A stretch of DNA of 64,000 nt from Paludisphaera rhizosphaerae (GTDB taxonomy: Bacteria > Planctomycetota > Planctomycetia > Isosphaerales > Isosphaeraceae), in the NCBI RefSeq assembly GCF_011065895.1, contig NZ_JAALCR010000002.1:310001-374000 (forward strand). The letters are read 5' to 3'. Positions within the stretch are counted from its first letter, which is position 1; every line of letters begins with the position of its first letter. Below, piece by piece: positions 1 through 64,000 of this stretch. The notes under the pieces were generated by a model that was given only the letters and a program-made list of their open reading frames with translations, searched no databases and was not told the origin of the DNA. The position numbers and the translations under genes are program-made.

Positions 1-1409
1 CCCCAGACGCGAGGGGCCCGGAAACCGGGCGGCATGGGGGCGGCCTTCGGCGGAACGGCCTGAGCGGCCAGGGCGTCGTAACGCGCCCGCAGCTCGGCGA
101 CCTTCGCCGGATTCTTCGCGGCCAGGTCGTTCTTCTCGTAAGGATCGTCGACCAGGTTGAAGAGATGAGGGCGGTTGCGCTCCGCATCGGGTGCGGCGGC
201 GGCGTCGTCGGCCTCGCCGTCGTCTCCGCCCGCACCGGCGGGGCGGCCGACGATCAGCTTCCAGTCGGCGACGCGAACGGCTCCGTTGCGCGGAGTCGTG
301 TTCAGCAGGATCGCGTCGTGCGGGGTTCCCTTGCCCTCGGCGATCGCCGGCCAGGCGTCGCGACCGTCCAGCGGCAGGGACTGCTCGGCTGGCGCGCCGG
401 CGAGTTTCATGAAGGTCGGAAAGAGATCGACCATGTGCAAGGCGGCGTCCACCGTTGAGCCGGCCTTGATCTTGCCAGGCCAGGTCGCGAACGCGGCCAC
501 GCGCACGCCGCCTTCGAAGAGTTGCCCCTTCGCTCCTCGGAGCGGGCCGTTGCTCGTCACCTTGCCCGGTTGCGGGCCGCCGTTGTCGCTGGAGAAGACG
601 ATCAGCGTGTTCCCGGCGATCCCCTTGCGATCGATTGCCTGGGAAATCTGGCCGACCGCCTCGTCAAGCGCCGCGAGCATCCCCGCGTAGGTCCGACGGG
701 GCTCCGCGAGCTTGGCGTAGGGCTCTTTGTACTTCGCGGGGACCTGATGCGGCGCGTGGACGGCGTTGAACGGGACGTAGAGGAACAGCGGCTTCGTCGT
801 GTCATGCTCGGCGACCAGCCGCGCGGCTTCCTCGCCGATCAGCGTGGTGCTGTAGCCCTTGTCGTGGTTCTCCTTGTCGTCGCGATGCCAGTCGTGGCCG
901 CCGTCGCGCTCGTGGGTGTTGTAGTCGAGCGCTCCGTTGTAGTGGCCGTACTGGTGGTCGAACCCGCGATGCGTCGGCAGATACTCGGGCTGAAAGTGCC
1001 CGAGGTGCCACTTGCCCACAATAGCCGTCTCGTAGCCGGCTTCCTTGAGCGCCTGGGGAAGCGTCCGCTCATTCAGCGGCAGGCCGTAGCGCGCCCAGGG
1101 GCGGACGACCCCCACTTGAAGGCCGTGACGCATCGGGTAGCGCCCGGTCATCAAGGCGGCGCGGGTCGGCGAGCAGACCGGCTGGACGTAGAAATGCTCG
1201 AGCTTCGCACCGGCCGCAGCCAGTCGATCGAGGTTCGGCGTCTTGATCTCGGACCCATGCCAGCCGACGTCCCCCCAGCCCATATCGTCGGCCAGGATGA
1301 CGACGATGTTGGGCTTCGGCGCGTCGGCTCCGAAGGCCGTCGCAGACGCCATGAACGCGGAGGCGAGCCAGGCCCACATCACCGGCCGACGTCGTGTCTC
1401 GATCCTCAT
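1..1409 (-). CDS. Type I sulfatase (arylsulfatase family), 3' end cut by window edge
   Basis: Hydrolyses sulfate esters, probably on sulfated polysaccharides outside the cytoplasm. About 469 codons are present and the reading frame runs off the left edge, so the C-terminus is missing. The N-terminus has an arginine-rich start and hydrophobic stretch (about residues 9-26) that looks like a signal peptide. The metal-binding Asp pair follows in ILADDMGWGD (D41, D42). The sulfatase signature is CSPTRAALMTGR with Cys79, the residue converted to formylglycine in this family, and GKWHLGH lies further on. Start is the ATG read from 1409, three bases after the stop of the upstream DUF5131 gene, so the two are probably co-transcribed. 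The substrate cannot be told from sequence; planctomycetes carry many such paralogues. Confidence 0.93.
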   Translation of the reverse strand, partial: MRIETRRRPVMWAWLASAFMASATAFGADAPKPNIVVILADDMGWGDVGWHGSEIKTPNLDRLAAAGAKLEHFYVQPVCSPTRAALMTGRYPMRHGLQVGVVRPWARYGLPLNERTLPQALKEAGYETAIVGKWHLGHFQPEYLPTHRGFDHQYGHYNGALDYNTHERDGGHDWHRDDKENHDKGYSTTLIGEEAARLVAEHDTTKPLFLYVPFNAVHAPHQVPAKYKEPYAKLAEPRRTYAGMLAALDEAVGQISQAIDRKGIAGNTLIVFSSDNGGPQPGKVTSNGPLRGAKGQLFEGGVRVAAFATWPGKIKAGSTVDAALHMVDLFPTFMKLAGAPAEQSLPLDGRDAWPAIAEGKGTPHDAILLNTTPRNGAVRVADWKLIVGRPAGAGGDDGEADDAAAAPDAERNRPHLFNLVDDPYEKNDLAAKNPAKVAELRARYDALAAQAVPPKAAPMPPGFRAPRVW

Positions 1410-1412
1410 GAA

Positions 1413-2225
1413 TCAACTCTCCACTCTCGATGAAAACCCCTTCGACTCCAACTCGGCGATCAACTTCGCCCTGCATTCGCGATCGAGAATCGGGTGCGGG
1501 CTGGGCGGCGGAACCTCGTCGTAGGTTCGGCCGTCGATCTCCCTGCCGGTCCTTCCCTTGCGGACTCCGCCCCACTGTTTGAAGAAGAAACGAACTCCCG
1601 CCGCGGCGCATTGGTCGCGTAGAGATTCAACCCACTCCTTCGCCATTGGTCTCGCGCCATGACCGCTTTCGCCGCCCACGATCATCCAATCGATGCCCGA
1701 CAGGTCGATCTCGCCCAGATCTTCGAGCAAGGGCTCGACCGACAGAAACCGGACGGCGGCGGGTGCGGAACGGAGGTGCTCGATCCGCGGTAAGCCATGA
1801 CGGCGGTTCTCGACGCTCACGCCCCACCAGATGTGTCGGGCCGACGCAAGCTCGTGAAGAGGGCCCGAGAGCATCGCGGCGAGCCGCTCCGACCGCTTCG
1901 TCAGCACCTGGTACGTGTTCCAGTCGGCGGTTCGCATCACCTCGGCGACCTTCAAGACGTATTCGTCGGCGACGTCCTTGTGGAAGAGGTCGCTCATGGA
2001 ATTGACGAAGACCATGCGGGGCTTCGACCACCGGAGCGGATCCAGCAGCTTGTGCGGGACCAATCGCAGATCGAAGCCCTGCTCATAGGGATGCCCGGGG
2101 ACGCCTCGGAAGCGTTCCGCAAAGGTCTCGGCGTAGCAGTGGGCGCAGCCGGGCGTGATCTTGGTGCAGCCCCGGACAGGATTCCAGGTGGCGTCCGTCC
2201 ACTCGATTTTGGTGTTGTCGCTCAC
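1413..2225 (-). CDS. DUF5131 family protein (phage Gp37/Gp68-like)
   Basis: A 270-residue protein of the DUF5131 family, whose activity I do not know. The N-terminus has the family hallmark IEWTDATWNPVRGC followed by GCAHCYAE, giving Cys20, Cys27 and Cys30 in a C-x6-C-x2-C pattern that resembles the cluster-binding loop of radical-SAM and photoproduct-lyase-like enzymes; cluster binding is an inference. Translation starts at a GTG preceded by a good GGAGGG ribosome-binding site seven bases upstream. The stop lies three bases before the sulfatase start, suggesting one transcript. Family members occur both in phages and in ordinary bacterial chromosomes; no phage genes are nearby here. Confidence 0.85.
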   Translation of the reverse strand: MSDNTKIEWTDATWNPVRGCTKITPGCAHCYAETFAERFRGVPGHPYEQGFDLRLVPHKLLDPLRWSKPRMVFVNSMSDLFHKDVADEYVLKVAEVMRTADWNTYQVLTKRSERLAAMLSGPLHELASARHIWWGVSVENRRHGLPRIEHLRSAPAAVRFLSVEPLLEDLGEIDLSGIDWMIVGGESGHGARPMAKEWVESLRDQCAAAGVRFFFKQWGGVRKGRTGREIDGRTYDEVPPPSPHPILDRECRAKLIAELESKGFSSRVES

Positions 2226-2410
2226 CCGAGATCCCTCCGCAAAGGCTCCGGGGAGCCGCCGACATTGTACCAGGGAGGCGTCGCGGGAGGGCGCCGGCCG
2301 AGGGACCGGCCTTGTGAGAAACGGCTGGATCGATATACACTTGGTCCGTTCGTTCTGGACGGATCGCCCGGCCGCGCCGCGATGTTCACGGAGCGAGGTA
2401 GCAGCCTTTC

Positions 2411-3367
2411 ATGACGTTCCAGTTCGCGGTACTCGGCAGCGGCTCAAAGGGCAACTCCGCGTTGTTCCGCCACGGCGGCGCGGGGATCCTGATCGACGCC
2501 GGGCTGGGCGTCCGCATGACGACGGAAAGGTTGGCGAGCGTCGGTTGCGACTGGTCTCACCTCGCGGCCGTCGTTCTGACCCATACCCACGGCGATCACG
2601 TCGACACCAGCGTCTTTCGCGCTCTCTCTCGTCGCGGCGTACCGCTTTATTGCCACGAAGGCCACCATCACGAGTTGGCCGGCGATCCAGGCTACGCGGC
2701 GCTCGACCGCCTCGGACTCGTCCGGTTTTACGACGAGCGTCCGTTCATGGCCCCGAGCGGGTTCCGCATCGAACCGGTCACCGCATGGCACGACGGCGGG
2801 CCGACCTTCGGCTTCCGCCTGGAAGCCGGCGCCGGCGGAAAGCGAAAGGGCATTTCGGTCGGCTATCTGACCGACACGGGCACCTGGAGCGATGAGACGG
2901 CCGAGGCCCTTGTCGACGTCGACGTCCTGGGCGTGGAGTTCAACCACGACGTGATGCTGCAGCGGACCTCGGGCAGGCACCCCGCTCTGATCGCGAGGAA
3001 CCTCGGCGATCGAGGCCACCTCTCCAACCGACAGGCCGCCGACCTCGTCGCCGCGATCCTCTCGCGGTCGCGACGGGATCGGATCGCCCATCTCGTCCTC
3101 CTGCACCTGAGCGACCAGTGCAACCGGCCGGAGATCGCTCTCCGCGAGGCCGGAGAGGCGGTGCGCGAGAGTGGACGGCAGGTCTTCATCCACGCCGCCC
3201 GGCAATCTCCGGCGCACCCGGATCTGAGTTTGTCCCCGGCTCGCTCCAGGTCCCATTGGCGGCCGGACGTCGCCGGCGTCCAGGGTATCGCCCGATCGAC
3301 CAAGTCGCGCCGGCGTCCGGCTGAAGCCTGTGCGTTCCTGCCCGGACTGAATCTCGAAAGTTCATGA
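2411..3367 (+). CDS. MBL-fold metallohydrolase (YycJ/WalJ-like)
   Basis: A 318-residue metallo-beta-lactamase-fold hydrolase. The N-terminus, FAVLGSGSKGNS, is typical of the YycJ/WalJ group, and the metal motif is THTHGDHVD with His58, His60, Asp62 and His63. Later metal-site candidates are the Asp in YLTDTGTW and the His in EFNHD. WalJ proteins are linked to cell-wall and DNA-damage phenotypes in Firmicutes; the role here is unknown. The last roughly 55 residues (after the conserved LHLSDQCN region) form a basic, Ser/Pro/Arg-rich tail longer than usual. It is followed by an LpxH-like and a PHP gene on the same strand, making three metal-dependent hydrolases in a row. Confidence 0.85.
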   Translation: MTFQFAVLGSGSKGNSALFRHGGAGILIDAGLGVRMTTERLASVGCDWSHLAAVVLTHTHGDHVDTSVFRALSRRGVPLYCHEGHHHELAGDPGYAALDRLGLVRFYDERPFMAPSGFRIEPVTAWHDGGPTFGFRLEAGAGGKRKGISVGYLTDTGTWSDETAEALVDVDVLGVEFNHDVMLQRTSGRHPALIARNLGDRGHLSNRQAADLVAAILSRSRRDRIAHLVLLHLSDQCNRPEIALREAGEAVRESGRQVFIHAARQSPAHPDLSLSPARSRSHWRPDVAGVQGIARSTKSRRRPAEACAFLPGLNLESS

Positions 3368-3398
3368 CCGTCGACGTCCGACGGCCGGAGAGCGTCCG

Positions 3399-4151
3399 TT
3401 GAGCGATTATTTCCTGAGCGACGTTCACCTGCGGGACGACCGCCCCGAACGTGGTCGCCGGCTCGTTCGTTTCCTTCAGCGACTGAAGCCAGGCGAGGAC
3501 CGCCTGCTCATCGCCGGGGACCTGTGCGACTTCTGGATGGGCTCTCGCAAATCGTCCGAGGAACTCGCGCGCGACGAGGCGCTTTCCAGGCTGGCTGAGT
3601 TTTCCAGGGCTGGCGGCTCTCTCTCGATCCTTCCGGGAAACCACGACCGCTGGCTCGTCCCATTTTATGAATCATCGCTGCGGGCGACGATCTTGACCGA
3701 GCCCTACGAGATGGAGAGCTACGGCCTGAGAGTCCACATCGTCCACGGCCACCTGCTGGGCGCTCGGCGGATGTGGAAGGCCGCGATGGAGTCTCGCGAG
3801 TTCTTCCGGGCCTTCGGCGCCATTCCCTCGTCCATGGCGAAGCCGCTGGACGACCTTCTGGAGACGCGCAACCGACGTGGGCTGGAAGACGACGAACGAC
3901 GCCATCTGGCCGTCTTCCGCAGCTACGCCGACAGCCTGAACGGAGTGGACCTGGCCGTTTTCGGTCACGTCCACCGCGCCGTTGACGAAGCGGGCTCTCC
4001 CCGGATGATCGTCCTCGGCGGCTGGCAGGCGCGTTTGAGTTATCTCAAGATCGACGCCGACGGAGCGGTCTTCCACGTCGAATCGGGCGAGGTCGACGAG
4101 CCGACCTCCACGGACTCCCAACGGGCTGAACCGAGCAACGTATCGCCATGA
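3399..4151 (+). CDS. LpxH-like metallophosphoesterase (UDP-2,3-diacylglucosamine hydrolase family)
   Basis: A 250-residue calcineurin-like phosphoesterase. Motifs in order are SDVHL (Asp8, His10), AGDLCDFW (Asp41), GNHDRW (Asn81, His82), VHGH and FGHVHRA, giving the full dinuclear metal set. The overall pattern fits LpxH, which cleaves UDP-2,3-diacylglucosamine to lipid X in lipid A synthesis; the family also has phosphoesterases of other specificity, so lpxH itself is not assigned. Translation starts at a TTG with a GGAG about ten bases upstream. The stop overlaps the next gene's ATG by four bases, so translational coupling with the PHP protein is likely. Confidence 0.85.
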   Translation: MSDYFLSDVHLRDDRPERGRRLVRFLQRLKPGEDRLLIAGDLCDFWMGSRKSSEELARDEALSRLAEFSRAGGSLSILPGNHDRWLVPFYESSLRATILTEPYEMESYGLRVHIVHGHLLGARRMWKAAMESREFFRAFGAIPSSMAKPLDDLLETRNRRGLEDDERRHLAVFRSYADSLNGVDLAVFGHVHRAVDEAGSPRMIVLGGWQARLSYLKIDADGAVFHVESGEVDEPTSTDSQRAEPSNVSP

Positions 4152-4780
4152 AATTCGATCACCACCTCCACACGTCCCGCCACTCGCCCGACAGCGTTAT
4201 GGACCCCCTGGAACTGCTTGAACGAGCCCGGGAGATCGGCCTGGACGGCGTCGTCATCACGGAGCACGACCACCAGTGGGCTCCGGCCGAGTTGGCGGAA
4301 CTGGCCGCCGAGGCGCGAGGACTCAAGGTCTTCTCCGGCGTGGAGGTCTCGGCGCGCGAGGGGCACTTTCTCGTTTACGGCCTGCCGGACCTGAGCGACG
4401 TGGGGCCTGGGATCAGCGTCGGAGAACTCCTCAAGGTCGTCAATCGCCGAGGCGCGGCGATCGTGGCTGCTCATCCGTTCCGATGGCTGCAGCCCTTCGA
4501 CGAGATCGTCGGGAGGTACGGCCCGGCGTTTCACGGGGTCGAGTTCGTCAGCAACAACGTGACGGCTGAGACCCGAGCCCTCGCCGACGCCCTGTTGCAG
4601 GCCTCGCCGATGCCCCGAACGGGCTCGTCGGACGCTCACGACGTGGACACGTTGGGTTGTTACTACAGCGAGGTCGAAGGACCCGTGGAGACGATCGCGG
4701 ATTTCGTCGCCGCGCTTCGGCGGGGAGCCGTGCAACCGCGTCACCGCAAAGGGGCGCGGCTCACTTCAGGGCCGGTTTGA
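4148..4780 (+). CDS. PHP domain metal-dependent phosphoesterase
   Basis: A 210-residue PHP-domain protein. It shows HLH near the N-terminus (His6, His8), ITEHDHQW, a conserved AAHPFRW and a C-terminal SDAHD, the usual metal ligands of PHP phosphoesterases. PHP proteins act on phosphate esters of nucleotides or histidinol phosphate; substrate is unknown here. The ATG overlaps the stop of the LpxH-like gene. The 3' end overlaps the 3' end of the convergent rhomboid gene by 20 bases. Confidence 0.85.
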   Translation: MKFDHHLHTSRHSPDSVMDPLELLERAREIGLDGVVITEHDHQWAPAELAELAAEARGLKVFSGVEVSAREGHFLVYGLPDLSDVGPGISVGELLKVVNRRGAAIVAAHPFRWLQPFDEIVGRYGPAFHGVEFVSNNVTAETRALADALLQASPMPRTGSSDAHDVDTLGCYYSEVEGPVETIADFVAALRRGAVQPRHRKGARLTSGPV

Positions 4781-5942
4781 ACGGCATCCCCATCAGGTTC
4801 GAGCGGAACGATGACGCGTCGATCGCTCGAGCCGACGGCCGAGGTCCAAAGCTCGACGTCTTGACCGGGCGCTGCGTCCTGCGTCCGAGCCAGTAGGCTC
4901 TGAGCCGACCCTCGACCTCCTTACGGATCGGTATGCCGACGGCGTCCAGGTCGTTGCGGAAGGTCTCGATCTCGGCCTTCGTCGCCGGACGTCGACCGAA
5001 TTCCCCTGCGAGGGCCAGCAACCGTCGATACGAGACGCGAGTCGGCGGTCGATCGAGAATCGGGGCCTGGTTCCGAAGCATCGATTCCAGGCCGCGCGCG
5101 TCGCCGCCGAACTTCGTCCAGAAACCGACGCCCTGAAGTACTCGGTAGGTCGTGAAGTAGGCGTCCAGCTCCTTGCGAAGCCGCAAGAAGGCTCGGTCGT
5201 CCTTCTCGAATCGGTCGGAACGGACCTGAGCGGCGACCCCGGCCATGATCAGCAGGAGCCAGCCGAAACCCACGAACCACGTCCAGGGGCGTCCCCTTCC
5301 GGCGAGCAGCCAGCGGTGCGCCAGGCCGATCGGCAGCCCGGCCAAGGCCCCGCCGGCGTGGCCCCAGTTGTCGATGTATCGCGGGAAGGCCAGCCCGAGC
5401 GCTCCCGTCATCATCAGAGCCTTCAGCATATACCAGGTCAACTCGCGGTCGCGGAGCGACTTCGACGCCCACCCCGCCGTCGCGAAGAGGCCGATCAGCC
5501 CCATGATGACGACCGACCCGCCCCCGGAATGGACCAGCGGACTCGCCCCCATGGCCTGCCTCGCCAGGGCCGAGAGGAGATTGCCCCCGACCCCGGTGAT
5601 CCCATAGACGGCCGTCAGCGTCCACGGCCCGTACCATGACTCCAGCAGCGAGCCCAGCAGGTAGAACGCGAACAGGTTCATCCCGATGTGGATGACGCTG
5701 TAATGCACGAAGTTGCAGGTAATCAGCCGCCAGTACTCCCCCGCGGCCAGGTCCTGGAGCGTCAGGTCGCCGAAGCGATGGGCGTCCCCCATGCCCGACA
5801 TCAGAACGCCCATCATCGAAGGGGCGGGGACGTCTCGCCGGTGGTCGGCCAGCATCGCAAGGAAGACGACGACCCAACTCAGGCTGAACAGCACTGTGGC
5901 GGGATAATCTCGGATTTCGCGGAGGACGAGGCGGGGATTCAT
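4761..5942 (-). CDS. Rhomboid family intramembrane serine protease
   Basis: A 393-residue polytopic membrane protein of the rhomboid family, which cleaves transmembrane substrates inside the bilayer. The conserved H-x4-H-x3-N of transmembrane helix 2 is present (His80, His85, Asn89), followed by a WYG loop, the serine loop GGGSVVIMGLIG (Ser143) and the helix-6 His in DNWGHAGG (His195). The classic GxSG reads GGSV here, so the residue after the nucleophile is Val. After the last membrane segment there is a soluble tail of about 160 residues that I do not recognise. Start is the ATG at 5942. Confidence 0.88.
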   Translation of the reverse strand: MNPRLVLREIRDYPATVLFSLSWVVVFLAMLADHRRDVPAPSMMGVLMSGMGDAHRFGDLTLQDLAAGEYWRLITCNFVHYSVIHIGMNLFAFYLLGSLLESWYGPWTLTAVYGITGVGGNLLSALARQAMGASPLVHSGGGSVVIMGLIGLFATAGWASKSLRDRELTWYMLKALMMTGALGLAFPRYIDNWGHAGGALAGLPIGLAHRWLLAGRGRPWTWFVGFGWLLLIMAGVAAQVRSDRFEKDDRAFLRLRKELDAYFTTYRVLQGVGFWTKFGGDARGLESMLRNQAPILDRPPTRVSYRRLLALAGEFGRRPATKAEIETFRNDLDAVGIPIRKEVEGRLRAYWLGRRTQRPVKTSSFGPRPSARAIDASSFRSNLMGMPFKPALK

Positions 5943-5996
5943 GCCGTTCTCGGGAGGTCGCGAGGCCGATCCGGAAACGCCTTCCAGGTCGCAAAC

Positions 5997-6584
5997 TTAT
6001 TCTAGCTCACCGTCGCGACGATGCGACCCGATCGCGGCGCGGAGTCGCTCCTGGGCCGATTGCCATTTTTCGTCGCTGAGCGCCGAGACGAGTCCGCTGG
6101 TCGAGATCGGCGAGTCCAGATGAATCCACGTCTTGCAGCCGAGCTGTTCGACCGAGGGACGGATGACTTCTGCCTCGGCGCGGTCCCAGACGCGGACGCT
6201 CAACACCCACAGCCCCGGTCGGCGGTAATGGAACCGCTTGTGCACGGTTTCGTCGGTCCACACATGAAAAGGCTCCAGCCGGTCAAGCTCGTCCTCGCGC
6301 TCGATCAGGTGAACCGAGTCGACGACGGCCAGCGATCGGATCAGGACGAGCGAGGCGTCGGTTAGATTCTCAACCGGGGCCGGCTCCTCGCGAAGACCTT
6401 GTTGAGCCTCGTGGATTCGAGTGGGGTACAGCCAGAAGACGCGATGATCCGGCGTGAACCGCCCCCCCTCCTCGGCGATCCCCCCTTTTCGGAGGATCAC
6501 CGTTTGTCGGCCCGAGGCGAGCGCCGCGCAGACGCCGCTCCATTCCTTGAACCCGACGTCGCACGTGGGAGGGACGTCATTCAC
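5997..6584 (-). CDS. DUF1802 family protein
   Basis: A 195-residue protein matching the DUF1802 family by its opening (FKEWSGVCAALASGRQTVILRKGGIAE) and by the FWLYPT motif. The function is unknown. Its ATG overlaps the stop of gpsA by four bases and all upstream genes lie on the same strand, so it is the probable last gene of the glc-gpsA run. No signal peptide or membrane segment is visible. Confidence 0.8.
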   Translation of the reverse strand: MNDVPPTCDVGFKEWSGVCAALASGRQTVILRKGGIAEEGGRFTPDHRVFWLYPTRIHEAQQGLREEPAPVENLTDASLVLIRSLAVVDSVHLIEREDELDRLEPFHVWTDETVHKRFHYRRPGLWVLSVRVWDRAEAEVIRPSVEQLGCKTWIHLDSPISTSGLVSALSDEKWQSAQERLRAAIGSHRRDGELE

Positions 6585-7579
6585 AGTTGAGCCTCGTCCT
6601 TCGGGGTCCTGGTCATCAGGTCGACGACCGCGGCGTGGGGTTGTTTGCCCTCAAAGAGCACCTGATGCAGCTCATGGGTGATCGGCATGTCGACTCCCAA
6701 CTGCAACGCCAGCGCATGGACGCTCCGAATCGTCGGAACTCCCTCGGAGACGTTGACCATGCTGCCGAGAATCGTTTCCAGAGACTCGCCCCGCCCGATT
6801 CGGGCGCCCACCTCGCGGTTCCGGCCGAATGGGCTGAAGCAGGTCGTGACGACGTCCCCGACGCCCGCCAGGCCGTAGAAGGTCTGGAGTCGGCCCCCCA
6901 GCCGAACGCCCAGTCGGGCGATTTCGACGAGTCCACGCGTGAGCAGGGCGGCCTTGGCGTTGTCGCCGATTTCCAGCCCGTCGCAGACGCCGGCTGCAAT
7001 CCCCAGGATATTCTTGAGGGCCCCGGCGACTTCAGCCCCGACGGCGTCGCTGTTGCGGTAAAGGCGGAACGTCGCGTTGCTGAAGGCCGATTGAACCGAC
7101 TCGCAAAACTCAGCCGACGGCCCCGCGACGACCAGCGAGGCCGGCAGACCTCGCGCCAGTTCCTCGGCATGACTCGGTCCGGTCAATACGGCCGTCTCGC
7201 GCGGGCCGAGGCATTCGGCGATGATCTGCGTCGGCCGCGCGAAGGTGCCGAACTCGATCCCCTTCACGACGCTGAGCGTCGGCACTTCCGCCGGTACGGT
7301 TGAAGCGAGAGCCGCTAGCGTTGACCTCAGGTAGGAGGTGGGAATCGACGCCACCAACAAATCCGCCCCTTCAACCGCCTCGGCCGGGTCGCCGGTGATG
7401 GTGATTTCCGCGGGGATGACGACCTCGGGAAGGTGGCGAGCATTGCGCCGCGTTTCCGCCATCAGACGGGCGCGTTCCGGCTCGCGGACCCAGAGCCGCG
7501 CATCGGCGCCGGCGCGGGCGAGGACCATCGCCATCGCCGTCCCCATGCCGCCGCCGCCGAGAATCGCCACCCGATGCAC
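6581..7579 (-). CDS. gpsA: NAD(P)-dependent glycerol-3-phosphate dehydrogenase
   Basis: Reduces dihydroxyacetone phosphate to sn-glycerol 3-phosphate for phospholipid synthesis, in the cytoplasm. The 332-residue length is typical. The Rossmann motif is AILGGGGMGTAMA at the N-terminus, the NAD/substrate stretch SVVKGIE and TGPSHAEE follow, and the catalytic Lys is in GALKNILG. The C-terminal region has GLAGVGDVVTTC and FGRNREVG, both family signatures. It starts one base after the glcF stop and overlaps the DUF1802 start by four bases. Confidence 0.96.
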   Translation of the reverse strand: MHRVAILGGGGMGTAMAMVLARAGADARLWVREPERARLMAETRRNARHLPEVVIPAEITITGDPAEAVEGADLLVASIPTSYLRSTLAALASTVPAEVPTLSVVKGIEFGTFARPTQIIAECLGPRETAVLTGPSHAEELARGLPASLVVAGPSAEFCESVQSAFSNATFRLYRNSDAVGAEVAGALKNILGIAAGVCDGLEIGDNAKAALLTRGLVEIARLGVRLGGRLQTFYGLAGVGDVVTTCFSPFGRNREVGARIGRGESLETILGSMVNVSEGVPTIRSVHALALQLGVDMPITHELHQVLFEGKQPHAAVVDLMTRTPKDEAQL

Positions 7580-7580
7580 G

Positions 7581-8921
7581 TCAGGCCTCCCCGCGATAGG
7601 CTCGGTCGAGCAGGTCGACCGGATGCACGACCTCGATGGCGAGCCCTTGCTCGCGGATTTGACGGGCGATCTGAAGCGTACAGCCGATATTGCCGCTGGC
7701 GACGACCGCCGCGCCGGTCGACTCGATATTAGCCAGTTTACGACGTCCCAGCCGCTGCGACATTTCCGGTTCGGTCAGGTTGTACGTCCCCGCCGCGCCG
7801 CAGCAAAGCTCGCTCTCCGGGAGCGGGACCAACTCCAGGCCGGGAATCAACGACAGGAGTTGCCTGGGCTGGGCTCGGATCTGCTGGGCGTGGCAGAGGT
7901 GGCAGGCGTCGTGATACGTCACCTTCTGCGAAACCGCGTGCTTCGGCGCGATCGGTCCGAGTTCGACGAGGAACTCAGACACATCCTTCACCTTGGCGAC
8001 GAACCGGGCGGCTCGCTCGTGTTCCTCGGGAGGCAGAATGTGCTCATAACCCTTGAACATCGCCCCGCAGCCGGCCGCGTTGACGACGACGGCGTCGAGG
8101 CCATCGACGTCGAAGGCGTTCATGTTTTGCAGTGCGAGGCTGAGCGCGGGAGTCTCGGCACCAGAATGGTAATGGATCGCTCCGCAGCAGGCCTGACTGC
8201 GAGGAATGACGACCTCACAGCCGTTCTGCTGAAGGACCCGTGCCGTGGCCGTGGTGGTCTCGGGCGTCATCACGTCGGTCACGCAGCCCAGGAACAGCCC
8301 GACGCGAGCCCGTCGAGGGCCGATCGCCGGCAAGACTTCGGGGAGGTTGGAAGCGGGGCCGAGAGTTGGAACCATCGCCGCCATGTTTCGAAGCGTGGGC
8401 GGCAGGAGGTTGAAGAGTCCGCTGCGTTCCAGAGGCTTCATCAACCCGAGCTTCTGGAGCAGCCGGACTGGCAGTAGCGCCACGCGGACTCGGCGGGCGT
8501 AGGGAAAGAGGCGATGCAGAACCAGTTTCTGGAGCAGGCTGAGGCCCGCGCCCGGAGGCGCGTCGCGGAGCATCTCGATCTTGAACGGCTCGATCAGCTT
8601 GCCGTATTGAACGCCCGACGGGCAGGCCGTTTCGCAGGCGCGGCAGTCCAGGCATAGTTCGAGGTGCTTGCGGACTTCGGGGCTCATCCCCAGGCGGCCG
8701 TCGACGACGGATCGCATCAGGTAGATCCGGCCTCGCGGGCCGTTGTTTTCGTCGCCAGTCTCGACGTACGTCGGGCAACTCGCCGTGCAGAGTCCGCAGT
8801 GGATGCACTGCTGGAATAGCGGATACGAGACCCGCTCGGAGAGCCAGGCCAGATCGACGCCCGACTCGCCATCGCTGGGGGCCGTGCGCGGGTTCGTCTC
8901 TGCGGTCGACTGCGTATTCAT
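7581..8921 (-). CDS. glcF: Glycolate oxidase iron-sulfur subunit
   Basis: Electron-transfer subunit of the GlcDEF glycolate dehydrogenase. The N-terminal ferredoxin part has two complete 4Fe-4S motifs: Cys39/42/45/49 and Cys90/93/96/100. Two cysteine-rich CCG domains follow, visible as QACCGAIHYHSG and SELCCGAAGTYN. The 446-residue length is usual. It follows glcE with a one-base gap and precedes gpsA with a one-base gap, on the same strand as glcD, so the whole complex is probably made from one mRNA. Confidence 0.95.
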   Translation of the reverse strand: MNTQSTAETNPRTAPSDGESGVDLAWLSERVSYPLFQQCIHCGLCTASCPTYVETGDENNGPRGRIYLMRSVVDGRLGMSPEVRKHLELCLDCRACETACPSGVQYGKLIEPFKIEMLRDAPPGAGLSLLQKLVLHRLFPYARRVRVALLPVRLLQKLGLMKPLERSGLFNLLPPTLRNMAAMVPTLGPASNLPEVLPAIGPRRARVGLFLGCVTDVMTPETTTATARVLQQNGCEVVIPRSQACCGAIHYHSGAETPALSLALQNMNAFDVDGLDAVVVNAAGCGAMFKGYEHILPPEEHERAARFVAKVKDVSEFLVELGPIAPKHAVSQKVTYHDACHLCHAQQIRAQPRQLLSLIPGLELVPLPESELCCGAAGTYNLTEPEMSQRLGRRKLANIESTGAAVVASGNIGCTLQIARQIREQGLAIEVVHPVDLLDRAYRGEA

Positions 8922-8922
8922 C

Positions 8923-10179
8923 TCAAGCCTCGCCGACGAACCGGCCGGGATTCATCAATCCGATAGGGTCGAGCGCCTGCTTCACGGCCTTCCCTAGAGC
9001 CCAGTCTGGCCGAGGATCGCCCCAGACCCGCAGCCGCGGCTTCCAGGCCGTCGGGCAGCACGTAACGACGAGCGCCCCCGAATCGCGCACAGCCTGAGCC
9101 CGGGCGGCGGAGACCGCCTCCACGGCCTGGTCCTCGTTCCAGTCGCCCCGAGCCCGCATCCGAACCACGCCGCTCCCCGCGTGAGCCTGCACGGCCCACC
9201 GCTCGGGATCGAGCGCCGCCATGAATCCGGCGACCCGCGACGGTCGCAGGTTCGCCGTGCAGGCGAGCAAGGCAGGACCCGCCTGGAAGTCGGTGAGGGC
9301 CGACCAGAGGGGGGGCGTCTCATCGTTCCGAAGGACGTCGACTCCGCTGGTCTTGCCGGACAGGAAGTGCTCGACCTGCCAATCGACCGAGGCGGCGTCG
9401 TCCTCGATTCCGAGCACGAAGGTCCAGGAGCCCCCCTTCAAGCCCAGGGCGTCGCCGATGATCGCCGCGGCCGAGGGATTCAGGAATTCGACGGCGACCG
9501 GACGAGTTGAGGAGGCGTCGAGCGAGGCGAGGTTGGCGTCGAGCGTCGTCGGCTCGTCGACCGGCAGCCAGATCAGGGCCGACCCGCCCGGTTTGGGCCG
9601 AACTTTTAGAGTCGCCTGAGTAATCACGCCGAGTGTACCGAGTGAGCCGGTCAGCAGCTTGGGGAAGTCGTAGCCCGCGACGTTCTTGACGACCCGACCG
9701 CCCCCCTTGACCTCCACGCCCTTCGAGGTGACGAACGAGACGCCGATGATCGAGTCGCGCGGCCTTCCCTGCCCGTATCGTCGGGGTCCGAAAACCCCCG
9801 TCGCCAGCGCCCCGCCGATCGTCGCCCGGTCGGCCGTTGGGACGTCGAAGAGGAGTCGCTGGTGATGTTCGGCGAGCACCGATTGGAGCGAGGCGACGTT
9901 GAGACCGCCCTGGACGGTGATCGTCATATCGGCGTGGGGGTAGTCGACGACCTGCTTGAGAGCCGTCAGATCAACCGCAACGCCAGGACGCGCAGGAGTT
10001 CCGCCGTAGTCGAGAGCCGTTCGGCCGCCCTGCGGGTAGACGGCCCCTCCCGCCTCAGCCTCGGAACGGACGACCTCGCAGAGGTCTTCGACGCTGTGAG
10101 GCTGATGAACGGCGAGGGCGCGGCGGCCGTCGCCCAGGGGCGGCAGGTCGGGAGAATCCGGCCAGGTCGATCGAGTCAC
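8923..10179 (-). CDS. glcE: Glycolate oxidase FAD-binding subunit GlcE-like
   Basis: A 418-residue FAD-binding PCMH-type oxidoreductase subunit. The flavin-binding region includes VYPQGGRTALDYGG, LLFDVPTADRATIGG and GRVVKNVAGYDFPKLLTGS, all typical of GlcE. It pairs with GlcD and GlcF to oxidise glycolate to glyoxylate. The ATG overlaps the stop of the preceding uncharacterised gene by four bases, and the stop is one base before glcF. Confidence 0.92.
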   Translation of the reverse strand: MTRSTWPDSPDLPPLGDGRRALAVHQPHSVEDLCEVVRSEAEAGGAVYPQGGRTALDYGGTPARPGVAVDLTALKQVVDYPHADMTITVQGGLNVASLQSVLAEHHQRLLFDVPTADRATIGGALATGVFGPRRYGQGRPRDSIIGVSFVTSKGVEVKGGGRVVKNVAGYDFPKLLTGSLGTLGVITQATLKVRPKPGGSALIWLPVDEPTTLDANLASLDASSTRPVAVEFLNPSAAAIIGDALGLKGGSWTFVLGIEDDAASVDWQVEHFLSGKTSGVDVLRNDETPPLWSALTDFQAGPALLACTANLRPSRVAGFMAALDPERWAVQAHAGSGVVRMRARGDWNEDQAVEAVSAARAQAVRDSGALVVTCCPTAWKPRLRVWGDPRPDWALGKAVKQALDPIGLMNPGRFVGEA

Positions 10180-11195
10180 TCCCCTTCCCCCCGCTCTTGC
10201 CCGGACGGAGCGGCTTCAGCTCCGGAGAGGATGCGCTCCACCTTGTCCTGGACTGCGCGGATCGCTGCCACGGTGGCGTCGTCGAACGCGCCGGGCCAGG
10301 CCTCGGTGAGCAGCACCTGAGACTCGAGCGCCAGCCGGTAGAGGGCGTAGGCCAGGCGACGATCGAGGCCCGCCGAGCCGCGGTTCTCCTCTTCCAGAAT
10401 GCGCAGAGCGGCCAGCAATTCGGCCGTGGAGGCTGGGGGAACCTGTTCGCCGCGGCGCAGGTGGGCGAGGAACCCGTCGAGGTCTCCTCCGCCTTCGCCG
10501 ACGTGTTTCCAAACGATGTCCATGGCGCGTCCGTCGGGGATTTCCGGTTCGTAGCTGCCAGCCACCTCGGGCTCGGAACGGGGGCCGATTTCCAGGCGAA
10601 CCGTTTGAGGGGCTTCGGCCGGCGGGGTGGGCTCGCTCAGCAAGGCGTCGTCCGTTTCGATCGCCGGGATGTGGACCAGGGGAACGGTGAGCGCCGGAAG
10701 ATTCTCCGCGTCGGCATCGTCGGGTCGTGACGATGACGCCGGCCGGCCGTCCTCGCGCCGCCTGTTCCACTCGGCCAGATAGTTCGGATCGTCGGCGATC
10801 TCATCCAGGCCCGAGAGCGGCGAGCCGCGCTTCTCTTCGACCTCTGTCACCTGCCGGCGCGTTCGCTCTTCTTCGAGAGCCTGGACCAGCAGCCGGGAAC
10901 AGTATTCCTGAATCGTGGGGATCTGTTCGAGGCCGGCCAGCAGTTCAGCCAGGTCGAGGTAGCTGCCGGGAAGATAAAGCGTGAGCCGCTGGATCTCTTC
11001 CTCGAAGCCGGGGAGTTTGTGCTCGCGCGAGCCCGATCGAAAAACGGGGGGGAGCCGCCTCCAGCGCGAGAATCGATTCTTATCCCCCACGTCCGTCGTC
11101 CCTCCCCGGGGCGGCCTCTCACTGACCTTGTCGACGCAGTGAAGGTTGCGACCCATGAACATCATACGCGCTGCCGAGCCGACCGCGAAAGCCAT
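10176..11195 (-). CDS. Uncharacterised protein inserted in the glycolate oxidase operon
   Basis: A 339-residue protein I do not recognise. It starts three bases after the glcD stop and ends overlapping glcE by four bases, so it is firmly embedded in the operon. An N-terminal basic stretch is followed by a leucine-rich helical region (EIQRLTLYLPGSYLDLAELL) with EYCSRLLVQALEEER, then a long acidic low-complexity linker rich in Glu, Pro and Asp, and a C-terminal helical bundle with AYALYRLALESQVLL. There is no signal peptide or known catalytic motif. It could be an assembly or regulatory partner of GlcDEF, or an unrelated passenger. The first 30 residues are uncertain because later Met codons (residues 11, 12, 14) could also serve as start. 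Confidence 0.75.
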   Translation of the reverse strand: MAFAVGSAARMMFMGRNLHCVDKVSERPPRGGTTDVGDKNRFSRWRRLPPVFRSGSREHKLPGFEEEIQRLTLYLPGSYLDLAELLAGLEQIPTIQEYCSRLLVQALEEERTRRQVTEVEEKRGSPLSGLDEIADDPNYLAEWNRRREDGRPASSSRPDDADAENLPALTVPLVHIPAIETDDALLSEPTPPAEAPQTVRLEIGPRSEPEVAGSYEPEIPDGRAMDIVWKHVGEGGGDLDGFLAHLRRGEQVPPASTAELLAALRILEEENRGSAGLDRRLAYALYRLALESQVLLTEAWPGAFDDATVAAIRAVQDKVERILSGAEAAPSGQERGEGE

Positions 11196-11198
11196 GCG

Positions 11199-12668
11199 TT
11201 ACGCGGGAGCGCGACGTCCCGGCGAACTGCGCTCGATGCAGTGGCCGCCGGTCGGAATCTTCTTGTGAGGGCTGCAACGATTCTCCCGATTCAGGGCGTC
11301 GTGCACCGAGGCCATCGCTTCGAGGTCGTCGGCGGAAAACAGCTTCGGCATCATCGCGAGCTTCTCCACGCCGATGCCATGCTCGCCCGTGACGCTCCCT
11401 CCCAACCGGATGCACTCGTCGAGGATTTCATGGCTGGCCTGAAGGGCGCGACGAACCTGGTCGGGATCCTGCTCGTCAAACAGAATGATCGGATGGAGGT
11501 TGCCGTCGCCGGCGTGGAAGACGTTGGCGATCCGGATATTGGTACGCTCGGAAACGCCCTCCATGAATCGGAGGATATGCGGCAAGGCGGTGCGCGGGAC
11601 CACGCCGTCCTGGGTGCAGAACGTGGGGCTGACCCGGCCGATCGCGCCGAAGGCCATTTTGCGACTCTTCCAGATCGCCTTGTACTCGGGCTCTTCGCGA
11701 GTCCGCCAGGCGATGGCCTTCTCGACCTTCCCGTGGTGGGCCTGGACGATCTCGGAAACGGCCTGGGCCTCGTGATCGAGCCCGGCGTCGACGCCGTCGA
11801 TTTCGATGATGAGGACCGCCCCGGCGTCGACGGGGAAGCCGAACTTGAAAGCGGCCTCGACCGCCCGGATCATCAGGTTGTCGATCATCTCAAGCGCCGC
11901 GGGGACGATGCCAGCGGCCACGATTCCGCTCACGGCTTCCACCGAGTGTTCGACCGTATCGAAGACCGCCAGGAGCGTCCGGCCCGCCTCGGGGTCGCGG
12001 CACAGATTGACGATCACCTTGGTGACGATCCCGAAGGTCCCCTCGCTGCCGACGAACAGGCCGGTGAGATCGAAGCCCGGCTGGTCCTCGACCACGCCGC
12101 CGAGCTGGACGATCTCGCCTTCCGGCGTGACGTACTCCACCCCCCGGATGTGGTTGACGGTCACACCGTACTTGAGGGTGTGCGGACCTCCCGCGTTGGT
12201 CGCGACGTTCCCGCCGATTGTGCAGGCTGTCTGGCTCGACGGATCGGGGGCGAAATGCAGTCCGGTGCCGGCAAGCGCTCGACTCAGCCAGACGTTCACA
12301 ACGCCGGCCTCAACGATGGCGTAACGGTCGCGCGTGTCGATCTCCAGCACGCGCTTCATTTTCGTCAGACTGATCATCACGCCGCCGCCGACCGGGAGCG
12401 TCCCTCCCGCCAGGCTCGTCCCGGCCCCTCGCGGCACGAACGGGACGTCGTGGCGGTTGCACAGCTTGACGATTTCGGCCACCTGTTCGGCCGAATTCGG
12501 AAACACGACCACGTCTGGAACGGCCTTCTCCACAACGTAGCCGTCGCACTCGTAGACCACCAATTCATCGCGACGATGTAGAACGCCTTCATCGCCCAGC
12601 AAGGAGCTCAACTCGGCGACGAGAGTGGTCGAGGCGAGCGAAGTGGAAGGAGCAGCAGTCGTGGCCAT
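11199..12668 (-). CDS. glcD: Glycolate oxidase subunit GlcD (FAD-linked oxidase)
   Basis: Catalytic FAD subunit of glycolate dehydrogenase. The 489-residue protein has the PCMH FAD motifs VPFVPRGAGTSLAGG and CTIGGNVATNAGGPHTLKYG, and the C-terminal FAD-linked oxidase region with VFHAGDGNLHP and GSVTGEHGIG. First gene of a minus-strand run of six (glcD, unknown, glcE, glcF, gpsA, DUF1802) with gaps of at most a few bases. Such operons let the cell use glycolate produced by phototrophs or by phosphoglycolate salvage. Confidence 0.96.
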   Translation of the reverse strand: MATTAAPSTSLASTTLVAELSSLLGDEGVLHRRDELVVYECDGYVVEKAVPDVVVFPNSAEQVAEIVKLCNRHDVPFVPRGAGTSLAGGTLPVGGGVMISLTKMKRVLEIDTRDRYAIVEAGVVNVWLSRALAGTGLHFAPDPSSQTACTIGGNVATNAGGPHTLKYGVTVNHIRGVEYVTPEGEIVQLGGVVEDQPGFDLTGLFVGSEGTFGIVTKVIVNLCRDPEAGRTLLAVFDTVEHSVEAVSGIVAAGIVPAALEMIDNLMIRAVEAAFKFGFPVDAGAVLIIEIDGVDAGLDHEAQAVSEIVQAHHGKVEKAIAWRTREEPEYKAIWKSRKMAFGAIGRVSPTFCTQDGVVPRTALPHILRFMEGVSERTNIRIANVFHAGDGNLHPIILFDEQDPDQVRRALQASHEILDECIRLGGSVTGEHGIGVEKLAMMPKLFSADDLEAMASVHDALNRENRCSPHKKIPTGGHCIERSSPGRRAPA

Positions 12669-12807
12669 ATCGCAGCGATCCCAGGCGGAGGGTCGTGGAG
12701 AATGTCTCGGCCGATTCTATCGGTCACGGTCAAAGCCTGCCATCGGGCTCATGATGAGAGCTCCGACAGATCAAGCGACCTGGGTGTAACTTCTACATGG
12801 AGCGGCG

Positions 12808-12995
12808 ACCGCTTGGGTTGCACACGGCGGAGGAGAAAGGGGACTGGCTCCCGGCGCGAGCGCCTCGGCCCTTGGTATCGACCTGGCGGCCGGGTGCCTG
12901 TCCCCTTTCTCCGGAGCCAAGGGGGACAGGCACCTCCGCTGCGCTGCGGAGCCAGTCCCCGTTGACCCCTCCGGTCTGTGTGCAACCCGAGCGGT
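12808..12995. repeat. Nested palindromic element, about 188 bp
   Basis: Three sets of inverted arms are nested in order. The outer arms 12808-12825 and 12978-12995 are 18 bases with one mismatch (ACCGCTTGGGTTGCACAC against its complement). The middle arms GGGGACTGGCTCC at 12839-12851 and GGAGCCAGTCCCC at 12948-12960 are perfect. The inner arms GGTGCCTGTCCCC at 12893-12905 and GGGGACAGGCACC at 12922-12934 are also perfect. The layout fits a REP- or MITE-like mobile palindrome; no target-site duplication was identified. No second copy was seen in this window. Confidence 0.8.
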
Positions 12996-13231
12996 CAGCG
13001 CTCTGGAGCGAATCGCGGCGGGCGTGCTCTTTGACATCGCGGTTGGATTGCAGAGGACCTCGCGAGTGGACCGAGGCCGGCGACACATCGCGCGCGAGTC
13101 CCCTGATGGGAAAGTGATGGGAAAGGCGTCCCGGTGCGGCGGACTTCGCTTCTGACTCTCCTCACGGATCACCCCTGAAGGTGATCGGCAGGCATCGGCG
13201 ACGTGGACCGAGGAGTATCGACTTTCGGATC

Positions 13232-13440
13232 AAACGAAGCCACCGGGGAAACAGAACGTAAAGGGTTTCGGAGATGGATCTTCGGGGTTCATCCCGATCT
13301 CGGAAACGCGCGCGAACGAAGCCAACGGCCGAAGCCGTTGCAGAGGGGATCACTGGTATTCCCGGGTGAGGGGGATTCCGTCTTCCTGGCATTGGCCTTC
13401 GACGACGAGAATCGGTGAAACGCGCGAACGAAGCCACGGG
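13232..13440. repeat. Degenerate direct repeats around AACGAAGCCA
   Basis: The core AACGAAGCCA recurs at about 13233, 13315 and 13427, twice inside the longer GAAACGCGCGAACGAAGCCA form (13303-13324 with two extra bases, and 13417-13436). After two copies a similar run follows (GAACGTAAAGGGTTT and GAACGCAAGGGCTTT). A related CGAACGAACCCGAG lies near 13507. The units are imperfect and spaced about 80-110 bases apart, so this is neither CRISPR nor a tidy tandem repeat. Confidence 0.5.
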
Positions 13441-13642
13441 AATCCTGAACGCAAGGGCTTTGACGACATCGGGTTGACATCTGAAATGGTGGAGGATCCT
13501 TGAATCGAACGAACCCGAGATCGATGCCACTCCCCCCGCGACGGAGCATCTGAAGGGAGGGCTGAGTCGACTTGCCCTCTCAGGGAGGATCGAGTAGGTT
13601 CCGCGCTCATTCATTCGCGAGGCGGGCAGGGAGGAAGCCGGC

Positions 13643-14908
13643 ATGGAAGCCAGCATCCGAGAGCGTACGTTCGAAATCACCAAGGGCGAGGCCGACGCGA
13701 ACTCCGAAGAGCCGCTCCCCCAGGCGCTCCAGGGACTTCGGATCGCCCTGGTCCATGACTGGCTCACCGGCATGCGGGGCGGCGAGAAGTGTCTGGAGGT
13801 GCTCTGCCGCGCCTTTCCGGACGCTCGCCTTTTCACCTTGATCCATCGCCGAGGAGCGACAAGCCCGGCGATCGAGTCCATGGCGATTCGGACGTCGCCG
13901 CTTCAGAAGGCTCCAGGCGTCTTTCGCTACTACCGGCACATGCTCCCCCTGATGCCCGCGGCGGCCTCGACGTGGCGGATCAAGAACGTCGACCTGGTCG
14001 TCAGTCTTAGCCATTGCGTCGCCAAGGCGGTCCGGGTGCCGGCCGGAACGCCCCACGTCTGCTACTGCTTCACGCCGATGCGTTACGCCTGGGAGGGTCG
14101 CGACGCTTATCTGGAGGGTTGGTCGGATCGTCCCATCCGCCGCGCGGTGGCCCGGACGATGCTGAACCGCCTCCGCGAGTGGGACCGATCGACGGCCGTC
14201 CGCGTCAGTCAGTTCGTGGCGATCTCAGAGACCATCCGACGTCGGATCGCGGCTTGCTATCTCCGCGAGAGCACGATCGTTCAGCCTCCCGTCGACGCCG
14301 ATTACTATCATCCCGAATCGGGAACGGATCGCGAGGATTTCTATCTGATCGTCTCCGCGCTTGTCCCTTACAAGCGAGTCGACCAGGCGATCGCGGCCTG
14401 CCAACGGTCTGGCAAGCGGCTGATCGTGATCGGCGCAGGGCCTGACCGCAGCCGATTGGAAGCCGCGGCCGGACCGACCACGACGTTTCTGGGCTGGCAG
14501 TCGGATGAGGTCATCCGCGACCACTATCGACGCTGCCGCGCCCTGCTCTTCCCCGGCGAGGAAGACTTCGGGATCGTGCCCGTCGAGGCTTTAGGATGTG
14601 GGGCGCCGGTCATCGCCCTTCGACGGGGAGGGGCTTCGGAAACCGTCCCTGATTCATGCGGTCGGCTTTACGACGCCCCCACGGTCGACGCCCTGGCGGC
14701 GGCCGTCGAAGGCTGGGAGGCTGATGGTCGACCGCACGACCCAGCCGAGGCCCGAGCCCGCGCCGAGTCGTTCGCACTCCCGGTGTTTCGACGCCGGTTG
14801 CTCGGCGTCCTGGCGGACTCTGTGACGACTCGGGAACGCCACGCGGGCGTGCCGAGACCTCACATCGCCGCGCCGGGCGTCGCGGAACGACGCCGGCGCG
14901 ACGGTTGA
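13643..14908 (+). CDS. Glycosyltransferase family 4 protein
   Basis: A 421-residue GT4 glycosyltransferase (GT-B fold) of the mannosyltransferase/WbaZ-like type, likely acting at the inner membrane face in exopolysaccharide or O-antigen assembly. The acceptor domain opens with IALVHDWLTGMRGGEKCLE at about residue 34. The sugar-nucleotide domain has LIVSALVPYKRVDQAI, VIGAGPD and the E-x7-E motif in GEEDFGIVPVEALGCGAP. The ATG has a GGGAGG ribosome-binding site eight bases upstream. The first 33 residues are extra to the family core. Confidence 0.9.
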   Translation: MEASIRERTFEITKGEADANSEEPLPQALQGLRIALVHDWLTGMRGGEKCLEVLCRAFPDARLFTLIHRRGATSPAIESMAIRTSPLQKAPGVFRYYRHMLPLMPAAASTWRIKNVDLVVSLSHCVAKAVRVPAGTPHVCYCFTPMRYAWEGRDAYLEGWSDRPIRRAVARTMLNRLREWDRSTAVRVSQFVAISETIRRRIAACYLRESTIVQPPVDADYYHPESGTDREDFYLIVSALVPYKRVDQAIAACQRSGKRLIVIGAGPDRSRLEAAAGPTTTFLGWQSDEVIRDHYRRCRALLFPGEEDFGIVPVEALGCGAPVIALRRGGASETVPDSCGRLYDAPTVDALAAAVEGWEADGRPHDPAEARARAESFALPVFRRRLLGVLADSVTTRERHAGVPRPHIAAPGVAERRRRDG

Positions 14909-14915
14909 GGAAGGG

Positions 14916-17900
14916 TCAGGGCTTCGTCGTCGGCTGAGCCGGCGAGGCGACCCGCGGGACCGACTCGAACAGCGCGATCAGGTCGGCGATGTCCTGATAG
15001 CTGAGCGGGTCGAGCAACCCCTCGGGCATGACCGAGATCGTCGAGGGCTTCTGCTCCTCGATCTCGTTCTTGGGGATCGAGATCTTCGAGCCGTCCGGGA
15101 CGAGCAGGACCATCGTGGGGCCATCGGCCACGACGGGCATGCCGCTGAGGATACGGCCGTCGGAGAGTGCGACGGTGATCGGCTTGTACTGGTCGGAGAT
15201 CACCTTCGAGGGCGTGACGATCGAGTCCAGGATGTCAGCCGGTTGGAACCGGCTGTTGACCGTCGAGAGGTCGGGGCCGAGGCCCTGGCCCTTCTCGCCG
15301 AACTTGTGGCAGTCCAGGCAGCGGATACGCTCCATGACAAGCGTTCCGCGCTTCGGCGAAGCGTTCTTCATGACGTCCGCCTGAAGGACGTTGCGGACGA
15401 GGTCGGCGAGGTCGCGCGACTTCGCCGCGGCGGCCATCGTCTCGGTCGTCGCCGGGCCGTTCGGGTGCTTGGCCTTGTAGGCCCGATCCCAGAAGGCGAG
15501 TTCCTTCTCGTAGTCTCCGGCGTCCGGGGTTCCGGGCTTCCCTAGCCACTTGTTCGCGATCTGCCGAATCGGCCCGCGCAACCCCGGCTCGGCTCGGCGG
15601 GCCAGACGGATCAGCGAGGCGGGAGCCTCGGCGCCATCGGGCGTCCCGTCGATGCGCTGAAGGGCTCGCAACAGCAGCCGCAGCGTGTTCTCGTCCCGGG
15701 AGTCGAGAGCCGCGGCCAGCGTCGGCAGGTCCTCCTTCGAGGGCCGTTCGGCCATGGCCCGGATGAGCCGTTCCCGACTTCCCGGGTCGGCCGCCATCAA
15801 CGACCGGATGGCGACCCTCGCCGACTCACTGGAGCTTCGGCCGAGCCGCTCCAGGATCGTCCCCTTCAGGTCGTCGGCCTGAGGGCCCTTCGCCTTGGCC
15901 TGAACGAGCCTTTCATAGAGGCCGGTCAGCGTCGCCACGCCGGCGGCGTCCTTCTCCACGTCCATCTCACGGACGAGGACGCGGGTCGGGAAGGGATGGG
16001 CCTCACCCTGGGCGAGCAGTTCCGCCCGCTCCTCGGGGGTCACGACGGGGAGCCAGTCTCGGAGCATCATGTCGAGGAAGCCGAGATAGCTGTAGCCGCC
16101 GTCCCACGTGCAAGCGCGGTCGAACCACTTCCAGAATTGCTTCTTGGAGGCCGAATCCCAGCCCGACTTGATCGTCCGCAGGCAGTACGTGTCGTGGATC
16201 TGCGAGACGGTGTCGGCCACGGCTTCCTGATGGGCCAGGATCGCCGGGACGGCCTTCGGTTCGTCAAGGAAGGCAAGGAGCTTGGCGACCTCGCGATTGA
16301 CCGGCGTGTCCACCTTCTCGGAGAACATCGCCAGCAGCCGGGGACGGAACTCCCTGGAAGCCGAAACCTCCGCCTTGCTCGGCCCGAGCAGATAGGTGAG
16401 CTGAATCAGCCGGAGCAGATCGAGCCGCAGGTCGGAATCGAGGTTCTGCTGAAGCAGGCTCAACTGGCGAGCGAACAGATCGCTCTGAGCCGCCTGGTCG
16501 AATTTCGTCCCACGGACAAGGGCGAGCATCGCTTCGAGTTGCGAGCGAGTTCCGTCGACGGCCAGCAGGGCGTCGCGGTACTTCGCGGGATCCGCATGCT
16601 CGATCGCGGTCCGAGCAGCAGACCGCAGGAATCGATCCGAACCGCCGAGGAGCGGCATCAGCGCGGCGGCGGGGATCGTCTCGCCCGGCTGCTGCATCAG
16701 CGACTCGCAGGCGTGCCGCTGCACGAACGGATCCTTGTCGCCGAGGGCTTTCGTCAAGGCCTGTCGCGAGGCGTCGGTGGCGTGGTAGCCCAGCAGCGAG
16801 ACGGCCCGTCCGCGAACAGTGGCGTCAGCGTCGGTGGACAGGGCGATCAACAGCGATTCCGAGGGGGCCGGTCCGTGCTGCTCCATCAGGTCGAGGGCCC
16901 GAGCTCGGTGAGCGGAACTCGTTCGACCGGAGGCGTCGCGAGCCGCGGCCTCGAGTCGGGTCTTCCATTCACCCTCATGGGCGGCTTTGAGCTTAGCGAC
17001 CTGCTTGCTGGAATAGCTCGATAGAGGGGAGTCGATCTCCAGGGCAGCGGCGAGGAAATCGGACGGGGTCGACTTCGGGCTCGCCGCGCGGGTCGACTTG
17101 AGACGGAAGAGGCCCCCCTGTGTGCCGCGACCGCCCGTGGTGAAGTAGACGCAGCCGTCGGGGCCCGTCTCGATGTCGGTGCAGTTGAGCGGCTGGCCGC
17201 TGACCATCTCCTGGGCCTTGCCGCTGTAGGACGCGCCGTCCTTGGTCAGAGCGATGGCCAGAATTCGGCCCTGAGACCAGTCGCAGATGAAGAACTGGTC
17301 GCGATATTCCGCCGGGAACTGGCTCCCCTGATAGAAGGTGACGCCGGTGGGGCTGCCGCGACCCAGGTCGATCGTCGCGGGGAGGCTGTCGAAGTAGTAG
17401 GCCGGCCAGTCGGCCGAGCCGTTCCGCCAGCCGAGTTCGCCGCCGATCGGGCAGTGGTTCACGCGGACGGGGCGATACCAGGGAACGCCGACGTCCCACT
17501 CCATGTCGCTGTCGAAGGTGAAGAGTTCGCCCTGGCTGTTGAAGGCGAAGTCGTACTGGTTGCGGAAGCCGCCGACGACGCGCTTCCAGCTCTTGCCCAT
17601 GTCGTCGCTGCGATAGATCTCGCCGCCCGGCGCGAGGATCCCGGCTGCGTGGCCCCGCGAGTCGTTCATGTGGGGGAGCAGCTCGCCCTCGTAGGCGATG
17701 TTGAGCGGGCTGGCTGGATCGATCGGCGGTTTCAGATGCGAGTGATTGCCGCTGTTGTAGTAGAGCCGGCCGTCCGGGCCGATCATCACGGCGTGGGGGC
17801 CGTGTTCGCCCATGCCGCCGTTCACGCCTCGGATCAGCTCGGCCTTCTCGAAAACGCCGTCCTTGTCCGCGTCGGTGAGGCGATGCAGACCGGGCTCGTT

Positions 17901-18746
17901 AGGGCCCTGGCCCACGGCGTAGAGCGCATCGCCCGCGAAGTGGAGGCCCTGGCAGTTGGTGACGGCCGTTTCGATCACCACCGCCTTCTCAAAGACGCCG
18001 TCGTGATCCTCGTCGACGAGTCGGGCGATGGGACCACGCTCAACCGAGACGCAAGGCGCGCCGTCGGGGTCGAACGTGAAGGCGATCACGGAGCCCGTCA
18101 CCTTCGGACTGGCCGCCGTCTCAACCTTGAATCCTTCGGGGGTACGGAATCGATCCGCAGCGTCGCCGAGGCCGAGCGCGAGTCGTCCCCAGGGTTCGAC
18201 GCCGAACTCGCCGAGATCCACGGGGGCAGGCCAGCGGGAGTCGTCGAAGTCGAGTCCCTTCCAGGAGTCGTTGGGAGGAACGTCGGGGACGGCTCTCCAA
18301 GTCTGGTTGGTGTGGACGGGCGCTCCTTGCCCCAGCGGCAAAGCCCCGCCGGAGACGAGAAAGCCAGCGCGACCAGGCGCTTCGTTGGAAGCCCAGGCGG
18401 CCAGGACGTGTCGCCCCGCGCCGATCTGAACGTCGACCTTCTCAGGGTTCCGCCAGTCCTCTCCACCCGCGACCTTGCGGCCGTCCAGGAACAGCTCGAA
18501 AGCGTTGTCGGCGGCGGCGAAGAGCGAGAGACGCGACGGCTCCTTGACGACGAAGTTCTTGCGGAAATAGCAGCGTTCCGCGGGAATGCCGTGGGGATCG
18601 GCAAGCCCCGATCTCCAGATCCAGTGCGGCGCAGCGGCTTCCTGGCCTCGCACCGCCACCGCGGCGCTCGCGCCCAACAAACACGCGGCCGAGAGCATGA
18701 ACGCCCATGCGCCTCGCCCCCGGTGTAAACGTTCGTCCCACACCAT
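14916..18746 (-). CDS. PVC-type haem-binding CxxCH protein with beta-propeller and HEAT repeats
   Basis: A 1276-residue secreted or periplasmic protein typical of planctomycetes. A signal peptide is visible at about residues 10-32 (WAFMLSAACLLGASAAVA). It is followed by a glycosidase-type N-terminal sandwich (about 40-170), a sorbosone/glucose-dehydrogenase-like beta-propeller (about 180-560, with GPDGRLYYNSGNHSH and DWSQGRILAI), helical HEAT-like repeats (about 620-1100) and a C-terminal cytochrome c domain with CLDCHKFGEKGQGLGPDL near residue 1142. The family probably oxidises carbohydrate and passes electrons to the haem; the substrate is unknown. The start at 18746 is chosen because GGAGAG precedes it and the signal peptide then lies at the N-terminus; an upstream start at 18800 is possible. 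Confidence 0.88.
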   Translation of the reverse strand: MVWDERLHRGRGAWAFMLSAACLLGASAAVAVRGQEAAAPHWIWRSGLADPHGIPAERCYFRKNFVVKEPSRLSLFAAADNAFELFLDGRKVAGGEDWRNPEKVDVQIGAGRHVLAAWASNEAPGRAGFLVSGGALPLGQGAPVHTNQTWRAVPDVPPNDSWKGLDFDDSRWPAPVDLGEFGVEPWGRLALGLGDAADRFRTPEGFKVETAASPKVTGSVIAFTFDPDGAPCVSVERGPIARLVDEDHDGVFEKAVVIETAVTNCQGLHFAGDALYAVGQGPNEPGLHRLTDADKDGVFEKAELIRGVNGGMGEHGPHAVMIGPDGRLYYNSGNHSHLKPPIDPASPLNIAYEGELLPHMNDSRGHAAGILAPGGEIYRSDDMGKSWKRVVGGFRNQYDFAFNSQGELFTFDSDMEWDVGVPWYRPVRVNHCPIGGELGWRNGSADWPAYYFDSLPATIDLGRGSPTGVTFYQGSQFPAEYRDQFFICDWSQGRILAIALTKDGASYSGKAQEMVSGQPLNCTDIETGPDGCVYFTTGGRGTQGGLFRLKSTRAASPKSTPSDFLAAALEIDSPLSSYSSKQVAKLKAAHEGEWKTRLEAAARDASGRTSSAHRARALDLMEQHGPAPSESLLIALSTDADATVRGRAVSLLGYHATDASRQALTKALGDKDPFVQRHACESLMQQPGETIPAAALMPLLGGSDRFLRSAARTAIEHADPAKYRDALLAVDGTRSQLEAMLALVRGTKFDQAAQSDLFARQLSLLQQNLDSDLRLDLLRLIQLTYLLGPSKAEVSASREFRPRLLAMFSEKVDTPVNREVAKLLAFLDEPKAVPAILAHQEAVADTVSQIHDTYCLRTIKSGWDSASKKQFWKWFDRACTWDGGYSYLGFLDMMLRDWLPVVTPEERAELLAQGEAHPFPTRVLVREMDVEKDAAGVATLTGLYERLVQAKAKGPQADDLKGTILERLGRSSSESARVAIRSLMAADPGSRERLIRAMAERPSKEDLPTLAAALDSRDENTLRLLLRALQRIDGTPDGAEAPASLIRLARRAEPGLRGPIRQIANKWLGKPGTPDAGDYEKELAFWDRAYKAKHPNGPATTETMAAAAKSRDLADLVRNVLQADVMKNASPKRGTLVMERIRCLDCHKFGEKGQGLGPDLSTVNSRFQPADILDSIVTPSKVISDQYKPITVALSDGRILSGMPVVADGPTMVLLVPDGSKISIPKNEIEEQKPSTISVMPEGLLDPLSYQDIADLIALFESVPRVASPAQPTTKP

Positions 18747-18814
18747 GCGTCTCTCCAACTCGGGGACTGTGTCGAACCGATTCGACCGGGCGCACGACAA
18801 GCCCGGACCGCTCG

Positions 18815-19156
18815 TCAGGCCTTGGGTTTCCGCGAGGCCTTCTCTTCGAGGCCGCTGACGCCGAATCGACGGTGAAGTTCAGCCTCAACGTCGGACCAGT
18901 CGAGATCGCGATAGCCGAGCATCACCGCGGCATGGAACACGAGGTCGGCGACTTCCTTGACGAGGTGTTCGCGACCGGCGTCGCCGGGCTCGTCGCCCGC
19001 TTCGACGACCTCAGCGGCCTCTTCGATGATCTTGGCGCCAATCGCCGCAACGCCGCCGTTCATCAGCTTCGCCACGTAGGACGGTTTGGTGGACGTCTGA
19101 GCCTTACGCTCTTCGATCACCTTCATCAACGAGGCCATCACCGATGCTTCCGCCAT
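18815..19156 (-). CDS. hisE: Phosphoribosyl-ATP diphosphatase
   Basis: Second step of histidine biosynthesis: hydrolyses phosphoribosyl-ATP to phosphoribosyl-AMP. The 113-residue protein has the MazG-like helical fold motifs KIIEEAAEVVEA and HLVKEVADLVFHAAVML, which carry the metal-binding acidic residues. The ATG at 19156 is preferred because GGAAGG stands just upstream; a TTG two codons earlier would add two residues. It stands alone, with no other his genes nearby. Confidence 0.93.
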   Translation of the reverse strand: MAEASVMASLMKVIEERKAQTSTKPSYVAKLMNGGVAAIGAKIIEEAAEVVEAGDEPGDAGREHLVKEVADLVFHAAVMLGYRDLDWSDVEAELHRRFGVSGLEEKASRKPKA

Positions 19157-19417
19157 GTTCAACCTTCCTGCATCACCCCCGTGAGAACGAGGGCTCAGTG
19201 CGATCCCGACCGCCTGCGAGACAGGATAACAGGGAGGACGACGATTCCCACAAACTTTCTGGGTTTCGATTGCGACACGCTCGTAAAGACTTACGTCGTG
19301 GCGAAACGCCTCGGCGACCAGAGGTTTGGATGCGCCGGCGCGTCATCGTAGACTGTGGGGAAACCGCTCGCGGCTCGCCGGAGAAACCCGCGAGACACGC
19401 GCGAAGGGAGGCCAAGC

Positions 19418-19660
19418 ATGCACGACGAGGATCAGATACCGATCTGGCTGTTCATCGGTGGAATCCTGACGATCTACGGCCTCCTGATTCTGGGCGCAGG
19501 GCTCTATGCCTTGATCTCGCCTCCGCCCGCGGACGCCCGAGTCGCCCTGTTCGACCTTCATGCCGACGTTTGGTGGGGACTTCTGATGTCGGGAGTCGGG
19601 CTAGCCTACGTCGTTCGCTATCGGCCTCGAAAGCAGCACGCGACCAGAATGATGGATTGA
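19418..19660 (+). CDS. Small two-helix membrane protein, uncharacterised
   Basis: An 80-residue protein with two predicted transmembrane helices: WLFIGGILTIYGLLILGAGL at about residues 10-29, and GLLMSGVGLAYVVRY at about 53-67, ending in a basic tail. The ATG has a strong GGGAGG upstream. I do not recognise a family; small membrane proteins of this build are common in planctomycetes. The longer frame beginning at 19355 is less likely because it lacks a ribosome-binding site. Confidence 0.65.
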   Translation: MHDEDQIPIWLFIGGILTIYGLLILGAGLYALISPPPADARVALFDLHADVWWGLLMSGVGLAYVVRYRPRKQHATRMMD

Positions 19661-19933
19661 TGACGAGGTTGCCCGACCCAAGGTCGAATTGACACCAGGG
19701 TGGCTTGCACCTACGATGCCGGCCTTCAGGGCCCTTGGAAACAGGCGCCGACTGCGATCCTCGTGATTTTTTTGGCGCGCGGATGCGCGAGTCATCAGGA
19801 GATTACGAGTTACGAGAAGCCTCCGATCCGGATGCACCGTCAGCATCACGTGACTCATGAGCAATTATCGATCCGGAGCCTAGACTAGCTAAGGTGGAGA
19901 AGACGCGAAGACCGATAGAACGTGGAGTTGTGA

Positions 19934-21559
19934 GTGCGAGCTGATGGAGCTCACAAGGAAGCGAGCTTAGCTCGAGCCCTCAAGGAAGTGCCTTCTCGAA
20001 TGGCGAGCCCGACACTCAGCAAGCCAAGACCGCGACCGTCGACGCCCCTGAAAACGGCTCGGCGGGGACGCTCGAACGAGACCGCGGACGCGTCATGTCC
20101 ACGCGCCCGGGGACGTCGGATCGCTTCTAATGTCGCCTACCTGAGTCTTGCCGAGCTTTTCTGTCGGGCCTCGTCGGTTTTCGTGACGCTGGCCTTGATG
20201 AAAAGGTTGGGCGGCAGCGGTTACGGACGGGTCGAATTCGCCTTCAGCATCGTCTTCTGGCTCGTGCTCCTCGTTCGAGACAGCAGCGACGTCATGGTGG
20301 CGAGGGAGCTTTCTCGCCATCCCCGCCTCATCAAGCCGCTCGTCGACCACGTCCTGGCGTTCAAGTCGCTCCTGGCTCTGACGCTCTTCTCCGCCCTGTG
20401 GCTCGGCGGCTGGCTGACGCTGAAGGATCCCGCCGACGTCTCCATCCTGACGCTCTACGGGCTGCTCCTCTTCACCACCGCAATCGGGCTCGACTTCGTC
20501 TATCGAGGGACGGAGCGGATGGGGTTGCTGGCGGTTTCGCTGTGTCTTCGGACGATGTTCTACGGGGCGGGCGTGCTGGCGTTCGTCGGTGACGCGACGC
20601 GGATCACGTGGGTGCCGATGTTTCTTGCAGTCGGCGAGGCTGGCGGCATCGGGCTGATCTGGTTGAGCTACCTGCGTCGATATCGCATGCCTCGCCCGCG
20701 ATTCAGCCTGCGATTCATCACGATTCTCCTCCATCGCGGCAAAACCGTCTGTGCGATCCAGCTCTCCCAGGCGCTCATCATCGCCGCGGACGTGCTGGTC
20801 GTTGGGATGACGAGCGACTGGGGAGACGTCGGGCGTTATGGGGCCCAGTACCGAATCGTCACGGTGTTCCTGACGTTCGGCCTGATCGTTCAGCACGCGA
20901 CGTTCCCGACGCTCTCGCGCCTCTGGCGACACCACCCGGACGCCGGACGCGTGGCTCTCGACTCACTCGTCGAGGCCCTGCTGACGTTCATGATCCCGCT
21001 GGCCGTGGGCGTCACGATCCTCGCGGAGCCGCTCGTCGGCCTGCTGGGCTCATCCGACTATGATGGTGCGGGGTTGCTGCTGGCCGTCGGCATCTGGCGG
21101 GCGCCGCTGCTGACAATCGCGTTCTGCTATCAGACGACTCTCATCGCCCTGAACCGTGAGAGTGTGGGGGTCGGTTCGCTGGTTGCGGCGGCGATTGGGA
21201 TCGGGCCGCTGGTCTACCTCATGAGAAGCCAGTTTGGGCTCGTCGGAGCGACGGCGGCCGTGCTGCTGATCGGCCTGACTCTCGTGATCGCGGGCTATCA
21301 GAGCCTCGCTCGCGAGGGCAGACAGCCAGCCTGGCATCACCACCTGGGGAGACCGCTGCTGGCCTCCGCTGCGATGGTTCCCGTCTCGCTGTCGCTGGTC
21401 CGCTGGAACGTCGGTGCGGCGGTTGTCGGCGGAGCACTCACGTATCTAATCATGCTCGTCGCCACCGGCGGCCTGGCGCGGACCCGAAGCTGGCGAGCCG
21501 CGTTTCATCCCCATGACGCCGTAGTGACAACGGTTTCGGCCGACGACCCTCCCCTCTGA
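19934..21559 (+). CDS. Oligosaccharide flippase / Wzx-like polysaccharide export protein
   Basis: A 541-residue polytopic membrane protein of the MATE/MVF-like flippase group, which moves lipid-linked oligosaccharide repeat units across the inner membrane. About 12-14 hydrophobic segments are visible from residue 60 on, beginning NVAYLSLAELFCRASSVFVT, with FLTFGLIVQHATFPTLSRLW typical of the family. The first 60 residues are basic and low in complexity. The GTG at 19934 has GGAG upstream; an in-frame ATG at 20000 is an alternative. It is followed 35 bases later by a GT4 glycosyltransferase, consistent with one surface-polysaccharide locus. Confidence 0.87.
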   Translation: MRADGAHKEASLARALKEVPSRMASPTLSKPRPRPSTPLKTARRGRSNETADASCPRARGRRIASNVAYLSLAELFCRASSVFVTLALMKRLGGSGYGRVEFAFSIVFWLVLLVRDSSDVMVARELSRHPRLIKPLVDHVLAFKSLLALTLFSALWLGGWLTLKDPADVSILTLYGLLLFTTAIGLDFVYRGTERMGLLAVSLCLRTMFYGAGVLAFVGDATRITWVPMFLAVGEAGGIGLIWLSYLRRYRMPRPRFSLRFITILLHRGKTVCAIQLSQALIIAADVLVVGMTSDWGDVGRYGAQYRIVTVFLTFGLIVQHATFPTLSRLWRHHPDAGRVALDSLVEALLTFMIPLAVGVTILAEPLVGLLGSSDYDGAGLLLAVGIWRAPLLTIAFCYQTTLIALNRESVGVGSLVAAAIGIGPLVYLMRSQFGLVGATAAVLLIGLTLVIAGYQSLAREGRQPAWHHHLGRPLLASAAMVPVSLSLVRWNVGAAVVGGALTYLIMLVATGGLARTRSWRAAFHPHDAVVTTVSADDPPL

Positions 21560-21594
21560 TCCGACGACTGGGCTCGCGCGACAGGAGGTCGCCC

Positions 21595-22932
21595 TTGAAA
21601 TTCTGCATGATTACCACCTTCTTCGGGCCCCACAGTTTCGGCGGGGACGCCGCTTACGTCGATCGGCTCTGCCAGGCTCTTTGCCGTCGCGGTCACGCAG
21701 TCCACGTCTTCTACTGCGTCGACGCCTTCAACGCCGTCCGCGGCGAGCATCCGCTCCGCGCGTACACTCCGACTCCCGGCCTTCACCTGCACCCGCTCGA
21801 GAGCGGCTACGGCACGCTCTCACCGCTCGCGACGCAGGCGACCGGACGGCCGTTCTTCAAGTCTTCGGCGCTCCGGGAAGTGCTCGACGCCGACGACCTC
21901 GACGTCATCCACTTCCACAACATTTCGCTTGTCGGCGGCCCCGGCGTTCTCGGCCTCGGAGCCAACAAGTCGGCCGTGCGGATCATGACAGCGCATGAGC
22001 ACTGGCTGATCTGCCCGATGCACCTGCTCTGGAAGTACGACCGCAAGGCCTGCGACTCTGCTTCCTGCCTGAGATGCTCGATCGCCGGCAAGCGGCCTCC
22101 CCAGGCCTGGCGCTACACGGGGGCGATCCCTCGGGCGATGAGCAACCTCGACGCCCTGCTCTTTCCAAGCGCTCACGCGCTCCAGGAACACCGAAGCCGC
22201 GGCGCCGATCGTTGGGCGCCGCTCGTCCACCTCCCCTACTTTCTCCCCGATGACTGGTCCGGTGGGATCGAGGACGAGGAGCCGTCGCCGACGGAGCGGC
22301 CTTACCTCGCCGCTGCCGGCCGGCTCGTCGCGATGAAGGGCTTTCAGCGACTCATCCCGTTGATGAAGCATCTCCCCGAGGCCGACCTTCGGATCGCCGG
22401 CACGGGCCCTTTTGAGGCCAAGCTCAAGAAGCTGGCCGAGGGGCTGCCCAACGTTCGGTTCGAAGGGCTCCTCGGCGGCCGCGGGCTCGCGAGTCTCTTT
22501 CGAGGAGCACGGGCCGTCGTGGTGCCGTCGCTGTTCCCGGAGACGTTCGGATACGTCGTTCTGGAGGCCTTCGCGACCGCCACGCCCGTGATCGTACACG
22601 AAGGCGGCGGGGCCATCCGTGAGACCGGCGTGGAAAGCGGCGGCGGACTCGGATATCGCACCGACTCCGAGCTCCTCACCGCGATGCGCAGGATGGTCCA
22701 TGACGAGGACCTCCGAGCGGAAACGGCCTCGCGCGGCTTCTCACAGCGGATCGGTCCTTGGTCGGAGACCGAGCACGTTCACCGCTACTTCGAGCTGATC
22801 GCCGAGCTGCGGGAAAGCCGCCGCGCCGGGGTTCGGACTCGAACGGATGGGGCTCACAGCCACGTCGCGGTGGGCGATCTCAAGCGTAGCGTCTCCAGCC
22901 GATTCGAGAGCGCCGATCAAGAGGCACTCTAA
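21595..22932 (+). CDS. Glycosyltransferase family 4 protein
   Basis: A 445-residue GT-B glycosyltransferase. The N-terminal domain opens with MITTFFGPHSFGGDAAYVDR. A cysteine-bearing stretch (CDSASCLRCSIAGK, about residues 155-168) is seen in some GT4 proteins. The donor-binding domain has AAGRLVAMKGFQRL, IAGTGPFEAKL and the E-x7-E motif in PETFGYVVLEAFATATP. Translation starts at a TTG with an AGGAGG eight bases upstream, which decides the start. It directly follows the flippase gene. Confidence 0.9.
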   Translation: MKFCMITTFFGPHSFGGDAAYVDRLCQALCRRGHAVHVFYCVDAFNAVRGEHPLRAYTPTPGLHLHPLESGYGTLSPLATQATGRPFFKSSALREVLDADDLDVIHFHNISLVGGPGVLGLGANKSAVRIMTAHEHWLICPMHLLWKYDRKACDSASCLRCSIAGKRPPQAWRYTGAIPRAMSNLDALLFPSAHALQEHRSRGADRWAPLVHLPYFLPDDWSGGIEDEEPSPTERPYLAAAGRLVAMKGFQRLIPLMKHLPEADLRIAGTGPFEAKLKKLAEGLPNVRFEGLLGGRGLASLFRGARAVVVPSLFPETFGYVVLEAFATATPVIVHEGGGAIRETGVESGGGLGYRTDSELLTAMRRMVHDEDLRAETASRGFSQRIGPWSETEHVHRYFELIAELRESRRAGVRTRTDGAHSHVAVGDLKRSVSSRFESADQEAL

Positions 22933-23019
22933 GGTTGCAGGCGGGAGGCGGCCCGGCGACGGGCGGTTCGCGCCGCCCTGCACTCCCGTTCGCGGCCGGG
23001 CCCGTCGATAGCCAGGTCG

Positions 23020-24351
23020 TCAGCGCTGAGTTGAATCCCGGCGGGAGCGAGCGAGCATTTGTTCCAGGGGATCGGGCGTCCCTTCGGCGTTCTTGCGGAA
23101 CAGCCTTGCCGTGGGATCTTGCGCCCATCGATCAGCCGCGAGCCGAGGGAGCATGCGGTTGTAGAGCAGGGTCACCGATGATTTCGGGCGAGAGCCTCGA
23201 TGACGCTCGATCTCTTTGACGGCCTCGGCGAGCGGCCATCCCATGCTGGCGAACCGATACATACCGACCCAGGCCGGTGATCGGTCCATACTGGCGTGGC
23301 AATGCACCAGGACGGGCCAGTTGGCGGGATCGTCGGCCAGCGCCAGGGTCCTGGGAATGCTGTCGATGCCCGTCGGATCCTCGGGAGGCTGCGTATAACA
23401 GGCGATCCCGTTCTCGCGGGCGAACGCCTGTTCGTCGGGCCAATGCGGGCTGCCCTGACTGGTGAACTCAGGGAAGAGGTTGATGATCGTCTTGAACTGG
23501 TAACGGGGCTGGGCCAGCTTCAACCCAGCGTAGGTCGGCATCGCGCTAAGGTAGAGTCGACCCGGGATGATCTCCTTGAGCCTACCGATGGGACGCTGAT
23601 ACCAGAAGAGCCCCCGCCCCAGCACGTCCAGTCCGAGCGAAACGGCGATCAGCGCGACCGCGACGAACGCGCCTCGGCGTCTCACCGGGGCCTCGGGTGC
23701 GAGTCGCAGCATCGCCAGCGCCCAGGCGAGCACTCCCCACACGTAAACCCATCTGGGCCAGTACCCGAAGGGCTCACGATCGATCCAGGGCGTCTGACGG
23801 AGCACGATCAGCACCGCAGCGACGGCCATCAGAGCGAGGACGTTACGGCTCTTCGCCAGGGCGATGAGAGAACGAAATTCCCAGGGGCGCGCGGCCAGAC
23901 CCACGATCACGACCAAAGCAAGCGCGGAGAGCCCCAACGTTACGCGCTGAATTGAAGGCGCTCTGTCGTCGAAGATCGTCCGCCAGCCCAATCCATACCA
24001 GCCGTCGAGCAACGGGCCTGGAGTTGAGGCGTGCCAGAATGCCGTCAGAGAGAGAGCCAGCGCCGCATATCGTAGGCGGTTGCGAGGATCGCGAGCACAC
24101 CCCCAGGCCGACAGCACCAGGGCTGCGGAGGAGATGTAAACGGCCACGCAATCGATCGTGTCGCCAGCCTCAGCGAGTCGATACGCCGCCGGCGGGTATG
24201 TGTTGTAGGTCTGTCGTTCGACCCGTGGGAATTCCGGATCCACGTCGTGCTCATAGACGAGAATGGACCAAACCGCCGGGAGAGTGGCCAGAAGCAGGAA
24301 GATCCAGGGCCACATGCCCCGCCGGTCGGAATGCTCGATTGGCTCGGTCAA
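23020..24351 (-). CDS. Membrane protein with C-terminal dual-specificity/tyrosine phosphatase domain
   Basis: A 443-residue fusion. The first roughly 260 residues contain about seven hydrophobic helices, beginning MWPWIFLLLATLPAVWSIL. The remainder is a phosphatase domain of the cysteine type: it begins near GRLYLSAMPTYAGL and has a WPVLVHCHASMDRSPAW loop near residue 345-360, which is the HC-x5-R signature with catalytic Cys and Arg both present. The substrate could be phosphotyrosine proteins, phosphoinositide or a phospholipid. It lies 98 bases downstream of a kinase-like gene on the same strand, both next to the polysaccharide genes. Confidence 0.85.
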   Translation of the reverse strand: MTEPIEHSDRRGMWPWIFLLLATLPAVWSILVYEHDVDPEFPRVERQTYNTYPPAAYRLAEAGDTIDCVAVYISSAALVLSAWGCARDPRNRLRYAALALSLTAFWHASTPGPLLDGWYGLGWRTIFDDRAPSIQRVTLGLSALALVVIVGLAARPWEFRSLIALAKSRNVLALMAVAAVLIVLRQTPWIDREPFGYWPRWVYVWGVLAWALAMLRLAPEAPVRRRGAFVAVALIAVSLGLDVLGRGLFWYQRPIGRLKEIIPGRLYLSAMPTYAGLKLAQPRYQFKTIINLFPEFTSQGSPHWPDEQAFARENGIACYTQPPEDPTGIDSIPRTLALADDPANWPVLVHCHASMDRSPAWVGMYRFASMGWPLAEAVKEIERHRGSRPKSSVTLLYNRMLPRLAADRWAQDPTARLFRKNAEGTPDPLEQMLARSRRDSTQR

Positions 24352-24449
24352 GGGTCGACGCCCCTTCCATGGGTCCCGCCGCCGGCCGAGCAGAAGTGCG
24401 CGGAGCGGACGAGCGGCATCGCCCGATGATCGCGATCATGAGAATTTCG

Positions 24450-25346
24450 TCAAGCCGCTCGTCGTTCAGAAGCCGTCGTATCGCGCAGAGCATGTTCGGC
24501 GAATTGTTCGGATTCGACGCGTCCCCGTCCGGTTCGCACCCCCAGTCGAACGAGCAAGCGCCGACGCAACTCGCGAACGGGTCGAGCGATGAATCGGTGG
24601 GCCTTGATCCACCAGGGTCTGCGAGCGGCGATCAACGTCTCGCCGAAGCCGCACTGATCCGGGCGGCAGCGAGCCCAGTGCTTGTTGAGGTGGTAGACGT
24701 CGCTTCCCATCAGAATGGAGAAGATCGGCTTGAGCGGCAGCCATCGCGGCCAGTCGACGCTGATCTGGAAGTCGAAGAGGCAGGGGCGGCCCTGAGCGTC
24801 CACCAGGACGTTTTCGCGCTTGTGGAGATCAACGTAGACGATCCGTCGATCGTGCATGGTCTGCAGGAGAGAGCGAAGCGTTGGGAAGAAGTCGTCTCCC
24901 ACGGTTTCACGATCTCCGAGAGGGTGTCCCTCGAAGTACTCTCGCGCGACGCCGTTCCGCTGCAAAACGCCGTTCTGAACGACGGGTCCCGCCTGCGGCG
25001 GAATTCCAGGAATGCCCGCCAGCTTGCGCAGGATGCGCGACTCGCGACGAGCCGTTCCCAACCCCACCCAGAAGAGGGGCACGCCGAAGGCGGACGACTT
25101 GCGATGAAGCTTGACGACTCTCCGTTGACCGGCAGGCCCCTCGTAGAGGGCCGTCGCTGCCCAGGAGTCGTGCTTGAAAAGCTCGACGAGCCGATGGGGC
25201 TCGCCGCCGACCTCCAGCGTGTCGGGGGGAGCGTCGTTTCCGAGAGCCCGCAGCCAACGGGGTCTGGGACGACTCGGCTCGTTGCGATCAATCCGTCCGG
25301 GTTTCGTCCTTGACATGCCGGCTGGCTTCCTCATCGCATCTTTCAT
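24450..25346 (-). CDS. Protein-kinase-fold protein, lipopolysaccharide-kinase-like
   Basis: A 298-residue protein with the kinase-fold catalytic elements: a lysine in RRVVKLHRKS (beta-3 type), YVDLHKRENVLVD in place of the HRD loop, and LFDFQIS in place of DFG. This pattern is closest to the WaaP/Kdo-kinase and RIO-like group that phosphorylates sugars of lipopolysaccharide or small substrates. The start at 25346 (MKDAMRKP) is my choice; the frame stays open to 25514, but the extra 56 residues look non-coding. It is upstream of, and probably co-transcribed with, the membrane phosphatase. Confidence 0.75.
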   Translation of the reverse strand: MKDAMRKPAGMSRTKPGRIDRNEPSRPRPRWLRALGNDAPPDTLEVGGEPHRLVELFKHDSWAATALYEGPAGQRRVVKLHRKSSAFGVPLFWVGLGTARRESRILRKLAGIPGIPPQAGPVVQNGVLQRNGVAREYFEGHPLGDRETVGDDFFPTLRSLLQTMHDRRIVYVDLHKRENVLVDAQGRPCLFDFQISVDWPRWLPLKPIFSILMGSDVYHLNKHWARCRPDQCGFGETLIAARRPWWIKAHRFIARPVRELRRRLLVRLGVRTGRGRVESEQFAEHALRDTTASERRAA

Positions 25347-25496
25347 GCACGTCGAACCACGAACCACGCAAAGAGTTCTTCGGCTCGGAGGGAGGATTCC
25401 GTTAGCATCCCTGCTCGAAATCTCCCGATGATCGCTTTCATCGCTCAAATCCGAGTTTTCAGCAAGAGCGACAATCAAGAGTCGGGCCGCGCGCAT

Positions 25497-25523
25497 AAAA
25501 ACCGCCGGGGACATTCCCGGCGG
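25497..25523 (-). terminator. Rho-independent terminator after the small lipoprotein gene
   Basis: An 8-bp GC stem, CCGCCGGG paired with CCCGGCGG at 25502-25523 with a six-base loop, is followed on the minus strand by TTTTT. It lies 38 bases past the lipoprotein stop codon. Confidence 0.8.
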
Positions 25524-25560
25524 CTGGAGATCTCGATCTGGTTGATACGGTGTCCAGCGA

Positions 25561-25770
25561 TCAAGGAGTCGCCGGCTTCTCGGCTGGGGCGACGACGGGA
25601 GGATTCTCGCCGGTCGTCTTCACCGTATCCTTGTGTTCGATCTCCGTGGTCCCACCAGGACCTTTGATCTCTTCGTGCTGGGTCACGGAAGAGGTTTCGC
25701 CACAGCCGACTGCAAACAACGAGGCCGTCAGCAGGCCGGCGGAAGCGAGGTAAGTGAGCGACTTCTTCAT
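25561..25770 (-). CDS. Small secreted lipoprotein
   Basis: A 69-residue protein with a signal peptide (MKKSLTYLASAGLLTASLF) and lipobox AVGC, so Cys23 would be lipidated. The mature part is short, charged and Pro-rich (VVAPAEKPATP at the end) with no known domain. Ribosome-binding site GAGGAAG stands before the ATG and a good terminator follows, so this is a single-gene transcript. Small lipoproteins of this kind are common and mostly uncharacterised in planctomycetes. Confidence 0.8.
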   Translation of the reverse strand: MKKSLTYLASAGLLTASLFAVGCGETSSVTQHEEIKGPGGTTEIEHKDTVKTTGENPPVVAPAEKPATP

Positions 25771-26158
25771 GGGATTCTTCCTCGTGCTTGGACTTATTGA
25801 AAGGGACAGCAACCATCGACCTCGAAAGAAGGCGTTACGACGGCCGCTGATTGTCGTTAGGGTAGAAAGCAATCGACATGCCCATGTGCGTCGATCTACG
25901 GTGGAATTCCTTCGTTCCTCACGGCCTGAGATCGCCAGCGACGACGCTCGCCTGGTCGGTGAGGCAACGAATTGCACCTACGAAGGCGCCGTCGTTCCCC
26001 ACCGCGCCGACCTTTGAATGGAATCGAGGGATGTGACGTATGGCGGAGGCGCAGTCAGGTGGCTTAGACTCGATGTTTCGAGACGACAGCGGGGGTCGGC
26101 TCGCGCGACGGTTGGGCCGATTCGCATGCGTCCCCCGGTCGCGAGGGCTCGGGGAACT
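25771..26158. other. Divergent intergenic region
   Basis: About 390 bases between the lipoprotein gene (minus) and the DHH gene (plus). The frames that run into it lengthen either neighbour upstream but show no conserved sequence. It should hold both promoters; I cannot single out either. Confidence 0.4.
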
Positions 26159-27247
26159 ATGACCGGCGAGAGCGATTCAGACCTCGACTCCGAAACGACG
26201 GATCACCCGCGCAGGGCCAAGTCGGACCGACTGCTGGCGATCCTGGAGCCTTATAACCGGGTGGTCGTCGTCTCCCACGTCAATCCGGATCCTGACTCCC
26301 TCGCGAGTATGCTGGCGATCCGGGAACTCGTTGAAAAGTGCCAGCCGGGGAAACCCGTCGTCCTCACCGTGGACGGAATGATCGCCCGGGCGGAGAACCG
26401 GGCCATGGTGGAGATGATCCCCATCCCCCTGGTGCCCGTCAAAACGGTCGCGCTGGATCGTGAGACGGCGGTCGTGATGGTAGACACTCAGCCTCACACC
26501 GGTCGGCGGTCGAGCGAGAGCGCGGTCCCGCAAGTGGTCATCGATCACCACGAAACCGGCGGGGATCTGGAAGGGGTGCTCTTCCATGACATCCGGACGC
26601 ACATGGGGGCGTCCAGCACCATCGTGGCAGGCTACCTGCTCGAGCAGAAGGTAGTCGTCTCGCCGCAGTTGGCGACCGCCCTGCTCTATGGCATCGAGTC
26701 CGAGACGACCGGGTATCCTCGAGAAGCGTGCTCGCTCGACGACGGCGCTCTGGTCTGGCTCTTTCCAAGAGCCGATAAGGAACTGCTGGCGCGGATTCGG
26801 AACCCCAGGCTGCCGCAGAGCCACTTCGCGACGTTCCACCGAGCCCTTTCCAACGCATTCCTCTACCGCGATCTGATTTTCGCCTGGTGCGGGACGATCA
26901 CCCAACCGGACATCGTCGCTGAGGTCGCCGACTTCTTTGTTCGCTTCGATCAGGTAAACTGGGTCCTCTCCGCCGGCCTGTTCGAGGACGGCTTGAAACT
27001 GTCGCTTCGCGCGACGGGTCTTGGCGGCGAGGCCGGCGAAGTGCTCCGGGAAGTACTCGAGGGAATGGGGAACGGCGGGGGCCACGACAAGCGAGCCGGA
27101 GGGCTCGTTCAGCTGGCCGACGCTTCACCCCGGGCTGTGGAGGGAGTACTTACCGAAATCCGCCGACGGCTGCTTGCCCGACTGGATATCGACGAACACC
27201 AGGGACGGAGATTGCTGGATGACGACAGCCGGATTCCCCCTCCCTGA
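26159..27247 (+). CDS. DHH family phosphoesterase (NrnA/RecJ-like)
   Basis: A 362-residue DHH/DHHA1 protein. The DHH part shows VVSHVNPDPDSLAS, MVDTQPHTG and VIDHHETG, which carry the metal ligands, and the DHHA1 part has GNGGGHDKRAGG near the end. Members degrade oligoribonucleotides, cyclic dinucleotides or 3'-phosphoadenosine 5'-phosphate; which one applies here is open. The pAp option is worth noting because sulfate activation genes lie 9 kb away. The start at 26159 is chosen because the upstream 47 codons show no family similarity. Confidence 0.85.
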   Translation: MTGESDSDLDSETTDHPRRAKSDRLLAILEPYNRVVVVSHVNPDPDSLASMLAIRELVEKCQPGKPVVLTVDGMIARAENRAMVEMIPIPLVPVKTVALDRETAVVMVDTQPHTGRRSSESAVPQVVIDHHETGGDLEGVLFHDIRTHMGASSTIVAGYLLEQKVVVSPQLATALLYGIESETTGYPREACSLDDGALVWLFPRADKELLARIRNPRLPQSHFATFHRALSNAFLYRDLIFAWCGTITQPDIVAEVADFFVRFDQVNWVLSAGLFEDGLKLSLRATGLGGEAGEVLREVLEGMGNGGGHDKRAGGLVQLADASPRAVEGVLTEIRRRLLARLDIDEHQGRRLLDDDSRIPPP

Positions 27248-27644
27248 ATCATCATGAGTGAATGCGAGTTGCAACGAGCGCATCCACGATGTCGTTCACA
27301 ATTCGTAGGCAATCGATCAATCCGGTGTTTATCCCCAGATAAGGGACGTTATATTTGGGGGGGCTGGTTGGACTACTCCGAAAGATATAGCGGATCGTCA
27401 CATCGAAAGCACCGGCTTCTCACACCTCTGGCACGAAATAAACGCCTCTGGACTTGGAGCGGAATGGACCGAACCAATCGCCTCTTGCATCGTATGCTTG
27501 GATCGAGATAACGGTGATTTGAAGATGTGGCACTCGGAGGAGTAGGCATCCGATCGGCGACGGCTCAATCACAGTGCACAACGATCGAATGCTCTGATCC
27601 AAACTGACACGCAACTGATCGAGCGGCGTTGGAGTCGACTTCTG
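27248..27644. other. Intergenic region before the DUF1559 gene
   Basis: About 400 bases, more AT-rich than the surroundings. I see no confident promoter or RNA. On the minus strand an open frame across 27420-27908 ends in a plausible-looking stretch (WFGPFRSKSRGVYFVPEV), possibly a gene remnant, but it overlaps the start of the DUF1559 gene and has no supporting context. Confidence 0.4.
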
Positions 27645-28691
27645 ATGAAGGGTCGGAGTCGAACAGGTTTTACACTGATCGAGGTTCTGGTGGTGGTGTT
27701 CATCATCGCCGTCCTCCTCGCGCTTCTCCTGCCGGCTATTCAGTCGGCGAGGGCGGGCGCACGCCGTCTTCAGTGCACCAGTAATCTGAAACAGCTTGGA
27801 CTCGCCATTCACAATTACGAACAGAGTTGGGGTGTTCTCCCTCCCCCGATCCTCCTGTTGGCGGCAGGCTCGAAAAACACCCCCGTCACCAAGGGGTGGA
27901 GCGCCCACTCACGGCTGCTCCCTTACATGGAAGCCGGGGCCCTCTACAACACCCTGAACTACAACGCCAGTTATGAAGATGCTCCCAACACGACGACGGC
28001 CGGAGTGAACGTCACGATCTTCATGTGCCCTGGCGATTCCAACTGGGGTCATGTCGCCACGTCGGGGCTGTCTGCGTTCTCAATGTTTCCGAGCGCAGCG
28101 CCATCCAACTACGCGGCCTGCACGGGCGACTGGTATGTCTGGGGAGGTCTGGGGATGAGCCCGAACCGGTCGGCGTTCACTCCCAACCAGAGTCGTCGTC
28201 TCTCGGAGTTTCAAGACGGTACGAGCAGCACGCTTCTGATGAGCGAAGTGTTGACTCAGCAGTTTCAGTTGACGGAGTGCGGCAGTGGGTTGGCTGCGCT
28301 GAGCCCGGCGGACGTGCCAGGAACCGACGTGCCAGCCCCCCAACGGGCGATCGTCAGGGGTGAGAGCACCTGCACGCCATGGGTGTTCGGTCATTCGTTC
28401 TGGGTGGCAGGGGGAGTCGACCAAACGGGTTTCACCACAGCGGAGCCGCCGAACTACAAGCTGACCTCGCAGCTGTCGCCAGGACAGGAACTCGACATGA
28501 TCAGCACGCGAGAGTGGCTGGGAGGGCCGACCTATGGGGCGGTCGTCGCCCGAAGTCGGCATAACGGCGGAGTGAACTCACTGATGGGCGATGGCTCCGT
28601 GAGATTCATCAAGGAGACGATCAATTCCGGAGTGTGGCGGGCGATAGGGACGATCGGAAGCGGCGAGGTTGTCGACGCCTCTGGGTTCTGA
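27645..28691 (+). CDS. DUF1559 domain-containing prepilin-like protein
   Basis: A 348-residue member of the planctomycete-specific DUF1559 expansion. The N-terminus has the class III signal: RTGFTLIEVLVVVFIIAVLL, with cleavage expected before Phe and methylation of it. The DUF1559 core begins at ARRLQCTSNLKQLGLAIHNY. The C-terminus carries the H-x9-DG box (RHNGGVNSLMGDGSVRFI). These proteins are thought to form pseudopilin-like structures or to be secreted by a type II-like system; the exact role is unknown. The ATG has no strong ribosome-binding site. Confidence 0.95.
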   Translation: MKGRSRTGFTLIEVLVVVFIIAVLLALLLPAIQSARAGARRLQCTSNLKQLGLAIHNYEQSWGVLPPPILLLAAGSKNTPVTKGWSAHSRLLPYMEAGALYNTLNYNASYEDAPNTTTAGVNVTIFMCPGDSNWGHVATSGLSAFSMFPSAAPSNYAACTGDWYVWGGLGMSPNRSAFTPNQSRRLSEFQDGTSSTLLMSEVLTQQFQLTECGSGLAALSPADVPGTDVPAPQRAIVRGESTCTPWVFGHSFWVAGGVDQTGFTTAEPPNYKLTSQLSPGQELDMISTREWLGGPTYGAVVARSRHNGGVNSLMGDGSVRFIKETINSGVWRAIGTIGSGEVVDASGF

Positions 28692-28729
28692 TCGAATCTC
28701 GTCGGGATGGTATAATTGAAGCGATGGTA

Positions 28730-28768
28730 CCGCCGCACCAGCGAACGCCGGGGCGGCTTTGTCGTTTT
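28730..28768 (+). terminator. Possible terminator after the DUF1559 gene
   Basis: A 5-bp GC stem (CCGCC 28730-28734 with GGCGG 28752-28756) is followed by CTTTGTCGTTTT. The stem is short and the T-run broken. A TATAAT at 28711-28716 just before it could be the -10 box of the lipB-like gene. Confidence 0.35.
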
Positions 28769-28797
28769 CAGGCCGTGTCGGTCGAGGAACGTCGCTC

Positions 28798-29517
28798 GTG
28801 AAACCGCCGCTGGAAATCTATCTGCTCGGCGCGGTGGACTTCGCCGAGGTCCAGCAACTTCAACGACGGCTGGTCTATGAGCACGGTGAACGCGGCGGCG
28901 CAACTCTCTTGCTCTGTGAACACCCCCCCACGCTGAGTGTGGGACGCTCCGGCAGTCGCGCGCATGTCGCCGTCGACGACGGCGCTCTCGCTGCCATGGG
29001 GATTCGAACGCACTGGGTCAATCGAGGAGGGGGTTGCGTCCTTCATCTTCCGGGTCAACTCGTCGGTTACTTCATTTTTCCCCTCGACCCAATGGCTTCG
29101 CCGGCGATGGCGCACGTCCAACGACTCCAGCGAATTCTCCTCAACGTTCTTGAAGAGTTCGAGTTGAAGGGCGGCGTGCATCACGATCTCGGCGGCGTTT
29201 ACCTGGGCTCGTCGCGGGTGGCGTCGATCGGGGTGGCGGTTAGTCGAGGGATCGCCTATCATGGATTTACGCTCAACGTCGGTCCGTTCCTCGACCTGTT
29301 CGACGCACTCGTCGAGCCCGGTCCCGGCGGTTTGCTCCTAAGGCAGACCTCGATGGAATCCCGCCGTCAGCGGCCCGCGCCGATGCCGAAGGTGAGGGAG
29401 GCGATCGCACGCCACGTTGAGTCGGTGTTTGAGCTGGATCGGCATCACGTTTATACGCATCATCCGCGATTAAGGCGGAAGGTCCTGACCCATGCTTACG
29501 CTCCCAGTCCTGGATGA
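28798..29517 (+). CDS. LipB-like octanoyltransferase homologue lacking both catalytic residues
   Basis: A 239-residue member of the BPL/LplA/LipB fold. LipB normally moves octanoyl from acyl carrier protein to lipoyl domains. The family landmarks RGGG...HLPGQL and GFTLNVGPF are present. However, the catalytic Cys of the NPCG motif aligns with Gly in VEPGPGG (codon 29320-29322), and the catalytic Lys of the KIA(A/S)(I/L)G motif is Arg in SSRVASIG (29215-29217). Other cysteines are in LLLCEHPP and GGGCVL, and the latter sits in the substrate loop. The start is the GTG at 28798 with GAGGAAC upstream; the frame stays open from 28759. It overlaps lipA by 26 bases, so a lipoate role is still likely. 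Confidence 0.8.
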   Translation: MKPPLEIYLLGAVDFAEVQQLQRRLVYEHGERGGATLLLCEHPPTLSVGRSGSRAHVAVDDGALAAMGIRTHWVNRGGGCVLHLPGQLVGYFIFPLDPMASPAMAHVQRLQRILLNVLEEFELKGGVHHDLGGVYLGSSRVASIGVAVSRGIAYHGFTLNVGPFLDLFDALVEPGPGGLLLRQTSMESRRQRPAPMPKVREAIARHVESVFELDRHHVYTHHPRLRRKVLTHAYAPSPG

Positions 29518-30433
29518 ACGTCCGGACGAACGGGAACCCTCCTCATGCGGCTCCTCCGCTCCTCAGGTCGTCGAGATCGGCCGGAAGCCGAGGCGACTTC
29601 CTGAGTGGCTCAAGCGACCGATCCCTTCCGGCGGAGGGATGTACTTCGCGCAGAAGTTGGTCTCGGAGCTGGGGCTGGAAACGATCTGCGAGTCAGGCAA
29701 GTGTCCGAACCGCTCCGAATGTTGGAGCCGACGGACCGCCACCTTCATGATCCTGGGCGAGACCTGCACCCGCCCTTGCGGCTTCTGCGCCGTGAAGCGA
29801 GGCCGGCCGGAGGCGGTGGCCGAGGATGAGCCGGAGCGCGTCGCCGAAGCCTGCGCCCGCATGGGCCTCCGCCACGTCGTCATCACGTCGGTCACGAGGG
29901 ACGACCTGCCCGACGGCGGCGCCGATCACTTCCGCCGCTGCATCCTCGCCGTCCGCGAACGGACCGGCGCGACGATCGAGGTCCTCACGCCCGATTTCAA
30001 CGGACGGGAAGACCAGGTCGCCATCGTGCTCGAGGCTCGGCCCGAGGTCTTCAACCACAACATGGAGACGGTCGCCCGCCTACAGCAGTACGTCCGTCGC
30101 AAGAGCCAGTACGAGGTGAGCCTTCGCGTCCTGGAGGTCGCCAAGAAGATCAGCCCGGAGACCCGCACCAAGAGCGGCTTGATGCTCGGTCTGGGCGAAA
30201 CGACCGGCGAATTGATGGACACTCTGGCCGACCTTCGGTCGATCGACTGCAACCTGCTGACGCTCGGTCAGTACTTGCAGCCCTCGCCGAGGCACCTGCC
30301 TCCTGAGCGTTACCTGCCGCCGGCCGAGTTCGACGAACTCGGCCGTCTGGCTCGTCAGATGGGCTTCGACGAGGTCGCTAGCGGCCCCTTCGTTCGCTCC
30401 AGCTACCATGCCGATGAGATGGCCCGGGTCTGA
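29492..30433 (+). CDS. lipA: Lipoyl synthase
   Basis: Radical SAM enzyme that inserts two sulfur atoms into octanoyl chains bound to lipoyl domains. Both clusters are visible: the auxiliary one in [12 protein letters not shown] (C-x5-C-x5-C) and the radical-SAM one in [10 protein letters not shown] (C-x3-C-x2-C). Also conserved are [13 protein letters not shown] and the C-terminal [12 protein letters not shown]. The 313-residue length is normal, with an N-terminal tail of about 30 residues. It overlaps the lipB-like gene, which supports co-translation. Confidence 0.96.
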
Positions 30434-30512
30434 CCGCAAGCGAACCCGAACCCTAACATCGGCCTCTCTCCCTTGTCATCCCCTTCCGACGATCTCCCGA
30501 GGTGGATCGGTC

Positions 30513-31919
30513 ATGCCAGCGACATTGTTTCAGAAAGTCTGGGACCGTCACGTCCTGTCCGTCACCAATGAGGCGACGCTCCTTTACATCGATCGCCACC
30601 TGGTTCACGAAGTGACCAGCCCTCAGGCTTTCGATGGGCTTCGCCTTGCCGGGCGGAAGGTCCGCAGGCCCGACCTCACCTTCGCCACCATCGATCACAA
30701 CGTCCCGACCGAGAATCAGCTCGACATCCGCGACCCGCTCTCCAGGCGGCAGGTCGAGACCCTGCGCTCCAACTGCCAGGAGTTCGGGCTGAACTTCTAC
30801 GATATTCACAGCGGTCGGCAGGGCATCGTGCACGTCATCGGCCCCGAGTTGGGAATCACCCTGCCGGGGACCACGATCGTCTGCGGCGACAGCCACACGA
30901 GCACCCACGGGGCGTTCGGCGCGCTGGCGTTCGGGATCGGCACGAGCGAAGTCGAGCACGTCATGGCGACTCAGACGCTCTGGCAGGGCAAGCGGCCTGC
31001 CGCGTTGGGCGTCGAAGTGACCGGCACGCTGGGCCCGGGTCTCGAACCCAAGGACATCATCCTGGCCGTCATTCGGGCCATCGGCACCGCCGGCGGCACG
31101 GGAACCGTCATCGAGTATTACGGGCCGGCCATCCGCGCCCTCTCGATGGAAGGCCGTTTGACGATCTGCAACATGTCGATCGAGGGCGGCGCCCGCGCGG
31201 GTCTGATCGCGCCGGACGATGTCACTTTCGAGTATTTCAGCAAGGTCGACCGCCCCTACGCACCCAAGGGGAAGGATCTTGAAGCCGCCATCGCCGACTG
31301 GCGGACGCTCGCGACCGATCCTGACGCGACCTTCGATTCCCACGTCTCGATCGACGCCTCGAAGCTCGTCCCCCAGGTGACCTGGGGCACGAACCCAGCG
31401 ATGACCGTGGACGCCGACGGTCACATCCCGACGCTCGACGAACTTCCGAGTTCCCTCCGCGCCGAGGCCGATCGGGCCTTCACTTACATGGGCCTGACCC
31501 CAGGCACTCCGCTCGATCAGATCCCGGTCGACGTGGTTTTCATCGGGTCGTGCACGAACGGACGAATCGAAGACCTCCGCGCCGCGGCCAAGGTCATGAA
31601 GGGCCGAAAGGTCGCTCCGGGCGTTCGCGCGTTGGTTGTGCCTGGCAGTGAGCAGGTCAAGAGCCAGGCCCACGCCGAGGGGCTCGACCAGATCTTCCAG
31701 GAAGCCGGCGCCGAATGGCGCGAGGCTGGTTGCAGCATGTGCTTGGCGATGAACCCGGACAAGCTCCAACCCGGTCAACGAGCCGCGAGCACCAGCAACC
31801 GCAACTTCGAGGGTCGACAGGGACCCGGCGGTCGGACGCACCTGGTCAGCCCGTCGATGGCTGCCGCGGCCGCTGTGACCGGTCGGTTCACGGACGTCCG
31901 CCGACTGCTGGACCGTTGA
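30513..31919 (+). CDS. leuC: 3-isopropylmalate dehydratase large subunit
   Basis: Aconitase-type 4Fe-4S enzyme that isomerises 2- to 3-isopropylmalate in leucine synthesis. 468 residues from the ATG at 30513, which has GAGGTGG eight bases upstream; the frame stays open to 30408 but the extra part overlaps lipA and is not conserved. Signatures are [30 protein letters not shown] and [12 protein letters not shown], which together provide the three cluster cysteines. leuD follows after 58 bases. Confidence 0.96.
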
Positions 31920-31977
31920 CCCACGTCGACCATCGTCGAGACACAAGCCACGATCGATCGAACGAGAGACGAGATTC

Positions 31978-32640
31978 ATGAAGCCCTTTACCGTCCATCG
32001 GGGCAAGGTCGCGGTCCTGGACTGGACCGACGTGAACACCGACCTCATCATCCCCGCACGTTACCTCAAGCGGATTGAGCGCGTGGGCTACGGCCCGCTT
32101 CTCTTTGCGGACAAGAAGTACGCGGCCGGCGGCGCTCCGCCGATCGACGAACCGGAAAAGTGCGGACCGCTCGATCCGGCGTTCCCCTTGAATCGACCTG
32201 AGAATCTGGGGGCGACGGTCCTCGTCGTCGGCAAAAACTTCGGTTGCGGTTCGAGCCGCGAGCACGCCGTCTGGGCCATCGCCCAGGCGGGATACGCCGT
32301 CGTCATCGCCCCTGGCAAGGACGAAGGTTTCGCCGACATCTTCGAAGGCAACGCCCTCAACAACGGCCTGCTCGTCGTCGAAATCACTCCGACCGAGTGG
32401 GAACAGATCGCCGAGATGTCCGGCCCCGGCGGTGCAGAGGCCGTCGTCGACCTGAAGTCGCAGACCATCACCGTTCAGAAGGGCGCGGCGACTGTGGAGG
32501 TTCCCTTCCACATTCCCGACACCCGCCGTGAACGGCTCCTGAAGGGGCTCGACTCGATTTCCGAGACGCTGCTCCTCGACGCCGACATCAATCGCTACGA
32601 ACAGGCCGCTCCCGCCTGGCTCAAGCCGGCGTCGGCGTGA
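31978..32640 (+). CDS. leuD: 3-isopropylmalate dehydratase small subunit
   Basis: The 220-residue swivel-domain subunit that completes the LeuCD isomerase. It has VNTDLIIPARYLKRI near the start and the conserved FGCGSSREHAVWAI segment with the active-site serine loop. Its stop overlaps the end of the convergent cydB gene by 20 bases. No leuA or leuB is in the window. Confidence 0.95.
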   Translation: MKPFTVHRGKVAVLDWTDVNTDLIIPARYLKRIERVGYGPLLFADKKYAAGGAPPIDEPEKCGPLDPAFPLNRPENLGATVLVVGKNFGCGSSREHAVWAIAQAGYAVVIAPGKDEGFADIFEGNALNNGLLVVEITPTEWEQIAEMSGPGGAEAVVDLKSQTITVQKGAATVEVPFHIPDTRRERLLKGLDSISETLLLDADINRYEQAAPAWLKPASA

Positions 32641-33685
32641 CTGAGTCGTCCTCGCCCCGTCGCCGCTGTGGAAACGTGTGTCCCTTAAACACGCGAAACA
32701 GATAAACGAGCGACGGGATGAGGATGATCGACCCGCACCCCAGCGCGATCAGCAACAGCTTGAGTACGATCGGCGGAGCGGTGCTCTGCGCGACGTCGAT
32801 GTGCGGCGGGACGATGTAGGGGTATTGGGCCATCCCCGCCCCCCACAGAATCAACGCCGCCTGCACGACGGCCGCCAACCGGGCCGTGCCATATCTTCGA
32901 AGGACGAGTGCGACCATTGCACCGATCGCCGCCGCTCCGGTGGCAAATCGAAGCGGTGCTCCCCACCTCGATCGATCCAGCCCTTCATAGATCAGCGGCG
33001 CGTTCGTACGGGCCAGCAGATAGACGACCCAGGCGATCAATCCCAGCGAGACGGCGGAAGCCAGCGCCTTGGATCGAAAGTCCTCCTGGAGATCTCGGTC
33101 CGACGTCTCGGACGTGAGATAGACTGCCGCCAGGTAGGCGAACAGGTTCAGAGCGAACAGTCCCACAGCCAGTGGGAAAGGCTGAAGCCACGTCGAGAAC
33201 AGTGGAATCGCGCCGCCGGCCTCGGCCGCACGTCCCGGCTCCCCGGTCGCGATCGCGCCGATCACGGCGCCGAGGAGGATCGGCGTGACGACGCTCGGGA
33301 TTGAGAAGACACGATTCCACCGCTGTCGGGCAAGCTCGGTGGCGTCGTAACTTCGGAAGGTGAACGCCGACCCCCGCAGCACGATCCCGATGAGCATCAC
33401 GGAGAGCGGCACGTGCAGCGTCGTCATCACCACGGTGAAGGCCGCTGGGAAGGCCGTGAAGAGGAGCACGATCACGACGATCAGCCAGACGTGATTGGCC
33501 TCCCAGACGGGACCGATCGCCCTGGCGATCAGGTCGCGCTGGGCCTGCTCTCGAGGTCCCCGAGCCAGGAGGTCCCAGACCCCCGCGCCGTAGTCGGCGC
33601 CGCCCAGCAACGCATAGACGATCAAGGACATGAGCATCGCCGTCGCGACGCCTTCGGCGGGGGGGATCGTCGTCAGGAAACCCAT
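32621..33685 (-). CDS. cydB: Cytochrome bd ubiquinol oxidase subunit II
   Basis: A 354-residue membrane subunit of the high-affinity terminal oxidase. It opens with a helix followed by GGADYGAGVWDLLARG and has GPVWEANHVWLIVVIVLLFTAFP, both CydB signatures, and about eight to nine transmembrane helices. The ATG overlaps the cydA stop by one base. No cydX-like small gene is visible between or after the pair. Confidence 0.95.
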   Translation of the reverse strand: MGFLTTIPPAEGVATAMLMSLIVYALLGGADYGAGVWDLLARGPREQAQRDLIARAIGPVWEANHVWLIVVIVLLFTAFPAAFTVVMTTLHVPLSVMLIGIVLRGSAFTFRSYDATELARQRWNRVFSIPSVVTPILLGAVIGAIATGEPGRAAEAGGAIPLFSTWLQPFPLAVGLFALNLFAYLAAVYLTSETSDRDLQEDFRSKALASAVSLGLIAWVVYLLARTNAPLIYEGLDRSRWGAPLRFATGAAAIGAMVALVLRRYGTARLAAVVQAALILWGAGMAQYPYIVPPHIDVAQSTAPPIVLKLLLIALGCGSIILIPSLVYLFRVFKGHTFPQRRRGEDDSVTPTPA

Positions 33686-35016
33686 CAGTGGAAACCCTCC
33701 GCGGAGGTCGTGAGTTCATCCGCCCGTGGACTGCTGCGGAACTGGTGCAACAGGAGGAGGACCACGACAACTCCCAAACCGGCATAGAGCGCCGTGTACA
33801 CGAGCAACGAGAACCATAGCCCCGGAACAGTCGTCACGGCCTCGGTCGTGCGCATGACTCCCTGGATGATCCAGGGCTGTCGGCCGACCTCGGTGACCGT
33901 CCAGCCAGCCTCGATTGCGATCATCCCCAACGGGCTCGCCAGCGCGGCGGCCCAGAGGAACGGCGAGGACGTTGGCACCCGACCAGAACGCCACCAGGAA
34001 ACGGCGCCCCACAGCGCGACCCCTGCCATCGCCATTCCACAGGCCACCATGAGCTGGAACGCCAGGTGGACGACGACGACCGGCGGCCTCTGGTCGCTGG
34101 GGAACGCATCAAGGCCTTTGACCTCGGCGTCGGGGTCGTTGTAGGCCAGAATGCTGAGACCGGCGGGGATTTCCAGCGCGTAACGCGTCGTCTCGGCCTT
34201 CGGATCGGGGAGGCCGCCGATACGAAGCGGAGCACGACGCTCTGTCTGGAATTGCCCCTCCATCGCTGCCAGCTTCGCGCCTTGTGTTTCCGCGACGACC
34301 TGGGCGGCGTAATGGCCGCTCAAAGGCTGGAGCAGAGAAGCGCCGCCGCCGATCGACAAGGCGATCCCCAACGCAGCGCGGTGGAACGGGTTTTCGCGGT
34401 CCTTGATCAAGAGAATCGCATGAACGCCCGCCACCAGAAGACCGGTCGCAGCGTAAGCCGCCAACGTCATGTGAAGCGCCTCGCTGATCATCGCCGGATT
34501 GGCGAGCGCCGCGATCGGATCGATCTCGACGGCCTGACCATGCAGCAGCCTGAACCCGGCCGGCGTGTTCATCCAGGCGTTGACTGACAGAACGAGCGCA
34601 CCGGAGGCCGCACCACTGACCGCCACCAGCAGTCCCGACAACCAATGCGCGATGGCGGGGATGCGATCCCAACCGTAGATGTAGACGCCAAGGAAGATCG
34701 CCTCGGTGAAGAAGGCAAAGCCCTCCAGCCCGAAGCCGACGCCGATGATTGGACCGGCGAATTTCATGAACGGGGGCCACAGGAGCCCCAACTCGAAGGA
34801 TAGGACGGTTCCCGAAACCGCACCGATGGCGAAAAGAATCGCCGCCCCCTTCGCCCAACGTCGAGCCAGCAAACGGTACTCGGGGCCGCGACCCCGCAAC
34901 CAGCAGGCCTCTGCCACGCACATCATCAACGGCAGTCCGATTCCGATGGCGGCGAAGATGATGTGGAAACCGAGCGACATCGCCATCTGAAGGCGAGCAG
35001 CCAGAAGATTCGACAT
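33685..35016 (-). CDS. cydA: Cytochrome bd ubiquinol oxidase subunit I
   Basis: The 443-residue haem subunit. It begins LAARLQMAMSLGFHIIFAAIGIGLP, where the first His is a haem ligand of the family, and contains the GFGLEGFAFFTEAIFLGVYIYGWDRI stretch with the conserved glutamates. At this length the periplasmic quinol loop is of the short type. It reduces O2 to water at low oxygen while oxidising quinol. It is divergent from the cysH cluster. Confidence 0.95.
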   Translation of the reverse strand: MSNLLAARLQMAMSLGFHIIFAAIGIGLPLMMCVAEACWLRGRGPEYRLLARRWAKGAAILFAIGAVSGTVLSFELGLLWPPFMKFAGPIIGVGFGLEGFAFFTEAIFLGVYIYGWDRIPAIAHWLSGLLVAVSGAASGALVLSVNAWMNTPAGFRLLHGQAVEIDPIAALANPAMISEALHMTLAAYAATGLLVAGVHAILLIKDRENPFHRAALGIALSIGGGASLLQPLSGHYAAQVVAETQGAKLAAMEGQFQTERRAPLRIGGLPDPKAETTRYALEIPAGLSILAYNDPDAEVKGLDAFPSDQRPPVVVVHLAFQLMVACGMAMAGVALWGAVSWWRSGRVPTSSPFLWAAALASPLGMIAIEAGWTVTEVGRQPWIIQGVMRTTEAVTTVPGLWFSLLVYTALYAGLGVVVVLLLLHQFRSSPRADELTTSAEGFH

Positions 35017-35417
35017 GGCTCCTTCGATCTCGTTTTGTTCGATGACTTCAACGGATGGTCAGACGTTTCGTATAGGCCTGAGACTTCGATCGAGGTGTGA
35101 CTCGCTCCGCCTCTTTCCAGGCGTCCCTCATTCGGACAGGAACGCGCCTCCCCCCAAAGCATGCCGAGATCGACGAGAATCGACCAGTTCGACCAGACGA
35201 TTTTTTCAGGAATTTGCGAAATATTCGGCCGGCGTGATTCTCTTACCGCTTGGTTTTGCGGTCTTCATCGTCCTACTCCCGGAGATCTGAAGGCTGAATG
35301 GAGAAAGTGAATGCGGCGACGTCGCCGGAGGGCCTCTGGCAACATATTCTAACAGGGTCGCGGCCGTTTCAAGTCGCTTCCCCGTCGGGAGTCCCGTCCA
35401 GCAGGGCTTGATATGAG
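35017..35417. other. Divergent intergenic region between cydA and the cysH leader
   Basis: Four hundred bases with no supported gene. A frame ending at 35290 would encode a hydrophobic tail (SAGVILLPLGFAVFIVLLPEI) but lacks a start with ribosome-binding site and any conserved part. The region must contain the cydA promoter. Confidence 0.4.
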
Positions 35418-35482
35418 GGAGGGCCTAAAGTTGACTTTGATGCCAAAGTTACTTACCATTAGGCCGGTTCGAACGGCCCTCC
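35418..35482 (+). promoter_or_regulatory. Structured leader or operator before cysH
   Basis: Several inverted repeats are packed in 65 bases just before cysH. GGAGGGCC (35418-35425) can pair with GGCCCTCC (35475-35482). GGCCTAA (35422-35428) can pair with TTAGGCC (35459-35465). ACTTTG and CAAAGT (35434-35449) form a perfect palindrome with a four-base centre, and GGCCG can pair with CGGCC (35462-35478). The first and second pairings exclude each other. The probable ribosome-binding site GGAG (35483-35486) directly follows. It could be an operator for the Rrf2 regulator encoded in the cluster, or an RNA switch. I do not recognise a known riboswitch class. Confidence 0.5.
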
Positions 35483-35499
35483 TGGAGTCTTGACGAGTC

Positions 35500-36222
35500 A
35501 TGGCTACCGTGACGGAACTCTTTTCGTCGGAAGACATTGCCGAGGCGAACAGGCTTCTCTCCACCGCCGCCCCCACGGAGATCCTGAAATGGGGAGTGGA
35601 GCGGTTTGGGTCGCGGCTCACGATGGCCACGGCGTTCGGACCCGAAGGCTGTATTCTGATTCACATGCTGGCGGAGATGGGAGCGGGCGTCCGCATCTTC
35701 AACCTGGACACCGGCTACCAGTTCCCTGAGACGCTGGCGTTGCGGGAACAACTGATGGAGAGGTACGGCGTCGAGATCGAGTTGATCTCCGCCGAAACGA
35801 CCACCGCTGAGTACGAACGGCAGCACGGCGGACCGTTATACGTTTCCAACTCAGACCAGTGCTGCTATGATCGCAAAATCGTTCCTCTTCGCCGCGCCCT
35901 GATCGGCTACGAAGCCTGGATCACGGCGATTCGAGCTGATCAATCCGCGGCGCGAGCGCAGGCGAAGACGGTCGGCTGGGACGCCAAGTTCAGCCTGGTG
36001 AAGGTGAATCCGCTGTTGAAGTGGACGCGGCGCGACGTCTGGGCGTTCATCGTGTCCAACAAGATCCCGTACAACCCTCTTCACGACCAGGGTTTCCCTT
36101 CGGTCGGCTGCTATCCCTGCACGAGGGCGGTCGGAGCGGGCGACGACGAACGGGCCGGCCGCTGGGCCGGCCAGGCCAAGACCGAGTGCGGTCTGCACTC
36201 GCTGGACAGCAGCCAGCTCTGA
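35500..36222 (+). CDS. cysH: Adenylyl-sulfate (APS/PAPS) reductase, cluster-containing type
   Basis: A 240-residue reductase that turns activated sulfate into sulfite with thioredoxin-type electrons. It has the P-loop-like TAFGPEGCILIHML region, LDTGYQFPETL, the cluster cysteines Cys121-Cys122 and Cys204/Cys207, and the catalytic Cys230 in TECGLH. The two cysteine pairs mark the 4Fe-4S form, which prefers APS in plants and many bacteria. It heads a sulfur-assimilation cluster with an Rrf2 regulator and an ATP sulfurylase/APS kinase fusion. Confidence 0.93.
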   Translation: MATVTELFSSEDIAEANRLLSTAAPTEILKWGVERFGSRLTMATAFGPEGCILIHMLAEMGAGVRIFNLDTGYQFPETLALREQLMERYGVEIELISAETTTAEYERQHGGPLYVSNSDQCCYDRKIVPLRRALIGYEAWITAIRADQSAARAQAKTVGWDAKFSLVKVNPLLKWTRRDVWAFIVSNKIPYNPLHDQGFPSVGCYPCTRAVGAGDDERAGRWAGQAKTECGLHSLDSSQL

Positions 36223-36270
36223 GATGAACTTGTTAAGGCCGGCGTGCTACGGCTTGAGGCCCAGGACCCG

Positions 36271-36690
36271 ATGAAGGTATCCGCAAAAGCCGAGTACGCC
36301 TGTCTCGCCGTGCTGGCTCTCGCGCGGCAGGGTCCAAACGCCCCTCCCCTCCGTATCCGCGACATCTCGGAATCGCACGGCATCCCCGAGCGTTATCTCG
36401 TCCAGATCCTGCTTCACCTGAAAGGGGCGGGGCTGGTCGTCAGCACTCGGGGAGCCTCCGGCGGCTATCAACTCGCGAAACACCCGGAGTCGATCTCCAT
36501 TCGAGAGATCCTCACGGCTGTCGACGGTCCCGACGACTCCTCACGCGAAACGCCCACGGCGGACCGTCGCGCGGCGCAAATCCTGAACCGTCTCTGGGAT
36601 CGAGTCCGTGAGGCCGAGCGAGCCGTTCTCGACCAGACTACCGTCGCCGCGCTCGTCGCGCAGGCGACGCCTCACGAATGGACCATCTAA
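36271..36690 (+). CDS. Rrf2 family transcriptional regulator (CymR-like)
   Basis: A 139-residue winged-helix regulator. It begins MKVSAKAEYACLAVLALAR and has RDISESHGIPERYLVQIL and the wing GASGGYQLAKHPESI, all typical of Rrf2. The Fe-S cysteine triad found in IscR and NsrR is absent: the only cysteine is Cys11, in the DNA-binding part. This is the CymR-like build, and CymR controls cysteine metabolism in Firmicutes. The position between cysH and the sulfate-activating enzyme supports control of this cluster. The frame stays open to 36244, but the ATG at 36271 fits the family start. Confidence 0.9.
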   Translation: MKVSAKAEYACLAVLALARQGPNAPPLRIRDISESHGIPERYLVQILLHLKGAGLVVSTRGASGGYQLAKHPESISIREILTAVDGPDDSSRETPTADRRAAQILNRLWDRVREAERAVLDQTTVAALVAQATPHEWTI

Positions 36691-36777
36691 ACCTTTCCCC
36701 TTCGGCCATGGATACCAGGCCGATTCGATAAGCCAGGGAGATTTCCGATTAGCGCCGGGAGCGGGACGAAAGGGACT

Positions 36778-38499
36778 TTGAATACGCCTTACGGCGGGAA
36801 ACTCGTCGACCTCATCGTCAGTCCCGAGCGTGCGGCGGAGATGAAGGCGGCCGCCAAGGATCTGGTCAGTCTGACGCTCGACGAGCGGGGTGTCTGCGAT
36901 CTCGAACTCCTCAGCGTTGGAGGCTACTCGCCGCTGAAGGGTTTCCTGGGGCGGGCCGACTACAAACGGGTCGTCCACGAACAGCGCCTTGCAGATGGGA
37001 CGCTCTGGCCGCTCCCCGTCGTACTCCCCGTCAGCCCGAATGAGGGTGTGTCTGAAGGGAAGCCTCTCGCGCTCCGAGACGTCTACGGCAATCTCCTGGC
37101 GGTCCTTCACGTCGAGGAGATCTACCGCGTAGACAAACAGGCGGAGGCTCTCCACGTCTACGGGACGATCGACGAGAGGCATCCCTCCGTCGCCTACCTC
37201 AGCCGTATCTCCGACCACTACGCCGCGGGTCGCCTGGAAGTGGTCCGCACGCCGCCTCACTACGACTTCGTCGACCTGCGTCAGACGCCCTCTGAACTCA
37301 GGGCGTACCTCGACTCCCTGGGATGGTCCCGAGTCGTCGCCTTTCACACGGACGCGCCATTGCACCGTCCCCAGGAAGAAGCGACGAAGCGGGCCGCCCA
37401 ACAGATTGGGGGGCTGCTGATCCACCCAGTCGTGGGAGTGACCCGGCCCGGCGACGTCGATCACTACACCAGGATCAGGTGCTACCGCGCGCTCGTCGAC
37501 GATTACTACGAGCCAGGCTCAGTAGCGCTTAGTCTGCTCCCGTTCGCCACGCGCATGGCCGGTCCACGTGAGGCGGTCCTTCACGCGATCATTCGCCGAA
37601 ACTACGGCTGCACCGACCTGATGGTCGGCCTCGACCATGTCGGTCACGGCCTGGATTCCGCTGGAAAGCCCTTCTACGAGCCCGACTCCGCTCAGCAAGC
37701 CCTGGCGACGTTCGGGGAGGAGATCGGCATGGGGATGGTCGTTACCAGCCCCATGGTTTATCTCCCCGACGTGGACCGTTACGAGAGCGTCGACGATGTT
37801 CCGCAAGGGGCGAAGACCGCTGTCCTTTCCAGCGATCAGATCCGCGAGGAGTACCTCGCGCGGGGTCACCAACTCCCCGGGTGGTTCAGCCGTCCCGCCG
37901 TCGCGGAGATTCTTCAGGAGACGCACCCGCCCCGCTTCCGTCAGGGCCTGACGATCTGGTTCACCGGACTCTCGGGGTCGGGGAAGAGTACGGTCGCCCA
38001 GGCCCTCGTCGAACGGCTGGCCGAGTACGGTCGCAACTGCTCGTTCCTCGACGGCGACGAGATTCGCACCCATCTTTCCAAGGGGCTCGGCTTCAGCAAG
38101 CAAGACCGCGACATCAACATCCGTCGCGTCGGCTACGTGGCCGGTCTGGTTGCACAGCATGGCGGCACCACGCTCTGCTCGGTCATCAGTCCGTACAAGG
38201 CTGGTCGCGACGAGGCGCGGAGAGCCTCGAAGGGGAACTTCATCGAAGTCTACTGCTCGACTTCGCTTGAGGTCTGCGAACAGCGTGACGTGAAAGGCCT
38301 GTACGCGAAGGCCCGCGCAGCGGTCGCCGCCGGAAGTCCTCTCGGCTTCACCGGGATTGATGACTCCTACGAAGCTCCCGACAACGCCGAGGTGGTCCTG
38401 GATACGGGGAAACAGGGCGTTTCTGAGTGCGTCGAGGCGATCGTGCAGAAGCTTCTAGGACTCGGCTACATCTTGCCCCACGGCCATGCGTCCCTCTGA
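36778..38499 (+). CDS. ATP sulfurylase / APS kinase fusion with altered sulfurylase motifs
   Basis: A 573-residue bifunctional-type protein: sulfate adenylyltransferase domain (about 1-390) and adenylylsulfate kinase domain (about 395-573). The kinase P-loop GLSGSGKST is intact (about residues 397-405), as are the FLDGDEIR and ISPYKAGRDEAR segments. In the sulfurylase domain the usual QTRNPxHxxH motif reads FHTDAPLHRPQEE (about 189-201) and the usual GRDHAG reads GLDHVG (284-289), so residues that contact sulfate and ATP in known enzymes are replaced. Activity of that half is doubtful or changed. Translation starts at TTG with an AAGGGA-like site nearby. Confidence 0.88.
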   Translation: MNTPYGGKLVDLIVSPERAAEMKAAAKDLVSLTLDERGVCDLELLSVGGYSPLKGFLGRADYKRVVHEQRLADGTLWPLPVVLPVSPNEGVSEGKPLALRDVYGNLLAVLHVEEIYRVDKQAEALHVYGTIDERHPSVAYLSRISDHYAAGRLEVVRTPPHYDFVDLRQTPSELRAYLDSLGWSRVVAFHTDAPLHRPQEEATKRAAQQIGGLLIHPVVGVTRPGDVDHYTRIRCYRALVDDYYEPGSVALSLLPFATRMAGPREAVLHAIIRRNYGCTDLMVGLDHVGHGLDSAGKPFYEPDSAQQALATFGEEIGMGMVVTSPMVYLPDVDRYESVDDVPQGAKTAVLSSDQIREEYLARGHQLPGWFSRPAVAEILQETHPPRFRQGLTIWFTGLSGSGKSTVAQALVERLAEYGRNCSFLDGDEIRTHLSKGLGFSKQDRDINIRRVGYVAGLVAQHGGTTLCSVISPYKAGRDEARRASKGNFIEVYCSTSLEVCEQRDVKGLYAKARAAVAAGSPLGFTGIDDSYEAPDNAEVVLDTGKQGVSECVEAIVQKLLGLGYILPHGHASL

Positions 38500-38865
38500 A
38501 CCCGAAACGGACGAGTGTGGGTTGTCGACGCTCAGGCACCGCTGGAGCCGTCCACGCAAGCGCCGTCTGAAAGTCGATTGACCTATCTCCCTGCAGGTCG
38601 AGAACCCTCGACCCAACGAGCCAGTCGACGGACTCGCTGGTCCTGAACGGGGGATAATCCTAGAGGCGCCTTGCCGCCGATGCGGTAAGAGTGAATATTA
38701 AAAGATAAGAATCAAAGCCCTAGGGTCGTAGGGCTTGAGCACCACCGCGACTCCATCCGTTACGGATGCGCCAATGACCGCGACGGTCTCCTCATCGAGG
38801 GAACTCGCCGGAGGCGTATGCGTCCGATCTCGATCATGGACGGGTCGCCTCAGGACATTTCACAA
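38500..38865. other. Intergenic region after the sulfate-activation gene
   Basis: About 365 bases, no supported gene. It contains an AT-rich patch (GAATATTAAAAGATAAG, about 38693-38709) and a perfect hairpin (separate entry) that may end transcription or mark a promoter region for the lipoprotein gene. Confidence 0.4.
38715..38736. other. Perfect 8-bp hairpin
   Basis: AAGCCCTA and TAGGGCTT pair around a six-base loop. On the plus strand no T-run follows; read on the minus strand it is followed by a T-rich stretch, but no minus-strand gene lies upstream. Function unclear. Confidence 0.4.
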
Positions 38866-39105
38866 ATGCGCACTCTCTTCACTCTGTTCACCGCGGCGGT
38901 CCTCAGCATCGGCCTCTTTACTGGCCTTGGTTGCGCCGGTAACGCACCAATGGATCCCGCCGATGAGGCCAAGCTCGTTCAGGACCAGAACGCCGCGATG
39001 GAACGCAACCATGCCTTACATAAGGAAACGAAAGCCGGTGCGCATAAAACGGCGAGGCGCTCAAGTTCAAGCGCATCGCCGGAGGCTCAGTACAAGGCCG
39101 ATTGA
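38866..39105 (+). CDS. Small lipoprotein, uncharacterised
   Basis: A 79-residue protein with a lipoprotein signal (MRTLFTLFTAAVLSIGLFTG) and lipobox GLGC, followed by a charged, helical mature part (DEAKLVQDQNAAMERNHALH) and a Ser/Arg-rich tail. The ATG at 38866 is chosen because it puts the signal peptide first. No family is recognised. Confidence 0.65.
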   Translation: MRTLFTLFTAAVLSIGLFTGLGCAGNAPMDPADEAKLVQDQNAAMERNHALHKETKAGAHKTARRSSSSASPEAQYKAD

Positions 39106-39121
39106 CCCTGGCTTGGAGAGC

Positions 39122-39158
39122 TGAACTCCCGATTCCCGCGATGGAAGCCGGGAGTTCA
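39122..39158 (+). terminator. Hairpin after the small lipoprotein gene
   Basis: A perfect 10-bp stem, TGAACTCCCG with CGGGAGTTCA, can extend inward with TTCC/GGAA. It stands 17 bases past the stop codon but has no T-run. Confidence 0.4.
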
Positions 39159-39184
39159 CCGCCCTTGATTCGACACGCCCCGTC

Positions 39185-39487
39185 TCAGAGATCGGCGTCG
39201 AAGACGCGGACCTGCTTCCACTCGTGTTTGTTCTCTTCGATGAATTTTAGGTGCCGCGGCGCCACCTGATAAACGTCGTGAGCAGCCTTCGATTCGAAGA
39301 CGACGTGAAGAACCACGTCGAAGGCTCGATCGTTCACGGGACGGTCGAGCTCCTTGTTCAACGTGCCGACCCCGAAGAAGACCGTTCCCGGATGGTCGGT
39401 CAGATACTTGCGACAGGCGGCGAGGAGCTTCTCGACGCCAGCCGGCGACGAATCGTGCAGGCTGAAGAAAACGCTGTGGGAGAGCAT
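39185..39487 (-). CDS. Dabb family (stress-responsive A/B barrel) protein
   Basis: A 100-residue Dabb-domain protein. It starts MLSHSVFFSLHDSSPAGVEKLL and contains the FDVVLHVVFESKAAHDVYQ stretch, with HLKFIEENKHEW near the end, matching the ferredoxin-like Dabb fold. Members are small dimeric proteins of mostly unknown role; some act on polyketides or are stress-induced. It lies downstream of mtnA on the same strand. Confidence 0.85.
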   Translation of the reverse strand: MLSHSVFFSLHDSSPAGVEKLLAACRKYLTDHPGTVFFGVGTLNKELDRPVNDRAFDVVLHVVFESKAAHDVYQVAPRHLKFIEENKHEWKQVRVFDADL

Positions 39488-39524
39488 CGGTCGGTCCAGT
39501 GGGAAGAGCGAGGAGGGATCGGAT

Positions 39525-40643
39525 TCAAGAGGACGCTCGGGCCGTCCCCATCAAGGTCCGGACGGTATGGGAGTCGACGGGGCTGATGACCCCGCGTTCC
39601 GTGATGATTCCTGCGAGCAGATGAGCGGGAGTGACGTCGAACGCGGGATTGTAGACGGCGACGCCCTCGGGAGCCGTGCGGCGTCCGAAGCCCTCGGTCA
39701 CCTCGCGAGGGTCGCGCTCCTCGATCGGAATCCCCGTCCCGTCGGTCAAGCTGAGATCGAAGGTGCTCGACGGCGCGGCGACATAGAACGGGATGCCGTG
39801 GGCCTTCGCGAGAACAGCGACGCCGTAGGTGCCGATCTTGTTAGCCGCGTCGCCATTGGCCGCGATGCGGTCGGCTCCGACGATGACTTTCTGGATCTTG
39901 CCTTCCTTCATGACCTGTGCGGCCATGTTGTCGCAGATCAGCGTCACGTCGATCCCACGTTCCACCAACTCCCAGGCTGTCAGTCGGGCACCTTGGAGAA
40001 GCGGCCGGGTCTCATCCGCGAAGACGCGAAGGCGCTTCCCCTGTTCGTGAGCCGAGAACATCACCGCCAGGGCGGTGCCGTAATCGGCCGTGGCGAGCCC
40101 GCCGGCGTTGCAATGCGTGAGGACGCCATCGCCATCGGTCATCAACTCGGCTCCGTGACGGCCGATGGCCCGGCACATCGCGCGGTCCTCCTCGGCGATG
40201 GCGTGAGCCTCGTCCAGAAGGCTTTCAAGGAGAGGCTGTCGACCGGCCAGCGCGGCGTCTCCCGCGGCCTGCATACGGTCGAGCGCCCAGAAGAGATTGA
40301 CCGCCGTCGGTCGGCTGGTGCTGAGGTGGGCCGCTGCCTGGGAGAGCGCCTGTCGAACCGTGTGGGGATCCGAGACCCCTCTCGATCGAGCGCCGATGAC
40401 GGCTCCGTAGGCCGCCGCGACGCCGATGGCCGGCGCTCCGCGAACGCTCAAACGCTTGATGGCCTGCCAGACCGACTCGACGTCGTCGCAATCGATTTCG
40501 ACGAACTGAGTCGGCAGCAGAGTCTGATCGATCATCCGAAGCCGCCCTGTCGCGGCGTCGCCAATCCACTCGACGGTTCGGAACGTCGTTCCGGCCCCCT
40601 CGCGGGGGCCGGATTGAGTGACATCGTCGCGGACGACGCTCAT
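39525..40643 (-). CDS. mtnA: S-methyl-5-thioribose-1-phosphate isomerase
   Basis: Methionine salvage enzyme that converts methylthioribose 1-phosphate to methylthioribulose 1-phosphate. The 372-residue protein has SVRGAPAIGVAAAYG, VLTHCNAGGLATADYGTAL with the catalytic Cys, and the Asp-containing VIVGADRIAANGDAANKIGTY. It overlaps the upstream His/Asp-rich gene by four bases. No other mtn genes are in the window. Confidence 0.95.
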   Translation of the reverse strand: MSVVRDDVTQSGPREGAGTTFRTVEWIGDAATGRLRMIDQTLLPTQFVEIDCDDVESVWQAIKRLSVRGAPAIGVAAAYGAVIGARSRGVSDPHTVRQALSQAAAHLSTSRPTAVNLFWALDRMQAAGDAALAGRQPLLESLLDEAHAIAEEDRAMCRAIGRHGAELMTDGDGVLTHCNAGGLATADYGTALAVMFSAHEQGKRLRVFADETRPLLQGARLTAWELVERGIDVTLICDNMAAQVMKEGKIQKVIVGADRIAANGDAANKIGTYGVAVLAKAHGIPFYVAAPSSTFDLSLTDGTGIPIEERDPREVTEGFGRRTAPEGVAVYNPAFDVTPAHLLAGIITERGVISPVDSHTVRTLMGTARASS

Positions 40644-40951
40644 TCCTCGTCCTCGTCCAGATCCTCCTCGTCGTCCCCCTCGGATTCCTCAGGGTCGATC
40701 CACGAGTAGAATTCGGCGTAGACGTCCCAGATGCTGAGCAGGGCGTTGCGGACGTCGCCCGGCTTGAGCTGGGCGTGAGCGCCAGAGTAGCCGGCCACCT
40801 CGGAGGCGATCTTCAGCAGCTCCAGATTCTGACGCCGCATTTCCAGGAAGATCTGGCTCTGGGTGTCGAGTTCGAGGGCCTCTTCGAGAGCCTCCTCGAC
40901 GTCGTGCTCATGGTCGTGATCGTGGTCGTGGTCATGATCGTCGTGGCTCAT
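40640..40951 (-). CDS. Small acidic protein with N-terminal His-Asp repeat
   Basis: A 103-residue protein. The N-terminus is an alternating His-Asp run (residues 3-17), a likely metal-binding tag. The middle is a helical stretch (SQIFLEMRRQNLELLKIASE) with a hydrophobic core, and the C-terminus is strongly acidic (about 12 Asp/Glu). It overlaps mtnA by four bases, so both are probably made together. I do not recognise a family; a role as a metal chaperone or buffer for the neighbour is only a guess. Confidence 0.75.
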   Translation of the reverse strand: MSHDDHDHDHDHDHEHDVEEALEEALELDTQSQIFLEMRRQNLELLKIASEVAGYSGAHAQLKPGDVRNALLSIWDVYAEFYSWIDPEESEGDDEEDLDEDEE

Positions 40952-41071
40952 CGGCGTGGCGGCTCCTTGTATTGCCGATCGAGAGGGATGGGAGAAGCCG
41001 GACCGGCATCGACGTCGAACATCGAGCGGCGACGATCCGGAGCGGTTTACGAGAGACTCGATGACTTGGGT

Positions 41072-42190
41072 TCAAACCGAGACGATGGCTTGCCAGTCGT
41101 CGAAAGGAAGCCCGAAGGTCCTGGCGACGGCCTGGTTCGTGACCCGACCGTAACACACGTTGAGCCCCTCGGCGACTCCAGGGTCGCGTTCGGCGACGGC
41201 TCGCCAACCGTGTTTAGCGAATTGGAGGACGTAAGGGAGTGTGACGTTGCACAGGGCGTAAGTGCTCGTCCTGCCGACCGCGCCGGGCATGTTCGTGACG
41301 CAATAATGGACGACGCCGTCGACGACGTACGTGGGCGAGTGGTGCGTCGTCGGTCGACTGGTCTCGAAGCAGCCCCCCTGATCGATGGCCACGTCGACGA
41401 TCACCGCGCCGGGTTTCATCCGCGAGAGATCCTCACGGCGAACCAGTCTGGGCGCCCGGGCGCCGACGACCAGAACGGCGCCGACGACCAGATCGGCCGC
41501 CTCAACGGCCTCGCGGATCGTGTGCCGGTCCGAGTAGAGGGTCGTCACGTTCTGAGGCATGACGTCGTCGAGATAGCGGAGACGGTCGAGATTGATATCC
41601 AGGATCTTGACGTTCGCGCCCATGCCGGCGGCGACCTTCGCCGCGTTCGCGCCGACGACGCCGCCGCCAAGGATCGCGACCTCGGCCGGAGCGACTCCAG
41701 GCACCCCGGCGAGCAAGATCCCGCGCCCCTCCTGAGGCCGTTCCAGGAATTTGGCGCCCTGCTGGATGCTCATCCGGCCTGCGACCTCGCTCATCGGCGT
41801 CAGCAGCGGCAGGCCGCCGCGAGCGTCGCGGAGGGTCTCATAGGCGATCGCCGTTGCTCCACTCTCGATCACGGCGCGGGTCAGCGCCTCGTCGGCGGCG
41901 AAGTGGAAGTACGTGAAAAGCGTCTGGCCGGAGCGCATCCGGGGCCATTCCGCGGCCAACGGCTCCTTGACCTTCACGATCATGTCGGCGCGGGTCCAGA
42001 TGTCCGCCGCGTCGGCCACGAGCTCCGCGCCGGCGGCTTCGTACTGAGCGTCGGCGAGGCCGCTCCCCTGCCCTGCACCCGCCTCGACGAGGACCTGATG
42101 ACCGGCGTGGGTCAACTCCTCAACGCCCACCGGCAGCATCGCGACGCGATACTCGTCCGCCTTGATCTCCTTGGGCACACCAACGATCAT
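41072..42190 (-). CDS. ald: Alanine dehydrogenase
   Basis: NAD-dependent interconversion of alanine and pyruvate plus ammonia. 372 residues from MIVGVPKEIKADEYRVAML, which is the standard family start; an upstream frame adds 20 non-conserved residues. The Rossmann domain shows VAILGGGVVGANAAKVA and the substrate/catalytic region includes KVKEPLAAEWP and THHSPTYVVDGVVHYCVTNM. The gene stands alone. Confidence 0.96.
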   Translation of the reverse strand: MIVGVPKEIKADEYRVAMLPVGVEELTHAGHQVLVEAGAGQGSGLADAQYEAAGAELVADAADIWTRADMIVKVKEPLAAEWPRMRSGQTLFTYFHFAADEALTRAVIESGATAIAYETLRDARGGLPLLTPMSEVAGRMSIQQGAKFLERPQEGRGILLAGVPGVAPAEVAILGGGVVGANAAKVAAGMGANVKILDINLDRLRYLDDVMPQNVTTLYSDRHTIREAVEAADLVVGAVLVVGARAPRLVRREDLSRMKPGAVIVDVAIDQGGCFETSRPTTHHSPTYVVDGVVHYCVTNMPGAVGRTSTYALCNVTLPYVLQFAKHGWRAVAERDPGVAEGLNVCYGRVTNQAVARTFGLPFDDWQAIVSV

Positions 42191-42282
42191 CGGCCCGTCT
42201 CTCCCACCTCGGAACACCGTCCCGAGTTTCGGCGTCGTGCGTCTCAACACGACGATTCCTCATAAACATTCGATCAGACGGC

Positions 42283-42302
42283 GGGCCCTGAATCAAGGGC
42301 CC
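42283..42302 (-). terminator. Hairpin between the helicase-associated gene and ald
   Basis: A perfect 7-bp GC stem (GGGCCCT with AGGGCCC, six-base loop), 37 bases past the stop of the minus-strand gene. No T-run, so termination is only likely. Confidence 0.35.
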
Positions 42303-42338
42303 GGCTCTCGACGTCCTCCGCCGGTCGTTTCGTCCTTC

Positions 42339-44609
42339 TCAACTCAGCTCGAACTCCACGCCGAATCGCTGAAGTGCAATCCGGAGACGATCGAGCTGAT
42401 CGTCCGAAACGACGACAGAGACTGGACCTAGCCGCTCGCTGAGAAGGGGCCCGGTCTCGGGGTGTTGCATGATTCCGTCAAGCAATTCGGCCGAGGGGGC
42501 CGTGAGAACCAGAAGCCGTCGAGCGGGCCAGGGCCTCCGTCCTTTCGCTTCCGTCGGCCGCATCATCAGGCGGACGGCCGGGGTGGGGGCTTCGCCTGTA
42601 CGGCGGAGAAACCAGTCCGCCAGGAGAACGGGAGTCAGGCCCGCCTCGGCCGCTCGGCCGAGCGTCGTCGCGGTCACACTGAAACGCCTTCGAGATACGC
42701 CCCGCCCGGGTGAGGGGGGATTTCGTTCCTCATCGGCGAACCGCGACAATTCCGCCTCGACGAGAAGATCCGAGCGAGCTGGGTCGAGCGTGAGCGTGAC
42801 ACCGTCGGCCTCGACCGTAACGCAACGCTCAGGGGGAAGGCGGTAATCGCGCGATGCTGTTGTGCTGATCCGCGAGGTGGGAACTTCCTGGGGATTCTCG
42901 ACCAGGATGAAACGGTCGCCTACCGGGACGAAGGGACGACGAGCAAGCCCTTCGGCGGTCCACGAGGCAATCGCCTGGTCTCGTTCCGCCGCGCCGTTGA
43001 ACTCGATCAGAGTCGCCGATGAATAGAAGGTAACCTGCTCGCGGCGGTCGGCCCAGCGGTCGACGGCGTCCTTGACGGCGCTCGGTAGGACGCGCTGGCT
43101 GTGCCTGGCCAACGTCTCCTGAATCTGATGCGGAGAAAGGCCCCACTCCAGACCCATCGTGATCGATTCCTGAGTCAGCCTCAGTTCGACCGCTGCGCCG
43201 ATCTTGAACCACCAGGCGAACTGACTGAGTCGACCGATCAGTGGGGGCGTCAGCCCCTGGCGATAGGCGATGACTTCCAGGTTGGGCTGCACGAACAGGA
43301 AGTGCTCAAAGGTCGGCCGAGCGGGGGGCGGCGGCCCCATCGCCAGGACGTATCGGCCCAGGGCCGTGAGCTGGACGACGCGCTTCCGCGAGCCGTCCTC
43401 CTCCCCAGATCGGACCAACCCGAGAGTGTAAGCGCCTCCCACCAGAATGCGTTCGAGAACGCGAGCCGCTTGCGCTTCGCGCGACGGGCCTGCACCCTTC
43501 TTCGCCGACGCTCGCCCCCGTCGCTGGCCCGTCGGATTGGATTCGTCATTGAACCCGACGCGCTCCCAGCCTGGTGTCAGCATATCGAGCCGCGCGGCGA
43601 GCTCGTCCAACGTCGTCCAGGCGTCGGGCTCCAAGGTCGCCAGCCAGAGCAGGACGGCTGGACGTAGGAAGACCACGGGCGCGTCGGTCTCCGAACCGTC
43701 CTCGGCCGCCTCCATGGTCTCGTTCCAACTCCGCAGCCCGAGCCAGGCGGAAGCGACCATCTGAGGGAGGTGTACCGCGTTCTCGGTCCAGAACTCAGCG
43801 GGTGCGGCGTTCAACGACTCGTCGGACTGGTCGACATGGATCAAGCCGACGCGGCGGGCCAACCCCATCCAAAGGGTCGGGAGCGCGGGGAGCTCGACCA
43901 GAGCGTCGTCGATGGGCGCGGAGAGGACGCCGTCTTCTTCGATTCGCTCGCGATCCCGCTTGTAGAGCACTCCCTGCTGGGTGCGCCGGAGGGGACCGGC
44001 CCCAGTGCGTTGCCAGAGCGCGCCCAGCCGCAGGATCGCCTCGAGGCCGTCTGACTCTCGCACCTGCACGACGCTCGCGGCGGTTGTCAGTGGCGGATCG
44101 GCCGGAGGTCTGAGCTTGGCGACGTGGACGAGCGCCGGATGAGGCCAGATTTCGGCGAGGCTGGCGGATTCGGTCGAGAGGGATGAGGGATCGACCCCGG
44201 GAGCTTCAAGCGGGGCCTCCAGGACGAGCAGACCTCGGCGGAGGAGACTGTCGACGACCTCGCCGTCGAGGCCCAGCGCCGCCGTCGCGTGGCGGAGGCC
44301 GGCCAGCGGCCAACTCCGCGATTCCGTCAGGCCGAACAGGCCGAGGGTCAGTCGATCCCCGTCGGACAACTGCTTCCGAATCGCGGCGGACGATATCGGA
44401 TCGTCCAGCATCTCGGTCAACTCGGCGGCGAGGGTCGAGGACCGCATGGCCTCCGACTCGTGCCCTCGCTCGGCCGCGATCGACCGCAAGGTCGGGAACG
44501 GCAGCCGCGCCAGGAGCGTCCGGAAGACGAAGCGAGGGTCGGCGTCCGCGGCGAACAGTTCGGGAGGTCGTCCTCCTCGATCGGCGGAGCTGCTGGGTGT
44601 CGAGGCCAT
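42339..44609 (-). CDS. Helicase-associated domain protein (XPB partner)
   Basis: A 756-residue protein with a Helicase_C_3/XPB-Ssl2 N-terminal-like domain, most clearly in the stretch FEHFLFVQPNLEVIAYRQGL (about residues 440-460) and the following helical region with WGLSPHQIQETLARHSQR. No ATPase motifs are present, so it is not itself a helicase. It ends with a short beta-alpha-beta module (VSVVVSDDQLDRLRIALQRFG). It lies downstream of an XPB-type helicase and a 74-residue protein on the same strand, with gaps of 37 and 20 bases. Confidence 0.82.
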   Translation of the reverse strand: MASTPSSSADRGGRPPELFAADADPRFVFRTLLARLPFPTLRSIAAERGHESEAMRSSTLAAELTEMLDDPISSAAIRKQLSDGDRLTLGLFGLTESRSWPLAGLRHATAALGLDGEVVDSLLRRGLLVLEAPLEAPGVDPSSLSTESASLAEIWPHPALVHVAKLRPPADPPLTTAASVVQVRESDGLEAILRLGALWQRTGAGPLRRTQQGVLYKRDRERIEEDGVLSAPIDDALVELPALPTLWMGLARRVGLIHVDQSDESLNAAPAEFWTENAVHLPQMVASAWLGLRSWNETMEAAEDGSETDAPVVFLRPAVLLWLATLEPDAWTTLDELAARLDMLTPGWERVGFNDESNPTGQRRGRASAKKGAGPSREAQAARVLERILVGGAYTLGLVRSGEEDGSRKRVVQLTALGRYVLAMGPPPPARPTFEHFLFVQPNLEVIAYRQGLTPPLIGRLSQFAWWFKIGAAVELRLTQESITMGLEWGLSPHQIQETLARHSQRVLPSAVKDAVDRWADRREQVTFYSSATLIEFNGAAERDQAIASWTAEGLARRPFVPVGDRFILVENPQEVPTSRISTTASRDYRLPPERCVTVEADGVTLTLDPARSDLLVEAELSRFADEERNPPSPGRGVSRRRFSVTATTLGRAAEAGLTPVLLADWFLRRTGEAPTPAVRLMMRPTEAKGRRPWPARRLLVLTAPSAELLDGIMQHPETGPLLSERLGPVSVVVSDDQLDRLRIALQRFGVEFELS

Positions 44610-44629
44610 GTGGTCGTCTTATCCTCGGC

Positions 44630-44854
44630 TCAGCGCACGACTCGCGGGGTATGTCCCATCTTCCGTAGCTCATCGACGGCGGCGTCGGCCTCGTCCGGCT
44701 TGACCAGCAAGACCGTCTCGGAAAGACGAGCCAAAATCAGACGGGCGAGGGCCTTCCTCGCGAGCAGCTCTTCGGCGAGCACCGCTTCAGCCGTGCGAAT
44801 CAAAGTCACGTTCCTGTGGAGTTTCACCGGGGTCCGTGTGTTCGCTCGCGTCAT
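44630..44854 (-). CDS. Small protein between XPB helicase and its partner
   Basis: A 74-residue protein, helical and Arg/Leu-rich in its first half (TAEAVLAEELLARKALARLI). The C-terminal half (VLLVKPDEADAAVDELRKMG) resembles the C-terminal module of the neighbouring 756-residue protein in length and pattern. Same strand, 20 bases before the partner gene and 37 after the helicase stop. Function unknown. Confidence 0.7.
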   Translation of the reverse strand: MTRANTRTPVKLHRNVTLIRTAEAVLAEELLARKALARLILARLSETVLLVKPDEADAAVDELRKMGHTPRVVR

Positions 44855-44891
44855 CGGGCGTATCCAGCGTCGATAAAAATCACTTGTAACG

Positions 44892-46610
44892 TCACCCGGT
44901 GGCCTTGCTCGGATTCTGGATCGAATGGTCGAGGTCCGACTCGTCGAGGATCTCGTAACTATAGCCTTGCTCAGTCAAGAAGAGCTGCCGGTGATGGGCG
45001 AAGTCCATCTCACGAGTGTCGCGCGTCACCAGCGTGTAGAAGCAGGCGGGGCGCTCGCCCTCCTTGGGACGGAGGATCCGCCCCAGACGCTGGGCCTCTT
45101 CCTGACGGCTGCCGAAGGTTCCGGAGACCTGGATCATGACATTGGCGTCAGGCAGGTCGATCGCGAAGTTGCCCACCTTGGAGAGAACCAACCTGCGGAT
45201 CTCGCCCTCGCGGAACCGTCCGTAGAGTTCCTCACGCTCGGAATTCGGCGTCGAACCGGTGATGAGCGGAACGTCGAATCGCTCGGCGAGACGCCTAAGC
45301 TGTTTGAGGTACTGGCCGATGATCAGAACGCGATCCTCGGGATGATCGTGGCGAATCAGAAGGCGCTCGACGATCTCCTCCTTCACCGGATTCTCGCTGG
45401 CCAGGCGGAACTTGTCGCGCCATTCGGCGATGGCGTATTCCATTCGCGCGGCGGGCGGCAGGCCGAGGCGGATCTCATGGCACTGGGCCTCGGCGATCCA
45501 CCCTCGCGATTCGAGCACTCGCCAGGGGACGTCGTACTTCTTCGGGCCGATGAGGCTGAAGACGTCTTCCTCGCGGTGGTCCTCGCGGACGAGAGTGGCC
45601 GTCAGTCCCAGTCGCCGGCGGGCCTGAATATCAGCGGTGAATCGAAAGACGGGGGCCGGCAGCAGGTGGACCTCGTCGTAGATGATCAGGCCCCAATCCC
45701 GGCTGTTGAAGAGGCCGAAGTGGGGGAAGTCGCCGTCCTTCTTCGGCCGGTAGGTGACGATCTGGTAGGTCGCGAGCGTCACCGGGGCGATCGTCTTCGA
45801 TTCGCCCGTGTAGGTTGCGACCTGGGATTCATCGAGATCCGTTTTGTCGAGGATCTCTCGCCGCCACTGCTCGACCGAGGTCGTGCTGGTGGTCAGGACG
45901 AGGGTCTCGGTTTTGATCTCGGCCAGGGCGGCGATCCCGACGATCGTCTTCCCCGCGCCGCAAGGGAGGACGATGACTCCAGAGCCCCCCTTGACGTCGC
46001 CGCCGGCGTGGAACGTATCGACGGCTCCCCGCTGGTAGTCGCGAACCTGGAATGAGCTGCCAGACTTCGCGACATCGCGAAGCGCCACGGCCAACGCCGC
46101 GCCCTGGGCGTAGCCGGCAAGATCCTCGGCCGGATATCCAACGGCGATGAGCCCCTGCTTGAGGACGCCCCGGTCCAGGTCACCCACGGCGAAGCTGACG
46201 TCGTCAAGACGCTCGCCGAGGTACTCGCGCACCCCCTTCTGTCGAGCGAGTTCCTCAATGAGCGGCTTGTCGGCGGCGATCAGCCGCAGGATCCCATCGA
46301 CGCGCCGCAGCTTCACCCTCCCGTAACGGCCGACCAGATCGCGAAGATCGGCGGGCAGGCTCGTGGGCAGCGGGAACTTGGAATAGGTCTCCAGCGCCGA
46401 GACCATTTCGCCGGCCGACATTCCTGCGGCGGCGGCGTTCCAGAGCGAGAGCGGCGTCAATCGGTAGGTGTGGATGTGTTCGGGGCTTTTCTCCAGTTCG
46501 GCGAACGGCGCGATGGCGTCGCGGGCCTCGGCGTGCAGCGGGTTGTCCACTTCCAGGAGGATCGTCTTGTCCCCCTGGACGATCAGCGGGTTGGCCGGGT
46601 TGTACTGCAT
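44892..46610 (-). CDS. DNA repair helicase of the XPB family
   Basis: A 572-residue superfamily 2 helicase. The N-terminal damage-recognition-like domain (about 1-180) is followed by Walker A LPCGAGKT (about 215-222), DEVH in IIYDEVHLLP, the RED motif in TLVREDHREED, and helicase C motifs including RLGRILRPKEGERPACFY. Bacterial XPB proteins unwind DNA in nucleotide-excision-type repair. It heads a three-gene run with a small protein and a helicase-associated protein. Confidence 0.93.
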   Translation of the reverse strand: MQYNPANPLIVQGDKTILLEVDNPLHAEARDAIAPFAELEKSPEHIHTYRLTPLSLWNAAAAGMSAGEMVSALETYSKFPLPTSLPADLRDLVGRYGRVKLRRVDGILRLIAADKPLIEELARQKGVREYLGERLDDVSFAVGDLDRGVLKQGLIAVGYPAEDLAGYAQGAALAVALRDVAKSGSSFQVRDYQRGAVDTFHAGGDVKGGSGVIVLPCGAGKTIVGIAALAEIKTETLVLTTSTTSVEQWRREILDKTDLDESQVATYTGESKTIAPVTLATYQIVTYRPKKDGDFPHFGLFNSRDWGLIIYDEVHLLPAPVFRFTADIQARRRLGLTATLVREDHREEDVFSLIGPKKYDVPWRVLESRGWIAEAQCHEIRLGLPPAARMEYAIAEWRDKFRLASENPVKEEIVERLLIRHDHPEDRVLIIGQYLKQLRRLAERFDVPLITGSTPNSEREELYGRFREGEIRRLVLSKVGNFAIDLPDANVMIQVSGTFGSRQEEAQRLGRILRPKEGERPACFYTLVTRDTREMDFAHHRQLFLTEQGYSYEILDESDLDHSIQNPSKATG

Positions 46611-46732
46611 GGGCTCCTTGCCGGATCGAGTCGAGTCGAGTGGGCGGGACGAACAGGCCGTCGAGTCCGCGTCGCCTGGACCATGGAACGCGAACGTTCC
46701 ATGTTAGACGGCCGCGACCACGAGTGGCAAGG

Positions 46733-48067
46733 TCACGACCCCCCTGGCGGAAGCTCGACCCGGACTCGATTCCGGTACAACCCAGCGCAATGGCCGACGC
46801 AGTCCCATCCCCGACCTACCGAAGTCGCCGCAAGAGTGATGTAAATCGACGCCGAAGAAGCAGCCTCATCTCCCGACAGGCAGAACTCAATCGCATTGAC
46901 GGGCGCGCCCCATCCTGCCGTCGGAGACAGCCGTGTGTCGACCTGGGACGACCAGTCTTCCAGCACGATCTTCGCGACTGCGGCCCCCTGATCATGGAGG
47001 GTGATCGACAAAGGTTCCGATCGTCCCAACCGACCCGACGCCAGTTCGTGAAACGGCCCCTTCTCTCCGCTGGTCGCCTCAACGACCCGGAATCGGCTCG
47101 CTGCGTCCAGAAAGGCGAATCGCAGGGGGCGTCCGAACGGGTAATCCATCGGACGAACTTCGACCTGCGTCTGGGGGCAGGGCGAGAAGCTCAGGGAGAG
47201 TCGTTTGTGCCCTGAGAGGTCGATGTCGCAGAAAGAGTTCAGGTGAGACCAAATCGTCTGCGGGAGCCTCGCCGACGCATCCATCTGGACCACGCCATCG
47301 GCCAGCGCCTCGACGCGGAGCGAAGCTTCGTAGTCCGCCTTGTACAGAAGGTCGAGGCCATGCTCATGCGACTGGGCTCCGATCAGACTCAGGACTCGGC
47401 CTTCGCGAGTCCGTGCCGGGACGAAGACGGTCGGAGCACCATCAGACGATCGTTCCAGAAACCGCAGGATCGGTTGCACCGTGATCCTCAGAGGCGACTT
47501 CCGGAGCGTCGTCGAAGCGTCGCCTGGGCTGACGAAAACGTCCTCCCCTATCCCTCCCGAGATCTCTCCGACGCCCCGAATGCGACCGAGATCCAACGCA
47601 GTGCCAGCCGGCTGCGTCTGGGCCGAGTAAGGTCTCAGGAGCACGGGCAGAGTCGCGCCGAGGAGGAGCCCGCCGAGCATCGCTATCCGCACACGCCATC
47701 GAGGGGCTGTCGGAGCATTTCGAAAGTATGTCGCGAACCCGATTGCCATGAGCAGACCGGCCGCCAGTGGGAAAGCGGCGGCCTTCGCGAACGTCGTCGG
47801 AAAGACGACGCGGCTCGAGACCGCTCCGGCAACCCAGAGCGTTGGAAATACGGCAAGCACAACCCGCAAGGCGTCCATGCGACCGAGGCAAGCGGCGGCG
47901 AGACCGAGAACGACCCAGATCTGAATCGCGATCGGGAGGATCGAATTCGTCCAGAATCGAGGATGAGCCGTCGGAAAGCCCGCCGGCGCCAGCCACCACC
48001 ACGCGACCCCAGCGATTCCATGCCCCGCCAGGACGAACAACCACAAGATTCTCCAGGGCGCGGCCAT
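46733..48067 (-). CDS. Uncharacterised membrane protein with soluble C-terminal domain
   Basis: A 444-residue protein. The N-terminal 160 residues form about five to six transmembrane helices, beginning ILWLFVLAGHGIAGVAWWWL. The remaining 280 residues are predicted extracytoplasmic, with beta-rich stretches (FCDIDLSGHKRLSLSFSP and ITLHDQGAAVAKIVLEDW), perhaps a jelly-roll-like or sugar-binding domain. I do not recognise the family. It is divergent from the SAM riboswitch. Confidence 0.7.
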   Translation of the reverse strand: MAAPWRILWLFVLAGHGIAGVAWWWLAPAGFPTAHPRFWTNSILPIAIQIWVVLGLAAACLGRMDALRVVLAVFPTLWVAGAVSSRVVFPTTFAKAAAFPLAAGLLMAIGFATYFRNAPTAPRWRVRIAMLGGLLLGATLPVLLRPYSAQTQPAGTALDLGRIRGVGEISGGIGEDVFVSPGDASTTLRKSPLRITVQPILRFLERSSDGAPTVFVPARTREGRVLSLIGAQSHEHGLDLLYKADYEASLRVEALADGVVQMDASARLPQTIWSHLNSFCDIDLSGHKRLSLSFSPCPQTQVEVRPMDYPFGRPLRFAFLDAASRFRVVEATSGEKGPFHELASGRLGRSEPLSITLHDQGAAVAKIVLEDWSSQVDTRLSPTAGWGAPVNAIEFCLSGDEAASSASIYITLAATSVGRGWDCVGHCAGLYRNRVRVELPPGGS

Positions 48068-48183
48068 CGCTTCCGCCTCGAGGATTCTGAAATCAGCAGT
48101 CCCGTTCTCAACGACAAACGTAACAGATAAACGAAAGGCTGCAACGCCGACAGCCTCGGGCGAGCGATTTCATACGCCCTCCC

Positions 48184-48213
48184 TTGACGACGAAGGAGCC
48201 ATCGCCTTAGACT
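48184..48213 (+). promoter_or_regulatory. Sigma-70-type promoter for the SAM-riboswitch operon
   Basis: TTGACG (48184-48189) and TAGACT (48208-48213) are separated by 18 bases. Transcription would start near 48220, about 17 bases before the first base of riboswitch helix P1, which fits. Confidence 0.55.
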
Positions 48214-48236
48214 GACTCACTCACAATTCGGCGCGC

Positions 48237-48396
48237 ATCTTATCCAGAGTGGCTGAGGGAAGGGCCCGACGACGCCACAGCAACCGGTCCACCGACGAGG
48301 TGGATGCTGGTGCTAACTCCTGCCCATAGCCTTCCGTTCGAATCCCGGACGACATCCGGGAACGACGGAACAGGCGAAACATGGGATAGATAAGAT
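48237..48396 (+). promoter_or_regulatory. SAM-I (S-box) riboswitch
   Basis: Helix P1 is perfect: ATCTTATC (48237-48244) pairs with GATAAGAT (48389-48396). Between them is the SAM-I core: CAGAGTGGCTGAGGGAAGGG, then GCCCGACGACGCC and CAGCAACC, helix P3 from TCCACC and GGTGGA around GACGA, then GGTGCTAACTCCTGCC. A long P4-side hairpin follows (TCCCGG/CCGGGA inside TTCCGT/ACGGAA). SAM-I elements shut off methionine and sulfur genes when S-adenosylmethionine is high. No clear T-run terminator follows; the 143-base segment up to the start codon has CCCCC and GGGGG tracts that could hide the ribosome-binding site, so translational control is possible. Confidence 0.93.
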
Positions 48397-48539
48397 GGTC
48401 TTCGGCGGCGGCGCTACATCGTGGCCCCGCACCCGATCCCACCTCATCCCCCATCCCGTTCCCTGGATTCGATGCGTCTCGAAGCGGACGGCTGTTTCGC
48501 CGACCGCGTCAGCATCGCGAATCTCCCTGGATACGGGGG

Positions 48540-49835
48540 TTGAAACTGGTGTCAGGCGAACTGGTCACGGGTCTGAAGTGTCGCCTCTGCGGCAAGATGT
48601 ACCCCAAAGAAGCTCTCAATTTCTGCACCGAGGACTTCGGGCCGCTGGAAGTGGCCTACGATTACCAGGCCGTCAGCCGAACATTCTCCCGCGAGGCGAT
48701 CGCGACTCGCCCCAAGACCATGTGGCGTTACCGCGAGTTGCTCCCGATCGACGGCGAGCCGACCGTCGGCCGTCACGTCGGCGCGACCCCTTTGATTCGT
48801 GCCGATCGACTGGCGAAGGAGCTGGGCGTCGCCGAGCTTTACATCAAGAACGACGCGGTCAATCATCCATCGCTCTCGTTCAAGGACCGCGTCGTCGCGG
48901 TCGCCCTCTCGAAGGCCGTCGAGCTTGGATTCGAGACCGTCGGGTGCGCCTCGACGGGGAACCTCGCCGGCAGCGTCGCCGCCAACGCGGCGGCGGCGGG
49001 GCTCGACTCCTACGTCTTGATTCCCGAGGGGCTGGAACAGGGCAAGGTCCTGGGGGCGACGATCTACGGGGCGAAGGTCGTGGCCGTCCGCGGCAATTAC
49101 GACCACGTCAACCGGCTTTGCTCGCAGATCGCCTTCCGCTACGGCTGGGGATTCGTGAACGTCAACCTCCGCCCCTTCTACGCCGAAGGGTCGAAGTCGA
49201 TGGGCTTCGAGATCGCCGAGGATCTCGGCTGGCGCGTCCCCGACCACGTCGTCGCGCCGATGGCCGGAGGCAGCCTGATCGGCAAACTCCACAAGGCGTT
49301 CCGCGAGCTAGAGTTGCTTGGGCTGCTCGACGGCCCCGTGAAGACGAGGATGTACGGCGCCCAGGCGACCGGCTGCAACCCGATCTCCAACACGGTGAAG
49401 ACGGGGGCCAACAAGGTCAAGCCGGTGCGCAACCCAGACACGATTGCCAAGAGCCTCGCCATCGGCGACCCGGCGGACGGCTGGTTCGCCTCCAACTTGA
49501 TTCGCGAGACGGGCGGCTGGAGCGAGGACGTCTCCGACGAGGCCATCGTCGACGCCATGCGCCTCCTCGCCGAAACCGAAGGGGTCTGGGCCGAGACCGC
49601 GGGCGGCGTTACGCTGGCCGTTGCCCGCAAGCTGATCGAAGAAGGCAAGATCGACCGCAACGGCTCGACCGTCCTTTGCATCACGGGAAACGGGCTGAAG
49701 ACCCAGGAAGCTCTCCTCGACCACCTGCCCCGCCCCGTCGTCATCCAGCCGACTCTCGAGGATTTCGAGGCGATCGTGGATCAGCGGGGCGACTTCCCCG
49801 CGATTCCCTCCGACACGCTGCTCGCCGCGAAGTGA
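48540..49835 (+). CDS. thrC: Threonine synthase homologue (fold-II PLP enzyme) behind SAM riboswitch
   Basis: A 431-residue PLP enzyme. A small N-terminal ribbon has Cys14, Cys17 and Cys29 (LKCRLCGKMY). The PLP Lys115 is in HPSLSFKDR, and the phosphate-binding loop is GCASTGNLAGS (about 136-144). Threonine synthases convert O-phosphohomoserine to threonine. Here the gene sits behind a SAM-I riboswitch and ahead of a CysO-like carrier, an E1 enzyme and a cysteine desulfurase, so an alternative reaction on O-phosphohomoserine with protein-bound sulfur, giving homocysteine, is suggested. Start could be TTG 48540 or GTG 48549; the GGGGG tract is better spaced for the GTG. Confidence 0.9.
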   Translation: MKLVSGELVTGLKCRLCGKMYPKEALNFCTEDFGPLEVAYDYQAVSRTFSREAIATRPKTMWRYRELLPIDGEPTVGRHVGATPLIRADRLAKELGVAELYIKNDAVNHPSLSFKDRVVAVALSKAVELGFETVGCASTGNLAGSVAANAAAAGLDSYVLIPEGLEQGKVLGATIYGAKVVAVRGNYDHVNRLCSQIAFRYGWGFVNVNLRPFYAEGSKSMGFEIAEDLGWRVPDHVVAPMAGGSLIGKLHKAFRELELLGLLDGPVKTRMYGAQATGCNPISNTVKTGANKVKPVRNPDTIAKSLAIGDPADGWFASNLIRETGGWSEDVSDEAIVDAMRLLAETEGVWAETAGGVTLAVARKLIEEGKIDRNGSTVLCITGNGLKTQEALLDHLPRPVVIQPTLEDFEAIVDQRGDFPAIPSDTLLAAK

Positions 49836-49907
49836 AGCCACGGTAGGCGAGCGATTCCATCAAACATTCCGAGTCCGTTTCTCCGTCCGACGATCAGGAA
49901 CCTCCCC

Positions 49908-50177
49908 ATGCCGCTCGTTCGAATCCCCACTCCGCTGCGTCCTCAAACGGGAGGGCTCGACAAGGTCGAAACCGTCGGAGCGACCGTCGGAGCCGTCCTG
50001 GCCGATCTCGGCCGCCAGCATCCGTCGATCCAGGAACGTCTCTTCGACGGCGCTGAGCTTCGCAGGTTCGTCAACATCTACGTCAACAACGAGGACATCC
50101 GCTTCCTCGACGAGCTGGATACGCCCGTCGCCGAGAAGGACGAGGTCAGCATCATCCCCGCCGTCGCCGGCGGCTGA
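49908..50177 (+). CDS. CysO-like MoaD/ThiS family sulfur carrier protein
   Basis: An 89-residue ubiquitin-fold carrier ending in Ala-Val-Ala-Gly-Gly, the form needed for C-terminal thiocarboxylation. It resembles mycobacterial CysO more than MoaD of molybdopterin synthesis: VRIPTPLRPQTGG at the start, HRF-like RRFVNIYVNNEDIRFLDELD in the middle and VSIIPAVAGG at the end. CysO delivers sulfide to the PLP enzyme CysM. Here the adjacent PLP enzyme is a threonine synthase homologue. An AGGAA site precedes the ATG. Confidence 0.93.
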   Translation: MPLVRIPTPLRPQTGGLDKVETVGATVGAVLADLGRQHPSIQERLFDGAELRRFVNIYVNNEDIRFLDELDTPVAEKDEVSIIPAVAGG

Positions 50178-50230
50178 CCTGATAGTTCCAACGATCGACC
50201 CGAATTCGCCCGCCCGGAGCCCGACCTGAC

Positions 50231-51286
50231 ATGGCCGCCCCCGCCTCGACGACTCCCGACCCGCTCGACCGCTACTCGCGACAGGTCCGTTTCCCCGCGA
50301 TGGGAGAGGACGGCCAGCGAGCCCTCATGAAGAGCCGGGTTACGCTCTGCGGGTGCGGCGCGCTCGGGACCGTGCTGGCGAATCACCTCGCCCGCGCGGG
50401 AGTCGGTCATCTTCGGATCATCGACCGGGATTTCATCGAGACCCATAACCTCCAGCGTCAGATCCTTTTCGACGAGCAGGACGTCGCCGACAACCTTCCC
50501 AAGGCCGAAGCCGCGGCGCGGAAGCTCCGGCTCATCAACAGCAACATCGAGATCGAGCCTGTGGTCACGGACATCGACCACACCAACGCCCTCGACCTCA
50601 TGGGCGACGCCGACCTGATCCTCGACGGCACCGATAACTTCGAGACCCGCTACCTCATCAACGACGCCGCAGTGAAGCTTGGCAAGCCCTGGATCTTCGG
50701 CGGCGTGATCGGCGCCGAGGGTCAGACGATGACGATCATCCCCGGCGAGACCCCCTGTCTCCGCTGCGTCATCGAGACGGCCCCCCCGCCCGGGATGACG
50801 CCCACCTGCGAAACGGCCGGAGTGCTCGGTCCGGCGGTCTCGGTCATCGCCTCGTTCGAGGCCATGGAAGCGCTCAAGGTCCTCACGGGGGCGAAGCAGG
50901 CGTACAACCGCGACCTCATCATGGTCGACCTTTGGGACTGGACCTTCCGCCAGCTCAAGATCTCGGGACTGCTCGGCAAGGTGGACTGTCCCTGCTGCAA
51001 GCACAGGAACTTCGAGTGGCTGGAAGGGGCGATGGGTTCGCACACGACGGCCCTTTGCGGTCGCAACGCGGTGCAGGTCGCCAGCCGTCGGCCCGAGCCG
51101 CTGAAGTTCGGCGAGATGGCCGAGCGGCTCAAGGGCGTCGGCGAGGTCCGCCACAACGCCTTCATGCTCCGGTTCGCCACCGAGGGCTATGAGTTCACCG
51201 TCTTCCCCGACGGTCGAGCCATCATCAAGGGGACCAACGACATCGCCAAGGCGAAAACCCTCTACGCCCAGTTCGTGGGCGCTTGA
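50231..51286 (+). CDS. moeB: ThiF/MoeB-type E1 activating enzyme
   Basis: A 351-residue adenylyltransferase that activates the carrier's C-terminal Gly. It has the nucleotide loop GCGALGTVLA (41-50), DRDFIETHNLQRQ (66-77), the zinc pairs Cys176/Cys179 and Cys253/Cys256, and the conserved Cys193 in TCETAGVLGP, which can form the acyl or persulfide link. An extra C-terminal part of about 80 residues (ALCGRNAVQV onward) occurs in some ThiF/MoeB proteins. It follows the carrier gene by 53 bases. The symbol marks the family, not a molybdopterin role. Confidence 0.92.
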   Translation: MAAPASTTPDPLDRYSRQVRFPAMGEDGQRALMKSRVTLCGCGALGTVLANHLARAGVGHLRIIDRDFIETHNLQRQILFDEQDVADNLPKAEAAARKLRLINSNIEIEPVVTDIDHTNALDLMGDADLILDGTDNFETRYLINDAAVKLGKPWIFGGVIGAEGQTMTIIPGETPCLRCVIETAPPPGMTPTCETAGVLGPAVSVIASFEAMEALKVLTGAKQAYNRDLIMVDLWDWTFRQLKISGLLGKVDCPCCKHRNFEWLEGAMGSHTTALCGRNAVQVASRRPEPLKFGEMAERLKGVGEVRHNAFMLRFATEGYEFTVFPDGRAIIKGTNDIAKAKTLYAQFVGA

Positions 51287-51309
51287 TCGTCCGTTTCTCG
51301 GAGTCCGTC

Positions 51310-52464
51310 ATGATCTACCTGGACAACGCCGCCACCAGCTTCCCCAAGCCCGAGCCGGTTTATCAGGAACTCGACCGCTTCGCCCGCACGTCGCTGGCCA
51401 ACCCCGGCCGAGCGGGGCATCGCATGGCCATGGCCGCCGAGAAGACGCTCGACGACGTCCGCCACGCCCTCAACCAGTTCTTCCGCGGCGAGTCGCCCGA
51501 CCGCTGGGCCTTCACGCTCAACTGCACCGACGCCCTCAACATGGCGATCAAGGGCGTCCTGCGCGACGGCGACCACGTCGTGCTGACGGATCTGGAGCAC
51601 AACTCGATCAGCCGTCCCATCCGCGCCCTCGAGAAGGCTGGTCGGATCACCTCGACCCGCGTCGTCTCGCGCGAAGGCTACGTTACAGCCGAGGACGTCG
51701 CCGCGGCGATCACTCCCAAGACCCGCCTTGTGGCCATGACGCACGCCAGCAACGTGCTGGGAACCGTCCAACCGATCGAGGACGTGGCGAAGGCCGTTCG
51801 CGCCGCCGACGCACTCCTTCTGATCGACGCGGCCCAGTCCGCAGGCGTGGTTCCGATCGACCTGAAGGAAACGCCGATCGACCTTCTCGCTCTCCCCGGC
51901 CACAAGGGGCTCTACGGTCCGACCGGGACCGGGACCTTGTATCTCGGCCCCCGAGTCGATGGTCGGGTCAATGCCTGGCGCGAAGGAGGCACCGGAGGCG
52001 ATTCGTCGAGCGAAACCCAGCCCGATCTTCGGCCTTACTTCTACGAGGCGGGCTCGCCCAACGTCCTGGGCGTGGCCGGCCTGGGCAAGGGCATCGCCTG
52101 GGTCGCCGAGCGTGGAGTCGAGGCGCTCCGCAAGCACGAGGTCGAACTTCTCCAGCAGGTCGTCGATTGGGCGGAGCACGCCGACGGCTGGCGCGTCGCG
52201 GGACTTTGGGACCCTGAGCGGCACGCGGGGGCTCTCTCGCTGTTCACGCCGGAGGGGATCTCTCCGCAGGAGTTGGCCGGCATCCTCGACGTCTCATTCG
52301 ACATCGCCGTTCGACCGGGACTTCACTGCGCTCCTTACATCCACCGGAATCTGGGCTCGTTCCCGGACGGGCTGCTGCGACTCTCGCCGTCGCCGTTCAC
52401 AAGCCACGACGACATCCGGCAATTCCTGGACGCCTTGTCGGAGATCACGGCAGGCGTCGTGTGA
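51310..52464 (+). CDS. Class V aminotransferase-fold cysteine desulfurase
   Basis: A 384-residue PLP enzyme of the SufS/CsdA-like type that removes sulfur from cysteine as persulfide. The PLP Lys199 is in PGHKGLYGPTG, the H-rich DLEHNSISRP and IDAAQSAG segments are present, and the sulfur-carrying Cys340 is in RPGLHCAPY. The ATG at 51310 gives the standard family start (IYLDNAATSFPKPEPV); an upstream TTG is less likely. The stop-to-start gap after the E1 gene is 23 bases. It would be the sulfur donor for the carrier. Confidence 0.93.
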   Translation: MIYLDNAATSFPKPEPVYQELDRFARTSLANPGRAGHRMAMAAEKTLDDVRHALNQFFRGESPDRWAFTLNCTDALNMAIKGVLRDGDHVVLTDLEHNSISRPIRALEKAGRITSTRVVSREGYVTAEDVAAAITPKTRLVAMTHASNVLGTVQPIEDVAKAVRAADALLLIDAAQSAGVVPIDLKETPIDLLALPGHKGLYGPTGTGTLYLGPRVDGRVNAWREGGTGGDSSSETQPDLRPYFYEAGSPNVLGVAGLGKGIAWVAERGVEALRKHEVELLQQVVDWAEHADGWRVAGLWDPERHAGALSLFTPEGISPQELAGILDVSFDIAVRPGLHCAPYIHRNLGSFPDGLLRLSPSPFTSHDDIRQFLDALSEITAGVV

Positions 52465-52582
52465 GGACCTCGGGGTTTCGCCGAGAGCTGCGTTCCGCAT
52501 AAGATTGAGGCTGCCGCTCCTCGTCGACGCGAGGGGCGACGGCCTCTTTCTCGTAGGGTTTCAAACGAAGGATTCCCGCCCG

Positions 52583-53806
52583 ATGTCGCTCGCCGGCCTG
52601 TTCGCGGTCCTCGTCATCGGCCTTAATTTGCTCGCCCTGCCCTTCGTCCTGATGCTGCTCCTTTCGGCGGTGTCAGCGATGTTCTCCTCGCGGAAGACGA
52701 AGCTTCTTCAAACTCCGGAATCACGCTTCCTCATTGTCATTCCCGCCCATGACGAACGAGTCGGCATCGCCCAGACCGTCCAGAGCTGCAGGGCGCAGGA
52801 CTACCCGATCGAGCGTTTCTCAGTCCTGGTGATCGCCGACAACTGCACCGACGACACCGCGGCCATCGCGGAAGCCGAGGGCGCGGAGGTCGTCGTCCGC
52901 CAGACCCCCGACAAACGCACGAAAGGATACGCCCTTGAGTATCTGATCGAGCAGCTCCAGGCTTCGGGCCGGTTCGATCAGCTTGAGGCTCTCGTCGTCA
53001 TCGACGCCGACACCGTCGCCTCCGCCGACTTGCTGCGAAAGTTCGACGCCAAGATTCGCGAGGGGCACGACTGGATTCAATGCTACTACACGGTCGCGAA
53101 CGCCGACGCCTCGTGGCGGACGCGGCTCATGACGTACGCCTTCAGCCTGGTTAACGGCGTCGCCCCGTTCGGGCTCTTCAAGCTGGGCCTCAGCTCGCCG
53201 CTGAACGGCAATGGGATGTGCTTCACCACTCGGGGCCTGCGTCGCGTTCCCTGGAAAGCCTATGGACTCGTCGAGGATTACGAGTATTCCTGGATCGTCC
53301 GGATGGCCGGCGAGCGGATCGCCTTCGTCCCGGACGCGACCGTGAAAGCGACGATGCTGGAACAGGGAGGCGAAGCCGCCGCCAACCAGCGTCGGCGCTG
53401 GGAGTTCGGCCGCAAGGAGATCAAGAAGCGGCTCTTCTGGAAGGTCCTTCGCGACCGCCGCATGGGACTTCTCGAACGCCTGGCGTCGGCCGTCGAGTTG
53501 AAGACGCCGCCGATGATGAAGTTGCTGGCTGGTCTGGCGTTTCTGGCGATCTTGAATATCATCGCGGCTCTGGCGTTCGCCGATCCGCTGGTTCATCCGG
53601 CGGCATGGGTCCTGTTGGGCTCGTGTCTCTTGATGATCGCAGCGGTCGGGCTGTACGCTCTGTCGCCGTTCGTCGTCTTCGACCTTCCGCTCAGCTATCT
53701 CGGGACTCTGGCGTACATTCCGATCTACGCGATCTGGAAATTGACCATCAAGCTCGGCGAGAAGCCGACCCAATGGGTACGGACCGCCCGTACCGCCGAG
53801 CGCTGA
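52583..53806 (+). CDS. Glycosyltransferase family 2, membrane-anchored
   Basis: A 407-residue processive-type GT2. It begins with a helix (LFAVLVIGLNLLALPFVLML), then the GT-A domain with IPAHDERVGIAQTV, VIADNCTDDT and DADT, the NGNGMCF and EDYEY motifs and QRRRWEFGR (the QxxRW box), and ends with three hydrophobic helices. It may make cellulose-like or other surface glycan. ATG 52583 has GAAGGAT upstream. It lies 118 bases after the desulfurase but is probably unrelated in function. Confidence 0.9.
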   Translation: MSLAGLFAVLVIGLNLLALPFVLMLLLSAVSAMFSSRKTKLLQTPESRFLIVIPAHDERVGIAQTVQSCRAQDYPIERFSVLVIADNCTDDTAAIAEAEGAEVVVRQTPDKRTKGYALEYLIEQLQASGRFDQLEALVVIDADTVASADLLRKFDAKIREGHDWIQCYYTVANADASWRTRLMTYAFSLVNGVAPFGLFKLGLSSPLNGNGMCFTTRGLRRVPWKAYGLVEDYEYSWIVRMAGERIAFVPDATVKATMLEQGGEAAANQRRRWEFGRKEIKKRLFWKVLRDRRMGLLERLASAVELKTPPMMKLLAGLAFLAILNIIAALAFADPLVHPAAWVLLGSCLLMIAAVGLYALSPFVVFDLPLSYLGTLAYIPIYAIWKLTIKLGEKPTQWVRTARTAER

Positions 53807-53815
53807 GGTGCGAGG

Positions 53816-53840
53816 CCTCCCTTCCGCCGCGGAACGGAGG
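53816..53840 (+). terminator. Possible terminator after GT2
   Basis: CCTCC-c-TTCC pairs with GGAA-c-GGAGG around a five-base loop, 10 bases past the stop codon. There is only a weak T-containing tail. Confidence 0.4.
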
Positions 53841-54071
53841 TGCATCTTGTAAACCCCGTTAGAATGCTGTCAGATGGGGTCGTTGCCAAGGGTTCTGGGA
53901 AGGGCGAGTCGAGGTATCAAGGATGCGGCTGACCCGCATCCCGCCATCCACTCAAAGTCCCCGTTCGGTCGACCCGAACGCCGGCCCTTTTTGTGGGCAA
54001 GTTCGCATACGCTCTGATGCGGTCGCGCTCTCGTCTGACGCGTCCGTGGGCGTTGCAGGAGAAGAAAATCG

Positions 54072-55076
54072 ATGTCCGTTCGCGTCGGTATCAACGGTTT
54101 CGGTCGCATCGGGCGCCTGGTCTTTCGAGTCCTGGCCCAAAACCCCAGCAAATTCGACGTCGTCGCGATCAACGACCTGGCTGATCCCAAGCACCTGGCT
54201 TACCTGCTGAAGTACGACAGCGTTCACGGCCCGTTCGACGGCACCGTCGAAGCGGCTGAGAAGGCCCTGATCGTCAACGGCAAGAAGATCGCGATCACGT
54301 CCGAGAAGGACCCCGTCAACCTGCCGTGGAAGTCCCTCGGCTGCCAGATCGCCCTTGAGTCGACCGGCTTCTTCACCAGCAAGGAGCAGCTCAAGAAGCA
54401 CCTCGACGCCGGCGCCGACCGCGTCATCCTGAGCGCCCCCGCCAAGGATGAGCTGGACGCCACGATCGTTCTGGGCGTGAACGACTCGGTCATCAGCAAG
54501 GACCTGAAGATCGTCTCGAACGCCTCCTGCACGACGAACTGCCTGGCCCCGCTCGCCAAGGTGCTCAACGACACCTTCGGCATCGAAAAGGGCCTGATGA
54601 CGACGATCCACGCCTACACGAACGACCAGCGCGTGGCTGACCAGATCCACAGCGACCTCTACCGCTCCCGCGCTGCGGCGATCAACATGATCCCGACCAA
54701 GACGGGCGCCGCCAAGGCCGTCGGCGAGGTCATCCCCGAGCTGAAGGGCAAGCTCACGGGCTTCGCCATGCGGGTTCCGGTTCCCGACGGCTCGGTCGTC
54801 GACCTGACCGCGATTCTCAAGAAGAGCGTCACCAAGGACGAGGTCAACGCCGCGGTCAAGGCCGCCGCTGAAGGCCCGCTCAAGGGGATCCTCGAGTACA
54901 ACCCGGATCCGATCGTCTCCAGCGACATCGTCGGCAACCCCCACTCCTCGATCTTCGTCCCCGACCAGACGATCGTCATGGACGGCACGATGATCAAGGT
55001 CCTCTCGTGGTACGACAACGAGTGGGGCTACTCGAACCGCACCGCCGAGCTGATCGAGAAGCTGGGCGCCCTCTGA
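54072..55076 (+). CDS. gap: Glyceraldehyde-3-phosphate dehydrogenase, type I
   Basis: Central glycolytic enzyme converting glyceraldehyde 3-phosphate to 1,3-bisphosphoglycerate with NAD. The 334-residue protein has [13 protein letters not shown] at the N-terminus, the catalytic Cys in [13 protein letters not shown], and [11 protein letters not shown] near the end. A CAGGAGAAG ribosome-binding site precedes the ATG. pgk follows on the same strand, an arrangement common in bacteria. Confidence 0.98.
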
Positions 55077-55095
55077 CCCGACTTTGATCCACGAC

Positions 55096-55122
55096 GGCGG
55101 GGGGCTCTTCCGAGCCCCCGCC
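55096..55122 (+). terminator. GC hairpin between gap and pgk
   Basis: GGCGGGGGGCTC pairs with GAGCCCCCGCC (one bulge) around TTCC, 20 bases after the gap stop. No T-run follows, so it may attenuate or stabilise rather than end the transcript. Confidence 0.45.
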
Positions 55123-55213
55123 CTCTCATCCGGCCCGCTTCGACGCCGTCCCCGGTCCACCGGGGCCCGTGACGGAGCGGGCCTTGTTTCTATACTCCCA
55201 TCAGGATACTCCG

Positions 55214-56404
55214 ATGCCCAAGCAGACGGTCCGCGACCTCGACGTGAAGGGGAAGAAGGTCCTCGTCCGGGTCGACTTCAACGTGCCCCAGACCAAGGAC
55301 GGCGAGGTCGCCGACGACCGCCGGATCCGCTCCGCCCTGCCGACGCTCAAGGACGTCCTCGACCGCGGCGGCTCGCTCATTCTCATCAGCCACCTCGGCC
55401 GCCCCAAGGGCGACCCGGCCACCGACGCTCCGTTCAAGCTCGACAAGGTCGCCGCCAAGCTCTCCCAGTTGATCGGCAAGCCCGTGGAGAAGGCCGACGA
55501 CACGGTCGGCCCCAGCGCCCAGAAGCTCGCCGCCGACCTGAAGCCCGGCGGGATCCTGGTACTGGAGAACGTCCGCTTCAACAAGGGCGAGAAGAAGGGG
55601 GACCCCGAGTTCGCCAAGGCCCTCGCCTCTCTCGGCGACGCTTACGTCAACGACGCCTTCGGCACCTGCCACCGCGACGAGGCCTCGATGGTCGCCCTCC
55701 CCGAGCAGTTCCCGGCCGACAAGCGGGCGATCGGCTTCCTCGTCGAGAAGGAACTCAAGATCCTCGACACCCTCCTCAAGAACCCCGGCCACCCTTATGT
55801 GGCCGTCATGGGCGGAGCGAAGGTGTCGGACAAGATCCTGGTGATCGAAAGCCTGCTGAAGGAGGTCGACAAGATCCTCGTCGGCGGGGCGATGACCTAC
55901 ACCTTTCTGAAGGCCCAGGGTCACGAGATCGGCAAGAGCCTCGTCGAACTGGACAAGCTCGAAGTGGCCAAAAAGCTGCTCGAGACGGCCGGCGGCAAGA
56001 TCGTGCTTCCCGTCGATCACCTGATCGCCGACAAGCCGAGCGAAGGCGCCGAGACCAAGGCCACCGAAGGCGTCGACATCCCCGAAGGATGGTTCGGGAT
56101 GGACATCGGCCCGAAGACGATCGCCGAGTACGCCAAGATCATCAAGGAAGCCGGCACGGTCGTCTGGAACGGGCCGATGGGGATGTTCGAGGTCGAGGCC
56201 TTCGCCAAGGGAACGAAGGCCGTCGCCGAGGCCCTGGCCGAGTCGAACGGCGTGACCGCCGTCGGCGGCGGCGAGTCGGCCGAGGCCGTTGAGAAGTTCG
56301 GCTACGCCGAGAAGGTCAGCCACGTCTCGACGGGCGGCGGCGCCTTCCTCGAATCGCTCGAAGGCAAGGCGTTCAACTCGATCAAGGTCATCCCTGATCG
56401 TTGA
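55214..56404 (+). CDS. pgk: Phosphoglycerate kinase
   Basis: A 396-residue glycolytic enzyme that makes ATP from 1,3-bisphosphoglycerate. It has VLVRVDFNVPQ, SHLGRPKG, LENVRFNKGEKKGD, VMGGAKVSDKI and the C-terminal GGGESAEAVEKFG loop. The ATG at 55214 gives the normal start. Immediately downstream is a strong terminator. Confidence 0.98.
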   Translation: MPKQTVRDLDVKGKKVLVRVDFNVPQTKDGEVADDRRIRSALPTLKDVLDRGGSLILISHLGRPKGDPATDAPFKLDKVAAKLSQLIGKPVEKADDTVGPSAQKLAADLKPGGILVLENVRFNKGEKKGDPEFAKALASLGDAYVNDAFGTCHRDEASMVALPEQFPADKRAIGFLVEKELKILDTLLKNPGHPYVAVMGGAKVSDKILVIESLLKEVDKILVGGAMTYTFLKAQGHEIGKSLVELDKLEVAKKLLETAGGKIVLPVDHLIADKPSEGAETKATEGVDIPEGWFGMDIGPKTIAEYAKIIKEAGTVVWNGPMGMFEVEAFAKGTKAVAEALAESNGVTAVGGGESAEAVEKFGYAEKVSHVSTGGGAFLESLEGKAFNSIKVIPDR

Positions 56405-56430
56405 TCCTCGCTGCCGCGACGAGACGACGA

Positions 56431-56477
56431 GGCCCGCGCGACCCGACACTCCGGGTCGCGCGGGCCTGTTTCGTTTT
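56431..56477 (+). terminator. Strong terminator after pgk
   Basis: A perfect 15-bp GC stem (GGCCCGCGCGACCCG, 56431-56445, with its complement at 56452-56466, six-base loop) is followed by TGTTTCGTTTT. It stands 27 bases past the pgk stop and also separates pgk from the convergent lipoprotein gene. Confidence 0.8.
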
Positions 56478-56485
56478 GTGTTCGA

Positions 56486-56854
56486 TCAGCGATGGACTTC
56501 GACAGTCGGAGCCGTGCTGACGACGGCCGGAGGCGCACCGGTGAAGATCTGACGGACCTCGCCGACCATGCCGGCGGGGACGCCGATGAAGGTGGCGGCC
56601 GCGGCCTTCACAACCCGGTTATCGCCCGAGGTGTCCCAGTATTCGCGGGGCTTGTAGAGCAGCGGGTGGCGATCGACGACCGACGAGGCGGTCGTCGTCG
56701 CGGGGGCGTCGAGATAGGCCTTGTCCTCGGCGTCGAGGCCGGAGAGCACCGGCTCGTTGGCGATGCTGCGCCGCTTCCCCGCACCGTGGCAGCCCGCCGT
56801 CGTCAGAACGGCCGCAGCCAGGATCAGGTACGCGATAAACCTTGACCTGTTCAT
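56486..56854 (-). CDS. Lipoprotein, uncharacterised
   Basis: A 122-residue protein with signal peptide (FIAYLILAAAVLTTAGC) and lipobox TAGC. The mature part has PLLYKPREYWDTSGDNRVVK and a hydrophobic patch ATFIGVPAGMVGEVRQIF, without a recognised domain. The strand is opposite to pgk. A CAP-domain lipoprotein-like gene lies just upstream on the same strand. Confidence 0.75.
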   Translation of the reverse strand: MNRSRFIAYLILAAAVLTTAGCHGAGKRRSIANEPVLSGLDAEDKAYLDAPATTTASSVVDRHPLLYKPREYWDTSGDNRVVKAAAATFIGVPAGMVGEVRQIFTGAPPAVVSTAPTVEVHR

Positions 56855-56958
56855 GATCCTCCGTCCTTACGTCGGGTCGACGCGCATGTGTTGGCGATCC
56901 GGTCGTCCCTCCCGGATCCACCTCAAACATATCCGACGGATTTGGAGCGAGCCGGCGA

Positions 56959-57516
56959 TCATCGCCTTGCAGGGAGTCCGAATGTAACGCACCAGTACGG
57001 CGTACCGTCTTTGCCGGCTGCGTAACCGAACCCTACCTGGCTGAATCCGCCCTGGATGTTCTTGCGGTGCGGGGGGCTCGTCAGCCAGCCTCGCATCACG
57101 GTCTCGGGAGTGTAATGGCCGTAGGCGATGTTCTCGCCGCATCGCCTGTAACGATAGCCCAGCCTTTGAATGCGCTCCGCGACGTCCGACCCGTCCGCGC
57201 CGGTGTGCGTCATCTTGGCTCGCGCGGCCATCTCCTCCGCATGCGCCTGAGCCGCTTCCTGCAGGATTCGACTGACCTCCAATTTCGGCGACTTCTTCTC
57301 AGCCCGGGCGCGGTTGTGGAAAGTCAGAAGGGACTCCCGCACCTGATCCAGTTCCATGGGGCCAGGTCGATCGGGCCTCGGCCAGGGTGCATCCAGATCG
57401 TCGGGCGTCGTCAGCGGCTTCGGCCAGATCTGGATCGAGACGCAGCCCAAGGTCACCGACAGAACGACTGCCAGGGCCGCAAACACTCCGGTCGATCGGA
57501 ATCTGACGAATGACAT
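56959..57516 (-). CDS. CAP domain-containing lipoprotein (SCP/PR-1 superfamily)
   Basis: A 185-residue exported protein. Signal peptide and lipobox TLGC are at residues 9-25. The CAP domain spans about 60-185 with NRARAEKKSPKLEVSRILQE, AAQAHAEEMAA, MTHTG, and GENIAYGHYTPETVMRGWL followed by SPPHRKNI. The His and Glu of the cavity (MTHTG and GENIA) are kept. Function in bacteria is mostly unknown, sometimes linked to cell wall. The ATG at 57516 is favoured because it puts the signal at the N-terminus; an upstream ATG at 57531 exists. Confidence 0.88.
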   Translation of the reverse strand: MSFVRFRSTGVFAALAVVLSVTLGCVSIQIWPKPLTTPDDLDAPWPRPDRPGPMELDQVRESLLTFHNRARAEKKSPKLEVSRILQEAAQAHAEEMAARAKMTHTGADGSDVAERIQRLGYRYRRCGENIAYGHYTPETVMRGWLTSPPHRKNIQGGFSQVGFGYAAGKDGTPYWCVTFGLPARR

Positions 57517-57630
57517 GATCGGGCGGTGCACCAGGACGGGACGAGAGTCGAAGCATGGGCGAATCGACCTTCACATGCGTATCATACTCTAGGGATCACG
57601 ATCGAGCCTTCCCGCCTTCTGAATCGCCGC

Positions 57631-58476
57631 ATGCCAAATTCCTGTCACTTCATCGCCCTGGACCTTGAGACGACCGGGCTCGACCCGCGCTCGGATCGAG
57701 TGATCGAGATCGGGGCGTTGATCTGCGACGGGGAAGGGAGGACCCTCGAGACCTTCGAGCGGCTGATCAACCCCGGCCGTCCGATCGGTCCCCTGGCGTC
57801 CCAGATCAACGGGCTCTGCGACTCGGATCTCATCGGCGCTCCCCCGGCGAGCGTCGTTCTCGCCGAGCTAAACGAGCTGTTGCGTCGTGCGGAAAACGCC
57901 CCGCTGATCGCCCACAACGCAGCCTTCGACGCCGGCTTCCTGGGCATGGAGTTCACACGATCAGGAATGTCGATCCCGAATCGCCCGGTCCTGGACACGC
58001 TGCCGCTGGCGCGCTCGGTGCTCCCCGATCTGGAGAGCCACAGGCTCGATCGGCTTGTCGCCTACTTCGGGACCGGAGAGAAGGCTCGACATCGTGCGTT
58101 GGCGGATGCGAAAGCCGTAATAGATTTGTGGTTCCGCCTCGGCGGCCCGACGACGCCCCAGGCCGCGAGGGTCTCCTATCCGCTCCATGACGGGTCGCAG
58201 CCGGCGCCTCCTCCCCTCGGTTGGGAGCGGCTCGACGAGGCTGTCGCTCGAGGGATTGCCGTCCGCATCGCCTACACGGGAGGCTCGCGGGGGGAGGCGC
58301 CTCGCGTGGTGACCCCCCGGGCGTTCGCCCATCGCGGCGGCATCGCTTACCTGGTGGCCAGGTGCCATATCGACGCGATCGATAAGTCCTTTCGGCTCGA
58401 TCGAATCCGTTCCTACGAGGTCCTCGAAGAGCAGCGAAGGGGTGGCGAACCGTGGCGCGATTGCTCGTCAGCGTGA
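57631..58476 (+). CDS. DnaQ-like exonuclease fused to a WYL-type domain
   Basis: A 281-residue protein. The N-terminal part (about 1-175) is a DEDDh 3'-5' exonuclease: ALDLETTGLDP (Asp and Glu), INGLCDSDL, IAHNAAFDAGFL and HRALADAKAV (His and Asp), as in DNA polymerase III epsilon. The C-terminal part (about 200-275) looks like a WYL domain: VRIAYTGGSRGE, VTPRAFAHRGGIAYLVARC and KSFRLDRIRSYEV. WYL domains bind nucleic acids or nucleotides and often regulate defence or repair genes. It overlaps the next gene by 25 bases. Confidence 0.85.
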   Translation: MPNSCHFIALDLETTGLDPRSDRVIEIGALICDGEGRTLETFERLINPGRPIGPLASQINGLCDSDLIGAPPASVVLAELNELLRRAENAPLIAHNAAFDAGFLGMEFTRSGMSIPNRPVLDTLPLARSVLPDLESHRLDRLVAYFGTGEKARHRALADAKAVIDLWFRLGGPTTPQAARVSYPLHDGSQPAPPPLGWERLDEAVARGIAVRIAYTGGSRGEAPRVVTPRAFAHRGGIAYLVARCHIDAIDKSFRLDRIRSYEVLEEQRRGGEPWRDCSSA

Positions 58477-59150
58477 GGTCGGCCGAGGAGGCGAAGCGGG
58501 CTCTTGCTGGCGGGGCCTCGATCATCGACGTCAAAGAGCCGTCGAATGGATCACTCGGACGTGCAGCCTTCGAGACCTGGCGCGAGGTCTACCACGTTGT
58601 TCCCGCCGGCCTGCGGATGAGCGTCGCTCTGGGCGAACTTTCTGAGTGGCTCGGTGACTCTCAACCCGAGGTTCCGCCGAAAGCGCTCGACGGTGTCCGC
58701 TACTGCAAGGTGGGCTTCGCCGGCGTGGGCCCGAACTGGGTTGAGGAGTGGGCGGGTCTGGCGGATCGTCTGAACGCCCCTCGCGTTCAATGGATCGCGG
58801 TCGTCTATACCGACTGGAAGGCCGCCGGTGCTCCGTCGCCGACCTCGATCTTCAACACCAACTTTCGCTTCAACGGGGTCCTCTTCGACACCTGGGACAA
58901 GTCGAAGCCCGCTGTATGGACCTCCGAACTGATCGACCTCGCCGCGGAGTTCCGGGAAGATCAAAACGCCCTGGCCGTCGCCGGCGGGCTCACACGCGAG
59001 AACCTTGATGTGATCGCCGCGATCCGCCCCGACATCGTGGCGGTTCGCGGCGCGGTCTGCGAGGGGGGCGACCGCTTGCGAGACCTCGACCAGAGCCGCG
59101 TTGAGCAGTTGGCCGAGGTCGTCCGCAAGCTGCCGGAGCCTCGCCGTTAG
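58452..59150 (+). CDS. MfnB-like (5-formylfuran-3-yl)methyl phosphate synthase
   Basis: A 232-residue enzyme of the family that makes the furan precursor of methanofuran from two glyceraldehyde 3-phosphate molecules. It has the opening LLVSVRSAEEAKRALAGG, the DVKEPSNGSLG motif with the conserved Lys, the KVGFAG motif and the LFDTWDKSK segment. In planctomycetes a methanofuran-like cofactor serves the tetrahydromethanopterin-linked C1 pathway. The start is a GTG inside the end of the exonuclease-WYL gene. No other C1 genes are in the window. Confidence 0.85.
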   Translation: MARLLVSVRSAEEAKRALAGGASIIDVKEPSNGSLGRAAFETWREVYHVVPAGLRMSVALGELSEWLGDSQPEVPPKALDGVRYCKVGFAGVGPNWVEEWAGLADRLNAPRVQWIAVVYTDWKAAGAPSPTSIFNTNFRFNGVLFDTWDKSKPAVWTSELIDLAAEFREDQNALAVAGGLTRENLDVIAAIRPDIVAVRGAVCEGGDRLRDLDQSRVEQLAEVVRKLPEPRR

Positions 59151-60670
59151 CCGACGTCGAACCGGACGCCCTGTGCGAGCGGCAGCTCGGCGCCGTAGTT
59201 GATCGTGCAGGTCTGCCGACGCATGTAGGCCTTCCACGAGTCGGAGCCGGCCTCACGACCGCCCCCGGTGGCTTTCTCGCCGCCGAACGCCCCACCGATC
59301 TCCGCCCCCGACGTCCCGATGTTGACGTTGGCGATGCCGCAGTCCGATCCTTCGGGCGACAGGAATCGCTCGGCCTCCAGCAGGTCGCGGGTGAAGATGG
59401 CCGAGGTCAGCCCCTGCTCGACCTCGTTCTGGATCGCGATCGCCTCCTCGATCTCGCGATAAGGCATGGCGTAGAGGATCGGGGCGAAGGTCTCCTCGCC
59501 GACGACCGCCATGCCGCGCTTCGCTCTGACGAGGGCGGGCTCGACGAAGCAGCCGGGACGGTCCAACCGCTTGCCCCCGACGACCACCTTGCCCCCCTGC
59601 TCCTCGGCACGCCGCAGGGCCGACTGCATGGCCTCGACGGCCTGCTCGTGGATCAGCGGACCGACAAGGACGCCGTCATCCCAGGGATTGCCGATCGGCA
59701 GCGTCGGATAGGCGCGGGCCAGCCGGTCAACAACCTGCTCATAAACCGATTCATGGACGATCAAGCGTCGCGCAGTCGTGCAGCGCTGGCCAGCAGTGCC
59801 GACCGCGGCGAAGGCGATCCCGCGAATGGCCAGGTCGAGATCAGCGCTCGGGGCCACGATCACCGCGTTGTTGCCGCCCAGTTCCAGGATCGTCCTCCCG
59901 AGCCTCCGGCCGACGACCTCCGCCACATGATAGCCCAGGCGGCAGCTTCCCGTCGCCGAGATCAACGGCAGCCGGCCGTCGTTGAGCATGGGCTCGCCGA
60001 CGTCCTCAATCGACCCCAGACTGAGGTTGAAGACGCCGGGGAAGCCTTCTTCCTCGGCGACCCTCGCGACGATCTTCTGGACCGCCACGGCCGTCAAAGG
60101 GGCGAGCGGCGAGGGTTTCCAGATCACGGTGTCGCCGCAGACGGCCGCGACCATGGCGTTCCAGGCCCATACGGCGGCCGGGAAGTTGAACGCGGTAATA
60201 ACGCCGATCGCGCCGAGGGGATGCCACTGTTCCATCATCCGGTGACGGGGCCGTTCGCTGGCGATCGTCAGGCCGTAGAGTTGTCGCGAGAGGCCGACGG
60301 AGAAGTCGGCCATGTCGATCATCTCCTGAACCTCGCCCTCACCCTCGGAGCGGATCTTGCCCGTCTCCAGGGTGATCAGCAGGCCCAGGTCGGCCTTGTA
60401 CTTGCGAAGCTCGTTGCCGATCTTGCGGACGACCTCGCCGCGGCGAGGGGCGGGGGTCATCCGCCACTTCTTGAAGGCTCCGACGGCCTGGTCGACGACC
60501 TCCTCATAGACGTCTCGGGTGGCGTACTTCACACGTCCCAGCGTCTGGCCGGTTGCGGGGTTGTCGGAAGCGATGACCTCGCCCTTCGGGTCGTCGACCC
60601 AGCGGACGTGGCACGCGCCCGACTCCACCGAACTCAGTCCCAGCCGATCCAGGAGGTCCTCAAACATCAT
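59147..60670 (-). CDS. Aldehyde dehydrogenase, ALDH7 (aminoadipate-semialdehyde) type
   Basis: A 507-residue NAD-dependent aldehyde dehydrogenase. It has VITAFNFPAAVWAWN, the catalytic Glu in LELGGNNA, the catalytic Cys in GTAGQRCTTARR and EETFAPILY. The overall pattern (including NVNIGTSGAEIGGAFGGEKATGGGRE) fits the ALDH7 group, which oxidises L-aminoadipate semialdehyde/piperideine-6-carboxylate in lysine breakdown. Substrate cannot be fixed from sequence. It is convergent with the MfnB-like gene, overlapping it by four bases. Confidence 0.92.
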   Translation of the reverse strand: MMFEDLLDRLGLSSVESGACHVRWVDDPKGEVIASDNPATGQTLGRVKYATRDVYEEVVDQAVGAFKKWRMTPAPRRGEVVRKIGNELRKYKADLGLLITLETGKIRSEGEGEVQEMIDMADFSVGLSRQLYGLTIASERPRHRMMEQWHPLGAIGVITAFNFPAAVWAWNAMVAAVCGDTVIWKPSPLAPLTAVAVQKIVARVAEEEGFPGVFNLSLGSIEDVGEPMLNDGRLPLISATGSCRLGYHVAEVVGRRLGRTILELGGNNAVIVAPSADLDLAIRGIAFAAVGTAGQRCTTARRLIVHESVYEQVVDRLARAYPTLPIGNPWDDGVLVGPLIHEQAVEAMQSALRRAEEQGGKVVVGGKRLDRPGCFVEPALVRAKRGMAVVGEETFAPILYAMPYREIEEAIAIQNEVEQGLTSAIFTRDLLEAERFLSPEGSDCGIANVNIGTSGAEIGGAFGGEKATGGGREAGSDSWKAYMRRQTCTINYGAELPLAQGVRFDVG

Positions 60671-60789
60671 CCGTCTCCAATCGTTCCCCAGCGATGGCCG
60701 ACCAAACGGACCATTCTACTGTCTCCGGGCAAATTCGGGGATAAGATCGAAGGACGCGACCCCATCCGATCGATCGAGAAGGCCCCTCC

Positions 60790-62100
60790 GTGTTGCACCG
60801 ATTCCCTTTCCAGGCCAAACGCCCTCCTCTGCACCAGCGACGCTTTCGGTTCGCCGAGCGCGGGGATCGACTCGCCCGACGGTTCAAGCGGTGGATTCTG
60901 GGCCTCACGATGGCGACGCTCTGCCTGCTCGTCTTGGGAACGGCAAGCGGTCGCTATGCGGCCTCCTGGACGTTCGGGAAGCTGCATCGCGGTTTCGCCT
61001 GGCTCACGGGCGACTCGAACGACCGTTCGTGGATCGACGCTGATTGGCGCCGCCGTCGGCTCTTCGACATGGACCAGGCCCGTACCAAACTGACGACCGC
61101 CTACGACGCCTACGATCCCAGGATGCGGCTCCTCGTCGACGCCGCCGGGCTGGACCCGGAACACGCCCTCCTGCGGTGGGGGAACTTCGACAAGGCGTTG
61201 CTCCTCCCCTCCACCGTCTACGAGCCCGACGATTCAGGCCGCTCTTACCGCTTTCGTCCCCAGACCAGGTCGATCTGGGTACGCAACATGAAAAGTCAGG
61301 GGGGCGTGCTGGCTTACTTCCAGCTCCCCGACTCCCCGGCAAACCGAAAGCTCGCCGAGGAGGCCAGCGCGGTCGTGGTCGTCGAGTCGGTCCAGAACAC
61401 CAACTCGTGGGGACTCCGCGGCGGCGAGCCCGACGTTTCAGCCGAGCTTCGAGGCATCGTCCTTGGCGATTCCTACATGCAGGGCCTCTTCGTGGGCGAC
61501 GACCAGACGCCCAGCGAGTGCCTGAAACGCGTCCTGGCCGACCGCAACAAGTCGCGGGTCGAGATCCTGAACACGGGACACCTGGGCTACTCCCCCGAGC
61601 AGGAGTATTTCACTCTGCTGGAATACGCGGAGCGTTTCCCTCCCCAGTTCGTGATCCTGAGCCTCTTCGCCAATGATTTCGGCGACCTCTTCGAGGTCCT
61701 CGAAGGCCGGGCGGACTGGGAAGAGAACCGTCACTGGATTGGGAGGATCGTCGAACTCTGCCAGAAATGGAACATCCCCTGCCTGGTAGTCCCCGCACCC
61801 TGGGTGAACCACGTCGAAGGAGCCCGGCAGACAGCGCATTACCCCGGGCGGGTCCCCGATATCATCCCCTCGGGAGCGATCTACTTCGATCCGATGGAGG
61901 ACTTCATCGAGGCCGAAGCCCGAGAAACCCTCCGGCGACTCTCCCAGGGTGAACCGACCAGTCCGAGCAGTCTGTTCAACGGCAAACTCGGCGACGGCCA
62001 TTTCTCCGTGCTCGGCTGCCAGATCTGGGCCGGGGCCGTCGGCCGCCGCCTGGGGTTGCTGCTGGATCTGCAACGCGCCGGATCTCGTCCCAGACAGTAG
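60790..62100 (+). CDS. Membrane-anchored SGNH/GDSL-like hydrolase
   Basis: A 436-residue protein. A basic N-terminus is followed by one helix (WILGLTMATLCLLVLGTASG) and an extracytoplasmic part. SGNH blocks are seen: GIVLGDSYMQGLFVGDD (Ser nucleophile), NTGHLGYSPEQEY, LFANDFGD and the Asp/His pair in GDGHFSVLG. Such proteins act as esterases or acetyl-transfer partners in polysaccharide modification. The GTG at 60790 starts the protein; no strong ribosome-binding site is seen. Confidence 0.78.
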   Translation: MLHRFPFQAKRPPLHQRRFRFAERGDRLARRFKRWILGLTMATLCLLVLGTASGRYAASWTFGKLHRGFAWLTGDSNDRSWIDADWRRRRLFDMDQARTKLTTAYDAYDPRMRLLVDAAGLDPEHALLRWGNFDKALLLPSTVYEPDDSGRSYRFRPQTRSIWVRNMKSQGGVLAYFQLPDSPANRKLAEEASAVVVVESVQNTNSWGLRGGEPDVSAELRGIVLGDSYMQGLFVGDDQTPSECLKRVLADRNKSRVEILNTGHLGYSPEQEYFTLLEYAERFPPQFVILSLFANDFGDLFEVLEGRADWEENRHWIGRIVELCQKWNIPCLVVPAPWVNHVEGARQTAHYPGRVPDIIPSGAIYFDPMEDFIEAEARETLRRLSQGEPTSPSSLFNGKLGDGHFSVLGCQIWAGAVGRRLGLLLDLQRAGSRPRQ

Positions 62101-62513
62101 ACCGACTCAGGCTGGCGGCAGGATCCTCACCGGGTCTGGGCGATTGGGTTTGGATTGGCTTCGATTGCGGCCGCTCGGTCACACCTGAGTCGGCTGCAAA
62201 GCTAATCAGCAAAGGAATTTGCGATTGCCGACCGTTTGGCTTCGATTGCCAAACAACTCATCCTTCGACTGGTTGCATTCCATGCCGATCTGCGTGGCAT
62301 CGCATCCTCGACGGTCTCGGACCGCCCATTACGAGCTTCTGATTTGCCAAAGAGCCGAGGTACTGAAACGACCTCTACATGGATGGTACGACCGAATCGC
62401 CGGTCCTTTTCGTTGATCGCGTGAACAGACTGGGCGGTCAGGGCGCAAATTCAGAATCTCCGGATCAGGGCGATGAGTCCGAAAAGGAGGCTGCCGAGCC
62501 CCGGTGCTGCTGC
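62101..62513. other. Convergent intergenic region with a 14-bp direct repeat
   Basis: About 410 bases between convergent genes, no gene supported. TTGGCTTCGATTGC occurs twice, at 62155-62168 and 62236-62249. The second copy lies inside a 7-bp stem-loop (GTTTGGC with GCCAAAC, 62234-62254). No T-run follows. Confidence 0.4.
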
Positions 62514-62936
62514 CTACTCTCCGATGATCTTCACGAGCACTCGCTTGGGACGACGGCCGTCGAACTCCCCGTAGAAGATCTGTTCCCAGGGGCCGAAGTC
62601 GAGCTGGCCGTTGGTAACGGCGACGACGACCTCCCGTCCCATGATCTGCCGCTTCATGTGGGCGTCGGCGTTGTCCTCGCCGGTTCGGTTGTGCTTGTAA
62701 CGGGTCGGCGAGGCATCAAACGGGGCGAGGGCTTCGAGCCACTCCTTGTAATCCTCGTGCAGGCCCGACTCGTCGTCGTTGATGAAGACCGAGGCGGTGA
62801 TGTGCATGGCGTTCACGAGCACGAGCCCCTCCTTGACGCCGCTTCTGTGGACGAGGGCCTCGACCTCGGGCGTGATGTTCACGAAACCCATACGAGCGGG
62901 GAGGTTGAACGTCAGGTGTTCCGTCAGCGATTTCAT
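62514..62936 (-). CDS. YjbQ family protein (secondary thiamine-phosphate synthase enzyme family)
   Basis: A 140-residue UPF0047/YjbQ protein. It shows [21 protein letters not shown], the [10 protein letters not shown] metal-site region and the C-terminal [19 protein letters not shown]. The family has weak thiamine-phosphate synthase activity in vitro and an uncertain main role. The start at 62936 matches the family; the frame stays open upstream but without similarity. Confidence 0.92.
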
Positions 62937-63593
62937 GGGGATAGTCCCCTGGCGGAAGCGTGAGAGGGAAGCACGGGACGACCTCCTTGTCGTCCATCGG
63001 CGGACTTGCTGCAAATGGAAGAAGCCGCGCCGATCCTCCTTCCTGAACGTGGGGTCTCCCCCAGTTCCGGACGGCGGGCCGTGCTCCTGGTACGCATTGG
63101 AAGGTGCGGCGACAGCCGAGGTGCATGCCTGGGTGGCACCGGCGGCTCGATGTCGTCCTGAACTGCAATTCAGGGTTTTATCATGATCGCTGCTTGAACG
63201 CGAGCAGCAGCTTCTGGGGTCTGGCCGAGCACAAGGGGCAGAACCGGCTGTTCATCGCCGGAATGTGAAGGGAGAAGCCTACAGCGATCTACTCTGAAAT
63301 GTCTCCTCAGAGGCGGTTGCCGCTCGGTCGTTGCGAACCTTCGATTGAGACATCCGGGCTGGCGGCCGGACTACCGATCGCGAGACGCCTGGTCAGTCTG
63401 CAACCCATGAGCAGACCGCTGTGCCGTGGGATCGGTGGGCCTGACTCAGCAGGCTTAACTCTTACTCACTTTAATGCGTCCGCTTCGGGGTTGGTTGTTT
63501 TGGAGGTTCGGATTAAGATTCCGACGTCGACGGCCGACACGGAGAGGCTGCAGACTCCGAAGCATGGTCGCCCGAACCGTCACGGAGGACGGG
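62937..63593. other. Divergent intergenic region
   Basis: About 660 bases between YjbQ (minus) and a GT4 gene (plus). No supported gene. A hairpin CCTGAA-CTGCAA-TTCAGG at 63157-63174 followed by GTTTTA looks like a terminator on the plus strand, yet no plus-strand gene precedes it. A stem GCTGCTT/AGCAGC lies just after it near 63190-63210. Confidence 0.4.
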
Positions 63594-64000
63594 ATGAGAC
63601 TACTCGCCCTGGTGGACTCGCCTGACCATGTCTGTTGCCGATACCGGGTTCGCGCGTTCGAATCCGCCCTTCGCGACGTCGGATGCACGTTAACGTGCGA
63701 GTCGTTGGAGCGAGGCCTCTTCCCCAGGCTTCGCCAACTTCGTTCAGCGGCCCAGTACGAGGCCGTCCTGATACAACGTAAGCTGTTGCCTGCCTGGCAA
63801 TTGGCTCTCTTGCGTCGAAACGCGAGACGACTGGTCTTCGACTTCGACGACGCGGTGATGCTCCGGGACTCGTTCGACCGACGCGGCCCACATTCGGCTC
63901 GTCGTCGGGCGCGGTTTGCGAGAATCGTCCGCGCAGCCGACGTCGTGATCGCCGGCAACGACTATCTGGCAGACCAGGCCCTGCGAGCGGGCGCCTCGGC
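63594..64000 (+). CDS. Glycosyltransferase family 4 protein, 5' end only
   Basis: The first 135 codons of a glycosyltransferase that continues past the window edge. It begins MRLLALVDSPDHVCCRYRVR and has LRSAAQYEAVLIQRKLLPAW, RRLVFDFDDAVMLRD and VIAGNDYLADQA, a pattern seen in the N-terminal acceptor domain of GT4 proteins. A GGAGGA ribosome-binding site precedes the ATG. The sugar-nucleotide domain is not in the window. Confidence 0.85.
   Translation, partial: MRLLALVDSPDHVCCRYRVRAFESALRDVGCTLTCESLERGLFPRLRQLRSAAQYEAVLIQRKLLPAWQLALLRRNARRLVFDFDDAVMLRDSFDRRGPHSARRRARFARIVRAADVVIAGNDYLADQALRAGAS

Follow-up and report, generated by a model that had tools for sequence, protein, structure and literature searches.

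The gene that precedes lipA in Paludisphaera rhizosphaerae encodes a LipB homologue without the catalytic Cys/Lys dyad, and its relatives in most of the class Planctomycetia lack the dyad as well. That this is a class-wide LipB pseudoenzyme, its catalytic residues lost in a lineage that is conserved and under selection, is well supported by alignment, distribution and substitution rates; that it serves as a helper of LipA is our best guess. To the fuller reading, in which LipM carries out the transfer and a class-specific pseudoenzyme of single origin helps LipA by binding an octanoyl or lipoyl substrate, we give about an even chance. The features discussed here lie in a window of 64,000 nucleotides (the whole stretch of DNA analysed) and are collected in Table 1, in which the gene is called pseudo-lipB.

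Table 1. Positions in the window of pseudo-lipB, lipA and the residues considered in the text.
Feature	Position	Strand	Detail
pseudo-lipB (LipB homologue without the Cys/Lys dyad)	28798..29517	+	239 aa, GTG start
lipA, lipoyl synthase	29492..30433	+	TIGR00510 362.9 bits, cut-off 310.25; overlaps pseudo-lipB by 26 bases
Arg140 at catalytic Lys position (E. coli K135)	29215..29217	+	alignment
Pro174 at catalytic Cys position (E. coli C169)	29317..29319	+	alignment
Cys40, aligned with acyl-pocket residue Val41 of E. coli LipB	28915..28917	+	alignment; pocket role as described in PMC9307952
R76-G-G-G-C80 substrate loop	29023..29037	+	Arg in 186/187, Cys80 in 81/187
His83 (E. coli His78)	29044..29046	+	kept in 182/187

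The earlier note had described an intact frame overlapping lipA, and this holds: pseudo-lipB is open from its GTG to the TGA ending at 29517 (the longest frame begins at TTG 28759), and the ATG of lipA falls within its 3' end. The protein matches Pfam LplA-B_cat (104 bits) and the solved LipBs 2qhs, 2qht and 1w66, and its AF2 model (pLDDT 93, pTM 0.90) compares closely with two LipB structures, 2qhs of T. thermophilus (Z 30.9, with 209 residues superposed at 1.6 A) and 1w66 of M. tuberculosis (Z 27.8). The NCBIfam LipB models match it below their own cut-offs, TIGR00214 just below (81.1 bits vs 83.55), and some class relatives pass TIGR00214; LipL-type NCBIfam models are absent among its matches at E 0.001. 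The protein shares with the LipBs of E. coli, M. tuberculosis and T. thermophilus the fold, about 30% identity, the RGG loop, the EH and HxPGQ motifs and the place before lipA, but differs from them in the missing dyad, in the loss of the pocket Thr and the HG Gly, and in falling below the TIGR00214 cut-off. The catalytic domain of LplA has the same fold, but LplA has the Lys, whereas the window protein has neither this Lys nor a C-terminal accessory domain.

Alignment with E. coli LipB bears out the proposal that a LipB homologue next to lipA has lost both catalytic residues. The replacement of the Lys by Arg is as first described. The loss of the Cys stands too, but the residue taken to replace it, a Gly in VEPGPGG, was misplaced by one: with NPCG aligned to VEPG, the catalytic column holds Pro174. 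Much of the rest of the pocket is kept. The acyl-pocket positions of E. coli LipB are described as V41, T48, R71, T76, H78 and H150, with K135/C169 as the catalytic pair (PMC9307952), and in the window protein R71, H78, Q82 and H150 are kept as R76, H83, Q87 and H155, T48 corresponds to Ser47, T76 has become Val81 and V41 has become Cys40. The RGG loop (R76, G77), the pocket Arg, the first His and Q87 are all present, and Q87, like R76, is found in 186/187 dyad-less relatives. A His aligned with H150 of E. coli occurs in only 88/187 of them, and the pocket Thr in 0/187.

The same residues are missing in relatives across the class, far more consistently than chance would allow. Among 187 aligned dyad-less relatives (42 family loci and 145 other class loci, the latter 60 + 28 + 57), the catalytic Cys is found in none and the Lys in one (L184). 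A 188th sequence, L424 of genome G051, which was read by eye and is likewise followed by lipA, has neither, so that the orthologue comparison proposed in the earlier note gives Cys in 0/188 and Lys in 1/188. The dyad is complete in all 24 canonical LipBs of the comparison set, in L372, which lies outside that set and was read separately, and in 20/20 LipBs from the other classes that make up the phylum (19 by alignment, the twentieth read individually). Within 73 named loci, Cys or Lys occurs in the dyad columns only in L336, from a MAG labelled Bacteroidetes, a few rows being gapped there. Two further MAG contigs with dyad-less relatives, L320 and L334, are labelled Nealsonbacteria and Chloroflexi; perhaps they are mis-binned planctomycete contigs. 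No member of the Isosphaeraceae has a Cys within six residues of the catalytic Cys column. A Cys one residue before that column is present in 27/187 sequences, all from a Gemmataceae-like group (f3), and also in G051; in f3 loci such as L104, L107 and L225 it belongs to a conserved RCDGD motif, and it may be a shifted remnant.

Pseudo-lipB was found in 42 of the 45 genomes of the window family, the Isosphaeraceae, a search at the level of the order returning the same 45. The family profile matches 184 of 248 sampled class genomes, three of which (G076, G097 and G208) carry a dyad-bearing LipB, leaving 181 with pseudo-LipB. All 181 of these sequences were read; 35 of the 42 family genomes lie inside the 248-genome sample and seven less complete ones outside it. 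In a tree of 59 rows chosen from 211 aligned, with the dyad columns left out, all 35 rows without the dyad group in a single clade (100/100) whose stem measures 0.85 changes per column, and the three dyad-bearing class LipBs fall outside it. Compared with the canonical set, the dyad-less sequences have lost the canonical T81, G84, V89, K140, P173 and C174, and commonly have C40 (93%), S53 (95%), W73 (82%), G79 (87%) and R200 (94%), each at most 25% in the canonical set.

A decaying or mis-assembled lipB is hardly credible as an explanation. Its loss in some lineages and an in-frame TGA in a few copies (G006, G197 and G230) are what decay might look like, but its presence in nearly the whole family, the same residue losses in relatives and the constraint on its sequence speak against it. 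Within the genus (NG86; five genomes, 10 pairs, some dS values near saturation at up to 1.26) dN/dS is 0.11-0.27 for pseudo-lipB and 0.08-0.26 for lipA, which indicates that pseudo-lipB is under purifying selection. We thus reject decay and mis-assembly on conservation, selection and shared residue losses, in agreement with the original view that a gene kept in frame and coupled to lipA, as it is across the class, is not a decayed one. As to the absences, LipA is present in 59 of the 64 class genomes that lack pseudo-LipB, which makes the latter dispensable there; the remaining five have no lipA match either, which suits an assembly gap or a loss of the pair. No diverged LipB was found beside lipA in the 30 loci examined from these 59 genomes.

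Linkage to lipA is nearly as widespread as the gene itself. lipA lies directly downstream on the same strand in 174/187 dyad-less loci (175/188 with L424), and two further loci have it at distances of 415 and 588 bases. In three cases the contig breaks off too early, and 8/187 loci have no adjacent lipA, the next genes differing among the seven of these that were scanned. The overlap of 26 bases is seen again within the window genus, as well as in further Isosphaeraceae genera. One locus, L076, was scored as lipA-adjacent on a weak match of 35% identity (L076:2225-2962) that no long open frame spans, and here lipA is perhaps broken or affected by assembly errors. In G076, which has no LipM match, a single open frame (L136, contig C1, 1402-3036) fuses a dyad-bearing LipB to LipA. 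Elsewhere in the window, a membrane protein encoded at 23020-24351 on the minus strand ends in a C-terminal HC-x5-R motif (VHCHASMDRS) that looks phosphatase-like by eye.

It is possible, if unlikely, that pseudo-LipB senses or regulates the supply of octanoyl or lipoyl groups, co-expressed with lipA and standing outside the LipA reaction. An acyl-binding fold without chemistry, coupled to an operon, would suit sensing, and W73, S53, G79 and R200, which became common on this lineage, could form a partner surface. However, the window protein contains no DNA-binding or signalling domain, and no regulatory RNA is apparent near the operon, with no Rfam match at gathering score for a structured RNA between window positions 27000 and 33000.

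Perhaps another residue has taken over as nucleophile. The window protein has only two cysteines, 40 and 80. The Cys of GGGC (Cys80), put forward in the earlier note as the substitute, is not supported and was rejected: it is Cys in just 81/187 relatives and is Thr or Val in 5/42 Isosphaeraceae loci. Cys40 would be the better candidate, being Cys in 42/42 family sequences and in 174/187 class relatives (175/188 with L424). If the protein were still an acyltransferase, its nucleophile would have moved, most likely to Cys40 of the acyl pocket; this conservation, a retained fold and a pocket preserved in large part agree with such a view. However, the Lys is lost together with the Cys, Cys40 is itself missing in 13/187 relatives, and a Cys at this position also occurs in 6/24 canonical LipBs, so that its presence is not by itself a replacement. 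Moreover, position 40 is described as lining the acyl tunnel (PMC9307952), which does not obviously place it at the thioester carbon. Taken as a whole, we find a relocated nucleophile distinctly improbable.

If pseudo-LipB does not transfer octanoyl groups, another protein must be considered for this task. Exactly three genes with an LplA/LipB domain are present in 41/45 family genomes, and the two further ones of the window genome answer positively the search suggested in the earlier note, for an LplA or a second LipB. One product (L003) is LipM-like, matching a B. subtilis LipM sequence at 36% over 169 residues with Cys and Lys aligned; the other (L001) is LplA-like and matches the LipL-type NCBIfam models weakly, below cut-off. 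LipM belongs to the same superfamily as the window protein, but the LipM-like protein, encoded by a separate gene, has both a Cys and a Lys, at positions of its own (30/30 family loci), and the window protein has neither. A LipM-like gene is present in 236/248 class genomes: pseudo-LipB occurs with LipM in 175 (134 of which also have the LplA-like gene) and without it in six, LipM occurs without any LipB in 61, three genomes have neither, and the three with a dyad-bearing LipB have no LipM. From these counts, LipM is likely the housekeeping octanoyltransferase of the class and pseudo-LipB an addition. A strict swap of LipM for LipB would fit the class, with its three dyad-bearing genomes devoid of LipM, but fails in the phylum: outside the class LipM-like genes are found in 101/255 genomes (the split into 37 and 255 for this count being made by hand), and LipM-like and canonical LipB occur together in 7/19 genomes with an aligned canonical LipB. 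The swap was therefore rejected, and LipM alone does not explain the loss of the dyad.

The other enzyme-like possibility is that pseudo-LipB passes octanoyl or lipoyl groups from one lipoyl domain to another, as an amidotransferase would, sharing this task with the LplA-like protein. There is a negative association between the two genes, the LplA-like gene being found in 138/181 genomes with pseudo-LipB vs 59/64 without (p 0.006, uncorrected for ancestry, and with a soft LplA-like count that includes 11 or so weak matches), and many bacteria with LipM and LipA are reported to be without the known amidotransferase LipL (PMC10332631). However, pseudo-LipB and the LplA-like gene are both present in the 134 genomes counted above, and four class genomes have LipM with neither of them. 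The catalytic Lys is described as common to LplA and LipB (PMC9307952), and it is gone from pseudo-LipB along with the Cys. We regard a shared amidotransferase task as quite unlikely. The earlier note had left the choice among an amidotransferase-, ligase- or binding-type variant; of these, binding fits best, and a ligase or amidotransferase reaction is less probable, since the Lys that LplA and LipB have in common is lost too.

The scenario that fits best is a non-catalytic partner of LipA, derived from LipB. We infer an order of events in which pseudo-LipB would have arisen once, in Planctomycetia, where, with a LipM-type octanoyltransferase handling octanoyl transfer, the lipB copy before lipA would have lost its Cys/Lys dyad while the fold, its place in the operon and most of the acyl pocket were preserved. 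The protein would most likely bind the lipoyl product or an octanoyl group carried by ACP, CoA or a lipoyl domain, forming no acyl-enzyme, and would aid LipA as an escort, scaffold or sensor. A more specific and rather doubtful version gives Cys40 a part. Its position is equated with Trp37 in the lipoyl pocket of LplA (PMC9307952), and is one that we take to be at the far end of the acyl chain. As a class-wide LipA accessory, pseudo-LipB might take the octanoyl or dihydrolipoyl group into its pocket so that Cys40 lies near this end, where LipA inserts sulfur, and so present the chain, protect the product or form a mixed disulfide with it while sulfur is being inserted. Binding by an inactive LipB has a precedent in the E. 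coli K135A/C169A protein, which is described as binding C8-ACP (KD 36 uM) and also C8-CoA (PMC9307952). The LipB-LipA fusion of G076 also speaks for the partner scenario. Speaking against it are the class genomes that have LipA but no pseudo-LipB, the eight loci without an adjacent lipA, the six pseudo-LipB genomes without a LipM match, the co-occurrence of LipM-like and canonical LipB outside the class, the poor retention of the H150 and pocket Thr positions, and the Cys next to the catalytic column in f3.

No description of this protein was found in the titles and abstract openings of the literature searched on LipB pseudoenzymes, lipoyl synthesis and planctomycetes. Pseudo-LipB looks like a naturally inactivated LipB that has been retained in the lipA operon over most of a class, and an inactive LipB kept in this way makes the question of non-catalytic helpers of lipoyl synthase a testable one. 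It also bears on annotation: the TIGR00214 cut-off is passed in 43/248 class genomes, in 40 of these 43 through a gene without the dyad, and these 40 assignments are likely misannotations. Pathway surveys could thus score a LipB route in genomes that probably rely on LipM for this step.
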